Below, in pieces: positions 1-64,000 of a stretch of 64,000 bases of DNA (position 1 is its first letter; every line of letters begins with the position of its first letter). The notes under the pieces are model-generated. The model had not been told where the DNA came from. It worked only from the letters and a program-made list of their open reading frames with translations, and ran no database searches. Source of the stretch: Collinsella tanakaei YIT 12063 (GTDB taxonomy: Bacteria; Actinomycetota; Coriobacteriia; Coriobacteriales; Coriobacteriaceae); the NCBI RefSeq assembly GCF_000225705.1, contig NZ_JH126475.1, forward strand, positions 1 to 64,000, written 5' to 3'. Both the position numbers and the translations under genes were made by a program.

Positions 1-16
1 GGAAGGGGGGACGCGC

Positions 17-280
17 ATGAACGCGAGGCAGGCGATGGACTGGCTGGAGGGCCTCGACCCGGAGGCGGAGATCGCGGTGACGGCCAAGTTCCCGGGACTC
101 GACGGATGGAGGGTGACCAGCTGGGCCGTGTCGACCGGCGAGGCCGAGGGCTGCCCCTCCCTGGAGATCTCCGTGGAGGGGACCGACTTCGACTACCCGG
201 CCCCGTCGAGGGCGCTGCTGGAGGTGCTTCCGGACCTCCTCGACAGGCTCCTCGAGGCGGAGGATTCGGGTTACCTGTAG
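17..280 (+). CDS. Small acidic hypothetical protein
   Basis: This 87-residue open frame begins with ATG behind a G-rich stretch (GGAAGGGGGG, positions 1-10) that can serve as ribosome binding site. The product is acidic, with no cysteine pairs, membrane segment or recognisable motif. I do not recognise the family. It sits next to a transposase remnant and is followed by a strong hairpin, so it probably belongs to accessory DNA. Its GC-rich codon use matches a real gene, but there is no independent support. Confidence 0.5.
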   Translation: MNARQAMDWLEGLDPEAEIAVTAKFPGLDGWRVTSWAVSTGEAEGCPSLEISVEGTDFDYPAPSRALLEVLPDLLDRLLEAEDSGYL

Positions 281-297
281 GACGTGCGGACGGTCGG

Positions 298-323
298 CGG
301 GGCGGGCGCGGGAGCCCGCCCCG
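298..323. other. GC-rich hairpin after the first small gene
   Basis: Arms CGGGGCGGGC (298-307) and GCCCGCCCCG (314-323) form a perfect 10-bp stem with a 6-nt loop, 18 nt past the stop of the upstream small gene. No T-run follows on the + strand, so it is at best a weak or Rho-assisted terminator or an RNA-stabilising stem. Confidence 0.5.
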
Positions 324-329
324 TGGGCC

Positions 330-410
330 TTACCATTTCGGAAAATTTTCGCTTACCAAATCGGAAAGCTCCTTTTACCATTTCGGAAACTTTTACTTGA
401 CCAAATACAG
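330..410. repeat. Iteron-like direct repeats, 22-23 bp period
   Basis: The core ACCATTTCGGAAA or ACCAAATCGGAAA occurs at about 332, 355 and 377, with a decayed fourth copy (ACCAAATAC) at 400. The starts are 23, 22 and 23 bp apart, about two helical turns, and the middle alternates between ATTT and AAAT. The block is AT-rich compared with its surroundings and abuts the broken 5' end of the transposase remnant. Same-face spacing suggests a cooperative protein-binding site (plasmid iteron or autoregulatory operator). Function is inferred only from spacing. Confidence 0.55.
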
Positions 411-788
411 CTGTCCTCGCTGGTCTCGGCGGGGACGCTCTTCACCTACCTCGACCCCGGGCTCACGAAGGCCGGCCCGCTCCCTTCGACCAACAACAGG
501 ATAGAGGGAGGCGTCAACGCCCAGCTCAGGGCTGTTCTCCGCAACCACAGGGGGCTCACGTCCCTGAAGCGCGTGAAGGCCGTGTTCTGGTGGTGCCACG
601 CGCACTCCGGCGACGCGAGGACCGCCAGGGAGAAGCTGGCGACCATGCCGAGGGACGCCGACATCGACCTGCTCTACGACGTCTACCCGTCATCCCCGAA
701 GCAAGGCGATGGGAGGCCGGAATGGGGCGACAGGGCTGTCTGGGAAGAACTCCACCGCAAGGACCCCTTCCCGTTCTGGCTGGATTAG
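408..788 (+). pseudogene. IS1249-type (IS256-like) transposase, C-terminal remnant
   Basis: Reading through the frame that ends at 788 gives about 126 residues containing TNNRIEGGVNAQLR, NHRGL and KAVFWWCHAHS, which match the C-terminal end of IS1249-family transposases as I know them. Full-length members are near 400 residues, so the N-terminal two thirds, including most of the DDE catalytic core, is missing. The only in-frame start in the annotated part (GTG at 573) is inside the conserved region and is not a real start. The break coincides with the iteron-like repeats at 330-410. The DNA after the stop (790-835) may hold the IS right end, but no partner inverted repeat is left in the window. 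Confidence 0.75.
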
Positions 789-1133
789 CATGAGGGGAAC
801 ATGTGTTCTATCGAGACACACTTTTTGTCCTATAAGCCGTAATCGAGCCTCCGTTCCCGCGTTGGGACGGAGGCTTATTCTTCGCCGTTTTACTCCCTTT
901 CACCTGCGATTTCACCATTTACTCCCCGTGTTTCAAGACGGCAAGGCACGGGGCGGCACTCAGGGGAATGGGAGTAAGGATTCATCCTAAGTGAATGAAC
1001 GCGCGGTTTTTGTCCCCGAGGGTGAAACGAGGCCGTTTCTTAGCCCGTGAAACTCAAATCGGGGTTGCAGCGATTGGACTGCCGCTCGGCAACGTCGGTT
1101 CTTCCGCACGACGACCGATAGCGAGGGACGCGG
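789..1133. other. Non-coding stretch after the transposase remnant
   Basis: This 345-bp stretch holds no convincing gene. It contains the hairpin at 846-875 and a distant inverted pair, TTACTCCC (about 889-896) and GGGAGTAA (about 971-978). Open frames crossing it have poor starts and no family resemblance. Confidence 0.5.
846..875 (+). terminator. Intrinsic terminator-like hairpin
   Basis: AGCCTCCGT at 846-854 pairs with ACGGAGGCT at 867-875, with inner CCC/GGG pairing and a one-base bulge. The sequence TTATTCTT follows. It lies 57 nt after the transposase stop and probably ends + strand transcripts from the element. The short, interrupted T-run makes it moderate in quality. Confidence 0.5.
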
Positions 1134-1544
1134 CTATTCCTTGCCCCGCCAGACCTGGTTGTATCGTCTCCAGGCTTTCACCGGGACCGTATCCTTCTCT
1201 CCGTCCTTGAAGGGCGCGTAGAAGACGATGAGGTCGTCGTACAGGTCCGCATACCACCAGTTGTGGAACCTTCCGTTCTCGTGACTGAATATCCGCTCTT
1301 CCATCATGCAACAAGTGAACAGCGGGCCCCTGTCCGGCTCGCCGGGGTTGCCAAGGATTTCGTAGTCTGGCTCTCCGCTCGATTCGCGCTTGCTGTCAAC
1401 GAACCAACCCACCTCGTTGAACAGGAGGTTGTTGAAGCAGATTCCGCTCTTGTGCGCGCTGTCAAGCTCGTTCTTGCCGAGCGATTCGGCATCGATGCGC
1501 CTCATGTAGCGCGAGACTGGGGCGTTTGGACTATCGAAGATCAA
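1134..1544 (-). CDS. Hypothetical protein, probable downstream half of a frameshifted gene
   Basis: This 136-residue frame is rich in aromatic and acidic residues (NWWYADLYDDLIVFYAPF near the C-terminus). The only start near its upstream edge is a TTG at 1544, inside the end of the 65-residue zinc-ribbon frame and in a different phase. The two share a 14-bp overlap and I see no ribosome binding site. The first residues (IFDSPNAPVSRYMRR) read naturally as the continuation of the zinc-ribbon protein. I infer one original gene split by a frameshift, or a translationally coupled pair. The family is not identified. Confidence 0.5.
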   Translation of the reverse strand: MIFDSPNAPVSRYMRRIDAESLGKNELDSAHKSGICFNNLLFNEVGWFVDSKRESSGEPDYEILGNPGEPDRGPLFTCCMMEERIFSHENGRFHNWWYADLYDDLIVFYAPFKDGEKDTVPVKAWRRYNQVWRGKE

Positions 1545-1728
1545 TCATCCTATCGCAGACGCCGCACTTCCAGATTTCGGTTGACAGGCCGTTGTACTCA
1601 AGCTCGAAGAAGGCGAAGTCATCCTGATGGGCTTCGATGACTTCGTTCTCGACGAAGTAGTATTCTGTCTCATCCCCGTCGCAGCTATTTGAAAGGCTGT
1701 TCCCGCATGGGCATGCTAGATGGGCCAT
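1531..1728 (-). CDS. Small zinc-ribbon-like hypothetical protein (possible N-terminal half of a split gene)
   Basis: The 65-residue product starts MAHLACPCGN and ends with WKCGVCDRMIDLR. The two cysteine pairs (CPC near residue 6 and CGVC near residue 55) look like the knuckles of a zinc ribbon. The ATG at 1728 has an AAAGAGGAG-like ribosome binding site just upstream on the minus strand. The protein stops soon after the second knuckle, while the following frame continues in another phase. This suggests a frameshift within a protein of about 200 residues. The role is unknown. Confidence 0.55.
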   Translation of the reverse strand: MAHLACPCGNSLSNSCDGDETEYYFVENEVIEAHQDDFAFFELEYNGLSTEIWKCGVCDRMIDLR

Positions 1729-1930
1729 GAACTCCTCTTTTCAATTATTTGCAGTCGCCGGGTCATGTTCTAGGCTCAATTTGCGCATCCGCCGAATTGC
1801 CGCCGACTTGCGACTGTTCATGGGAATAGACGTCGACAGGAGGCTGGTTCATTTCGCGAATGCGTGGAACCAATGGCAGCGGTACATCTCGATGAAATCC
1901 TGCAACGAACACGGCGCTGTTGGCTTTTCT

Positions 1931-2602
1931 TTAGACGAGCTTCTTGCGCGTCTCTTTCAGTATGCCCTTCTTGAAATCGGACCACTTGCCGAAGAACTTC
2001 TCGTCCGTGGCAGTGACCGCATGCTCCGCGTACTTGATCGCCGTGAGCTCCATGGTACAGATGTAGTCCGCCGCCTGCGAAAGCCGGTACTCGGAGGGCT
2101 GCGCCGATCGGTAGACGACGACGTCCTTCGACAGCGCGTACTCGACCGCGCGATGGAGGGACTCGGCGATGGAGTGCTGGCCGTTGTCGTAGTAGACCTT
2201 GACCATATCGTAGGATTGCAGCTCTGCGAGGTTGTCGAACAGGAAGTTCACGAGGTTCCTCCGCATCGTCCCCGCGAGCTTGTCGAGCGAGGCGAACTGC
2301 TTGGTCGCGTATGCGAAGGTGTGGTACTTCACGGGCATGTGTCGGAAGAAGACTCGGAACGAGCCGAGCAGCATCTTGCGCGTCCTCAGGTCGAGTCCCG
2401 AGTACTGGTCCTTGCCGTTCATGAGCGGCGACGCGTGGAAAGGTATGTCCGGAAGCCCTTTCGTGCGGAGGGCGCTCTCATATGCCTCGATCGAGTCCGC
2501 GATGCTGTCGGATTGGTCGTGCATGACGACGGTGAGCAGGTAGTGGCGGTCGGAGAGGCCGCCGCTTCCCGACTCGTCGACGAAGATGCTGAGTTCTCGC
2601 AT
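1931..2602 (-). CDS. DUF3800 domain-containing protein
   Basis: The product (223 aa from the ATG at 2602) opens with MRELSIFVDESGSGG, the hallmark of DUF3800, a family thought to have an RNase H-like fold. Further acidic positions (VKVYYDNGQ and LSQAADYICTMEL) fit the rest of the domain, and a lysine-rich tail ends it. An alternative ATG lies at 2611, and the open frame runs to 2674. The upstream extension would include a terminator-like hairpin (2625-2645), so I reject the longer start. No good Shine-Dalgarno precedes either ATG. DUF3800 genes are frequent in mobile and defence DNA. The biochemical activity is not established here. Confidence 0.85.
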   Translation of the reverse strand: MRELSIFVDESGSGGLSDRHYLLTVVMHDQSDSIADSIEAYESALRTKGLPDIPFHASPLMNGKDQYSGLDLRTRKMLLGSFRVFFRHMPVKYHTFAYATKQFASLDKLAGTMRRNLVNFLFDNLAELQSYDMVKVYYDNGQHSIAESLHRAVEYALSKDVVVYRSAQPSEYRLSQAADYICTMELTAIKYAEHAVTATDEKFFGKWSDFKKGILKETRKKLV

Positions 2603-2615
2603 TGCTCTCATGGAT

Positions 2616-2672
2616 AAGAAAAAAGCCGGGGAAAACGTCCCCGGCACTTGGAAGCCTTCCATACGGAAAACC
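2616..2672 (-). ncRNA. Structured leader or small RNA ending in an intrinsic terminator, just before the DUF3800 start
   Basis: On the minus strand GCCGGGG (2645-2639), a 7-nt loop and CCCCGGC (2631-2625) form a perfect stem followed by TTTTTTCTT (2624-2616), a textbook intrinsic terminator. It ends only 5-14 nt before the possible DUF3800 starts. Upstream, TTCC/GGAA and TTGG/CCAA pairings (about 2672-2646) can form another small hairpin. With the promoter-like sequence at 2679-2707 this would give an RNA of about 55 nt. Comparative work has described structured RNA motifs next to DUF3800 genes, and I infer this may be one. I have not matched it to a specific consensus. Confidence 0.5.
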
Positions 2673-2678
2673 AATTAC

Positions 2679-2707
2679 CTTGTATCATGTACTGGCCGAA
2701 AATTCAA
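2679..2707 (-). promoter_or_regulatory. Candidate promoter for the DUF3800 leader
   Basis: On the minus strand a -35-like TTGAAT (2707-2702) is separated by 17 nt from a -10-like TACAAG (2684-2679). The start would fall near 2672, just upstream of the hairpins. It overlaps an inverted repeat, GAAAATTC/GAATTTTC, between 2703 and 2724. The match is moderate. Confidence 0.35.
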
Positions 2708-2726
2708 GGACACTCGAATTTTCAAA

Positions 2727-3329
2727 TTAGTCTTTGCAAATAACCTTTGAGCCTTCACCATCAATTACAATTCCCTGACGGTTGTTAATTGGGCATAGAT
2801 TCAAATCCGAAAACTCAGTCATTATTTTCTCGGTAACCTTCTTAAATGGTGCCGTAAGATAATGCGGAAGAACATAGAAATCGATCAAATCAAGCCCTGC
2901 ATCATCTTCCTGTGAGTAGTCCTCCGGCTTTTCATCCATTTGCTCAATATATTGGATGGTAGGAGCGCATATAGCCGCCCCCGCCGATTCACCGATCATC
3001 AGTTTTCCCCTTGCCAATTCCTTCTTCAACAGCTCATCCGTTCCCGTTTTACGGAGCTGGTCCATAAGGAAGAAAGAATTTCCACCGGTAAAATAAATCA
3101 CATCCGCATCTTCAAAAATGGACCGTATCGTTGAATAAGCCTCCGTTGAAATATCAATTTCCGTTACGGCTGCTCCCAGTTTATTGAATAGCTTTCGAGC
3201 CGAGCCGACATAACCGGTGTAGCCTTCACGCAGCGAAGCTGTGGGAATAAATGCGACTTTCTTGTTATCAATTTCTTCTTTTATCAAACTTCCTACACTT
3301 GAAAAGTGCGAACATAAAAACAGCTTCAT
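2727..3329 (-). CDS. Peptidase E-like protein (peptidase S51 family)
   Basis: The 200-residue product has the S51/class I glutamine amidotransferase-like fold signature: FTGGNSFFL near residue 80, the nucleophile elbow GESAGA near residue 113, and LPHYLTAP carrying a candidate catalytic histidine. Family members cleave Asp-containing dipeptides or are cyanophycinase relatives, and the exact substrate cannot be read from sequence. The start at 3329 has a good ribosome binding site (AAAGGAGAAC). The gene is visibly richer in A+T than its surroundings and uses A/T-ending codons. This suggests recent transfer from a low-GC Firmicute. It is flanked by the DUF3800 and Abi genes on the same strand. 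Confidence 0.85.
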   Translation of the reverse strand: MKLFLCSHFSSVGSLIKEEIDNKKVAFIPTASLREGYTGYVGSARKLFNKLGAAVTEIDISTEAYSTIRSIFEDADVIYFTGGNSFFLMDQLRKTGTDELLKKELARGKLMIGESAGAAICAPTIQYIEQMDEKPEDYSQEDDAGLDLIDFYVLPHYLTAPFKKVTEKIMTEFSDLNLCPINNRQGIVIDGEGSKVICKD

Positions 3330-3385
3330 CCATGTTCTCCTTTAGATAGCCCGGAATTGCTCGTCGAGAAGAGGAATGTGCGAGC

Positions 3386-3422
3386 AAAAAAATAGGGCAG
3401 AATCGCTTTCACGATCCCGCCC
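3386..3422 (-). terminator. Intrinsic terminator between the Abi gene and peptidase E
   Basis: Read on the minus strand, GGGCGGGATCG pairs imperfectly with CGATTCTGCCC across a TGAAAG loop (3422-3395) and is followed by TATTTTTTT (3394-3386). It lies 124 nt past the Abi stop and 57 nt before the peptidase E start, so it separates the two transcription units. Confidence 0.65.
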
Positions 3423-3545
3423 CGCAAACCCGAGGGTTTCTAACTAGAGTCCATTATGCAGTTAAACGCCTCTTTGTCAATCCCATGGATGCTTGACGCG
3501 CGCATCAGCACCGAGCAAAGCTTGCGCGCAAGTGGGAAGCAGATC

Positions 3546-4499
3546 CTACCCGAGCCAGGCTTTGAAGACCATCGCGATGAAGTCGTGCGACGAGGCTATC
3601 ACTGTGTTGCCCGCGTACCAGTCGCCGTGAAGCTCGGACCTGTCGGCAAGAGCGAGTAGCCTCTCGGGAGTCCCTTCTGCTTTCTCCCTAGGAACGAATC
3701 GAGAGTAGGCGTAAGCGAGGACGGTCATCTGCAGGATGCGTGGATTGCGCATCTTCGAGCGCCTGAGGCGCTTGGACACGCCGATTTCGCCGAGAGCCGC
3801 GGCCAGCGGCGCGGGGTACCTCAGCTGCGGCGCGCTCGATGACGAGCCGAGCCCGTTCACGATGGCGCTCGAATGCGCCGCGGCGTTTCGCAGCGAGTTC
3901 GCGCGCCTGAGCATGTAGTGCTCGTCCCTCATCTCGGAATCGCCCCATCGATCGGCGCAGAAGAGGTAGAAGTCGGCGAAGGCGCCGAAAGACGACAGCT
4001 CCAGAAAGACCCACGCCGGCATCTCGCCAATCGGGTACCTCGAAACGAGCGATCCGAGGTAGGCGTCGTTTTTCAGGCGGTTGAGCTCTCCCTCCCTGCG
4101 GTTGCGGTCGCCGTGGTTGAGGGCTGCGAGGTAGTCGGAGAAGATCGAGTAGCCGTCCTCGTCCGGCTTTTCGGTGATGCGCTCGACCAGCCTGGTCTTC
4201 GCGGAGTTCTCCACGTCGAGGGTCAGCGGCAGCAGGAAGCTGCGCAGCTCGCGGTCGATGGCGGCGAGGTCGACGAGGTGCCCGAAGTCGAGCCCGGCGT
4301 ATTGGCCGTCTCGCGGCCCGCCTACGCGTTTGGGGAACAACACGCGGTAGGCAGCGAGTCTGAAATAGTGATCTTGGCCGGCCAGGATGCGCGCGGCTTC
4401 CGCTTCGGAGCACAGCTCGAAGGAGACGCCCTTCCGCCTCAGGTGCTCGATCTGCTGTTCTATTGTGAGGATGGGCTTCCTGCTCGGGATATCGGCCAT
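3546..4499 (-). CDS. Abi family protein (Abi_2, HEPN-type abortive infection)
   Basis: The N-terminal part (LTIEQQIEHLRRKG, then DHYFRLAAYRVLF and IDRELRSFLLPL) matches the Abi_2/AbiD-AbiF family. The motif RNAAAH (R-x4-H) near residue 225 is the HEPN ribonuclease signature found in Abi_2 proteins, which kill or arrest phage-infected cells by RNA cleavage. The open frame begins at 4625, but the ATG at 4499 has a proper AGGAG 9 nt upstream and begins where homology starts, giving 317 residues, usual for the family. It stands alone on the minus strand behind its own terminator at 3386-3422. RNase activity is inferred from the motif. Confidence 0.85.
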   Translation of the reverse strand: MADIPSRKPILTIEQQIEHLRRKGVSFELCSEAEAARILAGQDHYFRLAAYRVLFPKRVGGPRDGQYAGLDFGHLVDLAAIDRELRSFLLPLTLDVENSAKTRLVERITEKPDEDGYSIFSDYLAALNHGDRNRREGELNRLKNDAYLGSLVSRYPIGEMPAWVFLELSSFGAFADFYLFCADRWGDSEMRDEHYMLRRANSLRNAAAHSSAIVNGLGSSSSAPQLRYPAPLAAALGEIGVSKRLRRSKMRNPRILQMTVLAYAYSRFVPREKAEGTPERLLALADRSELHGDWYAGNTVIASSHDFIAMVFKAWLG

Positions 4500-5025
4500 C
4501 GTCGGTCTCCTGTCATTGATTTGCAGACCGTATTCTACCAGTATGTTTTCTCGAAACTCTGAAGGCTTGCTTGTCAACTCATGGGCAAGCCCCCCGAGAC
4601 TACTCACTTTGCCCACCGATACCAAAGACCTGTGACCTGCGGTTTTGCGAACGGCTCGAAAACCACCAGCGCTGACTCACTTGCGGTTGAAGCTGGCGGC
4701 TTGCACGCTAAAGGTCGGTTGAGTTTCAAAACGGGCGTTTTCGGCGAAATCGAGCCTCCAAAGGCGGTCCGCCGCGCCCTTTGGGACAAAAACAAAAACT
4801 CAAAACACTGAGTTTGAAAAAAGTTTTTGGAGTTGTCCCAACTTTTGTCCCCGAAGCCGACGAAACAAGACATGGTGTTATTTGGCGGCATTCGGTTCGA
4901 GACGACACCGAAAACTGGGTGCAACTAGAATGACGGGACGACAAATACAGAGCCATCGAGTGGGAATAAGGTTTAAGGAACCAACTTCTGAAAAATCAAA
5001 AATATTAGTGTCTTAACTGACGATT
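4500..5025. other. Non-coding region with several hairpins
   Basis: No credible gene lies in this stretch between the divergent Abi and AAA-ATPase genes. It holds GGCTTGC/GCAAGCC arms (4564-4570 and 4585-4591) and an A-rich block around 4790-4830 where AAACTCA pairs with TGAGTTT. On the minus strand that last stem is followed by TTGTTTTTG, like a terminator. Short frames across the region lack starts and family matches. Confidence 0.45.
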
Positions 5026-5061
5026 ATCGCCTCCTCTGATAAGCTAGGCAGAGGAGGCGAT
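5026..5061 (+). promoter_or_regulatory. Perfect 13-bp inverted repeat enclosing the Shine-Dalgarno of the AAA ATPase
   Basis: ATCGCCTCCTCTG (5026-5038) and CAGAGGAGGCGAT (5049-5061) are exact inverted copies around a 10-nt spacer. The 3' arm contains the ribosome binding site AGAGGAGG, ending 4 nt before the ATG at 5066. Folded in the mRNA, the stem would fully hide the Shine-Dalgarno; in DNA it could be an autoregulatory operator. Confidence 0.7.
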
Positions 5062-5065
5062 TTAC

Positions 5066-6289
5066 ATGAAGCTGTACCATCGCGAGCAATATCTGAAAAA
5101 GATTCGACCGTTCTACGATGACGATCTGATCAAGGTAATCACAGGTATTCGTCGCTGCGGCAAATCGTGCCTCATGGCAACGATTGCCGAAGAACTGAGA
5201 AATCGCGGTGTCGAAGATAAGGACATCATCTACCTCGATCTTGATAAGCGCGGAAACCGCTCGATTAAGACGCCTGAGCAGCTGGAGAAAAAGATCGAGT
5301 CGCTTCTGGCTGACAACGACTTCAAATACCTCTTCATCGATGAGGTGCAGAACGTTCGAGACTACGAGGAGGTCGTGAACGCCTACAACTCGGATGGCGG
5401 CTTCTCGATATTCATCACAGGCTCCAACTCGTATCTGCTGTCTGGCGAGTTGATGACCAAGCTCACGGGCCGATACGTGGAGTTCGAGATGTTCACCCTG
5501 TCCTTTTCCGAGTTCCTCGATATGAAGAGGTTCATGGGCAAGGCGGTCGGTGATGCGCGAATCGAATTTGACGAATATCTACGCTATGGCGGGTTTCCTC
5601 GGTCTCTGGAATACGAAGATCCCGAGGCAAAGGCTCGCTACATCGAGGATGTCGTTGGGCAGATCGTCGACAAGGACATCAGGTCTCGCAACAAGATCCG
5701 GAACATTGACACGTTCAACCGTGTCATGACCTACGTCATCAACAACTATGGTGCGCCAACGAGCCTCACCAACCTTCATGACTATTTCACTAAGACGGAG
5801 CGCATTGCCGTCGAGCGGCGGACAATCGCTTCCTACATCCAGATGCTCGTTGATGCCAAGGTGCTCTACAGATGCGAGAGATTCGACCTTAAGTCCCGCA
5901 AATCGTTGCGTGGCGAGGAGAAGCACTACCTTGCGGATCCGGGTATCTATTTTGCGCGCAACATCGATGTCCGGCTGAATTACGGGCCCTCGTTGGAAAA
6001 CGCTTTGTACATCTATCTCCGCTCGAGGGGATATAAGCTATCCGTAGGCCGCATCGGGAAGCTGGAGTGCGACTTCATAGCCCGCAGGCGCAACGCCTAT
6101 GCCTACATCCAGGTTTCGATGACAATTGCCGATAGGAACGTGGAAGAGCGTGAGTACAGGCCATTCGGCTACATCAGGGACGGGTATCCGCGATACCTTT
6201 TCACGCTTGATCCCCTGCTGCAGGAGAGAGATGGGGTCAGACATCTTAACATGGTGTCGTTTATGAAAGATAATGGCGACCTTATTTGA
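5066..6289 (+). CDS. ATP-binding protein, AAA_14 with DUF4143
   Basis: The 407-residue protein carries a Walker A motif GIRRCGKS near residue 27, a Walker B YLFIDEVQ near residue 90 and sensor-like FITGSNS. These are followed by the FGGFP-like LRYGGFP and a DUF4143 C-terminal half. Near residue 330, LECDFIARR with AYIQVS resembles the PD-(D/E)XK-like core of DUF4143. Such proteins are abundant in gut bacteria, and their cellular role is unproven, with suggestions of toxin or defence function. The gene stands alone with a hidden ribosome binding site and a terminator about 170 bp downstream. Confidence 0.9.
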   Translation: MKLYHREQYLKKIRPFYDDDLIKVITGIRRCGKSCLMATIAEELRNRGVEDKDIIYLDLDKRGNRSIKTPEQLEKKIESLLADNDFKYLFIDEVQNVRDYEEVVNAYNSDGGFSIFITGSNSYLLSGELMTKLTGRYVEFEMFTLSFSEFLDMKRFMGKAVGDARIEFDEYLRYGGFPRSLEYEDPEAKARYIEDVVGQIVDKDIRSRNKIRNIDTFNRVMTYVINNYGAPTSLTNLHDYFTKTERIAVERRTIASYIQMLVDAKVLYRCERFDLKSRKSLRGEEKHYLADPGIYFARNIDVRLNYGPSLENALYIYLRSRGYKLSVGRIGKLECDFIARRRNAYAYIQVSMTIADRNVEEREYRPFGYIRDGYPRYLFTLDPLLQERDGVRHLNMVSFMKDNGDLI

Positions 6290-6669
6290 GCGACGGCCGG
6301 ATTTCTTTGCTTCTCGGTGTATGAGTGACGTGAGTATTAAATGAGGACCATTGACTCACTTGGAATCGGCAAGCCGAGAACTCGTGTTGAAGTTAATGAG
6401 CTTTTGACCAACGGCTCCTGTTACTGAGTGGGAGTAACGAAAAACGACACCGTCCAAGCCCTTGATCTGCGGAAAGGTCAAGGGCTTTTTCATTAGGGCA
6501 ATCTCTGTGACATCCTGCTGTTTGCCCATTGAGATGGAGGTGGCTCGACCCAAATAATAAAGCGAAGCGACGGTAGCGGGGGGCGTGATACTCTGCAACG
6601 ATGCGAAGCCCAAGGATGGGACACAGGAGATTTCCGCCTTCTCGATGCCGGTGAGATGGTTCGGGCAGT
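6290..6669. other. Non-coding region after the AAA ATPase
   Basis: No convincing gene is present. The stretch holds the terminator at 6456-6490 and just before it a GTTACT/AGTAAC inverted pair (about 6420-6438). The 118-residue minus frame covering it has no ribosome binding site or family resemblance. Confidence 0.45.
6456..6490 (+). terminator. Intrinsic terminator downstream of the AAA ATPase
   Basis: AAGCCCTTGA (6456-6465) pairs perfectly with TCAAGGGCTT (6478-6487) across a 12-nt loop, and the T-run covers 6486-6490. It is oriented to end + strand transcripts from the ATPase gene, whose stop is at 6289. Confidence 0.75.
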
Positions 6670-7248
6670 CTAAGTTAATGCTGAACGGTCTCGGTATACC
6701 GTGACCTTGCATGAGTAAACGCGCCAGCAGAATGCGGGGTCGACGTCGATACCGTTCTCACCAAAACAGGAGACGCTCCTAACGCGGCATATAAGCCTTT
6801 CGCCTCCAGCCAGATTCTTGAGGTTCCTTTGGAATAGCAGATCGTCATAGTCGTGGTAGGGCTCGTAAGGCGTCACGGACCCGTCTGCGAGGTGGAATCT
6901 GTAGCCCCACTCCCTGACGGCTTCTGAGCACGGGCGCAATTCGAGCAGATCATTCTCTTTGAGAGAGCTCGCCGACCTCTCGCGGGCAACATCGCGCTCG
7001 ACCTCGCCTTCCCTCCAGGTCGAGCTCGACCACAGTTCTGCTATTCCGATTTTTTCGGTGTCATGTGGATCGTCATTTATGAAGTCGTCCGGAGCTACAT
7101 TCCTAAGGAACGCCCTGGCACCTCGAATGTCGATGGCCTCCTCGAGTGTCCTTGCGGTCGCATATTCTCCCGTCAGGTAGTCCAAGGCACAAAAAGAATC
7201 GCCATCGTAGTCTTCCGGTTTTGGCAGGCCGAGGTCCTCGTCGTTCAT
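6670..7248 (-). CDS. Hypothetical protein
   Basis: The open frame starts at 7293, but the ATG at 7248 is preceded by a strong AAAGGAGAAAAC site and is the likely start, giving 192 residues (MNDEDLGLPKPEDYDGD). The product is soluble, acidic at its N-terminus and rich in arginine toward the C-terminus, with scattered cysteines but no paired knuckles. I do not recognise a family. It lies between the accessory region and the topoisomerase genes, 69 bp downstream of parC on the same strand, though it has its own ribosome site and may have its own promoter. Confidence 0.65.
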   Translation of the reverse strand: MNDEDLGLPKPEDYDGDSFCALDYLTGEYATARTLEEAIDIRGARAFLRNVAPDDFINDDPHDTEKIGIAELWSSSTWREGEVERDVARERSASSLKENDLLELRPCSEAVREWGYRFHLADGSVTPYEPYHDYDDLLFQRNLKNLAGGERLICRVRSVSCFGENGIDVDPAFCWRVYSCKVTVYRDRSALT

Positions 7249-7317
7249 GTTTTCTCCTTTATGCCAATAAAAAACGAGTTCGGCCATTGCCAAATCGGTT
7301 GCGACCGGAGTGCCTTT

Positions 7318-9558
7318 CTAGTCGAACAGACTCGGCATGTCGTCATCCTTCATGAGGGCTCCGGCGCAAGGGAGGCTCTGGGCTGTGAACTTCTCCGCGG
7401 AGACGCCGGCGCCCAGCACCTCCTCGGTGGTGCTCACGGTGGTGATGACGCGGCCCTTCTTTGCCGTGAAGGCCTGGACGCCCTGGGTGTTTGTGGTCGT
7501 CTTGGTCTTGAGGAGCGAAGTGTTGAAGTTCATCAGGCGATAGTCGCTCGAGACCAGCGCGATGTCACGGTCCTCTTTGAGCACCTGGGCGTACAGCAGC
7601 TTGGACCCGCCGTAGATGGCGTTCTTGAGGCGCTTGCGGTTGGTCTTAGTGACGTAGCCGGCAAGCGCGACGCGCACCGCGCGGCCGTTCTCGAAGATGA
7701 ACAACGCGTCAGCCTTGTAATTCTCGGGATCGATGACCCAGATCACGCTCTCATCCGGATCCATCTCGAGGTCGGTTGCCAGATATGATCCCAGCTGGGC
7801 GGACTTGGTGTCCTCGAATGCCGCGACCTTGCATTTGTACACCTGGCTCTTGTTGGTGAAGACCAAGAGCTCGTGCGTGTTGGCGGATGGGAACTCGATA
7901 AAGGGCTCGTCGCCGTCCTTGTATTTGAGCTCCGCGGCCTTGCGCAGAACGCGGTCCGTCATCTTCTTGAGGTAGCCCTCGCGCGAGAGCATGATGGTGA
8001 CCGGGTACTCCTCGACCTCTGGCTCCAGGCTCACTTCGATGACGTCGGAGGGCTCGATGCGGCCCGTGCGACGCGGCATGACGTATTTCTTGTTGACCGC
8101 CGCCAGCTCGTCGGAAATGACCTTCTTGATGTTCTCCTCGCTCGAGAGGATCTCCTCGAGTTCGGCAATCTCGCCCTCGAGCTTCGCGATGTCCTTGGTG
8201 CGGTTGAGGATGTACTCCTCGTTGATATTGCGCAGCTTGAGCTCGGCGACGAACTCGGCCTGGGTCTCGTCGATATCAAATCCGCGCATCAGGTTGGGGA
8301 CTACCTCGGCCTCGAGTTTGGTGCCGCGGATGATGGCGATGGCCTTGTCGATGTCGAGCAAGATCGCTTCGAGACCGTGCAACAGGTGCAGGCGCTCGGA
8401 CTTCTTGCCCAGGTCGAAGTTCACGCGACGACGCGTGGATTGGACGCGCCATACGACCCACTCGTGCAGGATCTGGCGCACGCCCATCACGCGGGGGTAC
8501 CCATCGACCAACACGTTGAAGTTGCATGAGAACGAATCCTGCAGCGTGGTGATGCGATAAAGCTTCGCCATGAGCTTCTCGGGGTCGACGCCGCGCTTCA
8601 GGTCGATGGCGATGCGCAGGCCGGAGAGGTCGGTTTCGTCGCGGATGTCGGCGATCTCGCGCACCTTGCCCTCCTTGGAGAGCTTGACGATGCGGTCGAT
8701 GATGACATCGGTCTTGGTGGTATAGGGGATCTCGTAAACCTCGATGATGCGCTCTGCGGGGATCCAGCGCCACCGCGAGCGGATCTGGAAGCTGCCCAGG
8801 CCCGTCTCGATGATGCGCTCCATCTCTTCGCGACGGTAGATGATCTCGCCGCCGGTGGAGAAATCGGGCATGGGCATGTACTCGAGTAGGTCGCAGTCGG
8901 GGTTCTCGAGGAAGTGCATGGTGGCGGTGCATACCTCGTTGAGGTTGAAGCCGCAGATGTCGGAGGCCATGGCTACGCCGATGCCCTTGTTGGCCGAGAC
9001 CAGGATGTTGGGGAACGTGGTGGGCAGCAGGCGCGGCTCCTTCATGGCGCCGTCGTAGCTGTCGATAAAGTCGACCGGGTCCTTGTCGATATCTTTGAAG
9101 ATCTCGGCGCAGATGGGGGAGAGCTTTGCCTCGGTGTAACGCGAGGCCGCGTAGCTCAGGTCGCCCGAGTAGTACTTGCCGAAGTTGCCCTTCGACTCCA
9201 CGAACGGCGCCAGCAGCGCCTCGTTGCCCGTGGCGAGGCGTACCATCGTCTCGTAGATGGCGGCATCGCCGTGCGGGTTGAGCTTCATGGTCTGGCCGAC
9301 GATGTTGGCGCTCTTCTGGCGATCGCCTTTCAGCAAGCCCATCTTGTACATGGTGTAGAGCAGCTTGCGATGCGAGGGCTTGAAGCCATCGATCTCGGGG
9401 AAGGCACGAGAGACGTTGGTGCTCATGGCGTACGGCATGTAGTTGGTCTCGAGCGTCTCCGTGATGGGCTGCGCCGTGACCTCCGAGTGCAGGCCGATGA
9501 CGTTATCGGTGTTGACCTGCTTCTTCTTGTTCTGGGTGTTGGTTTTCTTCTTAGCCAC
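7318..9558 (-). CDS. parC: DNA topoisomerase IV subunit A (GyrA/ParC family)
   Basis: This is the DNA breakage-rejoining subunit of a type IIA topoisomerase. The winged-helix region contains HGDAAIYETMVRLAT (residues 96-110), and the catalytic tyrosine is Y141 in AASRYTEAK. A coiled tower region follows (LRNINEEYILNRTKDIAKLEGEI). The 746 residues are shorter than gyrase A, with a reduced C-terminal domain lacking a clear GyrA-box, which favours a decatenase over a supercoiling gyrase. The position equivalent to the quinolone-contact serine is alanine (A99); the second contact is glutamate (E103), as in ParC. The gene follows parE by 78 bp on the same strand, so the two are probably co-transcribed. 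Confidence 0.9.
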   Translation of the reverse strand: MAKKKTNTQNKKKQVNTDNVIGLHSEVTAQPITETLETNYMPYAMSTNVSRAFPEIDGFKPSHRKLLYTMYKMGLLKGDRQKSANIVGQTMKLNPHGDAAIYETMVRLATGNEALLAPFVESKGNFGKYYSGDLSYAASRYTEAKLSPICAEIFKDIDKDPVDFIDSYDGAMKEPRLLPTTFPNILVSANKGIGVAMASDICGFNLNEVCTATMHFLENPDCDLLEYMPMPDFSTGGEIIYRREEMERIIETGLGSFQIRSRWRWIPAERIIEVYEIPYTTKTDVIIDRIVKLSKEGKVREIADIRDETDLSGLRIAIDLKRGVDPEKLMAKLYRITTLQDSFSCNFNVLVDGYPRVMGVRQILHEWVVWRVQSTRRRVNFDLGKKSERLHLLHGLEAILLDIDKAIAIIRGTKLEAEVVPNLMRGFDIDETQAEFVAELKLRNINEEYILNRTKDIAKLEGEIAELEEILSSEENIKKVISDELAAVNKKYVMPRRTGRIEPSDVIEVSLEPEVEEYPVTIMLSREGYLKKMTDRVLRKAAELKYKDGDEPFIEFPSANTHELLVFTNKSQVYKCKVAAFEDTKSAQLGSYLATDLEMDPDESVIWVIDPENYKADALFIFENGRAVRVALAGYVTKTNRKRLKNAIYGGSKLLYAQVLKEDRDIALVSSDYRLMNFNTSLLKTKTTTNTQGVQAFTAKKGRVITTVSTTEEVLGAGVSAEKFTAQSLPCAGALMKDDDMPSLFD

Positions 9559-9636
9559 GTTTTCCTCTTGATGCTTCCTGGGGGAGGGGTCGTTATCTTG
9601 ATGCGGTCGGGGCCGCGCAACGGCAGCCGCCAGCCC

Positions 9637-11634
9637 TTACTGCAGGTCCAGCTGGTCGAGATACTCCTTGCCGTGCTCGGCGATATGGCGCTTGCGGCCC
9701 GCTTCGTCGTTGCCCAGCAATAGGTTGAACATGGTCTCCATCTTGGCGACGTCCTCGGGTTCCACCTTGATCAGGCGGCGCGTCTCGGGGTTCATGGTGG
9801 TGAGCCACATCATGTCCGGGTCGTTCTCACCAAGACCCTTGGAGCGGTTGATGGAGCACTTCTGGTCGCCGATCTCTGCCAAGATATCGTTTTTCTCGAG
9901 CTCGGTGTAGGCGAAGTAGGTCTTCTCCTTGCAGTTGATCTCGTAGAGCGGCGACTCGGCGATGTATACGTAGCCCTCGTCGATAAGCGTGGGCACCAGG
10001 CGGTAGAGCATCGTCAAGATGAGCGTACGGATGTGGTAGCCGTCGACGTCGGCGTCCGTACAGATGATGACCTTGCTCCAGTTGAGGTTATCAAGATCGA
10101 AGGCGCCCAGGTTCTTGATGCGCTTATCCTTGATCTCCACGCCGCAGCCCAGCACCCGCATGAGGTCCATGATGACGTCGGACTTGAAGATGCGCGGATA
10201 GTCCTCCTTCAGGCAGTTGAGGATCTTGCCGCGGACGGGCATGACGCCTTGGAACTCGGCGTCGCGCGAGGTGCGGATGGCGCCCGCCGCCGAGTCGCCC
10301 TCTACGATGTAGACTTCGCGGCGGGTCTTGTCCTTGGAGCGGCAGTCGATGAATTTCTGCACGCGGTTGGCCATGTCGGTCTTCTGCTGCAGGTTGGTCT
10401 TGATGCTCTGGCGGGTCTTCTCGGCGTTCTCGCGCGAGCGCTTGTTGATGAGAACCTGCTCCATAATCTTGTTGGCGGCGTCTTTGTTCTCGATCAGATA
10501 GGTCGAGAGGCGCTCCTTGAAGAATGCCGTCATGGCCTGCTGGATAAAGCGGTTGTTGATGGCCTTCTTGGTCTGGTTCTCGTACGAGGTTTGGGTGGAG
10601 AAGCAGTTGGTCACCAGCACCAGGCAGTCCTGGACGTCCTGCCACTTGATGCCGCTCTCGTTTTTGTTGTACTTGCCCTGTTGCTTGATGTAGGCGTCGA
10701 TTGCGCTGGTCAGCGCGCTGCGGGCGGCCTTCTCGGGCGAGCCGCCGTTCTCCAGCCACGAGGAGTTGTGGTAGTACTCCTGCATCTGGAAGGTGCGCGA
10801 GAAGCACAAGCAGGCCGTGATCTTGACGTTGTAGTCGGGCAGGTCCTCGCGGTCGCGGCCGCGGCGGTCTGCTTCGATGAAGAAGGGTTCGGTGAGGTAG
10901 TCGGCGCCCACTTTCTCGAGCACGTAGTCCTCGATGCCCTTGGGATAGCAGAAATCCTCTTCGGCGAACTCGCCGTCGTCGCCCTCGATGCGTAGGCGGA
11001 AGGTCACGTTGGCGTTGACCACGGCCTGGCGGCGCATGGTCTCGCGATACCACTCGTGGGGGATGCTGATCGAGGTGAAGACCTCCAGGTCCGGGCGCCA
11101 CTTGATGGTAGTGCCGGTGCGGTCCTCGTCGGTGGGCTCGATCTCGAGCGCCTTCTTCTTGGTACCCACGACCTTGCCCTTCTTGAAGTGAAGGGAGTAC
11201 TTGTTGCCGTCGCGCCAGACCGTGACGTCCATGTACTCGGAGGCGTACTGGGTTGCGCAGGAGCCCAGGCCGTTGGTGCCTAGCGAGAAGTCGTAGTCAC
11301 CGCCCTCGTTGTTGTTGTATTTGCCGCCGGCATAGAGCTCGCAGAAAACGAGCTCCCAGTTAAAGCGCTTCTCGGACGGGTTCCAGTCGAGCGGGCAGCC
11401 GCGGCCGTTGTCCTCGACCTGAATGGAGCCATCGCGGAAGGCGGTGAGGGTGATGAGCTTGCCGTAGCCCTGGCGCGCCTCGTCGACGGCGTTGGACAGG
11501 ATCTCGAAGGCGGCATGCGCGCAGCCGTCGAGCCCGTCCGAGCCGAAGATGACGGCGGGGCGCAGGCGTACGCGCTCCTCGTCCTTGAGCTGACGGATGC
11601 TGTCGTTGCCATAGTTTGCGTTGTTCTTTGCCAT
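9637..11634 (-). CDS. parE: DNA topoisomerase IV subunit B (GyrB/ParE family)
   Basis: This is the ATPase subunit partnering the adjacent subunit A. The GHKL ATPase motifs are visible: EILSNAVDEA near residue 45, VEDNGRGCPLD near residue 75 and LGTNGLGSC near residue 117. The TOPRIM domain follows, with EGDSAAG near residue 415 and the metal-binding DADVDGYHIRTL near residue 508. The C-terminus has NRSKGLGE. Its 665 residues are normal for ParE. The start at 11634 (MAKNNANYGND) is the first methionine before homology. It leads the parE-parC pair on the minus strand. Confidence 0.9.
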   Translation of the reverse strand: MAKNNANYGNDSIRQLKDEERVRLRPAVIFGSDGLDGCAHAAFEILSNAVDEARQGYGKLITLTAFRDGSIQVEDNGRGCPLDWNPSEKRFNWELVFCELYAGGKYNNNEGGDYDFSLGTNGLGSCATQYASEYMDVTVWRDGNKYSLHFKKGKVVGTKKKALEIEPTDEDRTGTTIKWRPDLEVFTSISIPHEWYRETMRRQAVVNANVTFRLRIEGDDGEFAEEDFCYPKGIEDYVLEKVGADYLTEPFFIEADRRGRDREDLPDYNVKITACLCFSRTFQMQEYYHNSSWLENGGSPEKAARSALTSAIDAYIKQQGKYNKNESGIKWQDVQDCLVLVTNCFSTQTSYENQTKKAINNRFIQQAMTAFFKERLSTYLIENKDAANKIMEQVLINKRSRENAEKTRQSIKTNLQQKTDMANRVQKFIDCRSKDKTRREVYIVEGDSAAGAIRTSRDAEFQGVMPVRGKILNCLKEDYPRIFKSDVIMDLMRVLGCGVEIKDKRIKNLGAFDLDNLNWSKVIICTDADVDGYHIRTLILTMLYRLVPTLIDEGYVYIAESPLYEINCKEKTYFAYTELEKNDILAEIGDQKCSINRSKGLGENDPDMMWLTTMNPETRRLIKVEPEDVAKMETMFNLLLGNDEAGRKRHIAEHGKEYLDQLDLQ

Positions 11635-11874
11635 GCTCGCTCTCTCGGTGGTTCCCTTTTGCGTCTATGTAGTCATAGATGAATACCGTAGCATAGCCCA
11701 GCTCGCATTGGGTCTCGTCCAATCGAAATCCATCGAACAAATGTTTGTGTATAGCTTCGTTCGGGGAGTTTTTGCCGAGCGAGATGATCAGAGCACGTGG
11801 GGCTTCTTTATAGAGAGGGTACACGCATATGCACAAGAAAGCTCAAGGAGCGCTCCCGCATTCTTGAGGCAGAT

Positions 11875-12123
11875 TTACGCTTCCAGTGCGTTGTATGCCT
11901 CTTCGGTGACGGGCTCGAGCCATTCATTGGAGCGCTTCTCGCCAGGGAGTTCGAAGGCAAGGTGGCTGAACCAGCAGCCTGCTTTGGCACCGTGCCAGTG
12001 CTTGACGTTTGCGGGGATCTCCACGATGTCGCCGGGCACAAGGCTCTGGGCGGGCTTGCCCTCTTCCTGGTACCGGCCCTCGCCCTCAACGCAGATAAGA
12101 ACCTGGCCGCCAGCGCCTTCTCG
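11875..12123 (-). pseudogene. Cupin-domain protein, 5'-truncated remnant
   Basis: Reading the minus strand from 12123 gives about 82 residues, GAGGQVLICVEGEGRYQEEG and then PGDIVEIPANVKHWHGA, ending in EWLEPVTEEAYNALEA. These are the second half of a small single-domain cupin of the kind found beside aldo/keto reductases and carboxymuconolactone decarboxylases. The N-terminal part with the first metal-binding histidines is missing, and an in-frame TAA lies immediately upstream (12124-12126). There is no start codon. The break point is 4-5 bp from the break point of a divergent LysR remnant. Confidence 0.7.
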
Positions 12124-12127
12124 TTAG

Positions 12128-12338
12128 ATTGCCGCTTTGGAACGGGGGCTGGGCGTCGAGCTGCTTGAGCGTACCGGCGGGTCGTGCGTGTTTACGTGCG
12201 ACGGCATGCGACTGCGCCAACGGGCGGAAGGAGATGCTCTTGCTTGTAAAGCAAACCGAGATGGGACTGACGGACCGCGAGCTGAGAATCATGGGCGGCA
12301 TTCGTATTGGCGCAGGAGGAGCGTCGACATTGCGATGA
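12128..12338 (+). pseudogene. LysR-type regulator, internal fragment with a frameshift
   Basis: From 12128 the frame reads AALERGLGVELLERTGG, typical of the end of a LysR helix-turn-helix domain, and goes on to CDGMRLRQRA. After about 12225 the similarity continues in another phase: EMLLLVKQTEMGLTDREL, then GGIRIGAGGASTLR and a stop at 12338. So the fragment has lost its start, has one frameshift, and lacks most of the effector domain. LysR genes commonly lie divergent from the genes they control, and the neighbour here is a cupin remnant facing the other way. Confidence 0.65.
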
Positions 12339-12571
12339 TGCTGTCGCTTTTCTGCATGTTCTGGCGTGGGCGGACCGCGTGCTTTAGTGTTGTTGCCCTA
12401 CGCCCTGGTTCGACATGCGAGGGGAAGATGCCCGCGTGCGGCTCACGCACGGCGCGCGGCACGCCCGCGCCCCCGCGTCGCGCGGCATGCATGCGACCGG
12501 GGGTGCTAACGCTAGGTTCTACCTGCTGGTATTTGCTTGATGATTGCTTGATGTTTGCTTGAGGAGACTCG

Positions 12572-13525
12572 ATGATCTTGTCGCTGGCCCCCATGGAGGG
12601 GCTTACCGGATACATGTTCCGTAACGTGCACGCGGAATGCTTCGGCCCGCTGGACCGCTACTACACGCCGTTTCTCGCCCCGCCGCACGTGGGCTCCGGC
12701 TTTGGTAAGAAGGCGTTCAAAGAGATCGATCCCAAAAACAACCAAGGGCTCAATGTGGTACCTCAGCTACTTACCAGAAACGCGGACGAGTTCGTGTGGG
12801 CGGCGCAGGTCCTCGCGGAGCTTGGCTACACAGAGGTCAACCTCAACCTGGGGTGCCCGTCCGGAACGGTGGTGGCCAAGGGCCGCGGATCGGGCTTTCT
12901 GCGCAACCCCGGCGAGCTGGAGGCGTTCCTGCAAGACGTGTGCGAGCGCTCGCCCATAGCCGTCTCCGTCAAAACCAGGTTGGGACTCGTTGAAGACCGG
13001 GAATACAGGCAGATCCTCGATCTGTACTGCCGCTTGCCCCTGGCAGAGCTCATCGTCCACCCGCGCGTGCAAAAGGACCGCTACCAGGGAACCCCGCGCC
13101 AGGAGGCCTATGGCGAGACGCTGCGCCGCGCGCCTTTCGCCGTGGCGTACAACGGCGACGTTTTTAGCGTGGACGAGTATAACGCCCTGTGCGCGGCGTA
13201 TCCGCAGACGCGCCACGTAATGCTGGGACGCGGGCTGTTGGCAAACCCCGCCCTGGCGCGCATGGTGCGCGGCGGCGCGCCCGCTACGGCGGCGGAGCTC
13301 AAGCGCTTTCATGACAAGCTGTTCTCAGCGTATTTGGACGAGATGGGTGGCAACGCGGTCTTTCGCATGAAAGAGTGGTGGTTCTACGCCAAGTTCGCGT
13401 TCGCCGACCCGCTGGCGGTGCATCGCGCGGTGCGCAAGGTCCGCTGCGTGGACGAGTACGAGCATGCGGTGGCGGGGGTCTTCAGCGGGGAAGCCTTCGC
13501 ATCCGTGCCGGTGTTTAGGGCGTAG
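12572..13525 (+). CDS. tRNA-dihydrouridine synthase family protein
   Basis: Reduces specific uridines in tRNA to dihydrouridine using FMN and NADPH. The TIM-barrel begins LAPMEGLTGYMFR, and the FMN/active-site segment is VNLNLGCPSGTV followed by GRGSGFL, with the catalytic cysteine in GCPSG near residue 95. VKTRLGL and HPRVQKDRY near residue 170 and GRGLLANPAL near residue 225 complete the Dus pattern. Its 317 residues are usual. The start at 12572 has GAGGAG upstream. The subfamily (DusA, B or C) is not decided. It appears to be monocistronic. Confidence 0.9.
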   Translation: MILSLAPMEGLTGYMFRNVHAECFGPLDRYYTPFLAPPHVGSGFGKKAFKEIDPKNNQGLNVVPQLLTRNADEFVWAAQVLAELGYTEVNLNLGCPSGTVVAKGRGSGFLRNPGELEAFLQDVCERSPIAVSVKTRLGLVEDREYRQILDLYCRLPLAELIVHPRVQKDRYQGTPRQEAYGETLRRAPFAVAYNGDVFSVDEYNALCAAYPQTRHVMLGRGLLANPALARMVRGGAPATAAELKRFHDKLFSAYLDEMGGNAVFRMKEWWFYAKFAFADPLAVHRAVRKVRCVDEYEHAVAGVFSGEAFASVPVFRA

Positions 13526-13801
13526 GAAGCACGGTCAGCATCGGGCGGCGCCAGGCGGTGTGGGGCCGTATGGCCCGCGCCGGGCGCGAACGCTTACACG
13601 TGGCTAAGCACTTCTTTACAATGCACCGGGTGCGCAGGGGTTCCCGGCGAGTCGCACGGCCCTCTGACGTGTCGCCTTGCCGTTTGGCACGGCATGTCAA
13701 CCGCTTGGGCATGGGGTTACGCAGGCATGACAATCCGATGTCACTTGTCGCTTAAAGTAGGCAAGGATTGCATTCGCCAACCATTTAAGGAAGGACTGCG
13801 C

Positions 13802-16213
13802 ATGAGTAAGCCGATTGTTCGGAGGGCCCTGTTCTCGCTGGGTGCCGCGGCACTGATCGCCGGTGCCGTGACGGTGGCGCCCGCGGGAGCCTACGCTGCC
13901 GGGGTTGCCGGCGCTGACGGCGCGTCAAAAGACGGCGCTGTTTCCATTGTCTTTACCAACGACGTTCACTGCGCTATCGACCAGCAGGTTGATAAGGACG
14001 GCAACGTGACCGGCATTGGCTATGCCGGCGTCGCGGCGTATACCAACGCGCAAAAGGGCCTGTACGGCGCGGACAACGTGACCCTGGTCGACGCGGGCGA
14101 CGCTATCCAGGGCGGTCCCGTGGGAACGCTCACCAAGGGCGCGGCGCTGGTCCAGATTATGAACGCCGTGGGATACGACTACGCAATCCCCGGCAACCAT
14201 GAGTTCGACTACGGCATGGACCAGTTCAACGCGCTGGTAAAGCAGGCGGGCACCACGTATCTCTCCTGCAACTTCACCAAGCTTAACGCTGACGGTTCCA
14301 AGGCGAGCGTGTTCGCGCCCTTCGCCATCGAGACTTACAAGGATGCAGATGTCGCCGCAGATGACGCGGACGGCGTGCTCAAGGTCGCTTACGTTGGCAT
14401 TTCCACTCCCGAGACGCTCACCAAGTCTTCGCCCGCAAACTTCCAGGACGCTGCCGGCAACTACATCTACGGCTTCTGCCAAGATGAAACCGGCGAGGCC
14501 CTATACGCCGCGGTGCAGAGCGCTGTGGACGAGGCTCGCGCCCAGGGTGCCGATTACGTGGTAGCCGTGGGCCATCTGGGCATCGAGGGTACAACCTCGC
14601 GCTGGACTAGCGAGGCCGTTATCAAGCACACCACTGGCATCGACGCCCTGATCGACGGCCACTCGCATGAGGCCTATGACAAGACGGTTGGTTCCGAGGT
14701 CGCGGCGGGTGCCATCCAGACGCTTGCCAACAGTGATGGCGACAAGGTGGTGCTGGTGCAGACCGGTACCAAGCTTGCCAACGTGGGCAACCTGGTGATC
14801 GATGCGGACGCAGCGGACGGCCAGGACGTTACCGCGCAGCTGGTCCCGGCGTCTGAGTGCAAGGACGAGGACGCCGCGGTCAAGAAGGTCGTCGACCAGG
14901 TGAACGGCGAGCTTGCTGACGTCCTCAACAAGGTTGTGGGCAAGACCGACGTGGCCCTTACCATTGTGGATGCCGACGGCGTGCGCCAGGTTCGCCACCA
15001 TGAGACCAATATGGGCGACCTGGTCGCGGACGCTTACCGTGCCGCGGTTGGAGCCGGCATCGCGCTGGCTAACGGCGGCGGCGTGCGCGCATCCATCGCT
15101 GCCGGCGACATTACCAACAACGACCTGCTCTCCGTTCAGCCTTACGGCAACGAGCTATGCCTGATCGAGGCTACTGGCCAGGAGATTCTGGATGCGCTCG
15201 AGATGGGCGCTTCCAACGCGCCGGAGGAGTTTGGCGGCTTTTTGAAGGTGTCCGGCCTTAGCTACAAGATCGACGCCTCCATCCCCTCGTCCGTAAAGAC
15301 GGATGAGAACGGCAACTTTGTCAGCGTGGACGGAGAGCGCCGCGTGTTCGATGTCAAGGTGGGCGGCCAGGCGATCGATGCCACCAAGACGTACAAGGTC
15401 GCATCCCACGGATACATGCTGCTTGAAGGCGGCGACGGCCTCACCATGTTCAGGGACAACAAGGTGCTGCAGGAGAACGTGATCCTGGATAACCAGGCGC
15501 TTATCAACTACATCACCAACGACCTCAAGGGCGTAGTGGGCGAGCGCTATGCCAACGCCACCGGCGAGGGCCGCATCACGTACGCGACCAAGCCCGGCAC
15601 TGGCTTTAAGGACGTTGCCGCCACCGATTGGTTCGCCGGCGTGGTGGGCCAGGCGGTCGACGCCGAGCTGATGAAGGGGTATTCAGACGATTCGGGCGCT
15701 TCCACCGGCTTCTTTGGGCCTTATGACAACATGACGCGCGCGCAGGTTGTGACGGTGCTCTATCGCATTTCCGGCGATGCGACGTCGGGCGAGAAACCGG
15801 GCGCCAACAAGACGCCGTTTACCGATGTTGAAGATGGGGCCTACTACATCAACGCGCTCAACTGGGCGTATGAGAACGGACTTACCAGCGGATATACCAA
15901 GGCGAACGGCGAGATGGCCAACCTGTTTGGCCCCCACGACACGGTGACGCGCGAGCAGCTTGTCACGTTGGTGTGGCGCGCTGCCGGGGCGCCCGTAGCG
16001 ACCAGCGACGATGCTTACCGTTCTTGCAAGGACGCCGGCAAGGAGTCCGTCTTCGCCGTCGACGCTCTTAAATGGGCTGCCTCCAAGGGCATTCTGACCG
16101 GTTCGGTCGAGGCGGATGGATCCTACCTCAAGCCCACGGCTTCCACCCTGCGCTGCGAGGGGGCGAAGGTGTTTGTGCTCGCCAAGGACCTCATCAAGGA
16201 TGGCGTTAAGTAA
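13802..16213 (+). CDS. Secreted 5'-nucleotidase/metallophosphatase with C-terminal SLH repeats
   Basis: The 803-residue protein starts at 13802 behind AAGGAAGG; the open frame extends upstream but without a ribosome site. A signal peptide (about residues 1-32, ending AGAYA) precedes a UshA-type metallophosphatase domain: TNDVH (52-56), DAGDAIQGG (about 97-105), GNHEFDYG (131-138) and GHSHEAYD. A 5_nucleotid_C domain follows, with LANGGGVRA. From about residue 600 there are three S-layer homology-type repeats (FKDVAATDWFAG, FTDVEDGAYYINALNWAYEN and a final copy). It likely hydrolyses nucleotides outside the cell while held to cell-wall polymers. A bidirectional terminator follows. Confidence 0.9.
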   Translation: MSKPIVRRALFSLGAAALIAGAVTVAPAGAYAAGVAGADGASKDGAVSIVFTNDVHCAIDQQVDKDGNVTGIGYAGVAAYTNAQKGLYGADNVTLVDAGDAIQGGPVGTLTKGAALVQIMNAVGYDYAIPGNHEFDYGMDQFNALVKQAGTTYLSCNFTKLNADGSKASVFAPFAIETYKDADVAADDADGVLKVAYVGISTPETLTKSSPANFQDAAGNYIYGFCQDETGEALYAAVQSAVDEARAQGADYVVAVGHLGIEGTTSRWTSEAVIKHTTGIDALIDGHSHEAYDKTVGSEVAAGAIQTLANSDGDKVVLVQTGTKLANVGNLVIDADAADGQDVTAQLVPASECKDEDAAVKKVVDQVNGELADVLNKVVGKTDVALTIVDADGVRQVRHHETNMGDLVADAYRAAVGAGIALANGGGVRASIAAGDITNNDLLSVQPYGNELCLIEATGQEILDALEMGASNAPEEFGGFLKVSGLSYKIDASIPSSVKTDENGNFVSVDGERRVFDVKVGGQAIDATKTYKVASHGYMLLEGGDGLTMFRDNKVLQENVILDNQALINYITNDLKGVVGERYANATGEGRITYATKPGTGFKDVAATDWFAGVVGQAVDAELMKGYSDDSGASTGFFGPYDNMTRAQVVTVLYRISGDATSGEKPGANKTPFTDVEDGAYYINALNWAYENGLTSGYTKANGEMANLFGPHDTVTREQLVTLVWRAAGAPVATSDDAYRSCKDAGKESVFAVDALKWAASKGILTGSVEADGSYLKPTASTLRCEGAKVFVLAKDLIKDGVK

Positions 16214-16292
16214 TCGGTTATGGTGACCATCTTAGGGTGATCCTGGTCAAGCGGACGCAAACCATCCGTAGGCCGTAATCGTCCAAAAACAA

Positions 16293-16324
16293 GGGCGCTC
16301 CCGCCGTTGCATGCGGGAGCGCCC
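16293..16324. terminator. Bidirectional terminator between the nucleotidase and YfhO genes
   Basis: GGGCGCTCCCGC (16293-16304) and GCGGGAGCGCCC (16313-16324) form a perfect 12-bp stem with an 8-nt loop. TTTCT follows on the + strand, and the minus strand reads TTGTTTTTGG after the stem. It lies between two convergent genes. Confidence 0.8.
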
Positions 16325-16336
16325 TTTCTGCAACGG

Positions 16337-18799
16337 TTAGCTGCGCAAAGAAGGAGCGCTGGCTGTGGGGCTGGCATCGTTGCGCCTGCGCCTGCGAACG
16401 GTCCATATGCCAATGAACGCCATGGCGCCGCAGCCTACCAGCGTGAGGAGAAGGCCGGCGGTGAAGCCGGGAGAGCGGTAGGTGAGCTCGATGGTGTGGC
16501 TGCCGGTAGAGACGGGGATGGAGCTCATGCCTTTGTCGAACGCGGGCGATATAGGAGCCTCGCTGCCGTCCACGCGGGCTTGCCAGCCTTTGTCGTAGGG
16601 TATGGAGAGCAGCAGGGTGGTGTCGCGCGCGGCCGTGTATATGCCACAGACGTGGCCGTCTTCAAACACGTTGGGGACAAACTGTGCCTGCGAAAGGCTG
16701 TCATGGATGCGGGTGAACTCGTCCATATTAAGCGCGTAGAACAAGCAGCCCGTGCCAGCGGGGACAGCGCCGCCCTCATAGAACGGGTCGATGTTTACGG
16801 TATGGGTTGTGGCGCTCTCCACAATCTGGCTGTTGACCTCGCGCACGTTGTTGGAGAAACGCCAGCCTTCCTTTATGAGGGGGCCTCCGTCGACACTGAA
16901 TGAGACGGGGGAGTAGCTTCCCGCGTTTTCGCCGCGTACCACATAGGCATAGCCAATGCTGTTGGCCGGAACATCGACGGTCCAGCTTAGGCGTCCGTCT
17001 GCATCGTGTTGCGTGGCATCGATTTTTTGGTAGAGCTCAACCGTGGAGCCCGTGATTGCTGAGAACAGAGCGTTTTGGCGCTCGAATGGATTGCCCCCAT
17101 TGGGGATGGCGAGGCTGTAGTTTGCATCGACGCTTATGCCTAGGGAAAGCGCGTATGGGTTGTACGAAATGGAGGCGCCGTTACTTGGGGTTTCGATGCC
17201 GGTCGCGCGGTATCCTGCGGGCGTTCCCCAGGTGCCGACGTAGCGCACGCCAAGCAAGCTATCCATTGCCAGCACGGGTGAAGCGTAGACGGTTGAGAAC
17301 TCCCCCACGCTGCTATACCCCATGCTGTTGAGGAACCGTATGGCGGCAGGGGAGTTTGCGGACGAATAGGACGAGAGCTGGTTGAAGCCGTGCGAGATGC
17401 CCTCGTTGAACGAGGCGCCGATTCTGTTGTACGTCTTGTCGAAGCGGTAGAAGGGGTCCGTGTCCGCTTGCTTGATCTGAGCGAGCTGCACGTCAGCCTC
17501 TTCAACGTAGGCGTTATGTTGCTCCTGCGTGTAGTTGTAATAGATCTTTTCCCATGCGGAGTGGGCGTTGAGCCCCAAATCGACGCAGGCGAACAAAAGA
17601 AGGGCGGTCAGCGCTGCGTTCTTTGCAATGGGCGACACTAGGCGACGAGCCGTTTCTTCCTCCGATTTTTCTGCTGTCGCGCGTGCGTATAGGTAATGCG
17701 CTGCGGTCCAGATGAGCAGGAAGGTGAACAGGAAGGCGGTTCTAGAATAAAACCCGTTTGGAACTCGCATGCCGCACCATACAAACTGGAGAGCGCCAAA
17801 AATGCTCGATGCAGCCATGAACGCGAGGCATGCGAATGAGAGGAGCCTGAATTTACAATCGACCTTTGGGGTGAGAAGGAAGCAGGCGGAAAGCACGAGT
17901 GGAATAATGCCTGCAAAGAATTGCGGTACCGCGTCCGGTGCCCATTGCGAGGGAAGAAAGCCAAGCAGGATTGCGTGGGGCGTGGTGGCAAGGGGGGAAA
18001 TCTGGGAAGAACCAGAGCCTCCCAGCATAGCGAGTACGGTTGGAACGAATGTCCAGGAGGAGAGCAAAAGGCCAAGAACGATGGCGAATGTGAAGCGCCC
18101 CGCCCTGCCGGCGACCCAGCGGGCGGAGACGCGCGCGCCGGACGTTATATGATCCGCCAGCTCGAAGAGGACGAACAGACAGAGGAACAACAGCGTGATG
18201 TAGGCCATGTACCAGCAGGTGATCACGTCAATGGCGACTATTGCGGCGAGGGGCGCAAATGAGCCGCCTATGATGAGCCTATGGCAGCGCCAGGCGGCGA
18301 GCGGCAGGATGATGAGCGCGTCGAGCCAAAGCGGGTTGCGCAGGTTGGTTACCGTCCAGGTCGACCAGGTGTAGCAAAGCCCAAGCGTGAGCGCCCACGC
18401 AGGGGAGAGGGAGAACCTCTTTTTGAGATACCAGGTCATGGCGAGCTGCATGCATCCTAGCTTGAGCGCGACGATGACGTAAATGGCAAGGGTGAGATGG
18501 TTTTGGTCGAACAACAGGGTCACCAGGTTAAACGGACTGGCGAGGTAGTAGCTGTAAAGCCCCCAGGTATTGGATCCCATGCCTTGGGCAAAGGAGTAAA
18601 AGATGCTTCCCTGTCCGCACAACAAGCTTCTGTACCAGGTAAAGAAGTCGATATATTGATATCTAAGATCGTCCGCCAAAAAGGATTGGGCACCAAAGGG
18701 ATACGTACCCGCCCAGACGGATTGCACGGCAAGCATGGCGATGGGCAGGGTGAAGCAGACGGCCCAAAATAAAAGAGTTCTGCAACCATTCTTATTCAT
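16337..18799 (-). CDS. YfhO family membrane protein
   Basis: The 820-residue protein starts with a membrane helix and carries a dozen or so hydrophobic segments in its first 450 residues, with LADDLRYQYIDFFTWYRSLLC and FSFAQGMGSNTWGLYSYYL-type sequence typical of YfhO near residues 40-80. A long extracytoplasmic domain and a last membrane helix with an RRRRR tail follow. YfhO proteins are GT-C-like glycosyltransferases implicated in glycosylating lipoteichoic acid or other cell-wall polymers with a polyprenyl-phosphate sugar. It overlaps the upstream GT2 gene by 8 bp, so the pair is translationally coupled and probably forms one pathway. Confidence 0.85.
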   Translation of the reverse strand: MNKNGCRTLLFWAVCFTLPIAMLAVQSVWAGTYPFGAQSFLADDLRYQYIDFFTWYRSLLCGQGSIFYSFAQGMGSNTWGLYSYYLASPFNLVTLLFDQNHLTLAIYVIVALKLGCMQLAMTWYLKKRFSLSPAWALTLGLCYTWSTWTVTNLRNPLWLDALIILPLAAWRCHRLIIGGSFAPLAAIVAIDVITCWYMAYITLLFLCLFVLFELADHITSGARVSARWVAGRAGRFTFAIVLGLLLSSWTFVPTVLAMLGGSGSSQISPLATTPHAILLGFLPSQWAPDAVPQFFAGIIPLVLSACFLLTPKVDCKFRLLSFACLAFMAASSIFGALQFVWCGMRVPNGFYSRTAFLFTFLLIWTAAHYLYARATAEKSEEETARRLVSPIAKNAALTALLLFACVDLGLNAHSAWEKIYYNYTQEQHNAYVEEADVQLAQIKQADTDPFYRFDKTYNRIGASFNEGISHGFNQLSSYSSANSPAAIRFLNSMGYSSVGEFSTVYASPVLAMDSLLGVRYVGTWGTPAGYRATGIETPSNGASISYNPYALSLGISVDANYSLAIPNGGNPFERQNALFSAITGSTVELYQKIDATQHDADGRLSWTVDVPANSIGYAYVVRGENAGSYSPVSFSVDGGPLIKEGWRFSNNVREVNSQIVESATTHTVNIDPFYEGGAVPAGTGCLFYALNMDEFTRIHDSLSQAQFVPNVFEDGHVCGIYTAARDTTLLLSIPYDKGWQARVDGSEAPISPAFDKGMSSIPVSTGSHTIELTYRSPGFTAGLLLTLVGCGAMAFIGIWTVRRRRRNDASPTASAPSLRS

Positions 18800-19751
18800 C
18801 GATGTTGCTCTCCCTCACAATGTAAAGGGGGCGGTGCTTGGTCTCAAGGTAGGTCTTGGCAAGATATTGGCCCATGATGCCAAGGCAGAGGAGCTGAATG
18901 CCCCCGATGAAGATGATGATGCAGGCGAGTGACGGCCAGCCTTGGACGGCATCGCCGAACAGCAGTGCGCGAAAGAAGATAAAGATGAGGGCGATGAACG
19001 CGACGATGCAGAAAATCGTTCCCATAACAGAGGCGATCGAGAGCGGGACGGTAGAGAAGGCGACGATTCCATCGATTGAGTAAAGCAAAAGGGAGAAGAA
19101 GCTCCACTTGGTTTCTCCGGCGACGCGGTTTACGTTGACGTAGGGCAGCCACTTTGTTTTGAAACCAACCCAGCCGTATATGCCCTTGGAAAAACGGTTG
19201 TACTCTGGCATGGATAGAATTGCATCAACCATGGACCGGCGCATAAGGCGAAAGTCTCGTGCGCCGTCGACAATCTCTGTTTTGGAGATGCGGTTGACGA
19301 GGCGGTAGAACATCCGGGCGAAAAATGATCGGATGGGCGGTTCGCCTTGGCGCGTGGTGCGTCGCGTGGCGACGTTGTCATAGTCTTCCGTTTGGAGAAT
19401 CTCATACATCTGCGGCAAGAGGGATGGGGGATCTTGCATGTCCGCATCCATGGTGGCGACGTAATCGCCCGTGGCGTGCTGCAATCCTGCGAGAAGACCT
19501 GCTTCCTTGCCAAAGTTGCGCGAGAAGGAGATCCATTTGATGGCAAGGGGATCGTGCGCGCTCGCTTGCTCTTTCATAACGTCAAGCGTCCGGTCCGTTG
19601 AGCCGTCGTCGACAAGGATAACCTCGAAGGCGAGGGAATGCTCGACTTCCATCTTTTTCGCTACGCTTGAAAGCTCCTTGAGAAAGAGCGGCAGGCTCTC
19701 TTCCTCGTTGAAGCATGGAACAACAACGGATAGAGTTTGCTGTGCGTTCAA
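18792..19751 (-). CDS. GT2 family glycosyltransferase (DPM1/GtrB-like, membrane-anchored)
   Basis: Transfers a sugar from a nucleotide donor to a polyprenyl phosphate. LSVVVPCFNEEESLPLFL at the N-terminus, VILVDDGSTDRT near residue 45 and the metal-binding MDADMQDPP near residue 97 identify the family. Two membrane helices lie near the C-terminus (about residues 230-295). The start is TTG at 19751 behind GGGGGT. At 319 aa it has the size of GtrB-type enzymes. Its end overlaps the YfhO start by 8 bp: the likely scheme is that this enzyme makes the lipid-linked sugar that YfhO then uses outside the membrane. Confidence 0.88.
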   Translation of the reverse strand: MNAQQTLSVVVPCFNEEESLPLFLKELSSVAKKMEVEHSLAFEVILVDDGSTDRTLDVMKEQASAHDPLAIKWISFSRNFGKEAGLLAGLQHATGDYVATMDADMQDPPSLLPQMYEILQTEDYDNVATRRTTRQGEPPIRSFFARMFYRLVNRISKTEIVDGARDFRLMRRSMVDAILSMPEYNRFSKGIYGWVGFKTKWLPYVNVNRVAGETKWSFFSLLLYSIDGIVAFSTVPLSIASVMGTIFCIVAFIALIFIFFRALLFGDAVQGWPSLACIIIFIGGIQLLCLGIMGQYLAKTYLETKHRPLYIVRESNIDE

Positions 19752-19962
19752 TGTGATACCCCCGAGTCACTGCGCGAGGCGATAGCGCTTTTATTTGCTG
19801 GTTTTTCGATCATTTAAGTATAGGCCTTGGCGTTTCGATTTGGCTAAACTGGCCATATACCGCCGCATGTAAGCTCGGGCGTCTCGGTTGCATGGGCGGG
19901 ATACAATAAATGGGTTGCAAAACCGCCGCGGGCAGCCGTGGCCTGCATAGATAGGAGCGCTC

Positions 19963-21993
19963 ATGTCCCAGGCCGTGATAGGTCTTGTCGCCCACGTCGA
20001 TGCGGGCAAGACCACGTTGGCGGAGGCTCTTCTGTACCGCGCGGGCGCCATTCGCCGGCAGGGGCGCGTGGACAAGGGCGATGCGCACCTCGACACGGAC
20101 GCCATGGAACGCGAGCGTGGTATCACGATTTTTTCGAAGCAGACCTCGCTGGATTGGGCGGGTGCGCACGTAATGCTGCTCGACACGCCGGGCCACGTCG
20201 ACTTCTCCGCAGAGGCGGAGCGCACGCTGCAGGCGCTGGACTACGCGGTGCTTATTGTGGGGGCCAACGACGGGGTGGAGGGCCATACCGAGACCCTGTG
20301 GAGCCTGCTCGCCAGATATAACGTTCCTACCTTTGTTTTTGTAAACAAGCTCGATCTTGCCGCGGACGGCCTCGGTCCCGTTATGGACGAGATGCATCGC
20401 CGCCTGTCACCTTCGGTTGTGGACGGCGACGCGTTGTCGGCGCTGGTCGCTTCAGCTGGCGGGGCGGGGGAGGGCGCTGCCGCGCTTTTAGAAGACGTCG
20501 CGGCGACCGATGAAGACGCGTTGGATGAGTATCTGGAGAGCGGCTTTCTGTCTGCCGAGACGATTCGCCGGCTCATCGTCCAAAGAAAGGTCTTTCCGTG
20601 CTTTGCGGGATCCGCGTTGCGCATGGAAGGTATCGAGGAGTTTTTGGACGGCGTGGTCGCGCTGGTGCAGGAGAAGACGTGGCCGGATGAGTTCGCCGCG
20701 CGCGTGTACCGCGTGAGTCGCGGGGCGCATGACGAGCGCCTGGCCTGGGTCAAGGTCACCGGCGGCGTGCTGCGCGCCAAGGAGCAGTTGAGCGGCTTTG
20801 ACCGTGGTGCGGCATGGAACGAGAAGGTCGACCAGGTGCGCATCTATGATGCCGACTCGTTTGAGATCGCGCGCGAGGTGCCGGCGGGGCGCGTGTGCGC
20901 GGTGACCGGATTGTCCCAGGTTCTGCCGGGGAGTGCTTTGGGCGCGGAGGCGCGTTCGGCCGAGCCTGCTCTGGCGCCCGTGCTTTCCTACAGCGTGAAC
21001 GCCGCGGGTGCGGACGCTACCACGCTGGTGCAGGCGCTGCGAGAGCTTGCGGACGAGGATCCCCTGCTGGGCGTTGCGTGGCACGAGCAGCTGCAAGAGG
21101 TGCACGTGCAGCTTATGGGAGAGGTTCAGCGCGAGGTGGTGGCGCGTCAGCTGTTGGATCGCTTTGGGCTCGAGGTGACCTTTGGCGCCGGAGGCATCCT
21201 GTATCGCGAGACCGTGACCGCGCCGGTGCGCGGGGCGGGTCATTTTGAGCCGCTGCGCCATTATGCGGAGGTTCAGTTGCTGGTGGAGCCGTCGGAGCGC
21301 GGAGCGGGCGTTGAGGCGGGCACCCGCGCCCTTGAGGATGATTTGGACCGCAACTGGCAGCGGCTTATCCTTACCCACGTGCTGGAGCGCGAACACCCCG
21401 GTGTGCTGACCGGTGCCCCGTTGACGGATGTTCGCATCACCTTGCTGGGCGGGCGCGCGCACCTGAAGCATACCGAGGGCGGCGATTTTATGCAGGCAAC
21501 CTACCGCGCTATTCGTCAGGCGCTGATGACGGCGCGCGAGCAGGGGGCTTGCCGGCTGTTGGAACCGTGGTACCGCTTTAGACTGGGCGTTCCGGCGGAC
21601 AAGGTGGGTCGCGCACTTGCTGACTTGCAACGTATGGGTGGCGATTTCGATGCGCCGGTCGCCGAGGGCGATCGCGCGGAGATTGCGGGCGCGGCGCCGG
21701 CTTCTGAGATTGGTTCCTACGCGCTGGAGGTGAGTGCGTATTCGGGAGGTCGCGGAAGGTTGTTTTTGGAGTATGCAGGCTACCGGCCCTGCCATAACGC
21801 CGAGCAGGTTATCGCTGAGGCCGCCTATGATCCCGTGGCGGATCTTGCCAACACGCCCGACTCCGTTTTTTGCAGCCACGGTGCTGGTTACAACGTGGCA
21901 TGGGATCAGGTTCCCGCGCAGGCGCACGTCGAGATCGACTTTGATCGGCTGCGCCCGTGGCGAAAGGCGGATGCGAGTTTCTTTGCGGAGTGA
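19963..21993 (+). CDS. TetM-like/EF-G-like translation factor GTPase
   Basis: GTPase motifs are clear: G1 AHVDAGKTT (residues 10-18), RGIT switch I, G3 DTPGH and G4 NKLD. Domains II to V follow the EF-G order (for example LMGEVQREVVARQLLDRFG). At 676 residues and with this domain layout it resembles the ribosomal-protection family (TetM/TetO/TetW) and its chromosomal relatives annotated as translation-factor GTPases. The sequence is not one of the classical mobile tet genes as far as I can tell. Whether it protects against tetracycline cannot be read here. The start has AGGAG nearby (19952-19956). It is monocistronic. Confidence 0.85.
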   Translation: MSQAVIGLVAHVDAGKTTLAEALLYRAGAIRRQGRVDKGDAHLDTDAMERERGITIFSKQTSLDWAGAHVMLLDTPGHVDFSAEAERTLQALDYAVLIVGANDGVEGHTETLWSLLARYNVPTFVFVNKLDLAADGLGPVMDEMHRRLSPSVVDGDALSALVASAGGAGEGAAALLEDVAATDEDALDEYLESGFLSAETIRRLIVQRKVFPCFAGSALRMEGIEEFLDGVVALVQEKTWPDEFAARVYRVSRGAHDERLAWVKVTGGVLRAKEQLSGFDRGAAWNEKVDQVRIYDADSFEIAREVPAGRVCAVTGLSQVLPGSALGAEARSAEPALAPVLSYSVNAAGADATTLVQALRELADEDPLLGVAWHEQLQEVHVQLMGEVQREVVARQLLDRFGLEVTFGAGGILYRETVTAPVRGAGHFEPLRHYAEVQLLVEPSERGAGVEAGTRALEDDLDRNWQRLILTHVLEREHPGVLTGAPLTDVRITLLGGRAHLKHTEGGDFMQATYRAIRQALMTAREQGACRLLEPWYRFRLGVPADKVGRALADLQRMGGDFDAPVAEGDRAEIAGAAPASEIGSYALEVSAYSGGRGRLFLEYAGYRPCHNAEQVIAEAAYDPVADLANTPDSVFCSHGAGYNVAWDQVPAQAHVEIDFDRLRPWRKADASFFAE

Positions 21994-22315
21994 GGTGCGG
22001 CGAGTATCAGGCGATTTTCATGGAAAAGCGGCTGTGAAAACGGGTCCTGAATGGTGCGCCTGCGCAGTTCTGAAGGATAATTGCATCGTTTTCAGAAAAG
22101 TGCGTGTATACCTGTTTTGCGGGTTGGCTTTACCAGGCGTTTCTTTGGGGCGGCATGGCTGTCTACTTGGGGATAATCAAAATCGATGCAATTATCCGTC
22201 ACAAATGCGTGCGGCATTCTGGAAAGAGCCGCGCACAGGCGCCTAACAAGCAGGGCGGAACGCAGGAAAAGCCCGTTGTAGTCACGAAACATGCCTGGAA
22301 ATAGAAGGGGTCGCT
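21994..22315. other. Intergenic stretch before trmO
   Basis: This 322-bp stretch between the GTPase and trmO has no convincing gene. It holds the inverted-repeat element at 22075-22197. Small frames on both strands lack ribosome sites or similarity. Confidence 0.45.
22075..22197. repeat. 14-bp inverted repeat with alternative inner pairing
   Basis: GGATAATTGCATCG (22075-22088) and CGATGCAATTATCC (22184-22197) are perfect inverted copies, 95 bp apart. A third partial copy GGATAAT (22171-22177) can pair with ATTATCC (22191-22197) instead, giving a local hairpin. The layout allows two mutually exclusive folds, or the ends of a small (123-bp) MITE-like element. No obvious target-site duplication flanks it. 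Confidence 0.5.
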
Positions 22316-23053
22316 GTGAAAGCCATCGCACATATTCATACAGACCTGCCGCAGAAGTTCGGCATTCCCCGTAACAGCTTTCTTGCTCCCCATCTGCAGG
22401 GGCGTATCGTTTTCGAGCCGGAGTTCGCGCTGCCTGCAGCGGTGGAGGGGCTCGACGAGTTCTCGCATATATGGTTGCTTTGGGAGTTCCAAAACGGCAC
22501 GCCGGGCGGGGCCGCGGCGGATATCGCCGCAGATCTAGCGACTAAGGATAAGAGCGGTGCCACGTCCAAGTGGACGCCTTCCGTGCGTCCGCCGCGCTTG
22601 GGCGGCGTTGAGAGGCACGGCGTCTTCGCTACGCGCAGCCCGTTCCGTCCCAATCCTATAGGTCTTACCTGCGTAAAGCTTGATCATGTGGAGTTGACGC
22701 CGCAGGGTCCCGTGATCCATGTGCTTGCGGCGGACCTGCGCGACGACACGCCCATTTATGACATCAAGCCCTATATTCCCTTTGCAGACTGCCATCCGGA
22801 AGCCACGGGAGGATGGATCGAGGACGCGCCCTGGCATGAGCTCGAAGTCGATTTTCCCGACCAGCTACGCGCTCGTTTTGCAGCGCTTGCGGAGGCATCT
22901 AAGCTCGAAGGTCTTATCGAAGTCCTGCGCCAGGATCCGCGCCGTGCCGGAAGCAAACATGAACCCGACCGCGTCTATCATCTGGCATACGCTGGGTTTG
23001 ATGTCGCGTTCACCGTGGATCGAGACATGCTGCATGTTCTTGGACTCGACTAG
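22316..23053 (+). CDS. trmO: tRNA (N6-threonylcarbamoyladenosine-N6)-methyltransferase TrmO-like
   Basis: Methylates t6A37 of tRNA using SAM. The N-terminal pattern TDLPQKFGIPRNSFL, GRIVFEPE, LDEFSHIWLLWEF and the block VRPPRLGG...GVFATRSPFRPNPIGL (residues about 83-116) are diagnostic of the TrmO/TsaA family. DDTPIYDIKPYIPFAD follows near residue 145. At 245 residues it is full length. The start is GTG at 22316 behind AGAAGGGG. Its stop overlaps the stop of the convergent SGNH hydrolase: both TAG codons share the CTAG at 23050-23053. Confidence 0.9.
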   Translation: MKAIAHIHTDLPQKFGIPRNSFLAPHLQGRIVFEPEFALPAAVEGLDEFSHIWLLWEFQNGTPGGAAADIAADLATKDKSGATSKWTPSVRPPRLGGVERHGVFATRSPFRPNPIGLTCVKLDHVELTPQGPVIHVLAADLRDDTPIYDIKPYIPFADCHPEATGGWIEDAPWHELEVDFPDQLRARFAALAEASKLEGLIEVLRQDPRRAGSKHEPDRVYHLAYAGFDVAFTVDRDMLHVLGLD

Positions 23054-23631
23054 CGGTTCAACGCGTCTGCAATCGTTTGGGCAACAAATTGCGATCCAGC
23101 GGGCGAGGGGTGCACGCCGTCGACCGCGTAAAACCAACTGGCGTCCTCCATCTGCGCCACGGCTTTTGCCATGTCGACAAAGATGGCGCCATGGGCGGCA
23201 GCGGCACGCAGAGATCCCTCATGCATGAGCTGACCCATCTGCGCGGCGCTCATGCCCAGCTTCTTCAGTTTGGCCGAGTCCTCTCGGTATCCCCAGGTTC
23301 CGTAGAGCACGGGCGCCGCGTTGTGGTCGCGCGCCAGCTCGCATATTTTGGCCACCGCTCGCTCGTGTGCGGATGGGTTGGTTGCGGGCAGATGGCTCAT
23401 ATCCTGCGCGATCACGTAGTCAAAGCATCCGTGCTCTGCCTGAGTTCCATCGCCGTCCAGCGCTTGCAGAACGCGCGATCCCGTTTTGGTGAGAGGGTTG
23501 GAAAATTCTGCGAGTCGAGCGCCCCCACGGGTGATGGCGACCACCTGCGCGTCGAGGAGACTTGCAAGGATGGTTGGCATGGCATTTGCCGCGGTGAGGC
23601 TGTTGCCCACCATAAGTATGGAGAGGCTCAT
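23050..23631 (-). CDS. SGNH/GDSL-type hydrolase
   Basis: The 193-residue protein has the GNSLT block I (MVGNSLTAAN, with the nucleophile serine at about residue 11), a GGARL block II and the C-terminal DGVHPSPAG with the catalytic Asp and His. Such enzymes are esterases or lipases, and the substrate is unknown. No signal peptide is visible, so it is probably cytoplasmic. It lies 24 bp downstream of the XRE regulator on the same strand and may be co-transcribed with it. Confidence 0.8.
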   Translation of the reverse strand: MSLSILMVGNSLTAANAMPTILASLLDAQVVAITRGGARLAEFSNPLTKTGSRVLQALDGDGTQAEHGCFDYVIAQDMSHLPATNPSAHERAVAKICELARDHNAAPVLYGTWGYREDSAKLKKLGMSAAQMGQLMHEGSLRAAAAHGAIFVDMAKAVAQMEDASWFYAVDGVHPSPAGSQFVAQTIADALNR

Positions 23632-23655
23632 GGGACTCCTTCTTTGGAATGCGGA

Positions 23656-24282
23656 TTAGGCAATGAAGAGGTTCGGTGCAAGCAAGGTGGCGATCCATGC
23701 GAGTATACAGGCGATGGCAACCGCCGTCGCAAGGGAGAGGACCAGGGCGTTGTGCGGGTCCTTTACTCCATCGCGGGCGATCTGGTCGGCGAGGCACTCG
23801 TCCAAGGGATCGACTGATCGGCGGTTCTCCTTGTCGAGGGCTCTCAGTACCCCTGCGGCGGATTGCGCGGCGGTGGCACGCCCCAGCCCGCGCATGGTCA
23901 GGACTATGAACACGGTCGCGCAGATCGCCCCCAGGCAAAGCTGGGCCACGCTGCCAACCATGGGGCGAGCCGTCAGGCCAACCGTGATAAGGGCGCACGC
24001 GCTCGCCGCGGTGACTGCTGCGAGTAGGATGGTTCGACCGTGGGAGGCGCGCGCTTCCGCCTGGACCATATTGCGCATCTCGTCCGCATCGCCTAAGACC
24101 AAGTCGTCGATGGCTACACCAAAAATCTGGGACAGGATGAGGAGGGACTGGGCATCGGGTAGCGTCCGCCCCGTTTCCCAGTGCGACAGGGTTGGCCTGG
24201 ACACCAGCGCCCTCTGTGCGAGCTCTTCTTGAGAAAGTCCCATTCTCGCTCTGTTTTCGCGAATGCGCTCGCCAACGTTCAT
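23656..24282 (-). CDS. XRE family helix-turn-helix regulator with membrane segments
   Basis: The start at 24282 (MNVGERIRENRARMGLSQEE) has AAGGAC upstream and begins at the domain, so I prefer it to the longer open frame. Residues 5-60 form a classic HTH_3: LSQEELAQRALVSRPTLSHWETGRTLPD. Then come two hydrophobic helices (about 85-130) and a last C-terminal helix (about 180-205). A DNA-binding domain tied to the membrane fits a sensor of envelope or small-molecule signals. The SGNH hydrolase follows at 24 bp. Its target is not evident, and the LPXTG gene is divergent to it. Confidence 0.8.
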   Translation of the reverse strand: MNVGERIRENRARMGLSQEELAQRALVSRPTLSHWETGRTLPDAQSLLILSQIFGVAIDDLVLGDADEMRNMVQAEARASHGRTILLAAVTAASACALITVGLTARPMVGSVAQLCLGAICATVFIVLTMRGLGRATAAQSAAGVLRALDKENRRSVDPLDECLADQIARDGVKDPHNALVLSLATAVAIACILAWIATLLAPNLFIA

Positions 24283-24653
24283 ACGGCCCGTCCTTTCGCC
24301 CGTTTGTCCTGATGGTATGCCTTCCAGCATGAACAATGGGGGTCATCTTGTCAGTAAAAATATGTAACATGCCAATCTACCTGCTAGTTTAATGCTAATA
24401 ACAAATGATACGAATCGGTATTCGCGCCGGCGGTATTTTGGGGTTGTGCGCCCGCGTGCCGCCATGTTTTGCCTATGCACGGTTCGCGCGGGTGCCCCCT
24501 GGGAGCCATCCTAAAACCACATTCCAATCCACGTGCCGACGGGCCCAAGGTGCTCGGTGGCGCATCGTGCGTTTGATAAATGACTCCTGAAAGGGGGCGA
24601 TTCAGCCCGTTTTGTTGTGAGCGGGAACCTACGTAGCAGAAAGGATTGGAAAC
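24283..24653. other. Divergent intergenic region between the XRE regulator and the LPXTG protein
   Basis: This 371-bp region separates two divergent genes and should hold both promoters. The part near 24340-24420 is AT-rich (AAAAATATG, TAATGCTAATAACAAATG). Further on there is a long imperfect stem between GCGCCCGCG (about 24447-24455) and CGCGCGGGTGC (about 24485-24496). I see no gene in it. Confidence 0.4.
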
Positions 24654-26240
24654 ATGGGTAATGGGGGCAAGCGCAAGATGATGCTCGCGGCAACGGTTGC
24701 GGCGCTGGCGATTGGCGTCGCGCCCGCGATCGCGGACGCTCAGCCTGCGAGCAGCGTGGTTGCCGGCAGCGTCACCCTGGGCGGAGCGGGCAAGGCCGCG
24801 TATGCCAAGACGGACCCTGCCGGATCGGTGGCGTTGGGAGGTGGCGAGGGCGACTACAACCTCAAGTTCCAAGACGGCACGCTGTATCTCAACCATGCCA
24901 CGGTATCGTGTATCGCCGGCGAGGGAATCCTGGGCGATGGCGACCTACGCATCATGCTGAACGGGGACAGCTCGGTTACGTCCCAGGGCGCGAACGGAAT
25001 CGAAGTCGACGGTTCGCTGTGGATAGGGGGTGCGGGCTCGCTTGAAGTCGAAAGCGGCATGGATCGCCCTGCGCATGATGGCAACGACGAGTGCGATGGC
25101 ATCTACGCTACGGGCGACGTGGTGATCGACAGCGTTTCCGTCAAGGCGAGCGGTCTGGATCAGGGCGAGGGCGAAGCCAAGTACGGCGTCGGCATCTACA
25201 GCGAAGAGGGCGACGTGGTGATCAAGGGCGCGAAGGCGGATGTCGAGGCTCGCGGCGGCCGCGCGGCGGAGGTGAGCGCCGGCATCAGCGCCAACGCCGG
25301 CGCCGTGAAGATAGAAGACGGCACGGTGGTGGCTACCGCTGGGAACACAGATGCAGGTAAGGGGAGCATAAGCAGCGGCATCCATGCCGCCCATGACATC
25401 AGCGTCGACGCTGCAAGGCTCACGGCGACCGCTGGCGAAGCGGCGAGCAGCGCTGGTATGGGCAGCGCGTTCGGCTCCATCACTGTGGCGGGAGATTCCG
25501 TCGTGAGCGCCTCGTCGTCCGCTAAAGAGGGTGTGGGCATCTCGGCGGTGAGCGCTTCGGTCGTCGGCGGCAAACTGCTCGCGTCCGGAAACTTTGAAGC
25601 GGCCCGTTGCCCCAAGGGATTCACGGTGGCGCCGGATGCGGGTGAGGTTATGAGCGTTGCCACCGCGGACGGCGTGAGGGCGTTGCCTTCGGATGTCGAT
25701 GGTCTGGATGGGGTGAAGTTCGAGACCGTGGGAGGAGCCCCCTATACCAAGGAGGGTGAGCTTCCCGTCGATGCCCTGCGGGCAAACGTGCTGTACACGA
25801 CCGAAAAGAAGCCCGTTGATGCGTCGCGTTCCGCGCGGGACGAAGATAGCGAGAAGTCTGAAAGTCCGGCAAAGACGGACGGGGCTGCTAAGGACGATGC
25901 GATGAAGGAGGACGCCGCCAAGAAGGACGCCGCCGCAGCCGAGAAGGACGCCGCCGCAGCTGAGAAGGACGTTGAGGGCACGGTCGAGAAGGTGGGCGAA
26001 GACGTCGAGAAGGCGCTTGAAGACAGCGAGGCGAATGCTGCCCGGAAGCCCCAGGTTGCCAAGGCGAAGGACGCGTCCGCCCCTTCCAAGGCGGAGGCAG
26101 CGGGGCGCAAAGGCTCCATTGCGTCACACCTCCCCCAGACGGGTGACGCCAACCTTACGCTCCCTCTTGTATTTGCCGGAATCATCGGAGTCGCGCTTCT
26201 TGGCGCCGGTATCGCCTTGTTGTTCAATAAGCGCAAGTAG
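24654..26240 (+). CDS. LPXTG-anchored surface protein
   Basis: The 528-residue protein has a signal peptide (about 1-30) and a C-terminal sorting signal: LPQTG at 493-497, a hydrophobic stretch and a terminal NKRK. Sortase should therefore attach it to peptidoglycan. The middle (about 60-330) is a series of glycine- and valine-rich imperfect repeats (VVIDSVSVKASG, VVIKGAKADVEARG, VKIEDGTVVATAG), suggesting a right-handed beta-helix. A charged Lys/Ala/Glu/Asp linker (about 390-490) spans the wall. The start has AAAGGA. No sortase gene lies in the window. A role in adhesion is inference. Confidence 0.85.
   Translation: MGNGGKRKMMLAATVAALAIGVAPAIADAQPASSVVAGSVTLGGAGKAAYAKTDPAGSVALGGGEGDYNLKFQDGTLYLNHATVSCIAGEGILGDGDLRIMLNGDSSVTSQGANGIEVDGSLWIGGAGSLEVESGMDRPAHDGNDECDGIYATGDVVIDSVSVKASGLDQGEGEAKYGVGIYSEEGDVVIKGAKADVEARGGRAAEVSAGISANAGAVKIEDGTVVATAGNTDAGKGSISSGIHAAHDISVDAARLTATAGEAASSAGMGSAFGSITVAGDSVVSASSSAKEGVGISAVSASVVGGKLLASGNFEAARCPKGFTVAPDAGEVMSVATADGVRALPSDVDGLDGVKFETVGGAPYTKEGELPVDALRANVLYTTEKKPVDASRSARDEDSEKSESPAKTDGAAKDDAMKEDAAKKDAAAAEKDAAAAEKDVEGTVEKVGEDVEKALEDSEANAARKPQVAKAKDASAPSKAEAAGRKGSIASHLPQTGDANLTLPLVFAGIIGVALLGAGIALLFNKRK
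25920..25961 (+). repeat. 21-nt tandem repeat in the wall-spanning linker
   Basis: Two nearly identical 21-nt units (core GAAGGACGCCGCCGCAGC) at 25920-25940 and 25941-25961, with a partial third, encode the heptad-like EKDAAAA repeat of the LPXTG protein. Copy number could vary between strains. Confidence 0.6.
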
Positions 26241-26292
26241 GGCTACACTGCAGCAAGGAATAGATTTACTGCGGCAAGGGAGTTGACCCGTT

Positions 26293-26874
26293 ATGGACCT
26301 GCGCGAGGAAATCGAGCTTTACACGCCTTTCAACGCGCAGGAGGAGGCAGACCGTCATGTGATGCTGCGTGCGCTCGACTGCGGCTCCACGTGCTTCGAG
26401 CGCACGGCTCCCGCCCACATGACGTGTTCCATCTGGACCGTTGACCCGACGGCTCGCCAAACTCTGCTGGTTTACCACAACATCTATAACTCATGGAGCT
26501 GGATCGGGGGCCATGCGGACGGCGAGCGCGACCTTGCAGCCGTCGCCCTTCGCGAGCTGCGGGAAGAGACGGGCGTTACGGGCGCGTGCCTGATTGAGTG
26601 CGGGCCCGGCGCCATCTTCTCGCTCGAGGTCCTTCCCGTCGCCGGCCATGAGAAGCGCGGGCGCTACGTAAGTTCGCATACCCATCTTAACGTTACCTAC
26701 CTGGCGGTCGCGGACCCGGCGGAGCCCTTGCGCATTTGTGCGGACGAGAACTCCGCGGTGCGTTGGGTGCCTATGGAAGACGCCATCGCCCTTTCGAACG
26801 AGCCTTGGATTCGCGAGCGCATCTACCGCAAGCTTATCGATAAGCTCCGGCAACATGCAGATTGGGTAGCATAG
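26293..26874 (+). CDS. NUDIX hydrolase
   Basis: The 193-residue protein hydrolyses nucleoside diphosphate-linked substrates by family. The Nudix box is GGHADGERDLAAVALREL then REETGV (about residues 74-97). The catalytic REL-REE core is intact. The earlier conserved glutamate of the box (G-x5-E) appears shifted by one and replaced by arginine, a small departure from consensus. It follows the LPXTG gene by 52 bp with its own start at 26293. The substrate is unknown. Confidence 0.85.
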   Translation: MDLREEIELYTPFNAQEEADRHVMLRALDCGSTCFERTAPAHMTCSIWTVDPTARQTLLVYHNIYNSWSWIGGHADGERDLAAVALRELREETGVTGACLIECGPGAIFSLEVLPVAGHEKRGRYVSSHTHLNVTYLAVADPAEPLRICADENSAVRWVPMEDAIALSNEPWIRERIYRKLIDKLRQHADWVA

Positions 26875-26940
26875 ACTCAATGGACCAGCTAGGTTTCCAG
26901 TTTGGCCTATCGGTCGGCTGATGGCGGGGACGGAGCGCGC

Positions 26941-27195
26941 ATGGACGAGAAGCGGAGCCTGGGCGAGGAGATCGGCCGTCGCTCTTTTGGGGTTATGTGG
27001 ATGGACGAGGAAGAGCGTCTTATGCAGGAGCTGGATGATGCCCGCGACGCCGCCGGCCCCTCGTCCGCAAATCGAAGGCGCGCCAAGGGAGCCGGCAGCT
27101 ATGGCGGAGTCGATACCCCCGGCGGCGCGCTAGTTGTTGCCATTCTGCTGTTTGTAGTCGCCGCGGTGATAATCAACTTCTTTGTAGGGGAGTAG
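26941..27195 (+). CDS. Small single-pass membrane protein
   Basis: From the ATG at 26941 the product is 84 residues: a charged N-terminal half (MDEKRSLGEEIGRR, then DEEERLMQELDDA) and one C-terminal hydrophobic helix (LVVAILLFVVAAVIINFF), so it is probably tail-anchored. A TTG at 26902 would add 13 residues, but the ATG fits better with the acidic start. It is followed after 2 nt by another small gene, so the two are probably translated together. The family is not recognised. Confidence 0.6.
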   Translation: MDEKRSLGEEIGRRSFGVMWMDEEERLMQELDDARDAAGPSSANRRRAKGAGSYGGVDTPGGALVVAILLFVVAAVIINFFVGE

Positions 27196-27197
27196 CC

Positions 27198-27488
27198 ATG
27201 ATGATTTCACCTGAGTCTTACATCGCTCAATTTGAGGATGCTCCTTATAGCGAGCTCATTAGGGCCCGCGCAGAACTTGTGGCAGAGCTCGCGGAGCTCG
27301 AGAGTTATTTTGAGCTCGGCCAGCGAGAGGAGCAGTACATCGCCGTTTCCCCTTCTGAGGACACCCGCTACAAGATGGGGCTTGAATACCTTGTAGCCTT
27401 AATCGGCTTCATGATCGAGCGCGCTCCCGAGCTAACCGGGGAGGGATGCGCTGCGTGCGAGGATGATGACGAGGAAAGGGGCGATTAG
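27198..27488 (+). CDS. Small acidic hypothetical protein
   Basis: This 96-residue frame starts 2 nt after the preceding gene, with GGGGAG inside that gene's end as ribosome site. The product is strongly acidic and helical (ARAELVAELAELESYFELG), with an acidic C-terminal tail containing a CAAC pair. The family is not recognised. The tight spacing suggests a functional pair with the tail-anchored protein upstream. Confidence 0.65.
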   Translation: MMISPESYIAQFEDAPYSELIRARAELVAELAELESYFELGQREEQYIAVSPSEDTRYKMGLEYLVALIGFMIERAPELTGEGCAACEDDDEERGD

Positions 27489-27584
27489 TCTAAGGGCTGC
27501 TCGTGACCGGGGCTGTCAGTTGGGCATCGATCCTGTTTGGCTTGGACCGTCGTGCGGTTTGCAACGCCCGGCGTTCAATCTTTT

Positions 27585-28470
27585 CTAGATAAGGTTGGAT
27601 AAGAGTCGGTATCCCTCATCCTCGATGCGGTTCCATAGTTCAACAGATTCCGCCGCATCGCGCTCGCGCCGCAGGGCACGCTCCAGCTCCTTCTCGGTTG
27701 GCAGGTAGGTCAGGTATTGAGAGGCAAAGAGGCTGTCCTTGTCTGCCCACAAACGCGAAACCGCGCCCCAGCTCCAGCAAAAAGTCTTGCAACTTGTCGA
27801 TGAGTGCCTGTTCCAACGTGCTCTCCAACTGTTTTGGCGATTGAGGGATGTTGAGGAATTCAAGAACATAGGGGTCACGCACAATGCTATCGGCCGCAGT
27901 GACTGGCTGCGTGGATTGAATCTCTGCAGCGACTTCTTCTTTGTTCCGTTCGCCCCGCGTGGCAATCAGACGGTCATAGTAGAGGGTCTGGATTTGCCGG
28001 TCGAGCTGGCGGGAACTCCATCCTGCGTCCGCGGCTTCGTTCATATACCACAAGCGCCGCCGCTCGTTGTCTACGCGCATAAGCATGCGGTAGTGAGACC
28101 AGCTCAATTCGGCACGCAGTGTGTGCCGAATTGGAAACGTGAGGTAAAACTGGCGCATGGCTCGCAGGTTACGCTGCGTAAAGCCCTTGCCAAAGTCATC
28201 CGTCAAACGCTTGGAGAGGTATGAGAACAGATGCTTGCCATATTCGGCGCGCTCACCAATCGCCTCGTTAATCTGCCGCCCAATCTCCCAATAAGCGTTC
28301 ACCATGGCGCCGTTCACGGCACGCGTGACAGATGAGCGCGCTTGTGCAAGGACGTCGTGGACGTTGGAGTAGACCGATTCGTCGTTCGGGGCCGTGTCGC
28401 CAGCTTGCTGCTTGCCAGCTGCCACACTCGCGGTTATCTCAAGGGGGCTAGGACTGGTTGGATGTTTCAT
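27585..28470 (-). pseudogene. YhcG/DUF1016 PDDEXK nuclease, core deleted and frameshifted
   Basis: The N-terminal part from the ATG at 28470 is intact and matches DUF1016_N: AMVNAYWEIGRQINE, GKHLFSYLSKRL, FTQRNLRAMRQFY, LSWSHYRMLMRV, then LQDFLLELGRGFAFVGRQ. At about 27740 the frame breaks. The C-terminal end of the family, ADKDSLFASQYLTYLP and TEKELERALRRERDAAE, continues in another phase to 27585. Normal members have about 80 more residues between these points, holding the PD-(D/E)XK catalytic core. So the gene has lost its catalytic centre. The readable 276-residue frame is a broken product. Intact relatives occur in defence islands. Confidence 0.8.
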
Positions 28471-28643
28471 GGTTGTCTGTCCTTTCCGGTGCTCGAGCGG
28501 GTTGTTTAGGCGGGTTGATTACTGTGGACGAGGCTGCTGTGGACGAGGTTGGCGGTTGGCTACTCCCTTCTGGTTGATGTATCGAACCTGTGTTCTATTT
28601 CATTGTGCCTTTACTAAACTTTCGTCCGGACATAAAAAGGCCC

Positions 28644-28671
28644 TTGCATGTTACGCGCGGTGGGATAATTC
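28644..28671 (+). promoter_or_regulatory. Candidate promoter of the MazG/helicase pair
   Basis: TTGCAT (28644-28649) and TAATTC (28666-28671) are 16 nt apart and lie 29 nt before the MazG-like start. Both boxes are imperfect. Confidence 0.35.
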
Positions 28672-28699
28672 GTCCTAAGAATGACGAGAGGGGTGTGCC

Positions 28700-29035
28700 A
28701 TGGTGTTTGAGGATGCGGCCAGAAAGGCGCTGGCGTTTCGTGATGAGAGGGACTGGGCGCAGTTCCATAACCCTAAGGACCTAGCGATCTCTATTAGCTT
28801 GGAAGCGGCGGAGCTGTTGGAAACGTTCCAGTGGTCGGGGACGGATCTTGAGGTTGCCAAGAAGCGAGAGGCGATGGTAGAGGAGCTTGCCGACGTTGCT
28901 ATCTACTGCATCTTTCTTGCCAGCGAGCTGGGCGTGGACCTGGCCGATGCCGTAAGCGCTAAAATCGATGCTAATGCAGTGAAATATCCCGTCGATAAGG
29001 CGCGCGGCAATTCAAAGAAGTACACGGAGCTGTAA
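28700..29035 (+). CDS. MazG-like nucleotide pyrophosphohydrolase
   Basis: The 111-residue protein belongs to the all-alpha NTP pyrophosphatase group (MazG-like/dCTPase type). The metal-binding pattern is visible: E35-x-x-E38 in SLEAAELLE and E61-x3-D65 in VEELADVAIYC, followed by KYPVDKARG. It removes pyrophosphate from (d)NTPs, with the target nucleotide not determined. It is separated by 2 nt from the nuclease-helicase gene, whose ribosome site (GGAG) lies inside this gene's end, so the two are co-translated. MazG-like enzymes also act in phage defence by nucleotide depletion or as housecleaning enzymes. Confidence 0.85.
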   Translation: MVFEDAARKALAFRDERDWAQFHNPKDLAISISLEAAELLETFQWSGTDLEVAKKREAMVEELADVAIYCIFLASELGVDLADAVSAKIDANAVKYPVDKARGNSKKYTEL

Positions 29036-29037
29036 CC

Positions 29038-30912
29038 ATGATTATCTACAGTGGTAGCAAGGCCGACTTTATGGTTCAGGTCGAGGAAGACACCATCGCC
29101 TATACCATCCGTGACAATATCTTGGAGAAGATGCACCGCAAGACGCCCGACGCCGAGTTCAGGTCATGGGTGAATTCGCTTGAGTACATGTACAAGGTGC
29201 TTAACGATGACGGGATTCCGCGGAATTCTGGCATAGCGATCGAATACAACCTGCCCAACACCGCCAAGCGCGTGGACTTTCTTGTTTCGGGCTACGACGC
29301 TAAACGCGCGGCCAATGTGGTGATTATCGAGCTGAAACAGTGGGAGAAGCTGAACAAGGTCGAGGGCCTCGACGCGCTGGTGGAAACGTTCACGGGTGGC
29401 AGGGAGCGCCGCGTGGTCCATCCTTCTTACCAAGCCTGGAGCTATGCGGAGATGATCAGGGACTACAACGAATACGCCCAGATGGCCGGCGTGAACCTGT
29501 GGCCCTGCGCCTATCTGCATAACTATATGCGTGTGCAGGATGACCCGTTGGACGATCCCATCTACAAGGATTATCTGGACGAAGCCCCCGCGTTTGCCAA
29601 GGGCGACGTGAGGAAGCTACGCGAGTTCATTAAGCGCGTGGTGGAGACTGGCGATGACAGCGAAATCCTCTACGAGATCGATAACGGCCGCATCAAACCA
29701 TCGAAGAGTCTTCAGGACGCTATTGTGGGAATGCTTGAGAGCAATCCCGAGTTCAACCTGATCGACGACCAGAAGGTTGTGTTCGAGCGCATCATGGAGC
29801 TCTCTCGCCAATGCGAGCGGGATGGAAGGAAGCGCGTGCTTATTGCGACCGGTGGTCCCGGAACTGGCAAGACGGTTATCGCGATGAATCTGCTTGCTCG
29901 CCTTACCCAAGAGGGCGTCTTTGTACAGTATTGTTCGAAGAACAGCGCGCCCCGTACGGTCTACGCCAAGAAACTCAAGGGGCACAGGACAAAAAGCAGC
30001 ATCGATAACATGTTCAAGGGCTCCGGTGCCTATGTGGAAGCGCCTAGGAACGCCGTTGGAGTTGTGCTGGCCGACGAGGCACATCGTCTGAACGAAAAGT
30101 CGGGGCTGTATGGCAACCAGGGCGTCAACCAGATACATGAAATCATCCATGCCGCCAGGCTGAGCGTGTTCTTTATCGACGAATGCCAACGCGTGACCGT
30201 GAAGGATATCGGCAGCGTTGGGGAGATTAAGCGCTGGGCCGCCGTTAACGGGGCGGAAGTGCATGAAGAGGGGCTTTCCTCGCAGTTTCGCTGCAACGGC
30301 TCCGATGGGTATCTCGCATGGCTGGACGATGTTCTAGAGATTCGCGAGACGGCGAATTACGATATCGAGGGCATCGACTACGACTTCGAAGTGCTTGATT
30401 CTCCCGATGAAATGAGGCAAAAGGTAATCGAGCGAAACCAGGGGTCGAACAAGTCGCGCATTTTGGCGGGATATTGCTGGAACTGGCCGCGCGCGGGTCG
30501 CGCCGATACAAACACCCATGAGATTACAATAGGAGACTTCGAGATAAGCTGGAACCTGGATGGGGGAGAGGCGTTCGCGCTTAGTCCAACGTCCATCAAC
30601 GAGGCGGGGTGCATCCACACAACGCAGGGCCTTGAGTTCGAGTACGTTGGCGTGATCATAGGCGACGACCTTCGCTATGAGGGCAACCATGTGGTGACCG
30701 ACTATACAAAGCGCGCGGGAACGGACCAGTCGATCAAGGGCTTGAAAAAGATGGAGCGCGAAGATCCAAAACATGCGCTCAAGCTTGCTGATGAGATTAT
30801 TAAGAACACATATCGCACGCTGATGACGCGCGGCATGAAGGGTTGTTATGTATACGCCACGGATCCAAATCTGCGCAGCTACTTGAAGGAGCGTTCGGCG
30901 GTGTGCGTCTAA
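29038..30912 (+). CDS. DUF2075-type helicase/ATPase with N-terminal PD-(D/E)XK nuclease-like domain
   Basis: The 624-residue protein has two parts. Residues about 65-105 show a nuclease-like core: D80 in KRVDFLV and E98-L-K100 in VVIIELKQW, the D...ExK pattern. Residues 270-600 are a P-loop helicase-like ATPase: Walker A GGPGTGKT (272-279), DEAH (346-349), FFIDECQRV (about 378-386), SSQFRCNGSDGYLAW and HTTQGLEFEYVGVIIGDDL, as in DUF2075/Schlafen-like helicases. Both key nuclease residues are present. It is tightly coupled to a MazG-like gene and sits between a YhcG remnant and McrBC, pointing to DNA or RNA defence. The activity is inferred. Confidence 0.85.
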   Translation: MIIYSGSKADFMVQVEEDTIAYTIRDNILEKMHRKTPDAEFRSWVNSLEYMYKVLNDDGIPRNSGIAIEYNLPNTAKRVDFLVSGYDAKRAANVVIIELKQWEKLNKVEGLDALVETFTGGRERRVVHPSYQAWSYAEMIRDYNEYAQMAGVNLWPCAYLHNYMRVQDDPLDDPIYKDYLDEAPAFAKGDVRKLREFIKRVVETGDDSEILYEIDNGRIKPSKSLQDAIVGMLESNPEFNLIDDQKVVFERIMELSRQCERDGRKRVLIATGGPGTGKTVIAMNLLARLTQEGVFVQYCSKNSAPRTVYAKKLKGHRTKSSIDNMFKGSGAYVEAPRNAVGVVLADEAHRLNEKSGLYGNQGVNQIHEIIHAARLSVFFIDECQRVTVKDIGSVGEIKRWAAVNGAEVHEEGLSSQFRCNGSDGYLAWLDDVLEIRETANYDIEGIDYDFEVLDSPDEMRQKVIERNQGSNKSRILAGYCWNWPRAGRADTNTHEITIGDFEISWNLDGGEAFALSPTSINEAGCIHTTQGLEFEYVGVIIGDDLRYEGNHVVTDYTKRAGTDQSIKGLKKMEREDPKHALKLADEIIKNTYRTLMTRGMKGCYVYATDPNLRSYLKERSAVCV

Positions 30913-30948
30913 TTGACTGATGGGGCCACGAGGGGGCAGGGCGGGTTA

Positions 30949-32007
30949 TTATGCGGCAAAAAACTGATTGGCAATGGAGATCAGCCGGGCTTGTATCTCT
31001 TGAAAGTCTCGATTGAGGTCGAGGGCGCTTACCTTGATCTGGTTTCCGCTCATGCAGTAGTCGCCTTCAGGCTGAAGCGCTTCATCGGTTTTTGCATATA
31101 GAAGAATCCCTGCTACTCTGTGAGGCCTGTCGGAAAGCTCGGCTTCCTTGTTTTTAACGTAGGTAAAAATCTGGTAGAGGTTCGCAGAGTGGATGGTTGC
31201 GGTGCCGAAAGAGTATTGCATAGAGTGTGAGTAGTACTTGGCATCAATGATTAGAACCTCATTGTTTCTTGAGAGAACTATGTCGGTTTGCATTGTGGGC
31301 AGCAAGGTGCCCGCGCCGTCATCAAGGGCCCATGTGATTTGTGGGGACGAGGCTTTGGCGAAAGGGTATTCTGCCGTATAGAACTCCAGGATGAACTTTT
31401 CGTACAGTCTATGCATCTGTTGGCTATCGACAAATGAAGAAAGGCGATATTGTCCGGATTCCGTGGTCAGCAGCATGCCTTCGAGAATAAGCTGGCATAT
31501 CCCCAGCGCTAGTCGATAGGATTGATTGTTACGTTGCAGGTGAACGGCTTCCCAGGCGATTGACTTCGCGTCGATCTCATCAATGTTCGAAAAGAAGGGG
31601 AGGATCCTTCGGAGTTCGGCATATCGTTCATCTGTTATCTTTCCATGACGGAGCAACAGACAGATCGTGGTTTTTAATATCTGGTTGAGCGGGTTGTTTT
31701 CCGTAAGCTCATCGTATTCGCAGGTTACACATCGTTCCCTCTTGATTTTGTTACCGATCGTGCCCTGCAAGTCGATTTTGCCTCGCACGGTCGGCAGGGC
31801 TTCTGTGCGCGAATGATATTCGCGATAGAGTCCCCTTTTAATTTGGCGGCTTACCTCTTTTGCTAGTATTACGGCAAATAGGTCGTGTATGTTGCTGAAT
31901 TCCTCTCCGGCAATTTCTTGATAACCATATGATTCGAGCGACCTGAATGCGTATGCAAGCATGTAGTAGATGTTTTTGATTAAAATGGTTCCGTTTTTAG
32001 TTGTCAC
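30949..32007 (-). CDS. mcrC: McrC, nuclease subunit of a McrBC restriction system
   Basis: The 352-residue product is McrC-like: an N-terminal block IKNIYYMLAYAF, ALPTVRGKIDL, and a PD-(D/E)XK nuclease core in QTDIVLSRNNEVLIIDAKYY with D, D and K positions. Partnered with McrB, it cuts DNA containing modified cytosines. I choose the GTG at 32007, which overlaps the McrB stop as GTGA, rather than the open-frame start at 32040 deep inside mcrB. A+T content is higher than in neighbouring core genes, hinting at transfer. It converges on the nuclease-helicase gene with 36 bp between stops and no terminator visible. Confidence 0.88.
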   Translation of the reverse strand: MTTKNGTILIKNIYYMLAYAFRSLESYGYQEIAGEEFSNIHDLFAVILAKEVSRQIKRGLYREYHSRTEALPTVRGKIDLQGTIGNKIKRERCVTCEYDELTENNPLNQILKTTICLLLRHGKITDERYAELRRILPFFSNIDEIDAKSIAWEAVHLQRNNQSYRLALGICQLILEGMLLTTESGQYRLSSFVDSQQMHRLYEKFILEFYTAEYPFAKASSPQITWALDDGAGTLLPTMQTDIVLSRNNEVLIIDAKYYSHSMQYSFGTATIHSANLYQIFTYVKNKEAELSDRPHRVAGILLYAKTDEALQPEGDYCMSGNQIKVSALDLNRDFQEIQARLISIANQFFAA

Positions 32008-33995
32008 TGCTGGAACACCCCATGAAGAGCGTTCTCCCATTTGAGGACCTTCTCATCGCAGTCAAACCAGTATTCGCGAAGCATGGGAAGAATGTCGTAA
32101 TCAACTATCTCGCGCGCCCACTCATCGCTTGCCTCATCGGGGTTGACACCGCAGAAATAGCTGTGACCGATGCAGAATCCTGTGCCAAGAGATTTGTCCG
32201 TACGAATCTCATCATTCAATTTCTCAATCAATGCGATGAGCTCATCGATTGTTTCGCTTGAGAGCTGTTGTTGGTAGGCTTTAAAACCGGTGGTTTCAAA
32301 GCCAGGCGTCATCTCGAAGAAGCTGAATCTGCGGCGCAGCGCGTAGTCGATCATGGCCAGAGATCTGTCGGCGGTATTCATCATGCCGATGATGTATAGG
32401 TTTTCAGGAACGCTGAATGGGCTGCCATCATATGCAAGAGTCGCTTCGGATCCGCGATAATCACGCTCGATGAGCATGAGCAGTTCGCCAAAGATTTTAC
32501 TCATATTGCCTCGGTTGATTTCATCGATGATGAAAAAGAACTGCTCCTCCGGATGCGATGCGGCTTTTTGGCAGAAGTTGTAGAAGACTCCATGCTTTAG
32601 AGCAAAGGAGTCGCCCTCGGGCTTGTACCCCATAACGAAGTCTTCATAGGAGTAGCTTTGGTGGAATTGAATAAGCTTGATGTGGTCGTTATCCCTTTTT
32701 CCCATAATCGACCAAGCGAGGCGTCTAGCGGCGAAGGTTTTCCCAACGCCTGGAGCGCCTTGCAAGATGACGTTCTTCTTTCGTAATAGCACGGATTTCA
32801 AGCAATCATAATCGCTTTTCCCCATGAAGACGTCCCTAAGGAAAGACTCCTTGTCGTACGGTCGCACGGAGGTCGCAGGCGTAGTATTGGAATGTTCAAT
32901 CATGTTAATAATGGTTTGGTACTCCGAAGCCGTGAGCTTAAAAAGGCTGCCTTGAGGGTTGATAAAATACTCCATGCTGGCGAGCTCTTGTTTTGTCTTC
33001 AGGGATTCGAGGGCGATGGGGTTGGCGATATCCGCGGTCTTCTCAAAGTAAATCCGCTCATTGTCATGGTCTTTAGATATTGTTCCTAAAGCCGTAATCA
33101 TCTTGATGGGGCTTGTCTCGAATATCACGAGCGCGTCTCCTGGCTTCGCATCTAGGAAGTGCTGGAATACGCGTCTCTTGCTGCCGTTTTCGCTGTACAT
33201 TGTGTAGCTCTGGGATGAGCCTATGGGGACGGACGAAGGCTTCCAGAGGGAAGGGTTGGCGTTTAACCACCAAAAGTCATGTTCTCCGCTGCCTAAATGA
33301 TTGCTGGACGGATTTTCTTCTTTATGGTTGCTCACGTAATAGCAAAAGTCTGCCGTTAGTGTGCGTAGCTGAGGATCGGGGTAATAATCGGGGGTGAGCT
33401 GGGAATTGAAGAGGTCAATAAGCTCATCATCTTTTTTGAGCCTCTCGCAGATCTCATTGTAAAAGCCAAGGTGGAAGCGCAGGTTGTCGCCGCGCCTGCC
33501 TTTGATGATGCTGCGGTTGTTTCCAAGTTGTTCAAACGCTGCTTTTGCAACGGTATATTTGTATACATAGTATTTATCTGGATACCGCAGCCATAAGTAC
33601 GTAGTGATTACATTTTCATTTTGATAGTGGTTTTTCGCTGTGGGCCTATAAGTCTTCCTTAGCACTTCGCTTCCCAGATTAAATGCCTCAATTCGGTCAA
33701 GATAATCCCTTGACTCGTCAAAAAGAGATACAAAGAGCGCGCGCGTTTCCTCTGGGACTTCTGTTGCAAATTCGAGCAGCATGTTTTTAGGGTAATGGTT
33801 ATATGACGTCAAAAGATTGCTTGAAGCTTCAAGGGATCGCTCGAGCATGTCTTTGAAGTCCTGTGAGCCTATGTCCCAGTTTTCTTGAAATTGTTTGACT
33901 GCCTTCCATTTATATGATTCCGCATCCCAGTGGCCGGTTGTGAGATCTTTTTTGTATTGGACGAGGTATTTTTGGAATAGGGCATCGTCAAACAT
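32004..33995 (-). CDS. mcrB: McrB, GTPase/AAA+ subunit with EVE-like modified-base reader
   Basis: The C-terminal AAA+ motor has Walker A GAPGVGKT (413-420), Walker B FFFIIDEINRG (487-496) and the McrB signature MNTADRS (539-545). Residues about 241-365 (HDFWWLNANPSLW, GDALVIFETSP, ALGTIS) resemble an EVE/PUA-like domain that flips out and reads modified cytosines. Residues 1-220 are a helical region I do not recognise. At 663 residues it is longer than E. coli McrB. RNA or DNA ends are cut by McrC, encoded right after with a 4-nt overlap. The start at 33995 has GAGGAG. Confidence 0.9.
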   Translation of the reverse strand: MFDDALFQKYLVQYKKDLTTGHWDAESYKWKAVKQFQENWDIGSQDFKDMLERSLEASSNLLTSYNHYPKNMLLEFATEVPEETRALFVSLFDESRDYLDRIEAFNLGSEVLRKTYRPTAKNHYQNENVITTYLWLRYPDKYYVYKYTVAKAAFEQLGNNRSIIKGRRGDNLRFHLGFYNEICERLKKDDELIDLFNSQLTPDYYPDPQLRTLTADFCYYVSNHKEENPSSNHLGSGEHDFWWLNANPSLWKPSSVPIGSSQSYTMYSENGSKRRVFQHFLDAKPGDALVIFETSPIKMITALGTISKDHDNERIYFEKTADIANPIALESLKTKQELASMEYFINPQGSLFKLTASEYQTIINMIEHSNTTPATSVRPYDKESFLRDVFMGKSDYDCLKSVLLRKKNVILQGAPGVGKTFAARRLAWSIMGKRDNDHIKLIQFHQSYSYEDFVMGYKPEGDSFALKHGVFYNFCQKAASHPEEQFFFIIDEINRGNMSKIFGELLMLIERDYRGSEATLAYDGSPFSVPENLYIIGMMNTADRSLAMIDYALRRRFSFFEMTPGFETTGFKAYQQQLSSETIDELIALIEKLNDEIRTDKSLGTGFCIGHSYFCGVNPDEASDEWAREIVDYDILPMLREYWFDCDEKVLKWENALHGVFQQ

Positions 33996-34125
33996 TGCCA
34001 GCTCCTCTGTATGCTTGCTATCCGACTTTATATTATGCGTCTGAGGCGGCGATTATTAAAGGACGCCGCATCGCCGGTCCACTCTGTACAATACTCAAGA
34101 GCTGTATTTTAGGTAAGGAGTGCAT

Positions 34126-35169
34126 GTGACCTCGCCGTTTGAGCATTACCTCTACGTGTTGCGCTGCGGTGACGGCAGCCTCTACACCGGCTATGCGGTT
34201 GATGTCACGGCGCGCGTTGCGGCCCATCAAGCCGGGCGCGGCGCCAAGTACACCAAGTCGCACGCACCGGTGAGCCTGGTGGCGCAGGCGCGTTTCTATT
34301 CCAAACAGCGCGCCATGAGTGCGGAGGCCTTGTTCAAGAAGCTGCCGCGAGAGCGCAAGGATGCGTTGCTGGCCATGGCAGCCACAGAGCCGCTTGAAGA
34401 CGTTCTTTGCTGCGAGCTGCCCGGCTTTGGTGATGATTCCGCCTGCGAATTCGTCGCCCGCAGCTTGAGCGAACAGGTTGACCCTGCGTACAGGGACTTC
34501 ATGGCTAAACTCACGCCCACGGTTGATCCTAAGCGCATGGTCGGCGTGCGCACGCCCGCCTTGCGTGCAATCGCCAAGGAGCTCGTCCACCGCGATGATG
34601 CCGCGACGTTTCTGCGCGCCTTGCCGCACCGCTTGTTCGAAGAGAACCAGGTGCACGCCTTCGCTATTGGTCAAGAGCGCGATTTTGGCCGCGCGCTCAA
34701 GCTGTACAAACGCTTCTTGCTCCATGTGGATAACTGGGCCACGTGCGACCAGCTGCCGGTGAAAGTTCTTGCGAAAGATCCTTCGCGCACGCTTGAGCAG
34801 GTTGAGGTATGGCTCGCTTCTGGCCGCTGCTACACCATCCGGTTTGGCATCGGCGTGCTTATGCGTCTGTTTTTGGACGAGTTGTTCGACCCGCGGTTTC
34901 TTGATATGGTCGCGACCTCTCGCATGCCGCAGACGGCTGCGGACGGTTCGCCCGCGTCTGAGGACGATATCTACTACGTGGACATGATGCGCGCGTGGTA
35001 CTTTGCCGAAGCGCTCGCGAAGCAGGAATCCGCTGCGTTGCCGTATCTGCAGCGCAAGGGCGACGCTGCACTTTTGGACGAATGGACCCGTCGTAAGGCT
35101 ATCCAGAAGGCGATTGAAAGCCGGCGCATCTCGTCCACCATGAAGGAACAGCTCCGCGCGATGCGCTGA
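34126..35169 (+). CDS. GIY-YIG endonuclease domain fused to an AlkD-like DNA alkylation repair domain
   Basis: Residues about 5-80 are a UPF0213-type GIY-YIG domain: HYLYVLRCGDGSLYTGYAVD, an arginine in TARVAAHQ, KYTKSHAP and a glutamate in SAEALFKKL. From about residue 120 to the end lies a HEAT-repeat DNA alkylation repair protein: VDPKRMVGVRTPALRAIAKE, ENQVHAFAIG, HVDNWATCDQLPVK and a C-terminal TRRKAIQKAIES. AlkD removes alkylated bases without base flipping. The fusion would join lesion handling to strand cutting. The GTG at 34126 sits 5 nt after AAGGAG and is preferred to the GTG at 34120 that overlaps it. Monocistronic. Confidence 0.88.
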   Translation: MTSPFEHYLYVLRCGDGSLYTGYAVDVTARVAAHQAGRGAKYTKSHAPVSLVAQARFYSKQRAMSAEALFKKLPRERKDALLAMAATEPLEDVLCCELPGFGDDSACEFVARSLSEQVDPAYRDFMAKLTPTVDPKRMVGVRTPALRAIAKELVHRDDAATFLRALPHRLFEENQVHAFAIGQERDFGRALKLYKRFLLHVDNWATCDQLPVKVLAKDPSRTLEQVEVWLASGRCYTIRFGIGVLMRLFLDELFDPRFLDMVATSRMPQTAADGSPASEDDIYYVDMMRAWYFAEALAKQESAALPYLQRKGDAALLDEWTRRKAIQKAIESRRISSTMKEQLRAMR

Positions 35170-35301
35170 TTATCGATGATGTTGCTGCATTCCTCATTTG
35201 TGCGAGTACATTCGCGATGAGGTATTTTGACATGAGCGCGAATAGGGGCTGCCGCCTCGGTTACCCTGTTGTGCAACACGCGCACTAACAGGAGGTCTCG
35301 C

Positions 35302-35871
35302 ATGGAACTTGGCATCACCATTCCGCTTCAGAAGTTCCTCAAACTCAAGCAGCCGCCGTACGGAACCTGTCCCGATCCCTTGTTTTGTTGGGACGTTCAC
35401 CGTGTCAAGATCGCTAACGGCAAGGTTTTGATGATCGTTTCGAATGCTTCAAGCTATTTCGCTGCCGTCACCCGCATGACTGCCGCCACGTGGAAGCGCT
35501 GGGAGGGCGAGGCGGTGGGGGCCATCGCGGATTCCATGGCGGTGTCTGGTTTTGATGAAGCTACGATCAGGGCGTATTTTGATGCTGCGGGAGCAGAGGC
35601 AAGCGAGAGCCTCTATCGCCCTACGGAAGGCGTGGAAGTCACCAAAACGCATGGCCGCGTCTCCGTTGGGCACATGAACCAGTCGGTCGATATGATTTGG
35701 TTCGAGAACGTCGATAGTCAATGCTCGGTTCAGTCCGACATGTGCTACCTGCTAAATAACAAGTTGATTCGCAACTGCTCGCTGCGCAAATCCTATATAT
35801 TTCCGGCGGAGGCCTTTGCGGAGAGCCTGGCGGAGCATGGGATTTTGCGAGGCAAGGTCACACTGAACTAG
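35302..35871 (+). CDS. Hypothetical protein, DUF6933-like
   Basis: The ATG at 35302 follows CAGGAGG at a normal distance, giving 189 residues. The product is soluble, with a recognisable run CPDPLFCWDVHRVKI, GKVLMIVSNASSYFAAV, GHMNQSVDMIWF and NNKLIRNCS near the C-terminus. It reminds me of the DUF6933 group (a small domain that keeps a tryptophan and VSNASSY-like segment), but this is a weak memory match. It lies between two fusion genes, 39 bp before the acetyltransferase-methyltransferase gene. Confidence 0.65.
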   Translation: MELGITIPLQKFLKLKQPPYGTCPDPLFCWDVHRVKIANGKVLMIVSNASSYFAAVTRMTAATWKRWEGEAVGAIADSMAVSGFDEATIRAYFDAAGAEASESLYRPTEGVEVTKTHGRVSVGHMNQSVDMIWFENVDSQCSVQSDMCYLLNNKLIRNCSLRKSYIFPAEAFAESLAEHGILRGKVTLN

Positions 35872-35910
35872 ATCGAGCTTGCAAGGACTCGCTTTCCATA
35901 GGGGCTAGAG

Positions 35911-37011
35911 ATGAAAATCACCCGGATAACCTCGAACAAAAAGCGCTATCTCGACCTGTTGCTTCTTGCGGACGAGCAGGAGGACATGATCGACCGCTAC
36001 CTCGAGCGCGGCGACATGTACCTGCTCGCCTGCGATGGCCGGCCCGCGGCGCAGTGCGTGGTGACCGATGAGGGCGAGGGACTTCTGGAACTCAAGAGCC
36101 TTTCGGTTGATCCGCGCTTTCAAGGCCGGGGCTTTGGCAAGGCCCTTATCTCCTTTATCGAGCGTAACTATCGCAGCTCCCACAACGCGCTGCAAGTTGG
36201 TACGGGCGATGTCCCTTCGACCGTCGGCTTCTACAAACACTGCGGTTTCGCGCTCTCGCATAGGGTGGCAAACTTCTTTATCGACAACTACGACCATGTC
36301 ATCATCGAGGACGGACGGCAGCTTATCGATATGGTGTACCTGCAAAAACCCCTGGTAGCAACTACAAAAGAAGAACTGCTGAGGCAGGATGAGTCGCGCG
36401 ATCTTCTGGTGTGCGGCCGCCCTCTTTCCGCACGTGCGGACGATGGCTGCTGGGATGACTCCATCCGCGCGGATTATTGCGCGCATGAGCCTACGCCTAC
36501 CCCATATTTCATTCTGGAGGACCTCTTTAGCCGTATTCATCTGGACGAGGATTCGCATCTGCTCGATGTGGGCTGCGGCGCGGGGCGCGTGCTTGCCTAC
36601 GCGGTGGAGGCGGGGCTGCTGGGGCATTTCACTGGCGTGGAGCTTGACCCGGCGCTGGCGGCGCGGGCGCAGTCATGGGCGGGGCCGTTTGACCAGGTCG
36701 ACGTGGTCTGCGGCAGCGCGCTCGATATGCCGCTGGAAAGCTTCACCCATTTCTACCTGTTCAACCCGTTTGACAACAACGTACTTCTGGCGTTTTTGGA
36801 CAAGCTGGAAGCCCAAGCGCGGCGCCGGGTGGTACTCGTCCATATGTCTGACAACGGCGAAAACTATTCCTACATGGGCCGCCCCGGCTGGACGCTGCAA
36901 GAGCAAGGCGAGTTCTGGCGTTATCCGCATGGGGACAAACGAGGCTTTACGATGTTTGGCTGCCCACAGCACTATTCGATCTGGGGTCTCGACCCTGCTC
37001 GAACGGAGTAG
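35911..37011 (+). CDS. GNAT acetyltransferase fused to a class I methyltransferase
   Basis: Residues about 1-150 form a GNAT domain with the acetyl-CoA loop in SVDPRFQGRGFGKALISF and VGFYKHCGFA. Residues about 180-366 form a Rossmann SAM-dependent methyltransferase: LLDVGCGAGRVLAYAVEAG is motif I, FTGVELDPA motif II and THFYLFNPFDNN a motif IV-like region. Both domains are complete at 366 residues. The substrate is not evident; such fusions might modify one small molecule or protein in two steps. The ATG at 35911 has GGGGCTAGAG upstream, a weak ribosome site. Confidence 0.85.
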   Translation: MKITRITSNKKRYLDLLLLADEQEDMIDRYLERGDMYLLACDGRPAAQCVVTDEGEGLLELKSLSVDPRFQGRGFGKALISFIERNYRSSHNALQVGTGDVPSTVGFYKHCGFALSHRVANFFIDNYDHVIIEDGRQLIDMVYLQKPLVATTKEELLRQDESRDLLVCGRPLSARADDGCWDDSIRADYCAHEPTPTPYFILEDLFSRIHLDEDSHLLDVGCGAGRVLAYAVEAGLLGHFTGVELDPALAARAQSWAGPFDQVDVVCGSALDMPLESFTHFYLFNPFDNNVLLAFLDKLEAQARRRVVLVHMSDNGENYSYMGRPGWTLQEQGEFWRYPHGDKRGFTMFGCPQHYSIWGLDPARTE

Positions 37012-37146
37012 GCAAAGGTTGCGGGTGAGGGTGCGACCGTGCATGGTGGCGGCCGACCGTGCCGTCGCGCGACTTTTCTCGCACGCGTATTGAGAGGACC
37101 GCGCTTCTTTGCCACCATAGGATTGGTCTTGTAAGGAGGTGCGGAG

Positions 37147-38001
37147 ATGACGCAGCTAGAAAACCTCAATCGCGCCCTCGCGGTTATAGAGGCATCGCTT
37201 GAGGGCGATGTCGACTACGAGGCAGCGGCGCGTGCGGCAGGGTGCTCGCGCTACCAGCTCGAGCGCATGTTTCCCTATCTGGCGAACGTGAGCCTGGCGG
37301 AGTACGTCCGTCGTCGCAAGATGACCAGGGCGGCGTCCGACTTGCTTGATCGCGACGCCAGGGTGATAGACGTCGCCCTGCGCTACGGGTATGACTCTCC
37401 CACGGCGTTTGCCCGTGCGTTCAAGCGCGTGCACGGCGTCTCGCCCAGCGAAGCGAAAAGCGAGGGCGTTAAGCTCGCGTCATATCCGCGCCTTGTGTTC
37501 ACCTTGTCCGTAAAAGGGGAGGAACCAATGGATTACAAGATTGTAGAGATGCCCGCCTTTCGCGTGGTGGGCGTGCCGTCCACGGGCGAATGGGAGCTTG
37601 AGGATGCGGGCGAGAAGGCGGTGCAGTACTGGGTTGATGTGGAGCCGCAAGTCGATGCGCTGCTTGGTCTATCGGATGGGGAGCCGGCGGGCCTGCTAGG
37701 CGTGCAGTTTTGCCGCGACGGCGCATTCGACGGCTATATGGCATGCGTGGCTACGCAGGCGCCCTGCCCGGACGGCATGGCGGTGCGCGTTGTTCCGGCG
37801 GCGACCTACGCCGTCTTCGAGTGCACGGGTGACGTTTCGACCGCTATGGGCGAGCTGTGGCATCGCGTGTTGAGCGAATGGCTGCCGTCGAGCGGTTTTT
37901 CATGGGAGAGCGGTTCTGATGTGGAGCGCTATCTTTCCAGGGATATGCACGCGGCAGACAGCAGAAGCGAGCTGTGGCTGCCCGTGGTCCGTGCGGAATA
38001 G
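37147..38001 (+). CDS. AraC family transcriptional regulator with GyrI-like effector domain
   Basis: Residues about 5-105 contain the double HTH of AraC/XylS proteins (YEAAARAAGCSRYQLERMF, DVALRYGYDSPTAFARAFKRVHGVSPSEAK). Residues about 125-284 form an AraC effector-binding/GyrI-like domain (MDYKIVEMPAFRVVGV...LPVVRAE). It is of the Rob/BmrR-like type that binds hydrophobic small molecules. At 284 aa it has the usual domain order. AAGGAGG stands 7 nt before the start. The target genes are not evident. The SulP transporter downstream is 264 bp away. Confidence 0.9.
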   Translation: MTQLENLNRALAVIEASLEGDVDYEAAARAAGCSRYQLERMFPYLANVSLAEYVRRRKMTRAASDLLDRDARVIDVALRYGYDSPTAFARAFKRVHGVSPSEAKSEGVKLASYPRLVFTLSVKGEEPMDYKIVEMPAFRVVGVPSTGEWELEDAGEKAVQYWVDVEPQVDALLGLSDGEPAGLLGVQFCRDGAFDGYMACVATQAPCPDGMAVRVVPAATYAVFECTGDVSTAMGELWHRVLSEWLPSSGFSWESGSDVERYLSRDMHAADSRSELWLPVVRAE

Positions 38002-38265
38002 GGCTGCTTGCAGCCTATATCGATGGTCCGCAGCTCTTTTCAATTTGATGAACAACTCCCATTTTATAAGGTGCCTGTGGTATAAACATGCTGCAGCGGA
38101 CACACTTTTATCGCCGCTAGCAAGCAGATACAACTGAAGCGTTGCGCCCGTCGGAAGGCCCCGGCGGGCGTTTTCCCGTGGCGGACGAGGCGGCGGCGAG
38201 TCGCCCCGTTCGCCGTGTCGACGTGCCGCGGGGCGCTTCGCGAGCAAGAAAGGGGGCGGCGGCGC

Positions 38266-39930
38266 GTGCATCGCGACAAACTCAAGCCGATCCTGTTCAG
38301 CATCATCGGCCACTCTACAAAAGAGGAGCTCAAACGGCAGATCCCTAGGGATATCGTCTCGGGCATCGTGGTCGCGGTGGTGGCGTTGCCGCTGTCTATC
38401 GCGCTGGCTATCGCTTCGGGCGTTGGCCCGGAGCAGGGCCTGTACACGGCGATCGTCGCGGGCTTCATCATCGCCCTCATGGGCGGCAGCGCCGTGCAGA
38501 TCTCCGGTCCCACGGCGGCGTTCGCCACCATCGTCGCCGGTATCGTGGCGACGGACGGCATGAGCGGGCTGGTTGCGGCTACCATCATCGCGGGCGTGCT
38601 GCTGATAGTTATGGGCGTCATGCGCTTGGGCACGCTCATCCGCTTTGTGCCGCATACCATCACCACGGGCTTTACCGCCGGTATCGCCGTCACCATCGTC
38701 ATCGGCCAGCTCAAGGATTTCATGGGCCTCACGTATCCGACGGGCACCGCGCCCATCGAGTCCATGGACAAACTCGCTTGCGTGGTACAGAACCTGGGAA
38801 CCCTCAACGTGCAGGCGCTCGCCGTCGGCCTGGCTTGCCTGGCGGTTCTGGTGCTGTGGCCGCGCGTGACCGAGCGCGTGCCCGCGTCGCTGGTTGCGGT
38901 GCTTGCCGGAATCGCCCTGGTCTCGGGCCTGCATCTTGATGTAAACACCATCGGCGACCTGTACTCCATCCAGGGAGGTGCTCCCCGCTTCGTCATGCCG
39001 CAGCTCAGCTTGGACCTGCTGCGCCAACAGCTGCCCAACGGCTTCACCATCGCCGTGTTGGCGGCAATTGAATCGCTGCTGTCCTGCGTGGTGGCGGACT
39101 CCATGATCAGCTCGCATCACCGCGCGAACATGGAGCTGGTGGCGCAGGGCACCGGCAACATCGCCTCCGCGCTGTTCGGTGGCATCCCCGCGACCGGCGC
39201 CATCGCCCGCACCGCGGCAAACATCAAAAGCGGCGGCCGCACGCCCATCGCCGGCATGGTCCACGCCGTGGTGCTGCTGGCGGTGCTGGTGCTGCTCATG
39301 CCCTACGCGGCGCTGATTCCCATGCCCTGCATCGCGGCGATCCTGCTGCAGGTTGCCTATAACATGAGCGGCTGGCGCAACGTGGTCCACATCTGCCGCA
39401 CCGCCTCGCGCGGCGCCATAGCGGTGCTGCTCACCACCCTCGTCCTCACTATCGTCTTCGACCTGGTCACCGCTATTGGAGCCGGCATGGTCGTCACCAT
39501 CGTCCTCTTTATGAAGATGGTGAGCCAAGAGACCGAGGTGCGCGGTTGGCGTTACTACTGCGATGAGGATTCCGAGGTTACGCACCTGCGCGAGCTGCCG
39601 CGCGCCGTCCGCGTGTACGAGATCAACGGTCCCATGTTCTTTGGCATGACCGATCAGCTCAACAACATCTCGGTTAAGGACTTCACGCGCGTACTCATCA
39701 TCCGTATGCGCGGCGTGCCGTCGCTCGACTCCTCGGCCATGCACGCTCTGGAGGACCTGCTCGATATGTGCCGCGAGCGCGGTGTGCAGCTGGTTATCTC
39801 GCATCCCAACGACCAGCCCATGCGCACCATGGAGCGCGCCGGTTTTGTTGACCAGGTTGGCCGCGAGAACTTCTTGCCCAACATCGACGCCGCTATCGCC
39901 CGCGCCGCCGTTTTGGTGGACGAGAAGTAG
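38266..39930 (+). CDS. SulP family anion transporter with STAS domain
   Basis: The protein is an integral-membrane sulfate/bicarbonate-type transporter: ten or more hydrophobic helices from IPRDIVSGIVVAVVALPLSIALAIASG onward, with the SulP signature GLYTAIVAGFI, and the C-terminal cytoplasmic STAS domain (VYEINGPMFFGM, RVLIIRMRGVPSLDSSAMHAL). I choose the GTG at 38266, 12 nt after AAAGGGGG, rather than the in-frame GTG at 38215; it yields 554 residues. Substrate (sulfate, bicarbonate, other) is undetermined. The long reverse-strand frame across this gene is an artefact of codon bias. Confidence 0.88.
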   Translation: MHRDKLKPILFSIIGHSTKEELKRQIPRDIVSGIVVAVVALPLSIALAIASGVGPEQGLYTAIVAGFIIALMGGSAVQISGPTAAFATIVAGIVATDGMSGLVAATIIAGVLLIVMGVMRLGTLIRFVPHTITTGFTAGIAVTIVIGQLKDFMGLTYPTGTAPIESMDKLACVVQNLGTLNVQALAVGLACLAVLVLWPRVTERVPASLVAVLAGIALVSGLHLDVNTIGDLYSIQGGAPRFVMPQLSLDLLRQQLPNGFTIAVLAAIESLLSCVVADSMISSHHRANMELVAQGTGNIASALFGGIPATGAIARTAANIKSGGRTPIAGMVHAVVLLAVLVLLMPYAALIPMPCIAAILLQVAYNMSGWRNVVHICRTASRGAIAVLLTTLVLTIVFDLVTAIGAGMVVTIVLFMKMVSQETEVRGWRYYCDEDSEVTHLRELPRAVRVYEINGPMFFGMTDQLNNISVKDFTRVLIIRMRGVPSLDSSAMHALEDLLDMCRERGVQLVISHPNDQPMRTMERAGFVDQVGRENFLPNIDAAIARAAVLVDEK

Positions 39931-40007
39931 CGAGGACGGCGCCGCCCGCGTTTGTCGCTACAATGGCAAGGTTCAACCTTTGCGCAAAAGAACAGGAATC
40001 AAACCCT

Positions 40008-41621
40008 ATGGCATCTCTTGCTGACCAGATCTCCTCGCGCCGCACGTTCGCGATCATCTCGCACCCGGACGCCGGCAAGACCACCCTTACCGAGAAACTG
40101 CTGCTCTATACCGGCACCATCCAGTCCGCCGGCTCCGTCAAGGGCAAGCAGAACGCCCGCCATGCGGTGTCCGACTGGATGGACATCGAGAAACAGCGCG
40201 GCATCTCCGTTACCTCGTCCGTATTGCAGTTCACCTATGGCGGCTGCTGCGTCAATATTTTGGATACCCCCGGCCACCAGGACTTCTCCGAGGATACCTA
40301 CCGTACCCTGATGGCCGCCGACGCCGCGGTCATGGTGATCGACGGCGCCAAGGGCGTCGAGGCCCAGACCAAGAAGCTCTTCCGCGTCTGCGCCCTGCGC
40401 GGCATTCCCATCTTCACGTTCGTCAACAAGATGGACCGCGAGACCCGCGACCCCTTCGACCTTATGGAAGAGGTCGAGAACGTCCTGGGCATCCGCACGT
40501 ACCCCATGAACTGGCCTATCGGCAATGGTCGCGATTTCCGCGGCGTCTTCGATCGCGCCAGCCGCCACGTGCTGGCATTTGAGGGCGACGGTCGCGCCAA
40601 CGGCACCAAGAAGGTTGAGGAGGTCGAGGCGACGCTGGGCGACGCCGCCCTCAACGAGCTGATCGGCGAGAACAACCATAAGAACCTTATGGACGATATC
40701 GAGCTGCTGGACGGCGCCGACTCCGAGTTCGACCTGGACGCGGTGCTTTCCGGCAAGCTCTCGCCCGTGTTCTTTGGTTCCGCCCTCACCAACTTTGGCG
40801 TCGAACCCTTCCTTAAGGACTTCCTGCGTCTGGCTCCCGGCCCCTCCACGCATGTGGACTCGCTTACCGGAGAGGTGGTGGAGCCCACCCGCGAGGAGTT
40901 CTCCGGCTTTGTCTTCAAGATCCAGGCCAACATGGATAAGAACCATCGCGACCGCATCGCTTTCGTCCGCATCTGCTCGGGCAAGTTCGAGCGCGGCATG
41001 GAGGCCTACCATATGCAAGGCGGCCGCAAGATCAAGCTGGCTACCGGCACCACCATGATGGCCGATGACCGTGCGATCGTGGACGAGGCGTACGCCGGCG
41101 ACATCGTGGGCCTGTTCGATCCGGGCATCTTCAGCATCGGCGACACCCTGTGCGCCGGCAAGAAGCACGTGCAGTTCGCGGGCATCCCCACCTTCGCGCC
41201 CGAGCACTTCGCCCGCATCACCCAGGTGGACACCCTAAAGCGCAAGCAGTTTGTGAAGGGCATGGAGCAGCTCGCCATGGAGGGCGCGGTGCAGATCTTC
41301 CGCGAGTTGGGCGCCGGCATGGAAAGCGTTATCGTCGGCGTGGTTGGCACCTTGCAGTTCGAGGTGCTGGAGCAGCGCTTGAAGAGCGAGTACCACGTTG
41401 AGGTGCGCCGCCAGCCACTGCCCTACACGGATATCCGCTGGATCTTGAACGAGCCCGGCAGCATCGATATCGCCGGCCTGTCCCTCACCCGCGATACCCT
41501 GCGCGTCGAGGACATGCGCGGCGGCAAGCTGCTGCTGTTCACCAGCCCGTGGAACGTCGACTGGGCCGCCGACCACAACAAGGAGCTCAAGCTCTCCGAG
41601 TTTGGCAACGTGGAGTTCTAA
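40008..41621 (+). CDS. prfC: Peptide chain release factor 3
   Basis: This GTPase removes RF1/RF2 from the ribosome after termination. Its motifs are G1 SHPDAGKTTLTEKLLLY, RGISVTSS, G3 DTPGHQDFSEDTYRTL and G4 NKMDRE, and the C-terminal domain III has the RF3-type VGVVGTLQFEVLEQRLKSEY. I take the ATG at 40008 (MASLADQISSRRTFAIISHP), 537 residues as in other RF3 proteins. The open frame continues upstream to 39963 without a ribosome site. A strong terminator follows at 41677-41727. Confidence 0.92.
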   Translation: MASLADQISSRRTFAIISHPDAGKTTLTEKLLLYTGTIQSAGSVKGKQNARHAVSDWMDIEKQRGISVTSSVLQFTYGGCCVNILDTPGHQDFSEDTYRTLMAADAAVMVIDGAKGVEAQTKKLFRVCALRGIPIFTFVNKMDRETRDPFDLMEEVENVLGIRTYPMNWPIGNGRDFRGVFDRASRHVLAFEGDGRANGTKKVEEVEATLGDAALNELIGENNHKNLMDDIELLDGADSEFDLDAVLSGKLSPVFFGSALTNFGVEPFLKDFLRLAPGPSTHVDSLTGEVVEPTREEFSGFVFKIQANMDKNHRDRIAFVRICSGKFERGMEAYHMQGGRKIKLATGTTMMADDRAIVDEAYAGDIVGLFDPGIFSIGDTLCAGKKHVQFAGIPTFAPEHFARITQVDTLKRKQFVKGMEQLAMEGAVQIFRELGAGMESVIVGVVGTLQFEVLEQRLKSEYHVEVRRQPLPYTDIRWILNEPGSIDIAGLSLTRDTLRVEDMRGGKLLLFTSPWNVDWAADHNKELKLSEFGNVEF

Positions 41622-41676
41622 CGCTTCTTTGGGTTGCCCTGCCCGCCGTCGGGCGCGACCATTTTGATGAAACAAC

Positions 41677-41727
41677 AAAAAAGGACGCTTTTTAGGCGGT
41701 GAACTTGCCTGAAAAGCGTCCTTTTTG
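41677..41727 (+). terminator. Intrinsic terminator of prfC
   Basis: AAAAAGGACGCTTTT and AAAAGCGTCCTTTTT form a 15-bp stem, and inner AGGC/GCCT extends it around the centre. The T-run ends at about 41726. The A-rich 5' side makes it work on both strands, so it also serves the convergent OPT gene. Confidence 0.85.
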
Positions 41728-41847
41728 TCTTCTCACTATAGGGGTGCGCGGGGAACGTGTGCCGAGAGCGTGTGCCGGGGGCGCGCAGGGGCGCGGTCTG
41801 GGGGCGCTCCGTTGATTACCTGCAAAGACGCGCCCCTCTGGCCATTC

Positions 41848-43539
41848 TTACCCCAGCATGCCGCTGGCGACGGAGACCAGGGCGATGATGACGCCGACGA
41901 TGGACTCGCCGCCCAGGATGCCGGACGCCACGATGATGCCGGATTCCTCATGCGTGGTCTCGGCATCTGCGGCGGTGGCGCGTCGTGCACCGATGCGGTC
42001 GTAGACCGCCTTGATGAGGGCTCCCACCGCGGCGGTGAGCGACATGTAGAACGGCAGGTAGATGCCAAGACCCAGCATCATCGAGGGGATGCCCAGGCAG
42101 TACAGGGCGATGCCCGCGATAATGCCGATGCCGAACCCGGCGACGCTGGGGATGCCGGAGACCATGGTGGCGACCACGCTGGCCTGGGCGGAGACGAAGA
42201 GCTTGCCGGGGCCGAAGGCTTCGGCGCCGTACGCGCCCAGCAGCGCCGCCATGACGGCGACGGAGACGATGCAGCCCAGCAGCGAGCCGATCGCCTGACC
42301 GCGCCACAGGTCGCGCGGGTTGGTGCCGATGATGGCGCCGGTTTTGAAATCGCTCATGACGTCGCCGGCAAGACCGCATGCGATGGCGATGATCGCCGCG
42401 ACGAAGAACAGCTTCACCTGGTTATGCTCGCCCATGGCGGCGATTACCAGAAGGACGATGAGGCCGAAGATCTCCATGGGGTCGATGCCGGTCTGACCCA
42501 CGGATTGCGCGCTCATGATGGTGGTGACAAAGGCGAGCGCTACAACCACAACGGCGGCGATAGGGGAGAGTCCCAGCACCAAACAGGCCAGGCAGGCGGC
42601 GGCTGCCGTGAGGAGGCCCAGCGCGCCGGCGTCCATGCGGGAGAGGCTGCCCAGCATCCCGGGTTTATCGTCCGCGTCTTGCGCGGCGCCCGTCCCGGTG
42701 GCGCGGCCGCGCTTAAGGTAGCCCGCGGCCTTGGGCAGGATGTCCTTGATCACCACGCCCAGGCCGGATCCCATCATGAGACCCATGCCCAAACTTGAGA
42801 CAATGCCCTGCGCCGTCGCGACGTCCCACAGTCCGGCGGCGCTGCCGCCCACGATGATGCCAAAGTTGCCGATGAGCGCTCCCGCGAACCAGAAGGCTAC
42901 CGCGGCTCCACCCACCAGAAAGCCCACGGAGCACAGCATGGGCGAGTTGTAGAGCGCGAAGTTCACGCCGGGAATGGGCAGCGCTGCGACCATGGCGGGG
43001 ATCACGCCCGCCACGTCGCGCAGGGCGCACCAGATTCCCGCCAGCGCCATGGAGCCAAAGAGCTTCTTGCCCGTGGCCCCTCCCGCGCTGCTGGCCAGCA
43101 GGGTCTGCGCCGCCGCGGTGCCAATGGGATATTCCAGGTCGGACTCCTCCACAAAGCGACGGCGGATCAGGGCGGTGCATACCAGGCCCAAAAGCGTGCC
43201 GGCGAGCGCCACGGCCAAAAGCTGAGGCAGGCTTACCTGCTCGTCGAGCCCCAGCATCCAGATACCGGGGATGGTGAAGGCCAGCCCGCCCGCCACCATG
43301 GAGCCGGCGGACATGATGACCTGGGTGATATTCGCTTCGTTGAGGCTTTTCCTGCCCAGCGCCCGCAGCACCACCAGGGCGGTGATAGAGGTGAAGATGG
43401 TGGGCCAGGGCAGCGCTCCCATCTTAAGGGCGGTGTACACGGACGACGCCGTGATGATGACGCAGCCCACGCATCCGACAACAATGCCGGCAGGCTTAAG
43501 CTGCTCGCGCGATTCCGCGCGACCGTTCGATGTATTCAT
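41848..43539 (-). CDS. OPT family oligopeptide transporter
   Basis: The 563-residue protein has about 14 hydrophobic segments, starting with GIVVGCVGCVIITASSVYTALKMG, and the family-typical NEANITQVIMSAGSM, YPIGTAAAQTLLAS and VMSDFKTGAIIGTNPRDL. Members import oligopeptides or metal-siderophore complexes driven by a cation gradient; the substrate is unknown. The ATG at 43539 has GGAGAA. It is divergent from coaX over a 138-bp region that contains a CTTCCC/GGGAAG hairpin (about 43562-43580) in its leader. Confidence 0.85.
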   Translation of the reverse strand: MNTSNGRAESREQLKPAGIVVGCVGCVIITASSVYTALKMGALPWPTIFTSITALVVLRALGRKSLNEANITQVIMSAGSMVAGGLAFTIPGIWMLGLDEQVSLPQLLAVALAGTLLGLVCTALIRRRFVEESDLEYPIGTAAAQTLLASSAGGATGKKLFGSMALAGIWCALRDVAGVIPAMVAALPIPGVNFALYNSPMLCSVGFLVGGAAVAFWFAGALIGNFGIIVGGSAAGLWDVATAQGIVSSLGMGLMMGSGLGVVIKDILPKAAGYLKRGRATGTGAAQDADDKPGMLGSLSRMDAGALGLLTAAAACLACLVLGLSPIAAVVVVALAFVTTIMSAQSVGQTGIDPMEIFGLIVLLVIAAMGEHNQVKLFFVAAIIAIACGLAGDVMSDFKTGAIIGTNPRDLWRGQAIGSLLGCIVSVAVMAALLGAYGAEAFGPGKLFVSAQASVVATMVSGIPSVAGFGIGIIAGIALYCLGIPSMMLGLGIYLPFYMSLTAAVGALIKAVYDRIGARRATAADAETTHEESGIIVASGILGGESIVGVIIALVSVASGMLG

Positions 43540-43677
43540 CTGTTCTCCTTCGTATATCCGCTTCCCCTGCAGCGGGAAGTCGGGTTACGGCTTTAAGGAC
43601 CGCTATAGTATAGACGTCGACCCCTCGCGCGGCGCCGTTATTCGGCCCCCGCGTCGATATATGTTTGGAGGCCCCAT

Positions 43678-44508
43678 ATGGAGCACATAACGGGTGCGTC
43701 TAGGGATGCGTTTCGCCCCTGCACCCTGCTGGCCGTTGACCTTGGCAACACCACCACGCGTTTGGGCGCGTTTTTGGACGAGGAGCTCCTGGGTACCTGG
43801 GACATCACCACGCCTGCGGCGCTTACCGCGGACGAGGCGTTCTCGCATATCTCCCACGCCCTGGCGATGTTGGGTGTCGCTGCTCCTTCCGAGACCATCC
43901 TTGCCAGCGTGGTGCCGTCGCTTACGGACGCGTGGCGCACGGCGCTGTCCCGCGTTTGCGAGGGCCGCGTCTACGTGGTGGGGCCCGGTCTCAAGAGCGG
44001 GCTTCGCATGCGTATCGACGATCCGTCCGAGGTGGGCGCCGACCGCGTGGCGGACGCCGTGGCGGCCCGCGACGCCTACGGTTCGCCCGTGGTCGTAGTG
44101 GACCTTGGCACCACAACCAACATCGAGGTCATCGATGGGGACGGTGCCTTCGCGGGCGGCGTGATCGCGCCGGGCGTCGCTTTGGGCGCGCGGTCGCTCG
44201 CGGCAGCGGCGGCCCGCCTGCCGGTGATCGAGCTGCGGGCCCCGGCGAGCGTTATAGGTCGCAACACCCGTGCCGCGATGCAGTCCGGCGTGGTGCTGGG
44301 AGAGGTCGCTCGTGTGGACGGGTTGCTTGACGCGGTTATGGCGGAGCTGGGGCAGGAGGCGCCGGTGGTTATCACCGGAGACGGCGCGTCCGGTTTGGCG
44401 CCGCTGCTGGCCCATGCGGTGGTTGTGGACAACACCCTGACCCTGCGCGGGCTTTACCGTATCTGGGCGCATGGCGCTGTCCCGCGCTCGCGGAAGCGAT
44501 GCGATTGA
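43678..44508 (+). CDS. coaX: Type III pantothenate kinase
   Basis: Catalyses the first step of CoA synthesis (pantothenate to 4'-phosphopantothenate) and is not inhibited by CoA. The ASKHA motifs are LLAVDLGNTTTRLGAF (phosphate 1), VGADRVADAVAARDAYGSP and VVVDLGTTTNIEVID (phosphate 2), and GGVIAPGVALGARSL. At 276 residues it is slightly longer than usual because of an N-terminal extension. The start has TTTGGAGG upstream. It is the first gene of a compact run (coaX, patatin, rsmJ) with gaps of 18 and 27 bp. Confidence 0.92.
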   Translation: MEHITGASRDAFRPCTLLAVDLGNTTTRLGAFLDEELLGTWDITTPAALTADEAFSHISHALAMLGVAAPSETILASVVPSLTDAWRTALSRVCEGRVYVVGPGLKSGLRMRIDDPSEVGADRVADAVAARDAYGSPVVVVDLGTTTNIEVIDGDGAFAGGVIAPGVALGARSLAAAAARLPVIELRAPASVIGRNTRAAMQSGVVLGEVARVDGLLDAVMAELGQEAPVVITGDGASGLAPLLAHAVVVDNTLTLRGLYRIWAHGAVPRSRKRCD

Positions 44509-44526
44509 GATATGACGGAGATGCAT

Positions 44527-45456
44527 ATGGAAAATAACGACGAGCTTGCAGCCGACCCGACTGCGCCCTTCGCGCCTTCCGTGCGCGAGCATGCTAAGAC
44601 GGTCGGCGTGGTGCTCGAGGGCGGCGGCTTTCGCGGCATGTATACCGCGGGCGTGCTCGATGTGTGGATGGAGCACGGCCTTGAGGTCGATGCCATGGTG
44701 GGCGTTTCCGCAGGTGCGGCGTTTGGCTGCAACTACAAATCCCGCCAGATAGGCCGTGCGGTTCGCTATAACAAGCGCTTCTGCACGGATCCGCGCTACG
44801 CGGGCCTGCGCGTGCTGCTCAAGACGGGCGACCTTTACAGCCGCGACTTCGCTTATCGCGAGGTGCCGCTGAAGCTCGACGTATTCGATACCAAGGCCTT
44901 CTCGTCCAACCCCATGCGCTTCACCGTGGTGTGCACGGATGTGGAAACCGGGCGTCCCGTTTACCGCGATCTTCATAGCGGCGATGTGGTCGATATCGAT
45001 TGGATTCGCGCGTCCGCCTCCATCCCCGTGGTGTCCCGCCCCGTGGAGCTTGAACACGAGGGACGCATGTTGCGGTTGCTGGACGGCGGCGCGGCGGATC
45101 CCATCCCCGTGGCATGGATGGCGTCGCAGGGCTACGCCAAGCAGGTTGCCGTGCTCACCCAGCCTAAGGGTTTTCGCAAACAGCCCCAAAAGCTCATGCC
45201 GGTGATCCGCCGCGCGCTACGGGGCTGCCCCCGCGTGGTCGAGCTGCTCGAGGGGCGCCACGAGCGCTATAACGCGCAGCTTGACGACGTCGCCGAGCGC
45301 GAGGCGGCGGGGGATCTCTTTGTCATCAGGCCCAGCGAGTCGGTGAAGGCGCCGGCGGTGATCAAGGACCCGCAGGAGCTCGAGGACATCTACCAGGTGG
45401 GGCGCCGCGACGGCGAGGCGACCTACGGGGACCTGCTGGCGTATCTCGCACGCTAG
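44527..45456 (+). CDS. Patatin-like phospholipase family protein
   Basis: The product has the patatin catalytic dyad: VVLEGGGFRGMYTAGVLD with the oxyanion GGGxRG, the nucleophile serine in GVSAGAAFG and the aspartate in LLDGGAADP near residue 195. I use the ATG at 44527, which has CGGAG 6 nt before it, giving 309 residues; a further ATG at 44512 lacks such a site. It is soluble and may act on acyl esters or lysophospholipids. It follows coaX closely, so it is probably in the same transcript. Confidence 0.85.
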   Translation: MENNDELAADPTAPFAPSVREHAKTVGVVLEGGGFRGMYTAGVLDVWMEHGLEVDAMVGVSAGAAFGCNYKSRQIGRAVRYNKRFCTDPRYAGLRVLLKTGDLYSRDFAYREVPLKLDVFDTKAFSSNPMRFTVVCTDVETGRPVYRDLHSGDVVDIDWIRASASIPVVSRPVELEHEGRMLRLLDGGAADPIPVAWMASQGYAKQVAVLTQPKGFRKQPQKLMPVIRRALRGCPRVVELLEGRHERYNAQLDDVAEREAAGDLFVIRPSESVKAPAVIKDPQELEDIYQVGRRDGEATYGDLLAYLAR

Positions 45457-45483
45457 CCCCATGCGCACCATGAAAGGACGATG

Positions 45484-46242
45484 ATGATCGAAACTCTCCA
45501 GGTACCGCTTCTGCTGGTCGCGTCCAAAGGGGCCGATCCAGAGCGCGTCGCCTCCGTTGCCGCCGCGACCGGGGCCAAGGTCGCTGAAGGCGCTCCGGGC
45601 GGTGCCTTGGCGCTGCGGTTGGACGAGGGCGGCCTTTCGCTCGAACGCGACGGCATGGTGCTGCGGGGCGACTTTGCCGATATGCTTCCGCGCCTCAAGC
45701 AGGCGAACCTGTCGCGTGAGCTTTTGGTGCGCGCCGCCAAGATCAAAGGCGCCGTCTCGCCCACGGCGGTCGATGCGACGGCGGGCTTGGGACAGGATTC
45801 CCTGCTCCTGGCCGCCGCGGGCTTTACCGTCACCATGTTCGAGAGCGATCCGGTGATCGCGGCGTTGCTGCAAGACGCCCTGGACCGCGCCGCAACCGAT
45901 CCCCGCCTGGAGGGGCTCGTCGCCCGCATGACGCTGGTGCGCGCGGACAGCATCGCGGCGCTTCCCATGATCTCCCCCGCGCCCGATGTGGTCTATCTCG
46001 ACCCCATGTTCCCCGAGCGCACCAAGAGCGCTGCGGTTAAGAAGAAGTTTCAGCTGCTCCATCATCTCGAAAGCCCATGCGAGGACCAGGAAGAGCTGCT
46101 TCGCGCGGCCTTGCTGGCGCATCCGCGCAAGGTCGTCGTCAAGCGCCCGGTCAAGGGCCCGCATCTTGCCGGCGTCAAGCCCAGCCATACGGTTGCGGGC
46201 AAAGCGGTGCGCTACGACTGCATCGTGCCCCCGCGCCCTTAA
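45484..46242 (+). CDS. rsmJ: 16S rRNA (guanine1516-N2)-methyltransferase RsmJ-like
   Basis: SAM-dependent methyltransferase that methylates G1516 of 16S rRNA in E. coli. VDATAGLGQDSLLLAAAGF is motif I, FESDPVIAALL motif II, and LDPMFPERTKSAAVKKK, followed by KVVVKRPVKGP, is typical of RsmJ. Start is ambiguous between ATG 45481 and ATG 45484; the second is better spaced from AAAGGA. The 252 residues fit. It follows the patatin gene by 27 bp in the same run. Confidence 0.85.
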   Translation: MIETLQVPLLLVASKGADPERVASVAAATGAKVAEGAPGGALALRLDEGGLSLERDGMVLRGDFADMLPRLKQANLSRELLVRAAKIKGAVSPTAVDATAGLGQDSLLLAAAGFTVTMFESDPVIAALLQDALDRAATDPRLEGLVARMTLVRADSIAALPMISPAPDVVYLDPMFPERTKSAAVKKKFQLLHHLESPCEDQEELLRAALLAHPRKVVVKRPVKGPHLAGVKPSHTVAGKAVRYDCIVPPRP

Positions 46243-46376
46243 GCTCGCCCCTTAATCTGCTTGCCCTATGGATAGGCGACGCGGAGGGCGTACGCGGGCG
46301 GGGCGGGGGTACATATCCATGCAGGCTTTGATTTGCCGCGCGCCCGCGGGCGCGATCGAGTGAGAGGACTATCCCC

Positions 46377-47321
46377 ATGTGCACGGGTATGAGGTTCAAC
46401 GATACCGAAGGCAACATGTTCTTCGGCAGAAATCTCGACTGGACGTTCGACTATGGCGAGCGCGTGCTGGTGGTTCCCCGCGGTTTCAAGCCGGCTTCCC
46501 CCTTTGGGGCGACGGCCGAATGCTCCCATGCGCTCATAGGCATGGGTTTGGTGGAACAGGGGCAGCCCATGCTGTTCGATGCCGGCAACGATGCCGGGCT
46601 CGCGGTCGCCGGCCTCAACTTCCCCGGGTACGCCGGGTATGAAAGCGCGCCGCAGGAGGGGAAGACCAACGTATCCGCCTGGGAGTTCCCGCTTTGGGTC
46701 TGCGCCAACTTCGAAAGCGTCGACCAGGTCGTCGATGCCCTCCAAACCACGGCGATCGTGGACGAGCCCATCGCTCCCCAGTGGCCTTCCGCCCTGCTGC
46801 ATTGGATCGTGGCGGATCGCACGCGTTCGGTCGTGGTGGAGTATACCGATGCGGGTATGCAGGTCTTCGATAATCCTGTGGATGTTTTGGCGAACCAGCC
46901 CGGTTACAGCTGGCATGCCGAGAACCTTCGCAACTATCTCAACGTTTCCAACGCGTGGGGCGGCGAGGGGTCCTTTGGGCGCCCGCTCGCCCCGTTTGGC
47001 GCGGGTGCCGCCCAGCGCGGGCTTCCCGGCGACTACACGTCCCCTTCGCGCTTTGTCCGCGCCGCGTACGTAAACGCCAATTATCCTCAAAAGGAGCGGG
47101 AGGCCGCCAACGTGAGCCGCATGTTCCACTCGCTTTCCCAGGTAGCGATGGTCGAGGGTAGCGCGATGGCACGTGACGGCAAGACCGAGAAGACGCTCTA
47201 TACCGGATGCTTCTCGTCGGCTACCCGTACGTATTACTTCAATACGTACGAGGACGTATCGATTCGCTCTTACTGTTTGGACGAGTATCCCCAGACGGGC
47301 GATGCCGTCATCGAGGCGTAG
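46377..47321 (+). CDS. Choloylglycine hydrolase family protein (bile salt hydrolase-like)
   Basis: This is an N-terminal nucleophile hydrolase, beginning MCTGMRF so that Cys2 becomes the catalytic nucleophile after Met removal. The other active residues of the family are seen: R18 and D21 in FGRNLDW, N81 in AGLNFPGY, N173 in LANQPGY, and R225/R228 in SRFVRAA. At 314 residues it matches bile salt hydrolases of gut bacteria, which deconjugate taurine- or glycine-bound bile acids. A penicillin V acylase role is the alternative. The gene has its own start with GAGAGG nearby and converges on a GH13 gene. Confidence 0.9.
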   Translation: MCTGMRFNDTEGNMFFGRNLDWTFDYGERVLVVPRGFKPASPFGATAECSHALIGMGLVEQGQPMLFDAGNDAGLAVAGLNFPGYAGYESAPQEGKTNVSAWEFPLWVCANFESVDQVVDALQTTAIVDEPIAPQWPSALLHWIVADRTRSVVVEYTDAGMQVFDNPVDVLANQPGYSWHAENLRNYLNVSNAWGGEGSFGRPLAPFGAGAAQRGLPGDYTSPSRFVRAAYVNANYPQKEREAANVSRMFHSLSQVAMVEGSAMARDGKTEKTLYTGCFSSATRTYYFNTYEDVSIRSYCLDEYPQTGDAVIEA

Positions 47322-47333
47322 GTCCCCGCGCCG

Positions 47334-48830
47334 CTACATCGTCCGCCTGAGATACAGGACGCCGTAGGGAAGTAGCGTCAGCGACCCCTCAAGTTCCAAA
47401 AGGTCTCCCGTTTGCGGATAATCCGGCGCGGCGTTGGGGTCGTCGGCGCACGGTGCGCTTGCCAGAAGTACCTCAAAGCGTCCGTTGAGCGTTCCATCGT
47501 TCAGGGTGAATGGGCAGTCCTCGGCGTTGACGGCAACAAGCACGCGCTCGGGCGTCTGTTCGCTCTCCGCGGCGGCGTCGCGCTCAAACAGCAGTTGCTT
47601 GTTGGTGATCACCACGTTGCGATAAGAGCCGTGGCACAGCGCCCGCGATGCGCGGCGAACGTGGTTGAGCTCGCAGATGTATGCGGTGAGCTGGTTGGGG
47701 GCGCCGCCGCCTTCCCAGCCTGCGGCTAGGTGCTCCAGGGCGTCTGCCGCCGGCACATCAAGCTGGGGGCGAAGCTCCACGTCTGCCAAGTAGCCGGTGC
47801 CCTTCTGCCCAAGCTGCCCCCATTCGCTGCCGTAGTACAGGCAGGGGATGCCGGGCATGCCAAAGAGCACGCCATAGGCTCCGCGGAGGTGCTCTTTGCA
47901 GGTAAGGATGCTTGCCAGGCGCGTTACGTCGTGGTTGTCCGCAAAGCTCACCAGGTGCTTGTCGCGGTAGATGCACCACGGGTCGCCGCCAAACTGGCGG
48001 TGCAGCGAGTGGGCGATCTCAAACATGTTCATGGAGTTGAAGCTGGAGTACAGGCCCTTATAGCATTCGTAGTTGGTGCACGAGTCCAGCATCTCGTCAT
48101 TAACGATAAGGTTGTAGTCGCCGTGCAGCACCTCGCCGATCAACGGAAAACCGTCGCCCGCCTCGCCGTCAAAGCGGGGTTCTGCCCCCAGCTCTCCCGC
48201 TACTTGGTGCAGGCGCTTCACAAAGTCGCGGTCCAGGCTGTAGGCGACATCAAGGCGCAGGCCGTCCACGCCCAGCTCGCGCTTCCACATGCGCACGGCG
48301 TCGAGCAGGTAATCGATGACGGCGGGGTTGCGCAGGTTGAGCTTCACCAGGTCCTGGTTGCCCTCCCAGCCCTCGTACCAAAAGCCGTCGCCAAAGTGGG
48401 TATCGCCGTCAAAGCTGATGTTGAACCAGTCTTTATAGGGAGACTCCCAGCGTTTCTCCTGCACGTCTCGAAAGGCCCAAAAGCCGCGTCCCACGTGGTT
48501 GAATACCGCGTCCAGAACCACGCGCGCCCCGCAGGCGTGCAGCGCGTCGACCGTCTCTTTAAAGTCTTGGTTGGTACCCAGTCGGCAGTCGATGGTCAGC
48601 ATGTCGCGTGTGTTGTATCCGTGCGTGTCAGAGGAGAAGACCGGGTTGAGCAAAATGGCGCCCACGCCCAGCTTGCCCAGATAGGGTGCCCAGTCAATCA
48701 AGTGCCGTACGCGATGCAGCGACGCCTGCTCTTCCTGCGCGGCGTCATCATCGATGGCGGGGGCGTCAAAGGGGCAGCCGAGCATGCCCAGCGGATAGAT
48801 CTGATACAAGGTGGTGTCGAATGCCCACAT
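47334..48830 (-). CDS. GH13 alpha-amylase family glycosidase
   Basis: The 498-residue protein is a GH13 alpha-glucan enzyme. The four conserved regions read DAVFNHVG (I), GLRLDVAYS with the catalytic aspartate (II), LIGEVLHGDY with the acid/base glutamate (III) and SFADNHDVTR (IV). FWYEGWEGNQDLVKLN suggests a subfamily acting on small oligosaccharides. No signal peptide is present, so it works in the cytoplasm, probably on maltodextrins. The start has GGGAG upstream. It converges on the bile salt hydrolase-like gene with 12 bp between stops. Confidence 0.88.
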   Translation of the reverse strand: MWAFDTTLYQIYPLGMLGCPFDAPAIDDDAAQEEQASLHRVRHLIDWAPYLGKLGVGAILLNPVFSSDTHGYNTRDMLTIDCRLGTNQDFKETVDALHACGARVVLDAVFNHVGRGFWAFRDVQEKRWESPYKDWFNISFDGDTHFGDGFWYEGWEGNQDLVKLNLRNPAVIDYLLDAVRMWKRELGVDGLRLDVAYSLDRDFVKRLHQVAGELGAEPRFDGEAGDGFPLIGEVLHGDYNLIVNDEMLDSCTNYECYKGLYSSFNSMNMFEIAHSLHRQFGGDPWCIYRDKHLVSFADNHDVTRLASILTCKEHLRGAYGVLFGMPGIPCLYYGSEWGQLGQKGTGYLADVELRPQLDVPAADALEHLAAGWEGGGAPNQLTAYICELNHVRRASRALCHGSYRNVVITNKQLLFERDAAAESEQTPERVLVAVNAEDCPFTLNDGTLNGRFEVLLASAPCADDPNAAPDYPQTGDLLELEGSLTLLPYGVLYLRRTM

Positions 48831-49058
48831 AAGAAGTCTCCCTAGAGTCGCCGGGGCGCAATGCGCGGCATGGCTTTCGCTTGCTGGCCCGGGCCGGTGG
48901 TGCCTGCATGCTTAAGGATAGTTCGCCCGCACGGGCGCGGACGGCGCATATCGCCCAGCGGCGCAATAGGTGGTACCGTTACAGGGCATGGCGGCGCATC
49001 GACGCGGAGGACGGTGACGCACGCGGCGGATAAGGTGGACGAGAAAGGGCGAGGGTTC

Positions 49059-49223
49059 ATGGCTAAGGCATTCGACCAAAGGCAGATGCAGGCGCTGGCA
49101 GCCAAGAAGGCGGCGTTTCGCGCGGCGCCGCTTCACAACGTGCGCGCCTCCAAGGGCATGGGCCCCAACAAGGCGTGCGGCCACAAGGGCGGCATCTGCC
49201 GCCAGGGATCAAAGCGCGGCTAA
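49059..49223 (+). CDS. Small basic hypothetical protein with CGHKGGIC motif
   Basis: A 54-residue frame starts at the ATG 49059 after GAGGG. The product is basic (MAKAFDQRQMQALAAKKAAF) and ends with NKACGHKGGICRQGSKRG, with a C-x5-C pair in a glycine-rich tail. The open frame extends upstream without homology. It may be a small RNA- or ribosome-associated protein, which is a guess from charge alone. It lies in the spacer between the GH13 gene and a small membrane gene. Confidence 0.5.
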   Translation: MAKAFDQRQMQALAAKKAAFRAAPLHNVRASKGMGPNKACGHKGGICRQGSKRG

Positions 49224-49267
49224 GACGGCTTCGAGCCGGATGCAGGGTGCGCCGGGGCGTCTGCGCG

Positions 49268-49648
49268 CTAGAGCCTGCCCGCTACAGCGTGCATGATAAA
49301 CAGGACAATGCCCATGGCAAACAACGTTGCATGCGCGGTGACGGGGGAGTTTAGGCGGCATTTGACGCTTGGGTGCATGCAAGCGCCGGACAGCGCGAAG
49401 AGGGCGAGCGACGCCCAGCCCAGCGTATAGGCCTCTGGTCGTGCGCTGGAGCCGTAGGCCATGGCGGCCAAGCCGTGGACGGAAGAGGCGGCGAGCAGCA
49501 CCCTGCCGATTGCGATGTGTCCGCGGCCAAGCCCAACAGAGTCTCCGCCTGACTTCAGCTTCGCGCGGACCGCCTGGATGGTAAGCGTCGCCAAAGCGCC
49601 AAGGGCGACTAGGGCAGAGACGATCTCGATAATAAGGACGGGTTTCAT
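49268..49648 (-). CDS. Small multi-pass membrane protein
   Basis: The ATG at 49648 has AAAGGA upstream and gives 126 residues. There are four hydrophobic segments (about 5-25, 45-65, 72-90, 103-125). The order of histidines (SVHGL, CMHPSVK, TAHATLF, IMHAV) across the helices could bind haem as in small cytochrome-like membrane proteins. This is only suggested by the pattern. The family is not recognised. Confidence 0.6.
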   Translation of the reverse strand: MKPVLIIEIVSALVALGALATLTIQAVRAKLKSGGDSVGLGRGHIAIGRVLLAASSVHGLAAMAYGSSARPEAYTLGWASLALFALSGACMHPSVKCRLNSPVTAHATLFAMGIVLFIMHAVAGRL

Positions 49649-49768
49649 GCGGCATCCTTTCTTGAAAGGGGCGCACAACGCACCCGCTTATCGGCCAAGA
49701 AAGTTAACCATATAAAACAAATATGCCAGTAGAAGAAAGTTTACCGTGCATAACTTTCTCACAACGCC

Positions 49769-50824
49769 CTATTGGCAGGAGCATCCCGTGCCAGATGCGT
49801 CGGCGGGCGAGTCGGCGGTGTCCAGGCCCGCTTCTATCTCGCGGTCGCGCACAAGCTCAAGGGCGGCGATCGCGCATTCGAGCATGCCCTGGTCCGCTAC
49901 GTTGGTGGTGATGCGCTGCATCTGCATGCCGGGCCATAGCACAATCTTGACCAGGGGGTTATCGGGGTGCGCGCCGGCCCATTTCACGGTGACTTCGTAG
50001 GATGCGCCGGCGACTAGGGGCAGCATCACCAAACGCGACGCGAAGATAAAAAGGTTGCGGGCAATCCCCTGGATGCCCCACGCGTCAGCCAGCTGCGCCA
50101 CGGGCACCAATGAGTGGACGATGATGGCGATGGTGACGGTCATGACAAGGAAGGCGGTGCCGCAGCGCACATGCAGGCGCGAGTAGCGCGCGGCGTTTTG
50201 GGGCGTGAGGGCGTCGCCGTGCTCGTAGCAGTGGATGGTCTGGTGCTCGGCGCCATGGTAGCCAAAGACGCGAGCCATCTCCGGAAAACGGCCGCACAGC
50301 CAGATATAGCCAACCAGCAAGGCGATGCGCGCCAGCGCCTCGACCAGATTCCAGGCAACGGAGTTTTCCGGCGTGAGCTCGCCCATGATGAGGTTCGATA
50401 AAAAGACCGGCAGCGCTAAAAAGACGCCCACGCCCACCACGGCGCCCACCGCGCTTGCGATGAGAACATCCAGATGCATGCCATCGTCCGTATCATCCTT
50501 GGCGCATGCGCCGGCATCGTCGGCTCCGTCCTCATCCGGATATGCGTGCTCCGCGGCGATGTTCATGGCTTTCAGCGAGAGCTGCATGGACTGAACAAAA
50601 GAGACACAGCCGCGCACCAGCGGCCAGGACCACCAACCAGGGCGGCCGGCGGGGTCGGGAAGGTCATGCGCTTCGGTGTAGATCTGCCCGTTGTCCTGGC
50701 GCACGGCGACGGCCCAGTTGAGCTTGCCCCGCATCATGACGCCCTCGATCACGGCAGAGCCTCCAATGTGGGTGCGAAACAGCTCGCCGTCTTCTGCTGT
50801 GCCCTCGTTGGTGCGTGCGCTCAT
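49769..50824 (-). CDS. DUF1385 domain-containing membrane protein
   Basis: The start at 50824 (MSARTNEGTAEDGELF) has GGAG upstream and is preferred to the longer open frame. The protein contains GGSAVIEGVMMRGKLNWAVAVR near residue 20 and the signature GYHGAEHQTIHCYEHGD with RCGTAFLV, typical of DUF1385. Several membrane segments lie in the middle and C-terminal half (about residues 140-270). It ends with a GCSCQ tail. Function of the family is not known; conserved His residues suggest a metal site. 351 residues. Confidence 0.88.
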   Translation of the reverse strand: MSARTNEGTAEDGELFRTHIGGSAVIEGVMMRGKLNWAVAVRQDNGQIYTEAHDLPDPAGRPGWWSWPLVRGCVSFVQSMQLSLKAMNIAAEHAYPDEDGADDAGACAKDDTDDGMHLDVLIASAVGAVVGVGVFLALPVFLSNLIMGELTPENSVAWNLVEALARIALLVGYIWLCGRFPEMARVFGYHGAEHQTIHCYEHGDALTPQNAARYSRLHVRCGTAFLVMTVTIAIIVHSLVPVAQLADAWGIQGIARNLFIFASRLVMLPLVAGASYEVTVKWAGAHPDNPLVKIVLWPGMQMQRITTNVADQGMLECAIAALELVRDREIEAGLDTADSPADASGTGCSCQ

Positions 50825-50949
50825 GGTGGTCTCCATACTCTTGCATATCAACATATCAACGCGCATATGCGTTGGCGGTCAGGGTGGGCTTTGGCGTTGC
50901 GGAGCCAAAGCGGTGCCATCAACCATACCGCAACTAGGGGCGGGTGCGG

Positions 50950-51663
50950 CTAGAACAGGGCGAAGAGAACCGCAACCACCACGGCGGGCAACAAGTTGGC
51001 AACTTTGAAGGTCCGCTCCCAGATGAGGTTTACACCCACGCTGAAGATGAGGATTGCGCCCACGGTGGAGAGGTTGGCAATAGCCGCTGCGGACATGATG
51101 GGCTGGATCAGGCGCGCGAGCAGGGTGAGCGACCCCTCGAATATAAAGACGGGTATGGCGGAGAAGATGCAGCCCTTGCCCATAGACGCCGTCATAATGC
51201 AAACAAGCAGCGCGTCGATGGCGCCTTTGAGGATGAGGGTGGAAGGGTCGGCGTTGATGCCGTCTTGGATGGATCCCACAATCGCCATGGCGCCTATGCT
51301 CACCGTGAGCGACGCCGTGACAAAGGCGTCTACAAATGAGGAATCTCCCGCGCTGCCCGTCTTATATTTGAGCCATTCGCCAAAGCGGCCAATCTGGTGC
51401 TCCAGGTTGATCCACTCGCCCACAAGCGCTCCGGCAGCCAGCGACACCACGATCATGGCGGTGCCGCCGCTTACCAGCTTGCCGTCGGCAATGGAGAGCA
51501 TGCCGCCAAGAGCGCCGGCGAGTCCCACAAAAAGCACGCTCAAGGCCGTCGCCTTCATAAGGCCGTCTTGCAAGCGCGGGGTGATGAACCTGCCAAAAAG
51601 CATGCCGGCGATGCCGCCGGCGACAGCCAAGGCGGTGTTGATAAGCGTGCCAAGACCGATCAT
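50950..51663 (-). CDS. DUF554 family membrane protein
   Basis: The product from the ATG 51663 (237 aa, preceded by GGGAG) has about seven hydrophobic segments: MIGLGTLINTALAVAGGIAG, ALSVLFVGLAGALGGML, FVDAFVTASLTVSIGAMAIVGSI and others. The pattern GLGTLINTALAVAGGIAG and FVTASLTVSIGAMAIVGSIQDG is typical of the DUF554 (YdfK-like) family of possible transporters. Its function is not known. Confidence 0.85.
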   Translation of the reverse strand: MIGLGTLINTALAVAGGIAGMLFGRFITPRLQDGLMKATALSVLFVGLAGALGGMLSIADGKLVSGGTAMIVVSLAAGALVGEWINLEHQIGRFGEWLKYKTGSAGDSSFVDAFVTASLTVSIGAMAIVGSIQDGINADPSTLILKGAIDALLVCIMTASMGKGCIFSAIPVFIFEGSLTLLARLIQPIMSAAAIANLSTVGAILIFSVGVNLIWERTFKVANLLPAVVVAVLFALF

Positions 51664-51757
51664 GTGCGGACTGCTCCCATCCAAATGGAGCGCCGCTGCC
51701 AAACGTTGGTGCGGCGCCCGTATTCATTTAATGAGATGGTAGCAAACTCGAGCCGGG

Positions 51758-52003
51758 CTAGCGCAGTCTCGAGGCCGCCCGCACTGCTTGGAGGGCGGCT
51801 TTCTGCGCGCCGGCTGGGGACGGCAGGCCGCGGCCGGTTTGCGCCCGCTCTATCGCCTTGGCAAGAAGCCCGGGGTCATCGAGTTGGTTTGCGGTGACGT
51901 GGATGGTGGTGAGGCCCGGAAACGCGCTGGCGTCAACGGGCGCGCTGGCGGGGTCATCGGTCACTTCAAAGGCAACGTGAAGATCGGGCAGGTAGAGCGC
52001 CAT
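51758..52003 (-). CDS. Small hypothetical protein
   Basis: The ATG at 52003 stands after GGGAG at suitable distance, giving 81 residues: MALYLPDLHVAFEVTDDP, then LTTIHVTANQLDDPGLLAKA and an alanine-rich C-terminus. No motif or membrane segment is visible and I do not recognise the family. It lies 94 bp upstream of the DUF554 gene on the same strand and may share its transcript. Confidence 0.5.
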   Translation of the reverse strand: MALYLPDLHVAFEVTDDPASAPVDASAFPGLTTIHVTANQLDDPGLLAKAIERAQTGRGLPSPAGAQKAALQAVRAASRLR

Positions 52004-52319
52004 GATTTCTCCCATCGGTTGGCGTGGCGGGGCTATGGTTGCCCCCGGTGCGGAATACCCTACCTGTCCCCGCGCACGGTAAATCTCCCCCAAACCTCGT
52101 CCAAATCTGCACAGGGCAGCATGTCACCCCCTGGGGGTGTGACGTTGCGGATGGAACGCACATAAAACATGCGCAATCTGCCCTTTTCCTTTGGTGGGCC
52201 GTGCGAGTTCACGTGCTTGACATAATCCGTCGCGCGTGCGCGCGATGCCCGGGGTTCAGGCATAATTGCTGGATGCACTCTATCGAGATAAAGGCAAAAG
52301 AACGGGGGATGAGCCGCGC

Positions 52320-53927
52320 ATGCAGCAAATACAAGCGTTTGGTGCGGATTATGACGAGTACCGCCGTGACGAGTCGCGTGTCCAGGGCGAGGCGGAGAGC
52401 ATCTCGTTTCCGACGACGGAGGACGAGGTCTCCGCGATTCTTTCCAAGCTGACGGCTTCCGGCACCGCCGTGACCGTGCAGGGGGCTCGTACGGGCCTGG
52501 CCGCGGGCGCGGTGCCGCACGGTGGGCACGTGATGAACCTGTCCCACATGAACCGCTGCCTGGGCGCGCGCCGCGGTGGGGACGGCACGTTCTACCTCAC
52601 GGTGCAGCCCGGCGTCATCTTGTCGGAGCTGCGCAAGTACCTGGCAAATAAAACCGTTCCCTGCACGGGTTGGGCGGATGAGGACCTAGAGGTGCTCGAG
52701 CAGCTCTACGCCGCGCCCACCCAGTTTTTCCCCACGGATCCCACGGAGGCCTCCGCCTGCCTGGGCGGTATGGCGGCGTGCAACGCCTCCGGTGCGCGCA
52801 GCTACCGCTACGGTCCCATGCGTTCGCACGTGAGCGCGTTGCGCGTGGTGCTGGCTGATGGCGACGTGGTGGCGCTCAAGCGAGGCGAGGCCCACGCGCG
52901 CGGACGTGCGCTTACGCTTGAAACCGTGGGCGGGCGCTGCATTTCGGTGCCCCTGCCCGCCTATGCCATGCCGGCGAGCAAGAATGCTTCTGGCTATTAC
53001 GTAGAGGACAACATGGACGCCGTCGACCTGTTCATAGGGTCGGACGGTACCCTGGGCGTCATTACCCAGTTGGAGCTGCGCCTATCCGCGTTGCCGGCAC
53101 TCACCTGGGGCGTCAACTGCTTTTTTATGGACGAGAAGTCCGCGCTCAACGCAACCATCGCTATGCGCGACAGGCTGCCTCGCGCCGCGGCGCTGGAGTA
53201 TTTCGATGGCGACGCGCTCGACGTGCTGCGTTCCCAGCGCGAGCGCTCCGCTGCCTTCTCGTCCCTGCCTGCGGTGCCAAAGTCCTATGCCGCCTGCGTG
53301 TACGTGGAGCTCGAGTGCGATGATGCCGGCCAAGCTGCTGCGGACCTGCACCTGTTGGGCGATCTTTTGGACCAGTGCGGGTCGAGCCCCGCTTATACCT
53401 GGGTCGCCCGTACGGACGTGGACCGCGAGCGCCAGCGCTTCTTCCGCCACGCCGTACCGGAGAGCGTCAACATGCTGATCGACGAGCGCAGGCGTACCGA
53501 CCCCTCGATTACCAAGCTTGGCTCCGATATGTCCGTTCCCAACGAGCGGCTGCATGAGGTGGTGGCGTTGTACCGCGACACGCTTGCTCAGGCGGGCCTG
53601 CAGTCCGCGGCGTGGGGCCACATTGGAAACAACCATCTGCACGTGAACATCTTGCCGCGCAACGCGCAGGAGTACGCGGCGGGCAAGCGCCTATTCGCCC
53701 GGTGGGCGCGCGAGGTGACCGCGATGGGCGGCGCGGTTTCCGCAGAGCACGGCGTGGGCAAGATCAAGCGGGACTTCTTGCGCATCATGTACGGCGACCA
53801 GGCGATCGATCAGATGGCTAATACCAAGGCGGCGCTGGACCCCCAGGGAATCTTGGGTCGCGGCAACCTGTTTGACGAGGACGAGCTCGACGCGGCCGTC
53901 GCCCGCGCGAAGGGAGGCGAGCTGTGA
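52320..53927 (+). CDS. FAD-binding oxidoreductase, lactate dehydrogenase-like (GlcD/LctD family)
   Basis: The protein oxidises 2-hydroxy acids at FAD. The PCMH FAD domain begins FPTTEDEVSAILSKL, with VQGARTGLAAGAVPHGG near residue 60 and FIGSDGTLGVITQLELR near residue 240. The C-terminal domain has WGHIGNNHLHVNILP and AEHGVGKIKRDFL, which provide substrate-binding histidines. It precedes etfB (overlapping by one base) and an etfA with ferredoxin domain. That is the composition of electron-bifurcating lactate dehydrogenase (LctBCD of Acetobacterium). I use the ATG at 52320 (535 aa), where homology starts; the frame extends to 52266. Confidence 0.85.
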   Translation: MQQIQAFGADYDEYRRDESRVQGEAESISFPTTEDEVSAILSKLTASGTAVTVQGARTGLAAGAVPHGGHVMNLSHMNRCLGARRGGDGTFYLTVQPGVILSELRKYLANKTVPCTGWADEDLEVLEQLYAAPTQFFPTDPTEASACLGGMAACNASGARSYRYGPMRSHVSALRVVLADGDVVALKRGEAHARGRALTLETVGGRCISVPLPAYAMPASKNASGYYVEDNMDAVDLFIGSDGTLGVITQLELRLSALPALTWGVNCFFMDEKSALNATIAMRDRLPRAAALEYFDGDALDVLRSQRERSAAFSSLPAVPKSYAACVYVELECDDAGQAAADLHLLGDLLDQCGSSPAYTWVARTDVDRERQRFFRHAVPESVNMLIDERRRTDPSITKLGSDMSVPNERLHEVVALYRDTLAQAGLQSAAWGHIGNNHLHVNILPRNAQEYAAGKRLFARWAREVTAMGGAVSAEHGVGKIKRDFLRIMYGDQAIDQMANTKAALDPQGILGRGNLFDEDELDAAVARAKGGEL

Positions 53928-54721
53928 TGCATGTCGTTGTGTGCGTCAAAGCGGTGCCCGGCAGCACCGAGGTCAAAATGGATCCCAAGACCAATACCAT
54001 CGTCCGCGACGGAGGGCAGGCGGTTATCAACCCGTTCGACGCCTCCGCGCTGGAGACGGCCCTTCGCATCAAGGATGCCGCCGCGGAGCCGGCGGACGTG
54101 CGAGTGAGCGTTCTGTCCATGGGCATTCCCGCCACGGCGGATTTGCTGCGCGATTGCATCGCCCGCGGCGCGGACGATGGATTGCTGCTGAGCGACCGCG
54201 CCTTTGCCGGAGCGGATACGCTGGCGACCACCTACGCGCTGTCACGCGGTATCGAGGCGTTGGGCGGCGCCGATCTCATCTTGTGCGGAAAGATGGCCGT
54301 CGACGGCGATACGGCCCAGATCGGTCCCGAACTTGCAGGCACGTTTGAGTGGCCGTGCGCGACCGATGTTGTCGAGGTTCGCGGGCTGGAACCGATGTGC
54401 ACATGCGTGCGCGCTAACATCGATCGCGGCGTGGCGTCGCTGGCCGTGCCGCTTCCCGCCGTGCTGACGGTGTCCAAGGACATCGCCGATCTGCGTATGC
54501 CCAGCATCGCCGGCATCATGGCGGCCGAGACGGTCTCGATCGAGGTTCTCGACGCGAAGCGCTCCGCGTCGGACGCGCGCCGCATTGGTTTGAGCGGGTC
54601 TCCCACGCAGGTGGTGAGGTCGTTTGTTCCCGATCGCGCCGACGGCGCCGTGACCGTTCCGGGCGATGCGGCCGAGCAGGCATGCGCCTTGGCCCAGCTG
54701 ATTGAGGGGATGTCGCTATGA
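53927..54721 (+). CDS. etfB: Electron transfer flavoprotein subunit beta (bifurcating type)
   Basis: The protein begins MHVVVCVKAVPGSTEV and includes ADLILCGKMAVDGDTAQIGP near residue 120-140. The DGDTAQ[IV]G variant belongs to bifurcating EtfB proteins that hold the second FAD, whereas classical EtfB has DDDCNQTG at this place. NPFDASALETALRI is also family typical. The start codon overlaps the stop of the dehydrogenase as TGATG, and GGGAGG lies just upstream. The 264-residue product would form with EtfA and the dehydrogenase a complex that couples lactate oxidation by NAD+ to ferredoxin oxidation. Confidence 0.9.
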   Translation: MHVVVCVKAVPGSTEVKMDPKTNTIVRDGGQAVINPFDASALETALRIKDAAAEPADVRVSVLSMGIPATADLLRDCIARGADDGLLLSDRAFAGADTLATTYALSRGIEALGGADLILCGKMAVDGDTAQIGPELAGTFEWPCATDVVEVRGLEPMCTCVRANIDRGVASLAVPLPAVLTVSKDIADLRMPSIAGIMAAETVSIEVLDAKRSASDARRIGLSGSPTQVVRSFVPDRADGAVTVPGDAAEQACALAQLIEGMSL

Positions 54722-55944
54722 GTGGCTTGCTGGTAGATAAAGACCTGTGCATAGGCTGCGGCCTGTGCGTCAAGGCGTGCGGCAACGCCGGTATCGTTGT
54801 GGAGGGCGAGCGCCCCAACCGCTTCGCCCACGCCACCGATGGGTGCATCCTGTGCGGCGCGTGCGTGCAGACATGCCCCAAGAAGGCGATTTCCATCGCG
54901 CGCGATGAGGATGGGGACGAGACCCCGCAGCAACGCGCAAGCCGCCTGGCGGCTTATAAGGATGTTTGGGTGTTCGCGCAGGTCGACCAGACGGGCCGCG
55001 CGCTTCCCGTGGCGTTCGAGTTGCTGGGTCGCGCCCGCGAGCTCGCGGCTATTCGCGGCTGCCGTGTTGTCGCCCTGCTGGGCCAGGGCGCTACCGCCCC
55101 GCAAGACCAGGCTCCAGCGCTGCTCGCGGCAGGTGCGGACGAGGTCTTGCTGTGCCGCGATGACCGTCTGGCAACCTTGGATGCGCGGGTCTACGCGCAT
55201 TGGATCTGCGATATGGCGGGCGAGCGCAAGCCGGAGATCATCTTGTACGGCGCCACCGCATTTGGACGAGAGCTCGCGCCGGGCGTGGCCGTCCGGCTGC
55301 AAACGGGCCTTACCGCGGACTGCACGGTTCTCGACATCGATCCCGCCACGGGCCTGTTGCAGCAGACGCGCCCTGCTTTTGGTGGCAACCTCATGGCCAC
55401 TATCGAATGCCCGCGGCATCGCCCCCAGATGGCCACCGTTCGCCCGGGCATCTTCGCTGCTCCCCAAGTAGATGCTTTGCATGCCGAGCGCGGCCGCATC
55501 ACCCAAGTCGCCCTGGCCGACGCCTGGCGGCCGAGCGTGCGCGTGGATGCCATCGAGCATGCCGGCGCGACGGACATCATCACGGACGCCGACGTGTTGG
55601 TGGTAGCGGGTCGCGGCATCGGTTCCAAAAAGAACCTAGCGGTGGCTCAGCGGCTGGCAGATGTCCTGGGTGGCAAGCTTGGCTGCACGCGCCCCTTGGT
55701 GGAGTCCGGTTGGCTGGAGTACTGGCACCAAGTGGGGCAGACCGGTGTGTCCGTATCTCCCAAGCTCCTCATCAGCCTGGGCGTCTCCGGCGCTATCCAG
55801 CATGTGGCGGGAACGGGCGGCGCGCGGACCGTGATCGCTGTCAACGAGGATCCGAACGCCCCCATCTTTGGATCCGCCACCTATCGCGTGGTGGGCGATT
55901 GCGTGGAGGTCGCCCGCGAGCTGACGGCGAGGCTTCAGGCCTAG
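54718..55944 (+). CDS. etfA: Electron transfer flavoprotein subunit alpha with N-terminal 2[4Fe-4S] domain
   Basis: The first 60 residues carry two ferredoxin motifs, C11-x2-C14-x2-C17-x3-C21 and C43-x2-C46-x2-C49-x3-C53. Ordinary EtfA lacks these; LctC and CarE of bifurcating complexes have them. The rest is EtfA, with the FAD site near the C-terminus (VVAGRGIGSKKNLAVAQRLA, GQTGVSVSPKLLISLGVSGAIQH, NEDPNAPIFGSATYRVVGD). At 408 residues the length fits. Its start overlaps etfB by 4 nt (ATGA). A terminator at 56004-56034 ends the operon, and the hairpin array follows. Confidence 0.92.
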   Translation: MSGLLVDKDLCIGCGLCVKACGNAGIVVEGERPNRFAHATDGCILCGACVQTCPKKAISIARDEDGDETPQQRASRLAAYKDVWVFAQVDQTGRALPVAFELLGRARELAAIRGCRVVALLGQGATAPQDQAPALLAAGADEVLLCRDDRLATLDARVYAHWICDMAGERKPEIILYGATAFGRELAPGVAVRLQTGLTADCTVLDIDPATGLLQQTRPAFGGNLMATIECPRHRPQMATVRPGIFAAPQVDALHAERGRITQVALADAWRPSVRVDAIEHAGATDIITDADVLVVAGRGIGSKKNLAVAQRLADVLGGKLGCTRPLVESGWLEYWHQVGQTGVSVSPKLLISLGVSGAIQHVAGTGGARTVIAVNEDPNAPIFGSATYRVVGDCVEVARELTARLQA

Positions 55945-56003
55945 GCGTGGCGCCGGGCCCGGATAGGGTAGGGCGAAGGCCCTGCGGTACAAATAAGACC
56001 ATC

Positions 56004-56034
56004 AAGGGCGGTCGAGTTTTTCGTCCGCCCTTTC
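56004..56034 (+). terminator. Intrinsic terminator of the lactate dehydrogenase/etf operon
   Basis: AAGGGCGG (56004-56011) pairs with CCGCCCTT (56025-56032), with a 13-nt loop and TTTCT after it. It is 60 nt downstream of the etfA stop. The T-run is short but the stem is strong. Confidence 0.7.
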
Positions 56035-56047
56035 TATGCGGTGACGA

Positions 56048-56331
56048 AGGTCTGTTTGGGCACCCGGTTTTGACGCGGGTGCCCAAACAGACCTCTTGGT
56101 GCGCCGGGGCGTCCGCCTCGGCCCCCAGTTTGGATGCGGGTGCCGAGGCGAACATCTTGGAACGATGGGATGTCCCTTTGGGCACCCGGTTTCAAATCGG
56201 GTGCCGAGACGGGCGTTCCCGAGCACGCAGGCGTCCGTTCCGTCCCCGAGTTTGAGATCGGGTGCCGAGACGAACGCACCCGATGCTCTTGCATGGCCGC
56301 TTCGGCACCGATTATTAATCTCGGTGCCGAA
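56048..56331. repeat. Array of five hairpins with a 61-bp period
   Basis: Five inverted repeats have centres near 56071, 56132, 56193, 56254 and 56316, spaced about 61 bp each. Unit 1 is an 18-19-bp perfect stem (GTCTGTTTGGGCACCCG at 56050-56066 with its complement ending 56093). Unit 2 pairs CGCCTCGGC with GCCGAGGCG. Unit 3 pairs GGCACCCG with CGGGTGCC. Unit 4 pairs CCCGA with TCGGG, and outer GCGT with ACGC. Unit 5 pairs TTCGGCACCGA with TCGGTGCCGAA. Loops are 8-10 nt and mostly begin GTTT. Units share the shape and GGGTGCCGAG sequence but have diverged. No T-runs follow. The function is unknown. Confidence 0.8.
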
Positions 56332-56459
56332 AAAGCAATACGGCCCGTATTAACATCAGGCTCGAGTCCCCGCTCTTTTGCTCGATACCGTTGGCGCGTG
56401 AAATCTGCTCGTTTGCAGGAAAGATGACGGCGCCCAGTACTTGCTCGCACTTGATTCTG

Positions 56460-56482
56460 TATAAAGGTAATACCTATTACCT
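56460..56482 (+). promoter_or_regulatory. -10-like box overlapped by an operator-like palindrome
   Basis: TATAAA (56460-56465) is directly followed by AGGTAAT-ACCT-ATTACCT (56465-56482), with 7-bp inverted arms. A further ACCTACTACCT runs on from it. The spacing suits repression of the deaminase gene starting at 56519 by the GntR-type regulator encoded at 58539. No convincing -35 box is seen. Assignment to that regulator is inferred from neighbourhood only. Confidence 0.45.
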
Positions 56483-56518
56483 ACTACCTATCAACAATGG
56501 ATGGGGAGGAGACCGACC

Positions 56519-56998
56519 ATGTACCAGTCCCACGAGTTTTACCTTCGCCGCTGCATCGAGATTTCCAAGGATTCCCGCGCCCACGGCAACACGCCGTTTG
56601 GCGCCCTGTTGGTCGATAAGGACGGCAACATCTTGATGGAGCAGGAGAACATCGAGATCACCGAGAAGGTCTGCACCGGCCATGCCGAGGCGACGCTCGC
56701 GGCGTGCGCGTCCCATGAGTACTCCAAGGCGTTTTTGTGGGATTGCACCCTGTACACCACCGCGGAGCCGTGCGCTATGTGCGCCGGCGCCATCTACTGG
56801 GCGAACATCGGCCGCGTGGTATACGGCATGACGGAGCGTCGCCTGCTCGAGCTCACCGGTTCTAACGAGCAGAACCCCACGTTCGACCTGCCGTGTCGCA
56901 ACGTCTTCGCATGCGGTCAGAAAAAGATCGAGGTCGTGGGACCCTTCCCCGAGGTCGAGGTCGAGGCTGCCGCCGTGCACGAGGGCTATTGGGACTAG
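56519..56998 (+). CDS. Nucleoside/guanine deaminase (CDA fold)
   Basis: A zinc deaminase: the HAE motif (TGHAEATLAACA) supplies a zinc ligand and the catalytic glutamate, and PCAMCAGAIYWANI gives the two zinc cysteines. NTPFGALLVDKDG near residue 25 and a C-terminal part CGQKKIEVVGPFPEVE fit guanine deaminase-like proteins rather than TadA. The ATG at 56519 has GGGAGGAG and gives 159 aa. It is followed by a terminator, then a nucleobase permease and GntR regulator, pointing to purine or pyrimidine salvage. Confidence 0.88.
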   Translation: MYQSHEFYLRRCIEISKDSRAHGNTPFGALLVDKDGNILMEQENIEITEKVCTGHAEATLAACASHEYSKAFLWDCTLYTTAEPCAMCAGAIYWANIGRVVYGMTERRLLELTGSNEQNPTFDLPCRNVFACGQKKIEVVGPFPEVEVEAAAVHEGYWD

Positions 56999-57007
56999 CT
57001 TGAATGG

Positions 57008-57040
57008 CCCGGCGCATGCTTGCCCGCGCGCCGGGTTTTT
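57008..57040 (+). terminator. Intrinsic terminator between deaminase and permease
   Basis: CCCGGCGC (57008-57015) pairs with GCGCCGGG (57028-57035), followed by TTTTT (57036-57040). It is placed 10 nt after the deaminase stop and only 26 nt before the permease GTG. It leaves no room for a separate promoter, so permease mRNA probably comes from read-through. Confidence 0.8.
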
Positions 57041-57066
57041 GTCCGCTTTCCAGAAGGGAGGCCCTT

Positions 57067-58359
57067 GTGTTCGAGGAGAACATCTCTAAGGGCAAAATGC
57101 TCGTAATCGCGTTCCAGCACGTTCTCACCATGACGCCGGGCACCATCGCCGTGCCCCTGCTGCTGGCCGGCGGCCTGGGGCTTGATGCCCAGACCACCAG
57201 CTTCCTTGTCGCGGCGAACTTCTTCACCAGCGGTATCACCACGCTGTTGCAGGTTATCGGCATCGGTAAGCTTATCGGTTCGCGCTATCCCATCATCTTG
57301 GGATCATCCTTCGCGCCTTTGGCGCCCATGATCATGATCGGCACGCGCTACGGTTTGCCCACGCTCTTTGGCTCCATCATCGCTTCGGGCGCGATCATCT
57401 TCTTGCTATCGTTCTTCATGGACAAGGTTATGAAGTTGTTCCCGCAGGTAGTGGTGGGTACCTTTGTTACGCTCATCGGCGTGAGCCTGGCTCCTTCCGC
57501 CCTGCGCGACCTTGCGGGCGGAGAGGGAAGCGCCGCCTTCGCCTCCGTTCCCAACCTCGCCCTCGGCTTTGGCGTGCTGGTTTTCGTCCTGTTGGTCGAG
57601 CGCTATGGCAAGGGCATCTGGCGCAGCATGTCTCTGCTGCTGGGCATCGTATTCGGCACGGTGGTGGGCGCCTTCCTGGGCATGGTCGACCCCGTGCCCG
57701 TTCTGGAGGCGGCGCCCTTCCAGGCGGTAACCCCGTTTGCCTTCGGCATGCCGGAGTTCCATATCGTCCCTATCCTGTTTATGGTGGTGTTCTGCGTCAT
57801 CAATACGCTGCAGTGCATCGGCGTCTATTCGGTGGTGGACGAAATCACGGGCACCACGTCCACGCCTCAGATCGAGTCGCGCGGCATCCGCGCCCAGGCG
57901 TTGGGCCAGATGGTTTCCGGAGCCTTCAATTCCATTCCCTCCACTATGTTCAACGAGAACGCCGGCTTGGTCGATTTGACCCGCATCAAGGATCGCAAGG
58001 TCTTCATCGCTGCCGGCATCATGTTGATTGTCGTGGGCGTATGCCCGCCAATCGCCGCGGCCATAGTCGCCGTACCCAAGTGCGTGCTGGGAGGCGCCAC
58101 CATTGCGCTGTTCGGCATCATCACCTCGTCCGGCATCTCGATTCTGCCGCGTCTCGATTTTGGCAAGAACAATAACTTCAAGATCGTCGGCACCAGCATC
58201 GCCATCGGCGTGGGTTCGCTGTATGCCTCCGAGGTGTACGCCAACCTGCCCGAAGCCATCTCGATGGTCATGAGCAACGGCCTGTTCATGGTGACGCTCA
58301 GCGCCGTGGTTTTCAATCTGCTGCTCAACGGTAAAAAGGCCTTGAGCGTGGACGAGTAG
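57067..58359 (+). CDS. NCS2 family nucleobase permease (xanthine/uracil type)
   Basis: The 430-residue membrane protein starts at GTG 57067 behind AGAAGGGAGG. The features of the NCS2 family are seen: AFQHVLTMTPGTIAVPLLLAG, NFFTSGITTLLQVIG, PIILGSSFAPLAPMIMIG, and the substrate-site NTLQCIGVYSVVDEITG and FNENAGLVDLTRIKDRKVF. Around 12-14 helices are expected. Substrate is probably xanthine, uric acid or a related purine, to judge from the neighbour deaminase. It lies behind a terminator within the salvage cluster. Confidence 0.88.
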   Translation: MFEENISKGKMLVIAFQHVLTMTPGTIAVPLLLAGGLGLDAQTTSFLVAANFFTSGITTLLQVIGIGKLIGSRYPIILGSSFAPLAPMIMIGTRYGLPTLFGSIIASGAIIFLLSFFMDKVMKLFPQVVVGTFVTLIGVSLAPSALRDLAGGEGSAAFASVPNLALGFGVLVFVLLVERYGKGIWRSMSLLLGIVFGTVVGAFLGMVDPVPVLEAAPFQAVTPFAFGMPEFHIVPILFMVVFCVINTLQCIGVYSVVDEITGTTSTPQIESRGIRAQALGQMVSGAFNSIPSTMFNENAGLVDLTRIKDRKVFIAAGIMLIVVGVCPPIAAAIVAVPKCVLGGATIALFGIITSSGISILPRLDFGKNNNFKIVGTSIAIGVGSLYASEVYANLPEAISMVMSNGLFMVTLSAVVFNLLLNGKKALSVDE

Positions 58360-58476
58360 GAGGCTGGGGCGGTTCCGGTGGTCAGCCGCCTCTCTATAAA
58401 GAACCCTTCCTATAAGGCGCTCGGCAATGTGATCGTTAGCGGTTGCTGGCCGGGCGCCTTTTCGAACCCGTCTTTC

Positions 58477-58505
58477 TTAACAGCCTCCGTGATTTGCGCT
58501 ACGAT
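58477..58505 (+). promoter_or_regulatory. Candidate promoter of the GntR gene
   Basis: TTAACA (58477-58482) and TACGAT (58500-58505) are separated by 17 nt, 34 nt before the ATG of the GntR gene. Both are close to the sigma-70-type consensus. Confidence 0.45.
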
Positions 58506-58538
58506 GGACGCCGACTAAAGGGAAGGCGGCTTGGGGAT

Positions 58539-59336
58539 ATGGACCCGTTGAAGACAACATCGCTTTCTGCCCGTGCGCAGGAGGCAATCATGCAGATCAT
58601 CGAGGGCATGGACCTCGCCCAGGACAACAAGCTGCCTCGCGAGGAGCTGCTCGCATCCCAGCTGGGCGTCAGCCGCACAACCATTCGGCAGGCGCTGAAC
58701 AACCTGGCAGCCGAGGGCGTGGTATCGCGGCGCCAGGGCAAGGGCACGTTTGTAAACGTCGATTCGATCGGCATCCGTGTGACGTTCTCTCCCTGCATGG
58801 AGCTTATGCAGGCGATTCGCAACAGCGGTTTCGAGCCTTCTGTTCGCCTCTTAAGCGCCCATGCCGCCGACGAGAGCTCCGGGTTCTCGTCCGGTAGGTA
58901 CTCCATGGATGACGTGCGCCGCATGTTGGAGCTCGAAGCGGGCGATCGGCTGATAGAGCATGACAAGGTATTCTTTGCGGACGGTGAGCCGTGTGCGTTT
59001 TGCCGCGATTACTTTGGAGCGAGCGTGGCGGGTGGCGAGGCCGGCCTGGACGAGCTCGAGCGCTACGATGACTCGCTGTACCGGTTTGTCTATAACTGCA
59101 GCGGTCGCCGGGTTGAATGGGATAAGGTCGAGATCGATGTCGCCGCACCCGATGACCTTCCCGCGGTGTTCACCTCGCAGACGCCGCGCGGTGCGAGCCG
59201 TCCGCTGCTGTGCATACGCTCGGTCAACTACGACCAGGATAGCAGGCCGGTCGTCTGCGCCGTGGAGTACGTGGACACGTCGGTCATTCGCTATAACCTG
59301 GTAAGGCAAAAAGCCGTCGACTACCAAAGGCAATAA
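58539..59336 (+). CDS. GntR family regulator (HutC/UTRA subfamily)
   Basis: Residues about 8-75 form a GntR winged helix: LSARAQEAIMQIIEGMDLAQ, LLASQLGVSRTTIRQALNNL and AAEGVVSRRQGKGTFV. Residues about 95-260 form a UTRA effector domain (LELEAGDRLIEHDKVFFADG, VVCAVEYVDTSVIRYNLVR). Start at 58539, 265 residues; upstream sequence in the open frame is not homologous. It most likely senses a purine or nucleobase and controls the permease/deaminase genes, a proposal from context. Confidence 0.88.
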   Translation: MDPLKTTSLSARAQEAIMQIIEGMDLAQDNKLPREELLASQLGVSRTTIRQALNNLAAEGVVSRRQGKGTFVNVDSIGIRVTFSPCMELMQAIRNSGFEPSVRLLSAHAADESSGFSSGRYSMDDVRRMLELEAGDRLIEHDKVFFADGEPCAFCRDYFGASVAGGEAGLDELERYDDSLYRFVYNCSGRRVEWDKVEIDVAAPDDLPAVFTSQTPRGASRPLLCIRSVNYDQDSRPVVCAVEYVDTSVIRYNLVRQKAVDYQRQ

Positions 59337-59405
59337 GGATGCATCCGCGCCGGCGGCCCCTCTCGGGGTGCCGGCGCGACTCATACGCGTATCGAATGCG
59401 GGGGA

Positions 59406-60284
59406 ATGGCTATGGTCTGCATCGATCGAAAACGAGCTCGCGCGGCGTTTCTGGCATATGTGGACGCCTACGATGTTTCCAACAAGCGCATCGCCCTCAA
59501 GATCGCCCACACGTATCGCGTCGCGAACCTGTGCGAGCAGATCGCGAAGGGCGAGGGTATGGACGAGGAAGACGTCGAGCTGGCATGGCTCTGCGGCTTG
59601 CTTCATGATTTGGGACGCTTTGAGCAGCTGCGCCTGTGGGATACCTTTAGCGACGGGGCGTCTGCCGAGCATGCTGCCATTGGCACCGCCGTGTTACGAG
59701 GACTTTCTGCCAGCTCCGTTCCCGCCCGCGTCGCGCCCGCGGAGCACCCTTGGGATGCGCCCCATCCACCGGCGCCCGCCGTAGGCAGCGGCGCCATCGA
59801 GTCCTTTCTTCAAGACCGCGCGTTCGACGATATGATTCTCGCTTCGGTTGAGTGCCACAGCTTGCTGCGTGTTCCGCAAGGGCTGGACAACCGCACTCGC
59901 ATGTTAGTGGATATTGTTCGTGACGCCGATAAGATCGATATCCTTCGGGTCAATTGCGAGAACTCGGTGCAGACCGTGCTGGGTGTGTCCCAGCGGGAGT
60001 TTTTGCAAAGCGAGATTGGCTCCGGCGCGGTGCGTGCATTTGAGGAACGCCGGTGCTTGGCGCGCGAGGAACGGCTGTATCCGGCGGATTACCTGGTGGG
60101 AATGGCGCTGTTTGTCTTTGAGCTGGTCTATCCCGCCAGTAAAAGAATCATGCGCGACGCGGGCCAGCTACAGCGCATGCTCGTCCATCCTTTTGGCGTG
60201 CAGGATGAATTCGAGTTGGCGCAGACGCGTGAGACCTGGTCGCGCATGGCGAAGGTTTTGGTCGAGTACCTCGAGGAGGCGTAG
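59406..60284 (+). CDS. HD domain-containing hydrolase
   Basis: The protein has the HD superfamily motif: H in IAHTYRVANL, HD in CGLLHDLGRFEQLR (about residues 66-79), and a later D in VRDADKIDILRV near residue 175. It is 292 residues long. It is related to small HD phosphohydrolases acting on nucleotides. The start at 59406 comes 69 bp after the GntR stop and may be in its transcript. It could work in nucleotide turnover with the neighbours, which is speculation. Confidence 0.85.
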   Translation: MAMVCIDRKRARAAFLAYVDAYDVSNKRIALKIAHTYRVANLCEQIAKGEGMDEEDVELAWLCGLLHDLGRFEQLRLWDTFSDGASAEHAAIGTAVLRGLSASSVPARVAPAEHPWDAPHPPAPAVGSGAIESFLQDRAFDDMILASVECHSLLRVPQGLDNRTRMLVDIVRDADKIDILRVNCENSVQTVLGVSQREFLQSEIGSGAVRAFEERRCLAREERLYPADYLVGMALFVFELVYPASKRIMRDAGQLQRMLVHPFGVQDEFELAQTRETWSRMAKVLVEYLEEA

Positions 60285-60327
60285 GTCGCACAGGCGGCGA
60301 ATGGAGGCGGCTTCTCAGTCCGTCCTC

Positions 60328-64000: not shown

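Follow-up and report, generated by a model that had tools for sequence, protein, structure and literature searches.

What are the regularly spaced palindromes that lie between an etfA-type gene and a deaminase gene in Collinsella tanakaei YIT 12063, and do they work as DNA or as RNA? The window analysed here is a stretch of 64,000 nucleotides, numbered from its first letter. An earlier note, made from the letters alone, had described five periodic inverted repeats in it. Unit starts from a covariance model (56041, 56102, 56163, 56224 and 56286; spacing 61, 61, 61 and 62) bear out both their number and their place; in self-comparison of the 64 kb window, a lag of 61 gave the top match among lags from 30 to 120 (0.549, with 0.498 for the runner-up). 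The array occupies the intergenic gap between the end of etfA (55944) and the start of a cytidine-type deaminase gene (56519), 3′ of the etfA terminator. The features are as follows.

54718-55944, plus strand: etfA-type gene with a 4Fe-4S domain, the upstream neighbour (ORF, Pfam).
56004-56032, plus strand: terminator-like hairpin of the etf operon, 5′ of the array (sequence reading and stem computation).
56041-56346, no strand: five-unit dyad array of strict pitch, one of six in the genome.
56048-56094, no strand: unit 1, a perfect inverted repeat of 19 bp (arms 56048-56066 and 56076-56094, loop of 9).
56111-56153, no strand: dyad core of unit 2, centre 56132.
56172-56214, no strand: dyad core of unit 3, centre 56193.
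56233-56275, no strand: dyad core of unit 4, centre 56254, the weakest hairpin of the five.
56301-56331, no strand: unit 5, inner stem perfect over 11 bp, centre 56316.
56519-56998, plus strand: cytidine/deoxycytidylate-type deaminase gene, the downstream neighbour (ORF, Pfam).

Unit 1, described earlier as almost perfect over 19 bp, is perfect over that length. Unit 5, called perfect again, is so over 11 bp only, and the core said to be common to the units, GGGTGCCGAG, is exact in units 2-4 and not in units 1 or 5. Folding of single units on the plus strand gave z values of -7.1, -3.5, -4.8, -2.0 and -4.6 for units 1-5 (units 2, 3 and 5 being good folds and unit 4 a poor one), and the whole array folded with z of about -10.9 on the plus and -10.5 on the minus strand. 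Both sides of the stem had changed at 9 of 19 pairs among the five units, which exceeds all 500 shuffles. Neither strand carries a T-tract or a terminator-like site (a G+C stem followed by a T-tract) within the array, and 61 is not divisible by 3; the dismissal of stacked terminators and of a coding repeat thus stands. CRISPR had also been set aside, rightly: regular spacing and unrelated linkers are shared with such loci, but here the core is about 55% alike between units and dyad throughout, the linkers are about 14 nt, and no cas gene was recognised among the neighbours read. Elsewhere in the window, a near-perfect inverted repeat of 20 columns (AAAAAGGACGCTTTTT...AAAAGCGTCCTTTTT, 41678-41726) is terminator-like on both strands.

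The window array is not alone. A blastn search with it found no further copy in its own genome; a covariance model built from its five units recovered more arrays there, and the refined model comprises 31 units in a gap-free alignment. The arrays retrieved with the 31-unit model are these.

C9:56041-56346, 5 units, the window array.
C7:16808-17185, 6 units.
C1:649588-649832, 4 units.
C7:50054-50358, 5 units.
C8:106909-107152, 4 units.
C7:58657-59087, 7 units.

Across the six arrays, start-to-start distances were 61 bp in seventeen cases, 62 bp in seven and 72 bp in one. The majority consensus of this 61-bp class is TGTACGnnTGGGCACCCAGnTTnAAnnTGGGTGCCCAnACGTACA, with a half-site of about TGTACGnnnnGGCACCCAG followed by its inverse. 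Two symmetric blocks 10 bp apart, at 7-12 and 17-21 bp out from the centre, carry most of the information; the centre itself, the interval between the blocks and the linkers carry little. Units were no more alike within arrays than between them (identity 0.495 and 0.491), and linkers, only about 14 nt long, were near chance (0.28-0.29). Since within-array identity equals that between arrays and linkers are random, the pitch looks constrained and not a relic of recent duplication. Outside the blocks the units have reached saturation, and they are either old or of independent origin; their spacing has nevertheless barely moved, which suggests selection on the pitch.

The surroundings of the six arrays have little in common. 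Their 400-bp flanks showed no mutual likeness, and shared mobile flanks were therefore rejected. From the ORF table and a reading of the flanks, the window array and arrays A, B and D lie between codirectional genes, array C between convergent genes (a U32-type peptidase gene and rplX) and array E between divergent genes; where terminators of neighbouring genes are visible, the arrays sit outside them. Array C was considered as a rearrangement breakpoint in the ribosomal operon and discarded, as rplX does not adjoin rplE in any of nine relatives checked within the genus. A split spc ribosomal operon, with rplX apart from rplE (L219, L145), is thus common to this genome and those nine. To the right of array D (L146:2700-2800), inverted and direct copies of ACTTCTCTGTAAC stand 5′ of an HTH_3/DUF3990 gene and are probably its operator. 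A lone GGGCACCC/GGGTGCCC palindrome 5′ of a putative tetR-like gene (C3:203546; also in G024) was at noise level (E 2.7) and was dropped.

Beyond this genome the 61-bp class was not recovered. With one genome per species surveyed, it was found in one species only: the covariance model detected no such array in 66 other family genomes, where its weak matches were to FtsZ or other coding sequence, single hairpins and terminators, and blastn with the window array gave no match in 44 other genus genomes. A two-unit pattern had 14 occurrences in the C. tanakaei genome and, among 397 other Coriobacteriia, a single one in each of two, the level of the reversed-pattern control and hence background. 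Phage and plasmid collections held no match to the array, IMG/VR held none to the two-unit or core patterns, and Rfam returned only animal microRNA models far below cut-off, which we regard as chance matches. A search of open-access papers found none on such arrays in Collinsella, nor on the layout in general. The earlier note had taken a lack of homologous arrays in related genomes as grounds for rejecting the array. No sequence homologue was indeed detected in other species, but that test would have misled: five further arrays exist in the same genome, and relatives have analogous ones.

These analogues are built on a different spaced palindrome, first noticed in G005. Of the 44 other genus genomes, 24 carry 22-58 copies of the pattern TGTAACA-N20-30-TGTTACA and two have a single copy each; the C. 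tanakaei genome has none, and the reversed control gave zero in all. The dyad, TGTAACA-N25-TGTTACA, forms intergenic arrays with a pitch of 80 or 81 bp in the three genomes examined in detail.

Loci L255-L289 and L230, genomes G001-G003: 80-bp arrays.

Among 95 units in these genomes, the pitch was 80 bp in 36 intervals, 81 bp in 21, 79 bp in one and 161 bp in one. The half-site is TGTCTCrATCTGTAACAnnTAG; the 17-bp half-sites are conserved, the centre is a T- or A-tract and the linkers are unconserved. The arrays are intergenic in every gene orientation, with 14 of the 36 loci convergent. Between species, orthologous arrays keep their place while differing by whole units (2 versus 5, 3 versus 4 and 2 versus 3), and a unit is replaceable as a block. 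Pairing among variable interior positions did not exceed chance, and a two-state position 23 bp out showed no significant covariation (p 0.13). Because variable positions do not pair, the 80-bp units are dyad recognition sites rather than hairpins; provided that the two classes are analogous, no other argument bears more strongly on how the 61-bp arrays may act. Between the neighbouring genes of the two classes, likeness was limited to a distant pair at 32% identity (array E and L274) and a single short, weak match. Clustering of the analogue at the origin or terminus of G002 was considered; the distribution is uneven and not clearly tied to either.

Sampled stretches of other family members, sister genera included, show further strict-pitch arrays. 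In G054, TGGTCA-N12-TATGGG recurs at exactly 52 bp, with seven head-to-head units at each of two intergenic loci, and three palindromes stand at a pitch of 41 bp. In G022, the best genus match for etfA (71%), four copies of CTGTGCGCnnnnGGAACA at 32-34 bp are reminiscent of the 61-bp half-site. The arrays with coordinates are listed here.

L459:13103-13463, L453:3261-3611 and L455:5224-5418, G054: 52-bp arrays.
L488:12599-12846, G022: 31-bp array of 8 units.
L481, about 5780-5990, G060: 30-bp array.
L485, about 18700-18800, G045: 29-bp array.

The array detector was positive on 1 of 60 block-shuffled controls and at several further sampled loci, and only arrays read by eye were counted; the short-pitch arrays may in part be ordinary minisatellites. 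The G022 31-bp and G060 30-bp arrays have a common core like ACTTTCGGACA, though they belong to different genera. A very long near-perfect palindrome (CCGGAAGGCGCCGCCGCGTGAAAACGGGACAGGGGTTATTTCACATGGGGCGG and its inverse; L422:16760-16860) stands just 5′ of a spaced CTGTGCGC array in G022.

How the arms of the 61-bp units have changed bears on whether they act as hairpins or as DNA sites. The check for covariation suggested at the outset was positive: across the 31 units of this genome the arms covary beyond what the consensus predicts, with 71.3% of cells paired compared with 65.4 (sd 1.1) in shuffles, and 59 double changes compared with 38.8 expected from shuffles. The signal lies in the outer block (17 and 19-24 bp out; p < 0.001, or 0.003 with shuffling inside arrays); it is marginal at 13-16 bp out (p 0.02, or 0.056 with shuffling inside arrays) and absent from the inner block and linkers. 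Where both arms depart from consensus, they are complementary in 50 of 99 cells, and in perfect units such as unit 1 the departures are mirrored between arms. G.T and A.C mismatches did not differ (50 versus 68, p 0.12), so that neither RNA strand appears preferred. Covariation with no preferred strand points to DNA: either short-loop palindromes are corrected on a hairpin template, or extrusion is selected for. Some hairpin-linked process also acts in this genome's 61-bp version, as the symmetric, unit-specific changes show.

On balance, and with a mild lean rather than conviction, we favour a model in which the six intergenic strict-pitch dyad arrays are sites for a fast-changing putative DNA-binding protein. 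A protein-binding array is also the best supported of the options raised by the earlier note, with binding itself presumed. A sequence-specific protein would dock on each unit as a dimer or tetramer, and the fixed pitch would let adjacent complexes touch or line up, perhaps assembling cooperatively. Each array would then form one nucleoprotein patch with a chromosomal role; its action would be on the DNA (local folding, anchoring, insulation) rather than via transcripts of the genes beside it. As relatives have other motifs and pitches, the protein and its sites seem to evolve rapidly and in step. The observations behind the model are the six arrays with their pitch, the conserved dyads over random linkers in any gene orientation, and the analogous 80-bp arrays with gain and loss of units; by analogy, the 61- and 80-bp classes may share one role. 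Against it, plain dimer sites would not predict the arm covariation of the 61-bp class, and that class was found in one species only. The period had been equated with about six helical turns, but at 10.5 bp per turn 61 bp makes 5.8 turns, and a count of 6.0 requires about 10.2 bp. The suggestion that all sites face the same way gained no support from harmonic analysis of the 61-bp class, which found no dominant helical signal. At 10.5 bp per turn, neither 61.3 nor 80.4 bp corresponds to a whole number of turns; the pitches 41, 52, 61.3 and 80.4 bp come close to multiples of 10.05-10.4 bp, and same-face phasing of the arrays is a guess.

The arrays might instead be selfish or mobile palindromes of the REP/BIME kind, spread and amplified by an enzyme that acts on the hairpin in single-stranded form, with regular spacing arising incidentally as arrays are copied. 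REP/BIME elements are dispersed intergenic palindromic repeats, and a chromosome-organising role through bound proteins has been proposed for them (PMC2817692). BIMEs have regular REP spacing with alternating orientation (PMC2817692), and this layout is the nearest precedent for the 61-bp arrays. There are points of likeness: the 61-bp units are dispersed extragenic imperfect palindromes able to form hairpins, they stand several to an array at regular spacing with alternating half-sites, although as whole dyads they have only a weakly defined orientation, and their mutations are symmetric; the 80-bp class adds gain and loss of whole units. Yet that class is without hairpins, and the C. tanakaei genome has no gene for RAYT, the transposase associated with REP elements and BIMEs (the Y1 transposase family PF01797 gave 0 matches in it and was found by the same search in 5 of 14 control genomes), no GTAG-type REP consensus and 31 units only, whereas REP elements usually exceed 100 per genome (PMC2817692). 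The pitch is equal across all six arrays despite unrelated linkers, flanks are unrelated as well, and units within an array are no closer than units of different arrays. The earlier suggestion of a REP-like element thus fails in the strict sense, and in the wider sense we consider it unlikely.

Less probable again, and distinctly doubtful, is that the arrays are old neutral tandem repeats without function, their arms symmetrised by hairpin-templated (quasipalindrome) replication errors. The mirrored departures of perfect units and the complementary double departures fit such a process, as does the lack of any such effect in the 80-bp class, whose interior is longer. It leaves unexplained, however, why 24 of 25 intervals are 61-62 bp despite chance-level linkers, and why 57 of 59 are 80 or 81 bp in the other class; nor does it account for the conserved blocks.

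A structured RNA had also been raised by the earlier note; we regard it as very unlikely that the arrays are transcribed and serve as a string of stems, be it as decoy, processed RNA or mRNA-stability element. Single units and the whole window array do fold strongly and pairs covary significantly, but both strands fold equally with no G-U excess on either, the window array lacks a promoter-like site as well as any terminator within or beyond it, arrays stand in any gene orientation, and no Rfam family matches; an exact pitch is unexpected for RNA, and variable positions of the 80-bp analogues are unpaired. That the arrays are multi-site operators of adjacent genes, the regulon of an ordinary transcription factor, is highly improbable: these are dyad sites in intergenic DNA and some lie 5′ of gene starts (the window deaminase, divergent array E), but one of the six arrays and 14 of the 36 80-bp loci have convergent flanking genes, the recognised neighbours have no common function, and 4-7 sites per locus would be unusual.

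The model of arrays bound by a fast-changing protein can be set beside two other systems. The ParB-parS system is nearly universal, and the arrays resemble parS in being clustered dyad sites; they differ in motif, in their many loci and fixed pitch, and in having a lineage-specific motif. Clusters of TGTTTCACGTGAAACA, which we take to be parS, were seen in the G018 and G054 samples. The stoperators of mycobacteriophage L5 are dispersed repressor sites, single and oriented, in a phage genome; like them, the arrays offer many intergenic copies of one putative protein-binding site, but at strict pitch and on the chromosome.

Collinsella is among the commonest genera of the human gut, and we know of no chromosome-organising DNA site beyond parS from it. 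To our knowledge, bacterial intergenic DNA rarely shows a pitch that is exact despite random linkers and is preserved at orthologous loci, with motif and pitch differing by lineage. It is possible, and we offer it tentatively as rather less likely than the model for this genome, that the Coriobacteriaceae share an undescribed system of intergenic strict-pitch arrays (31, 41, 52, 61 and 80 bp) read by a rapidly evolving DNA-binding protein, which would build regular patches of nucleoprotein serving defence or the organisation of the chromosome; from lineage to lineage, sites and protein would be exchanged wholesale. The arrays are ready-made bait DNA for fishing out the putative protein. If they are selfish, they would be a new class of repeat, and under either reading the variable number of units could serve strain typing; should they form a scaffold for the chromosome, parS, matS or BIME sites would have in them a fast-evolving counterpart.
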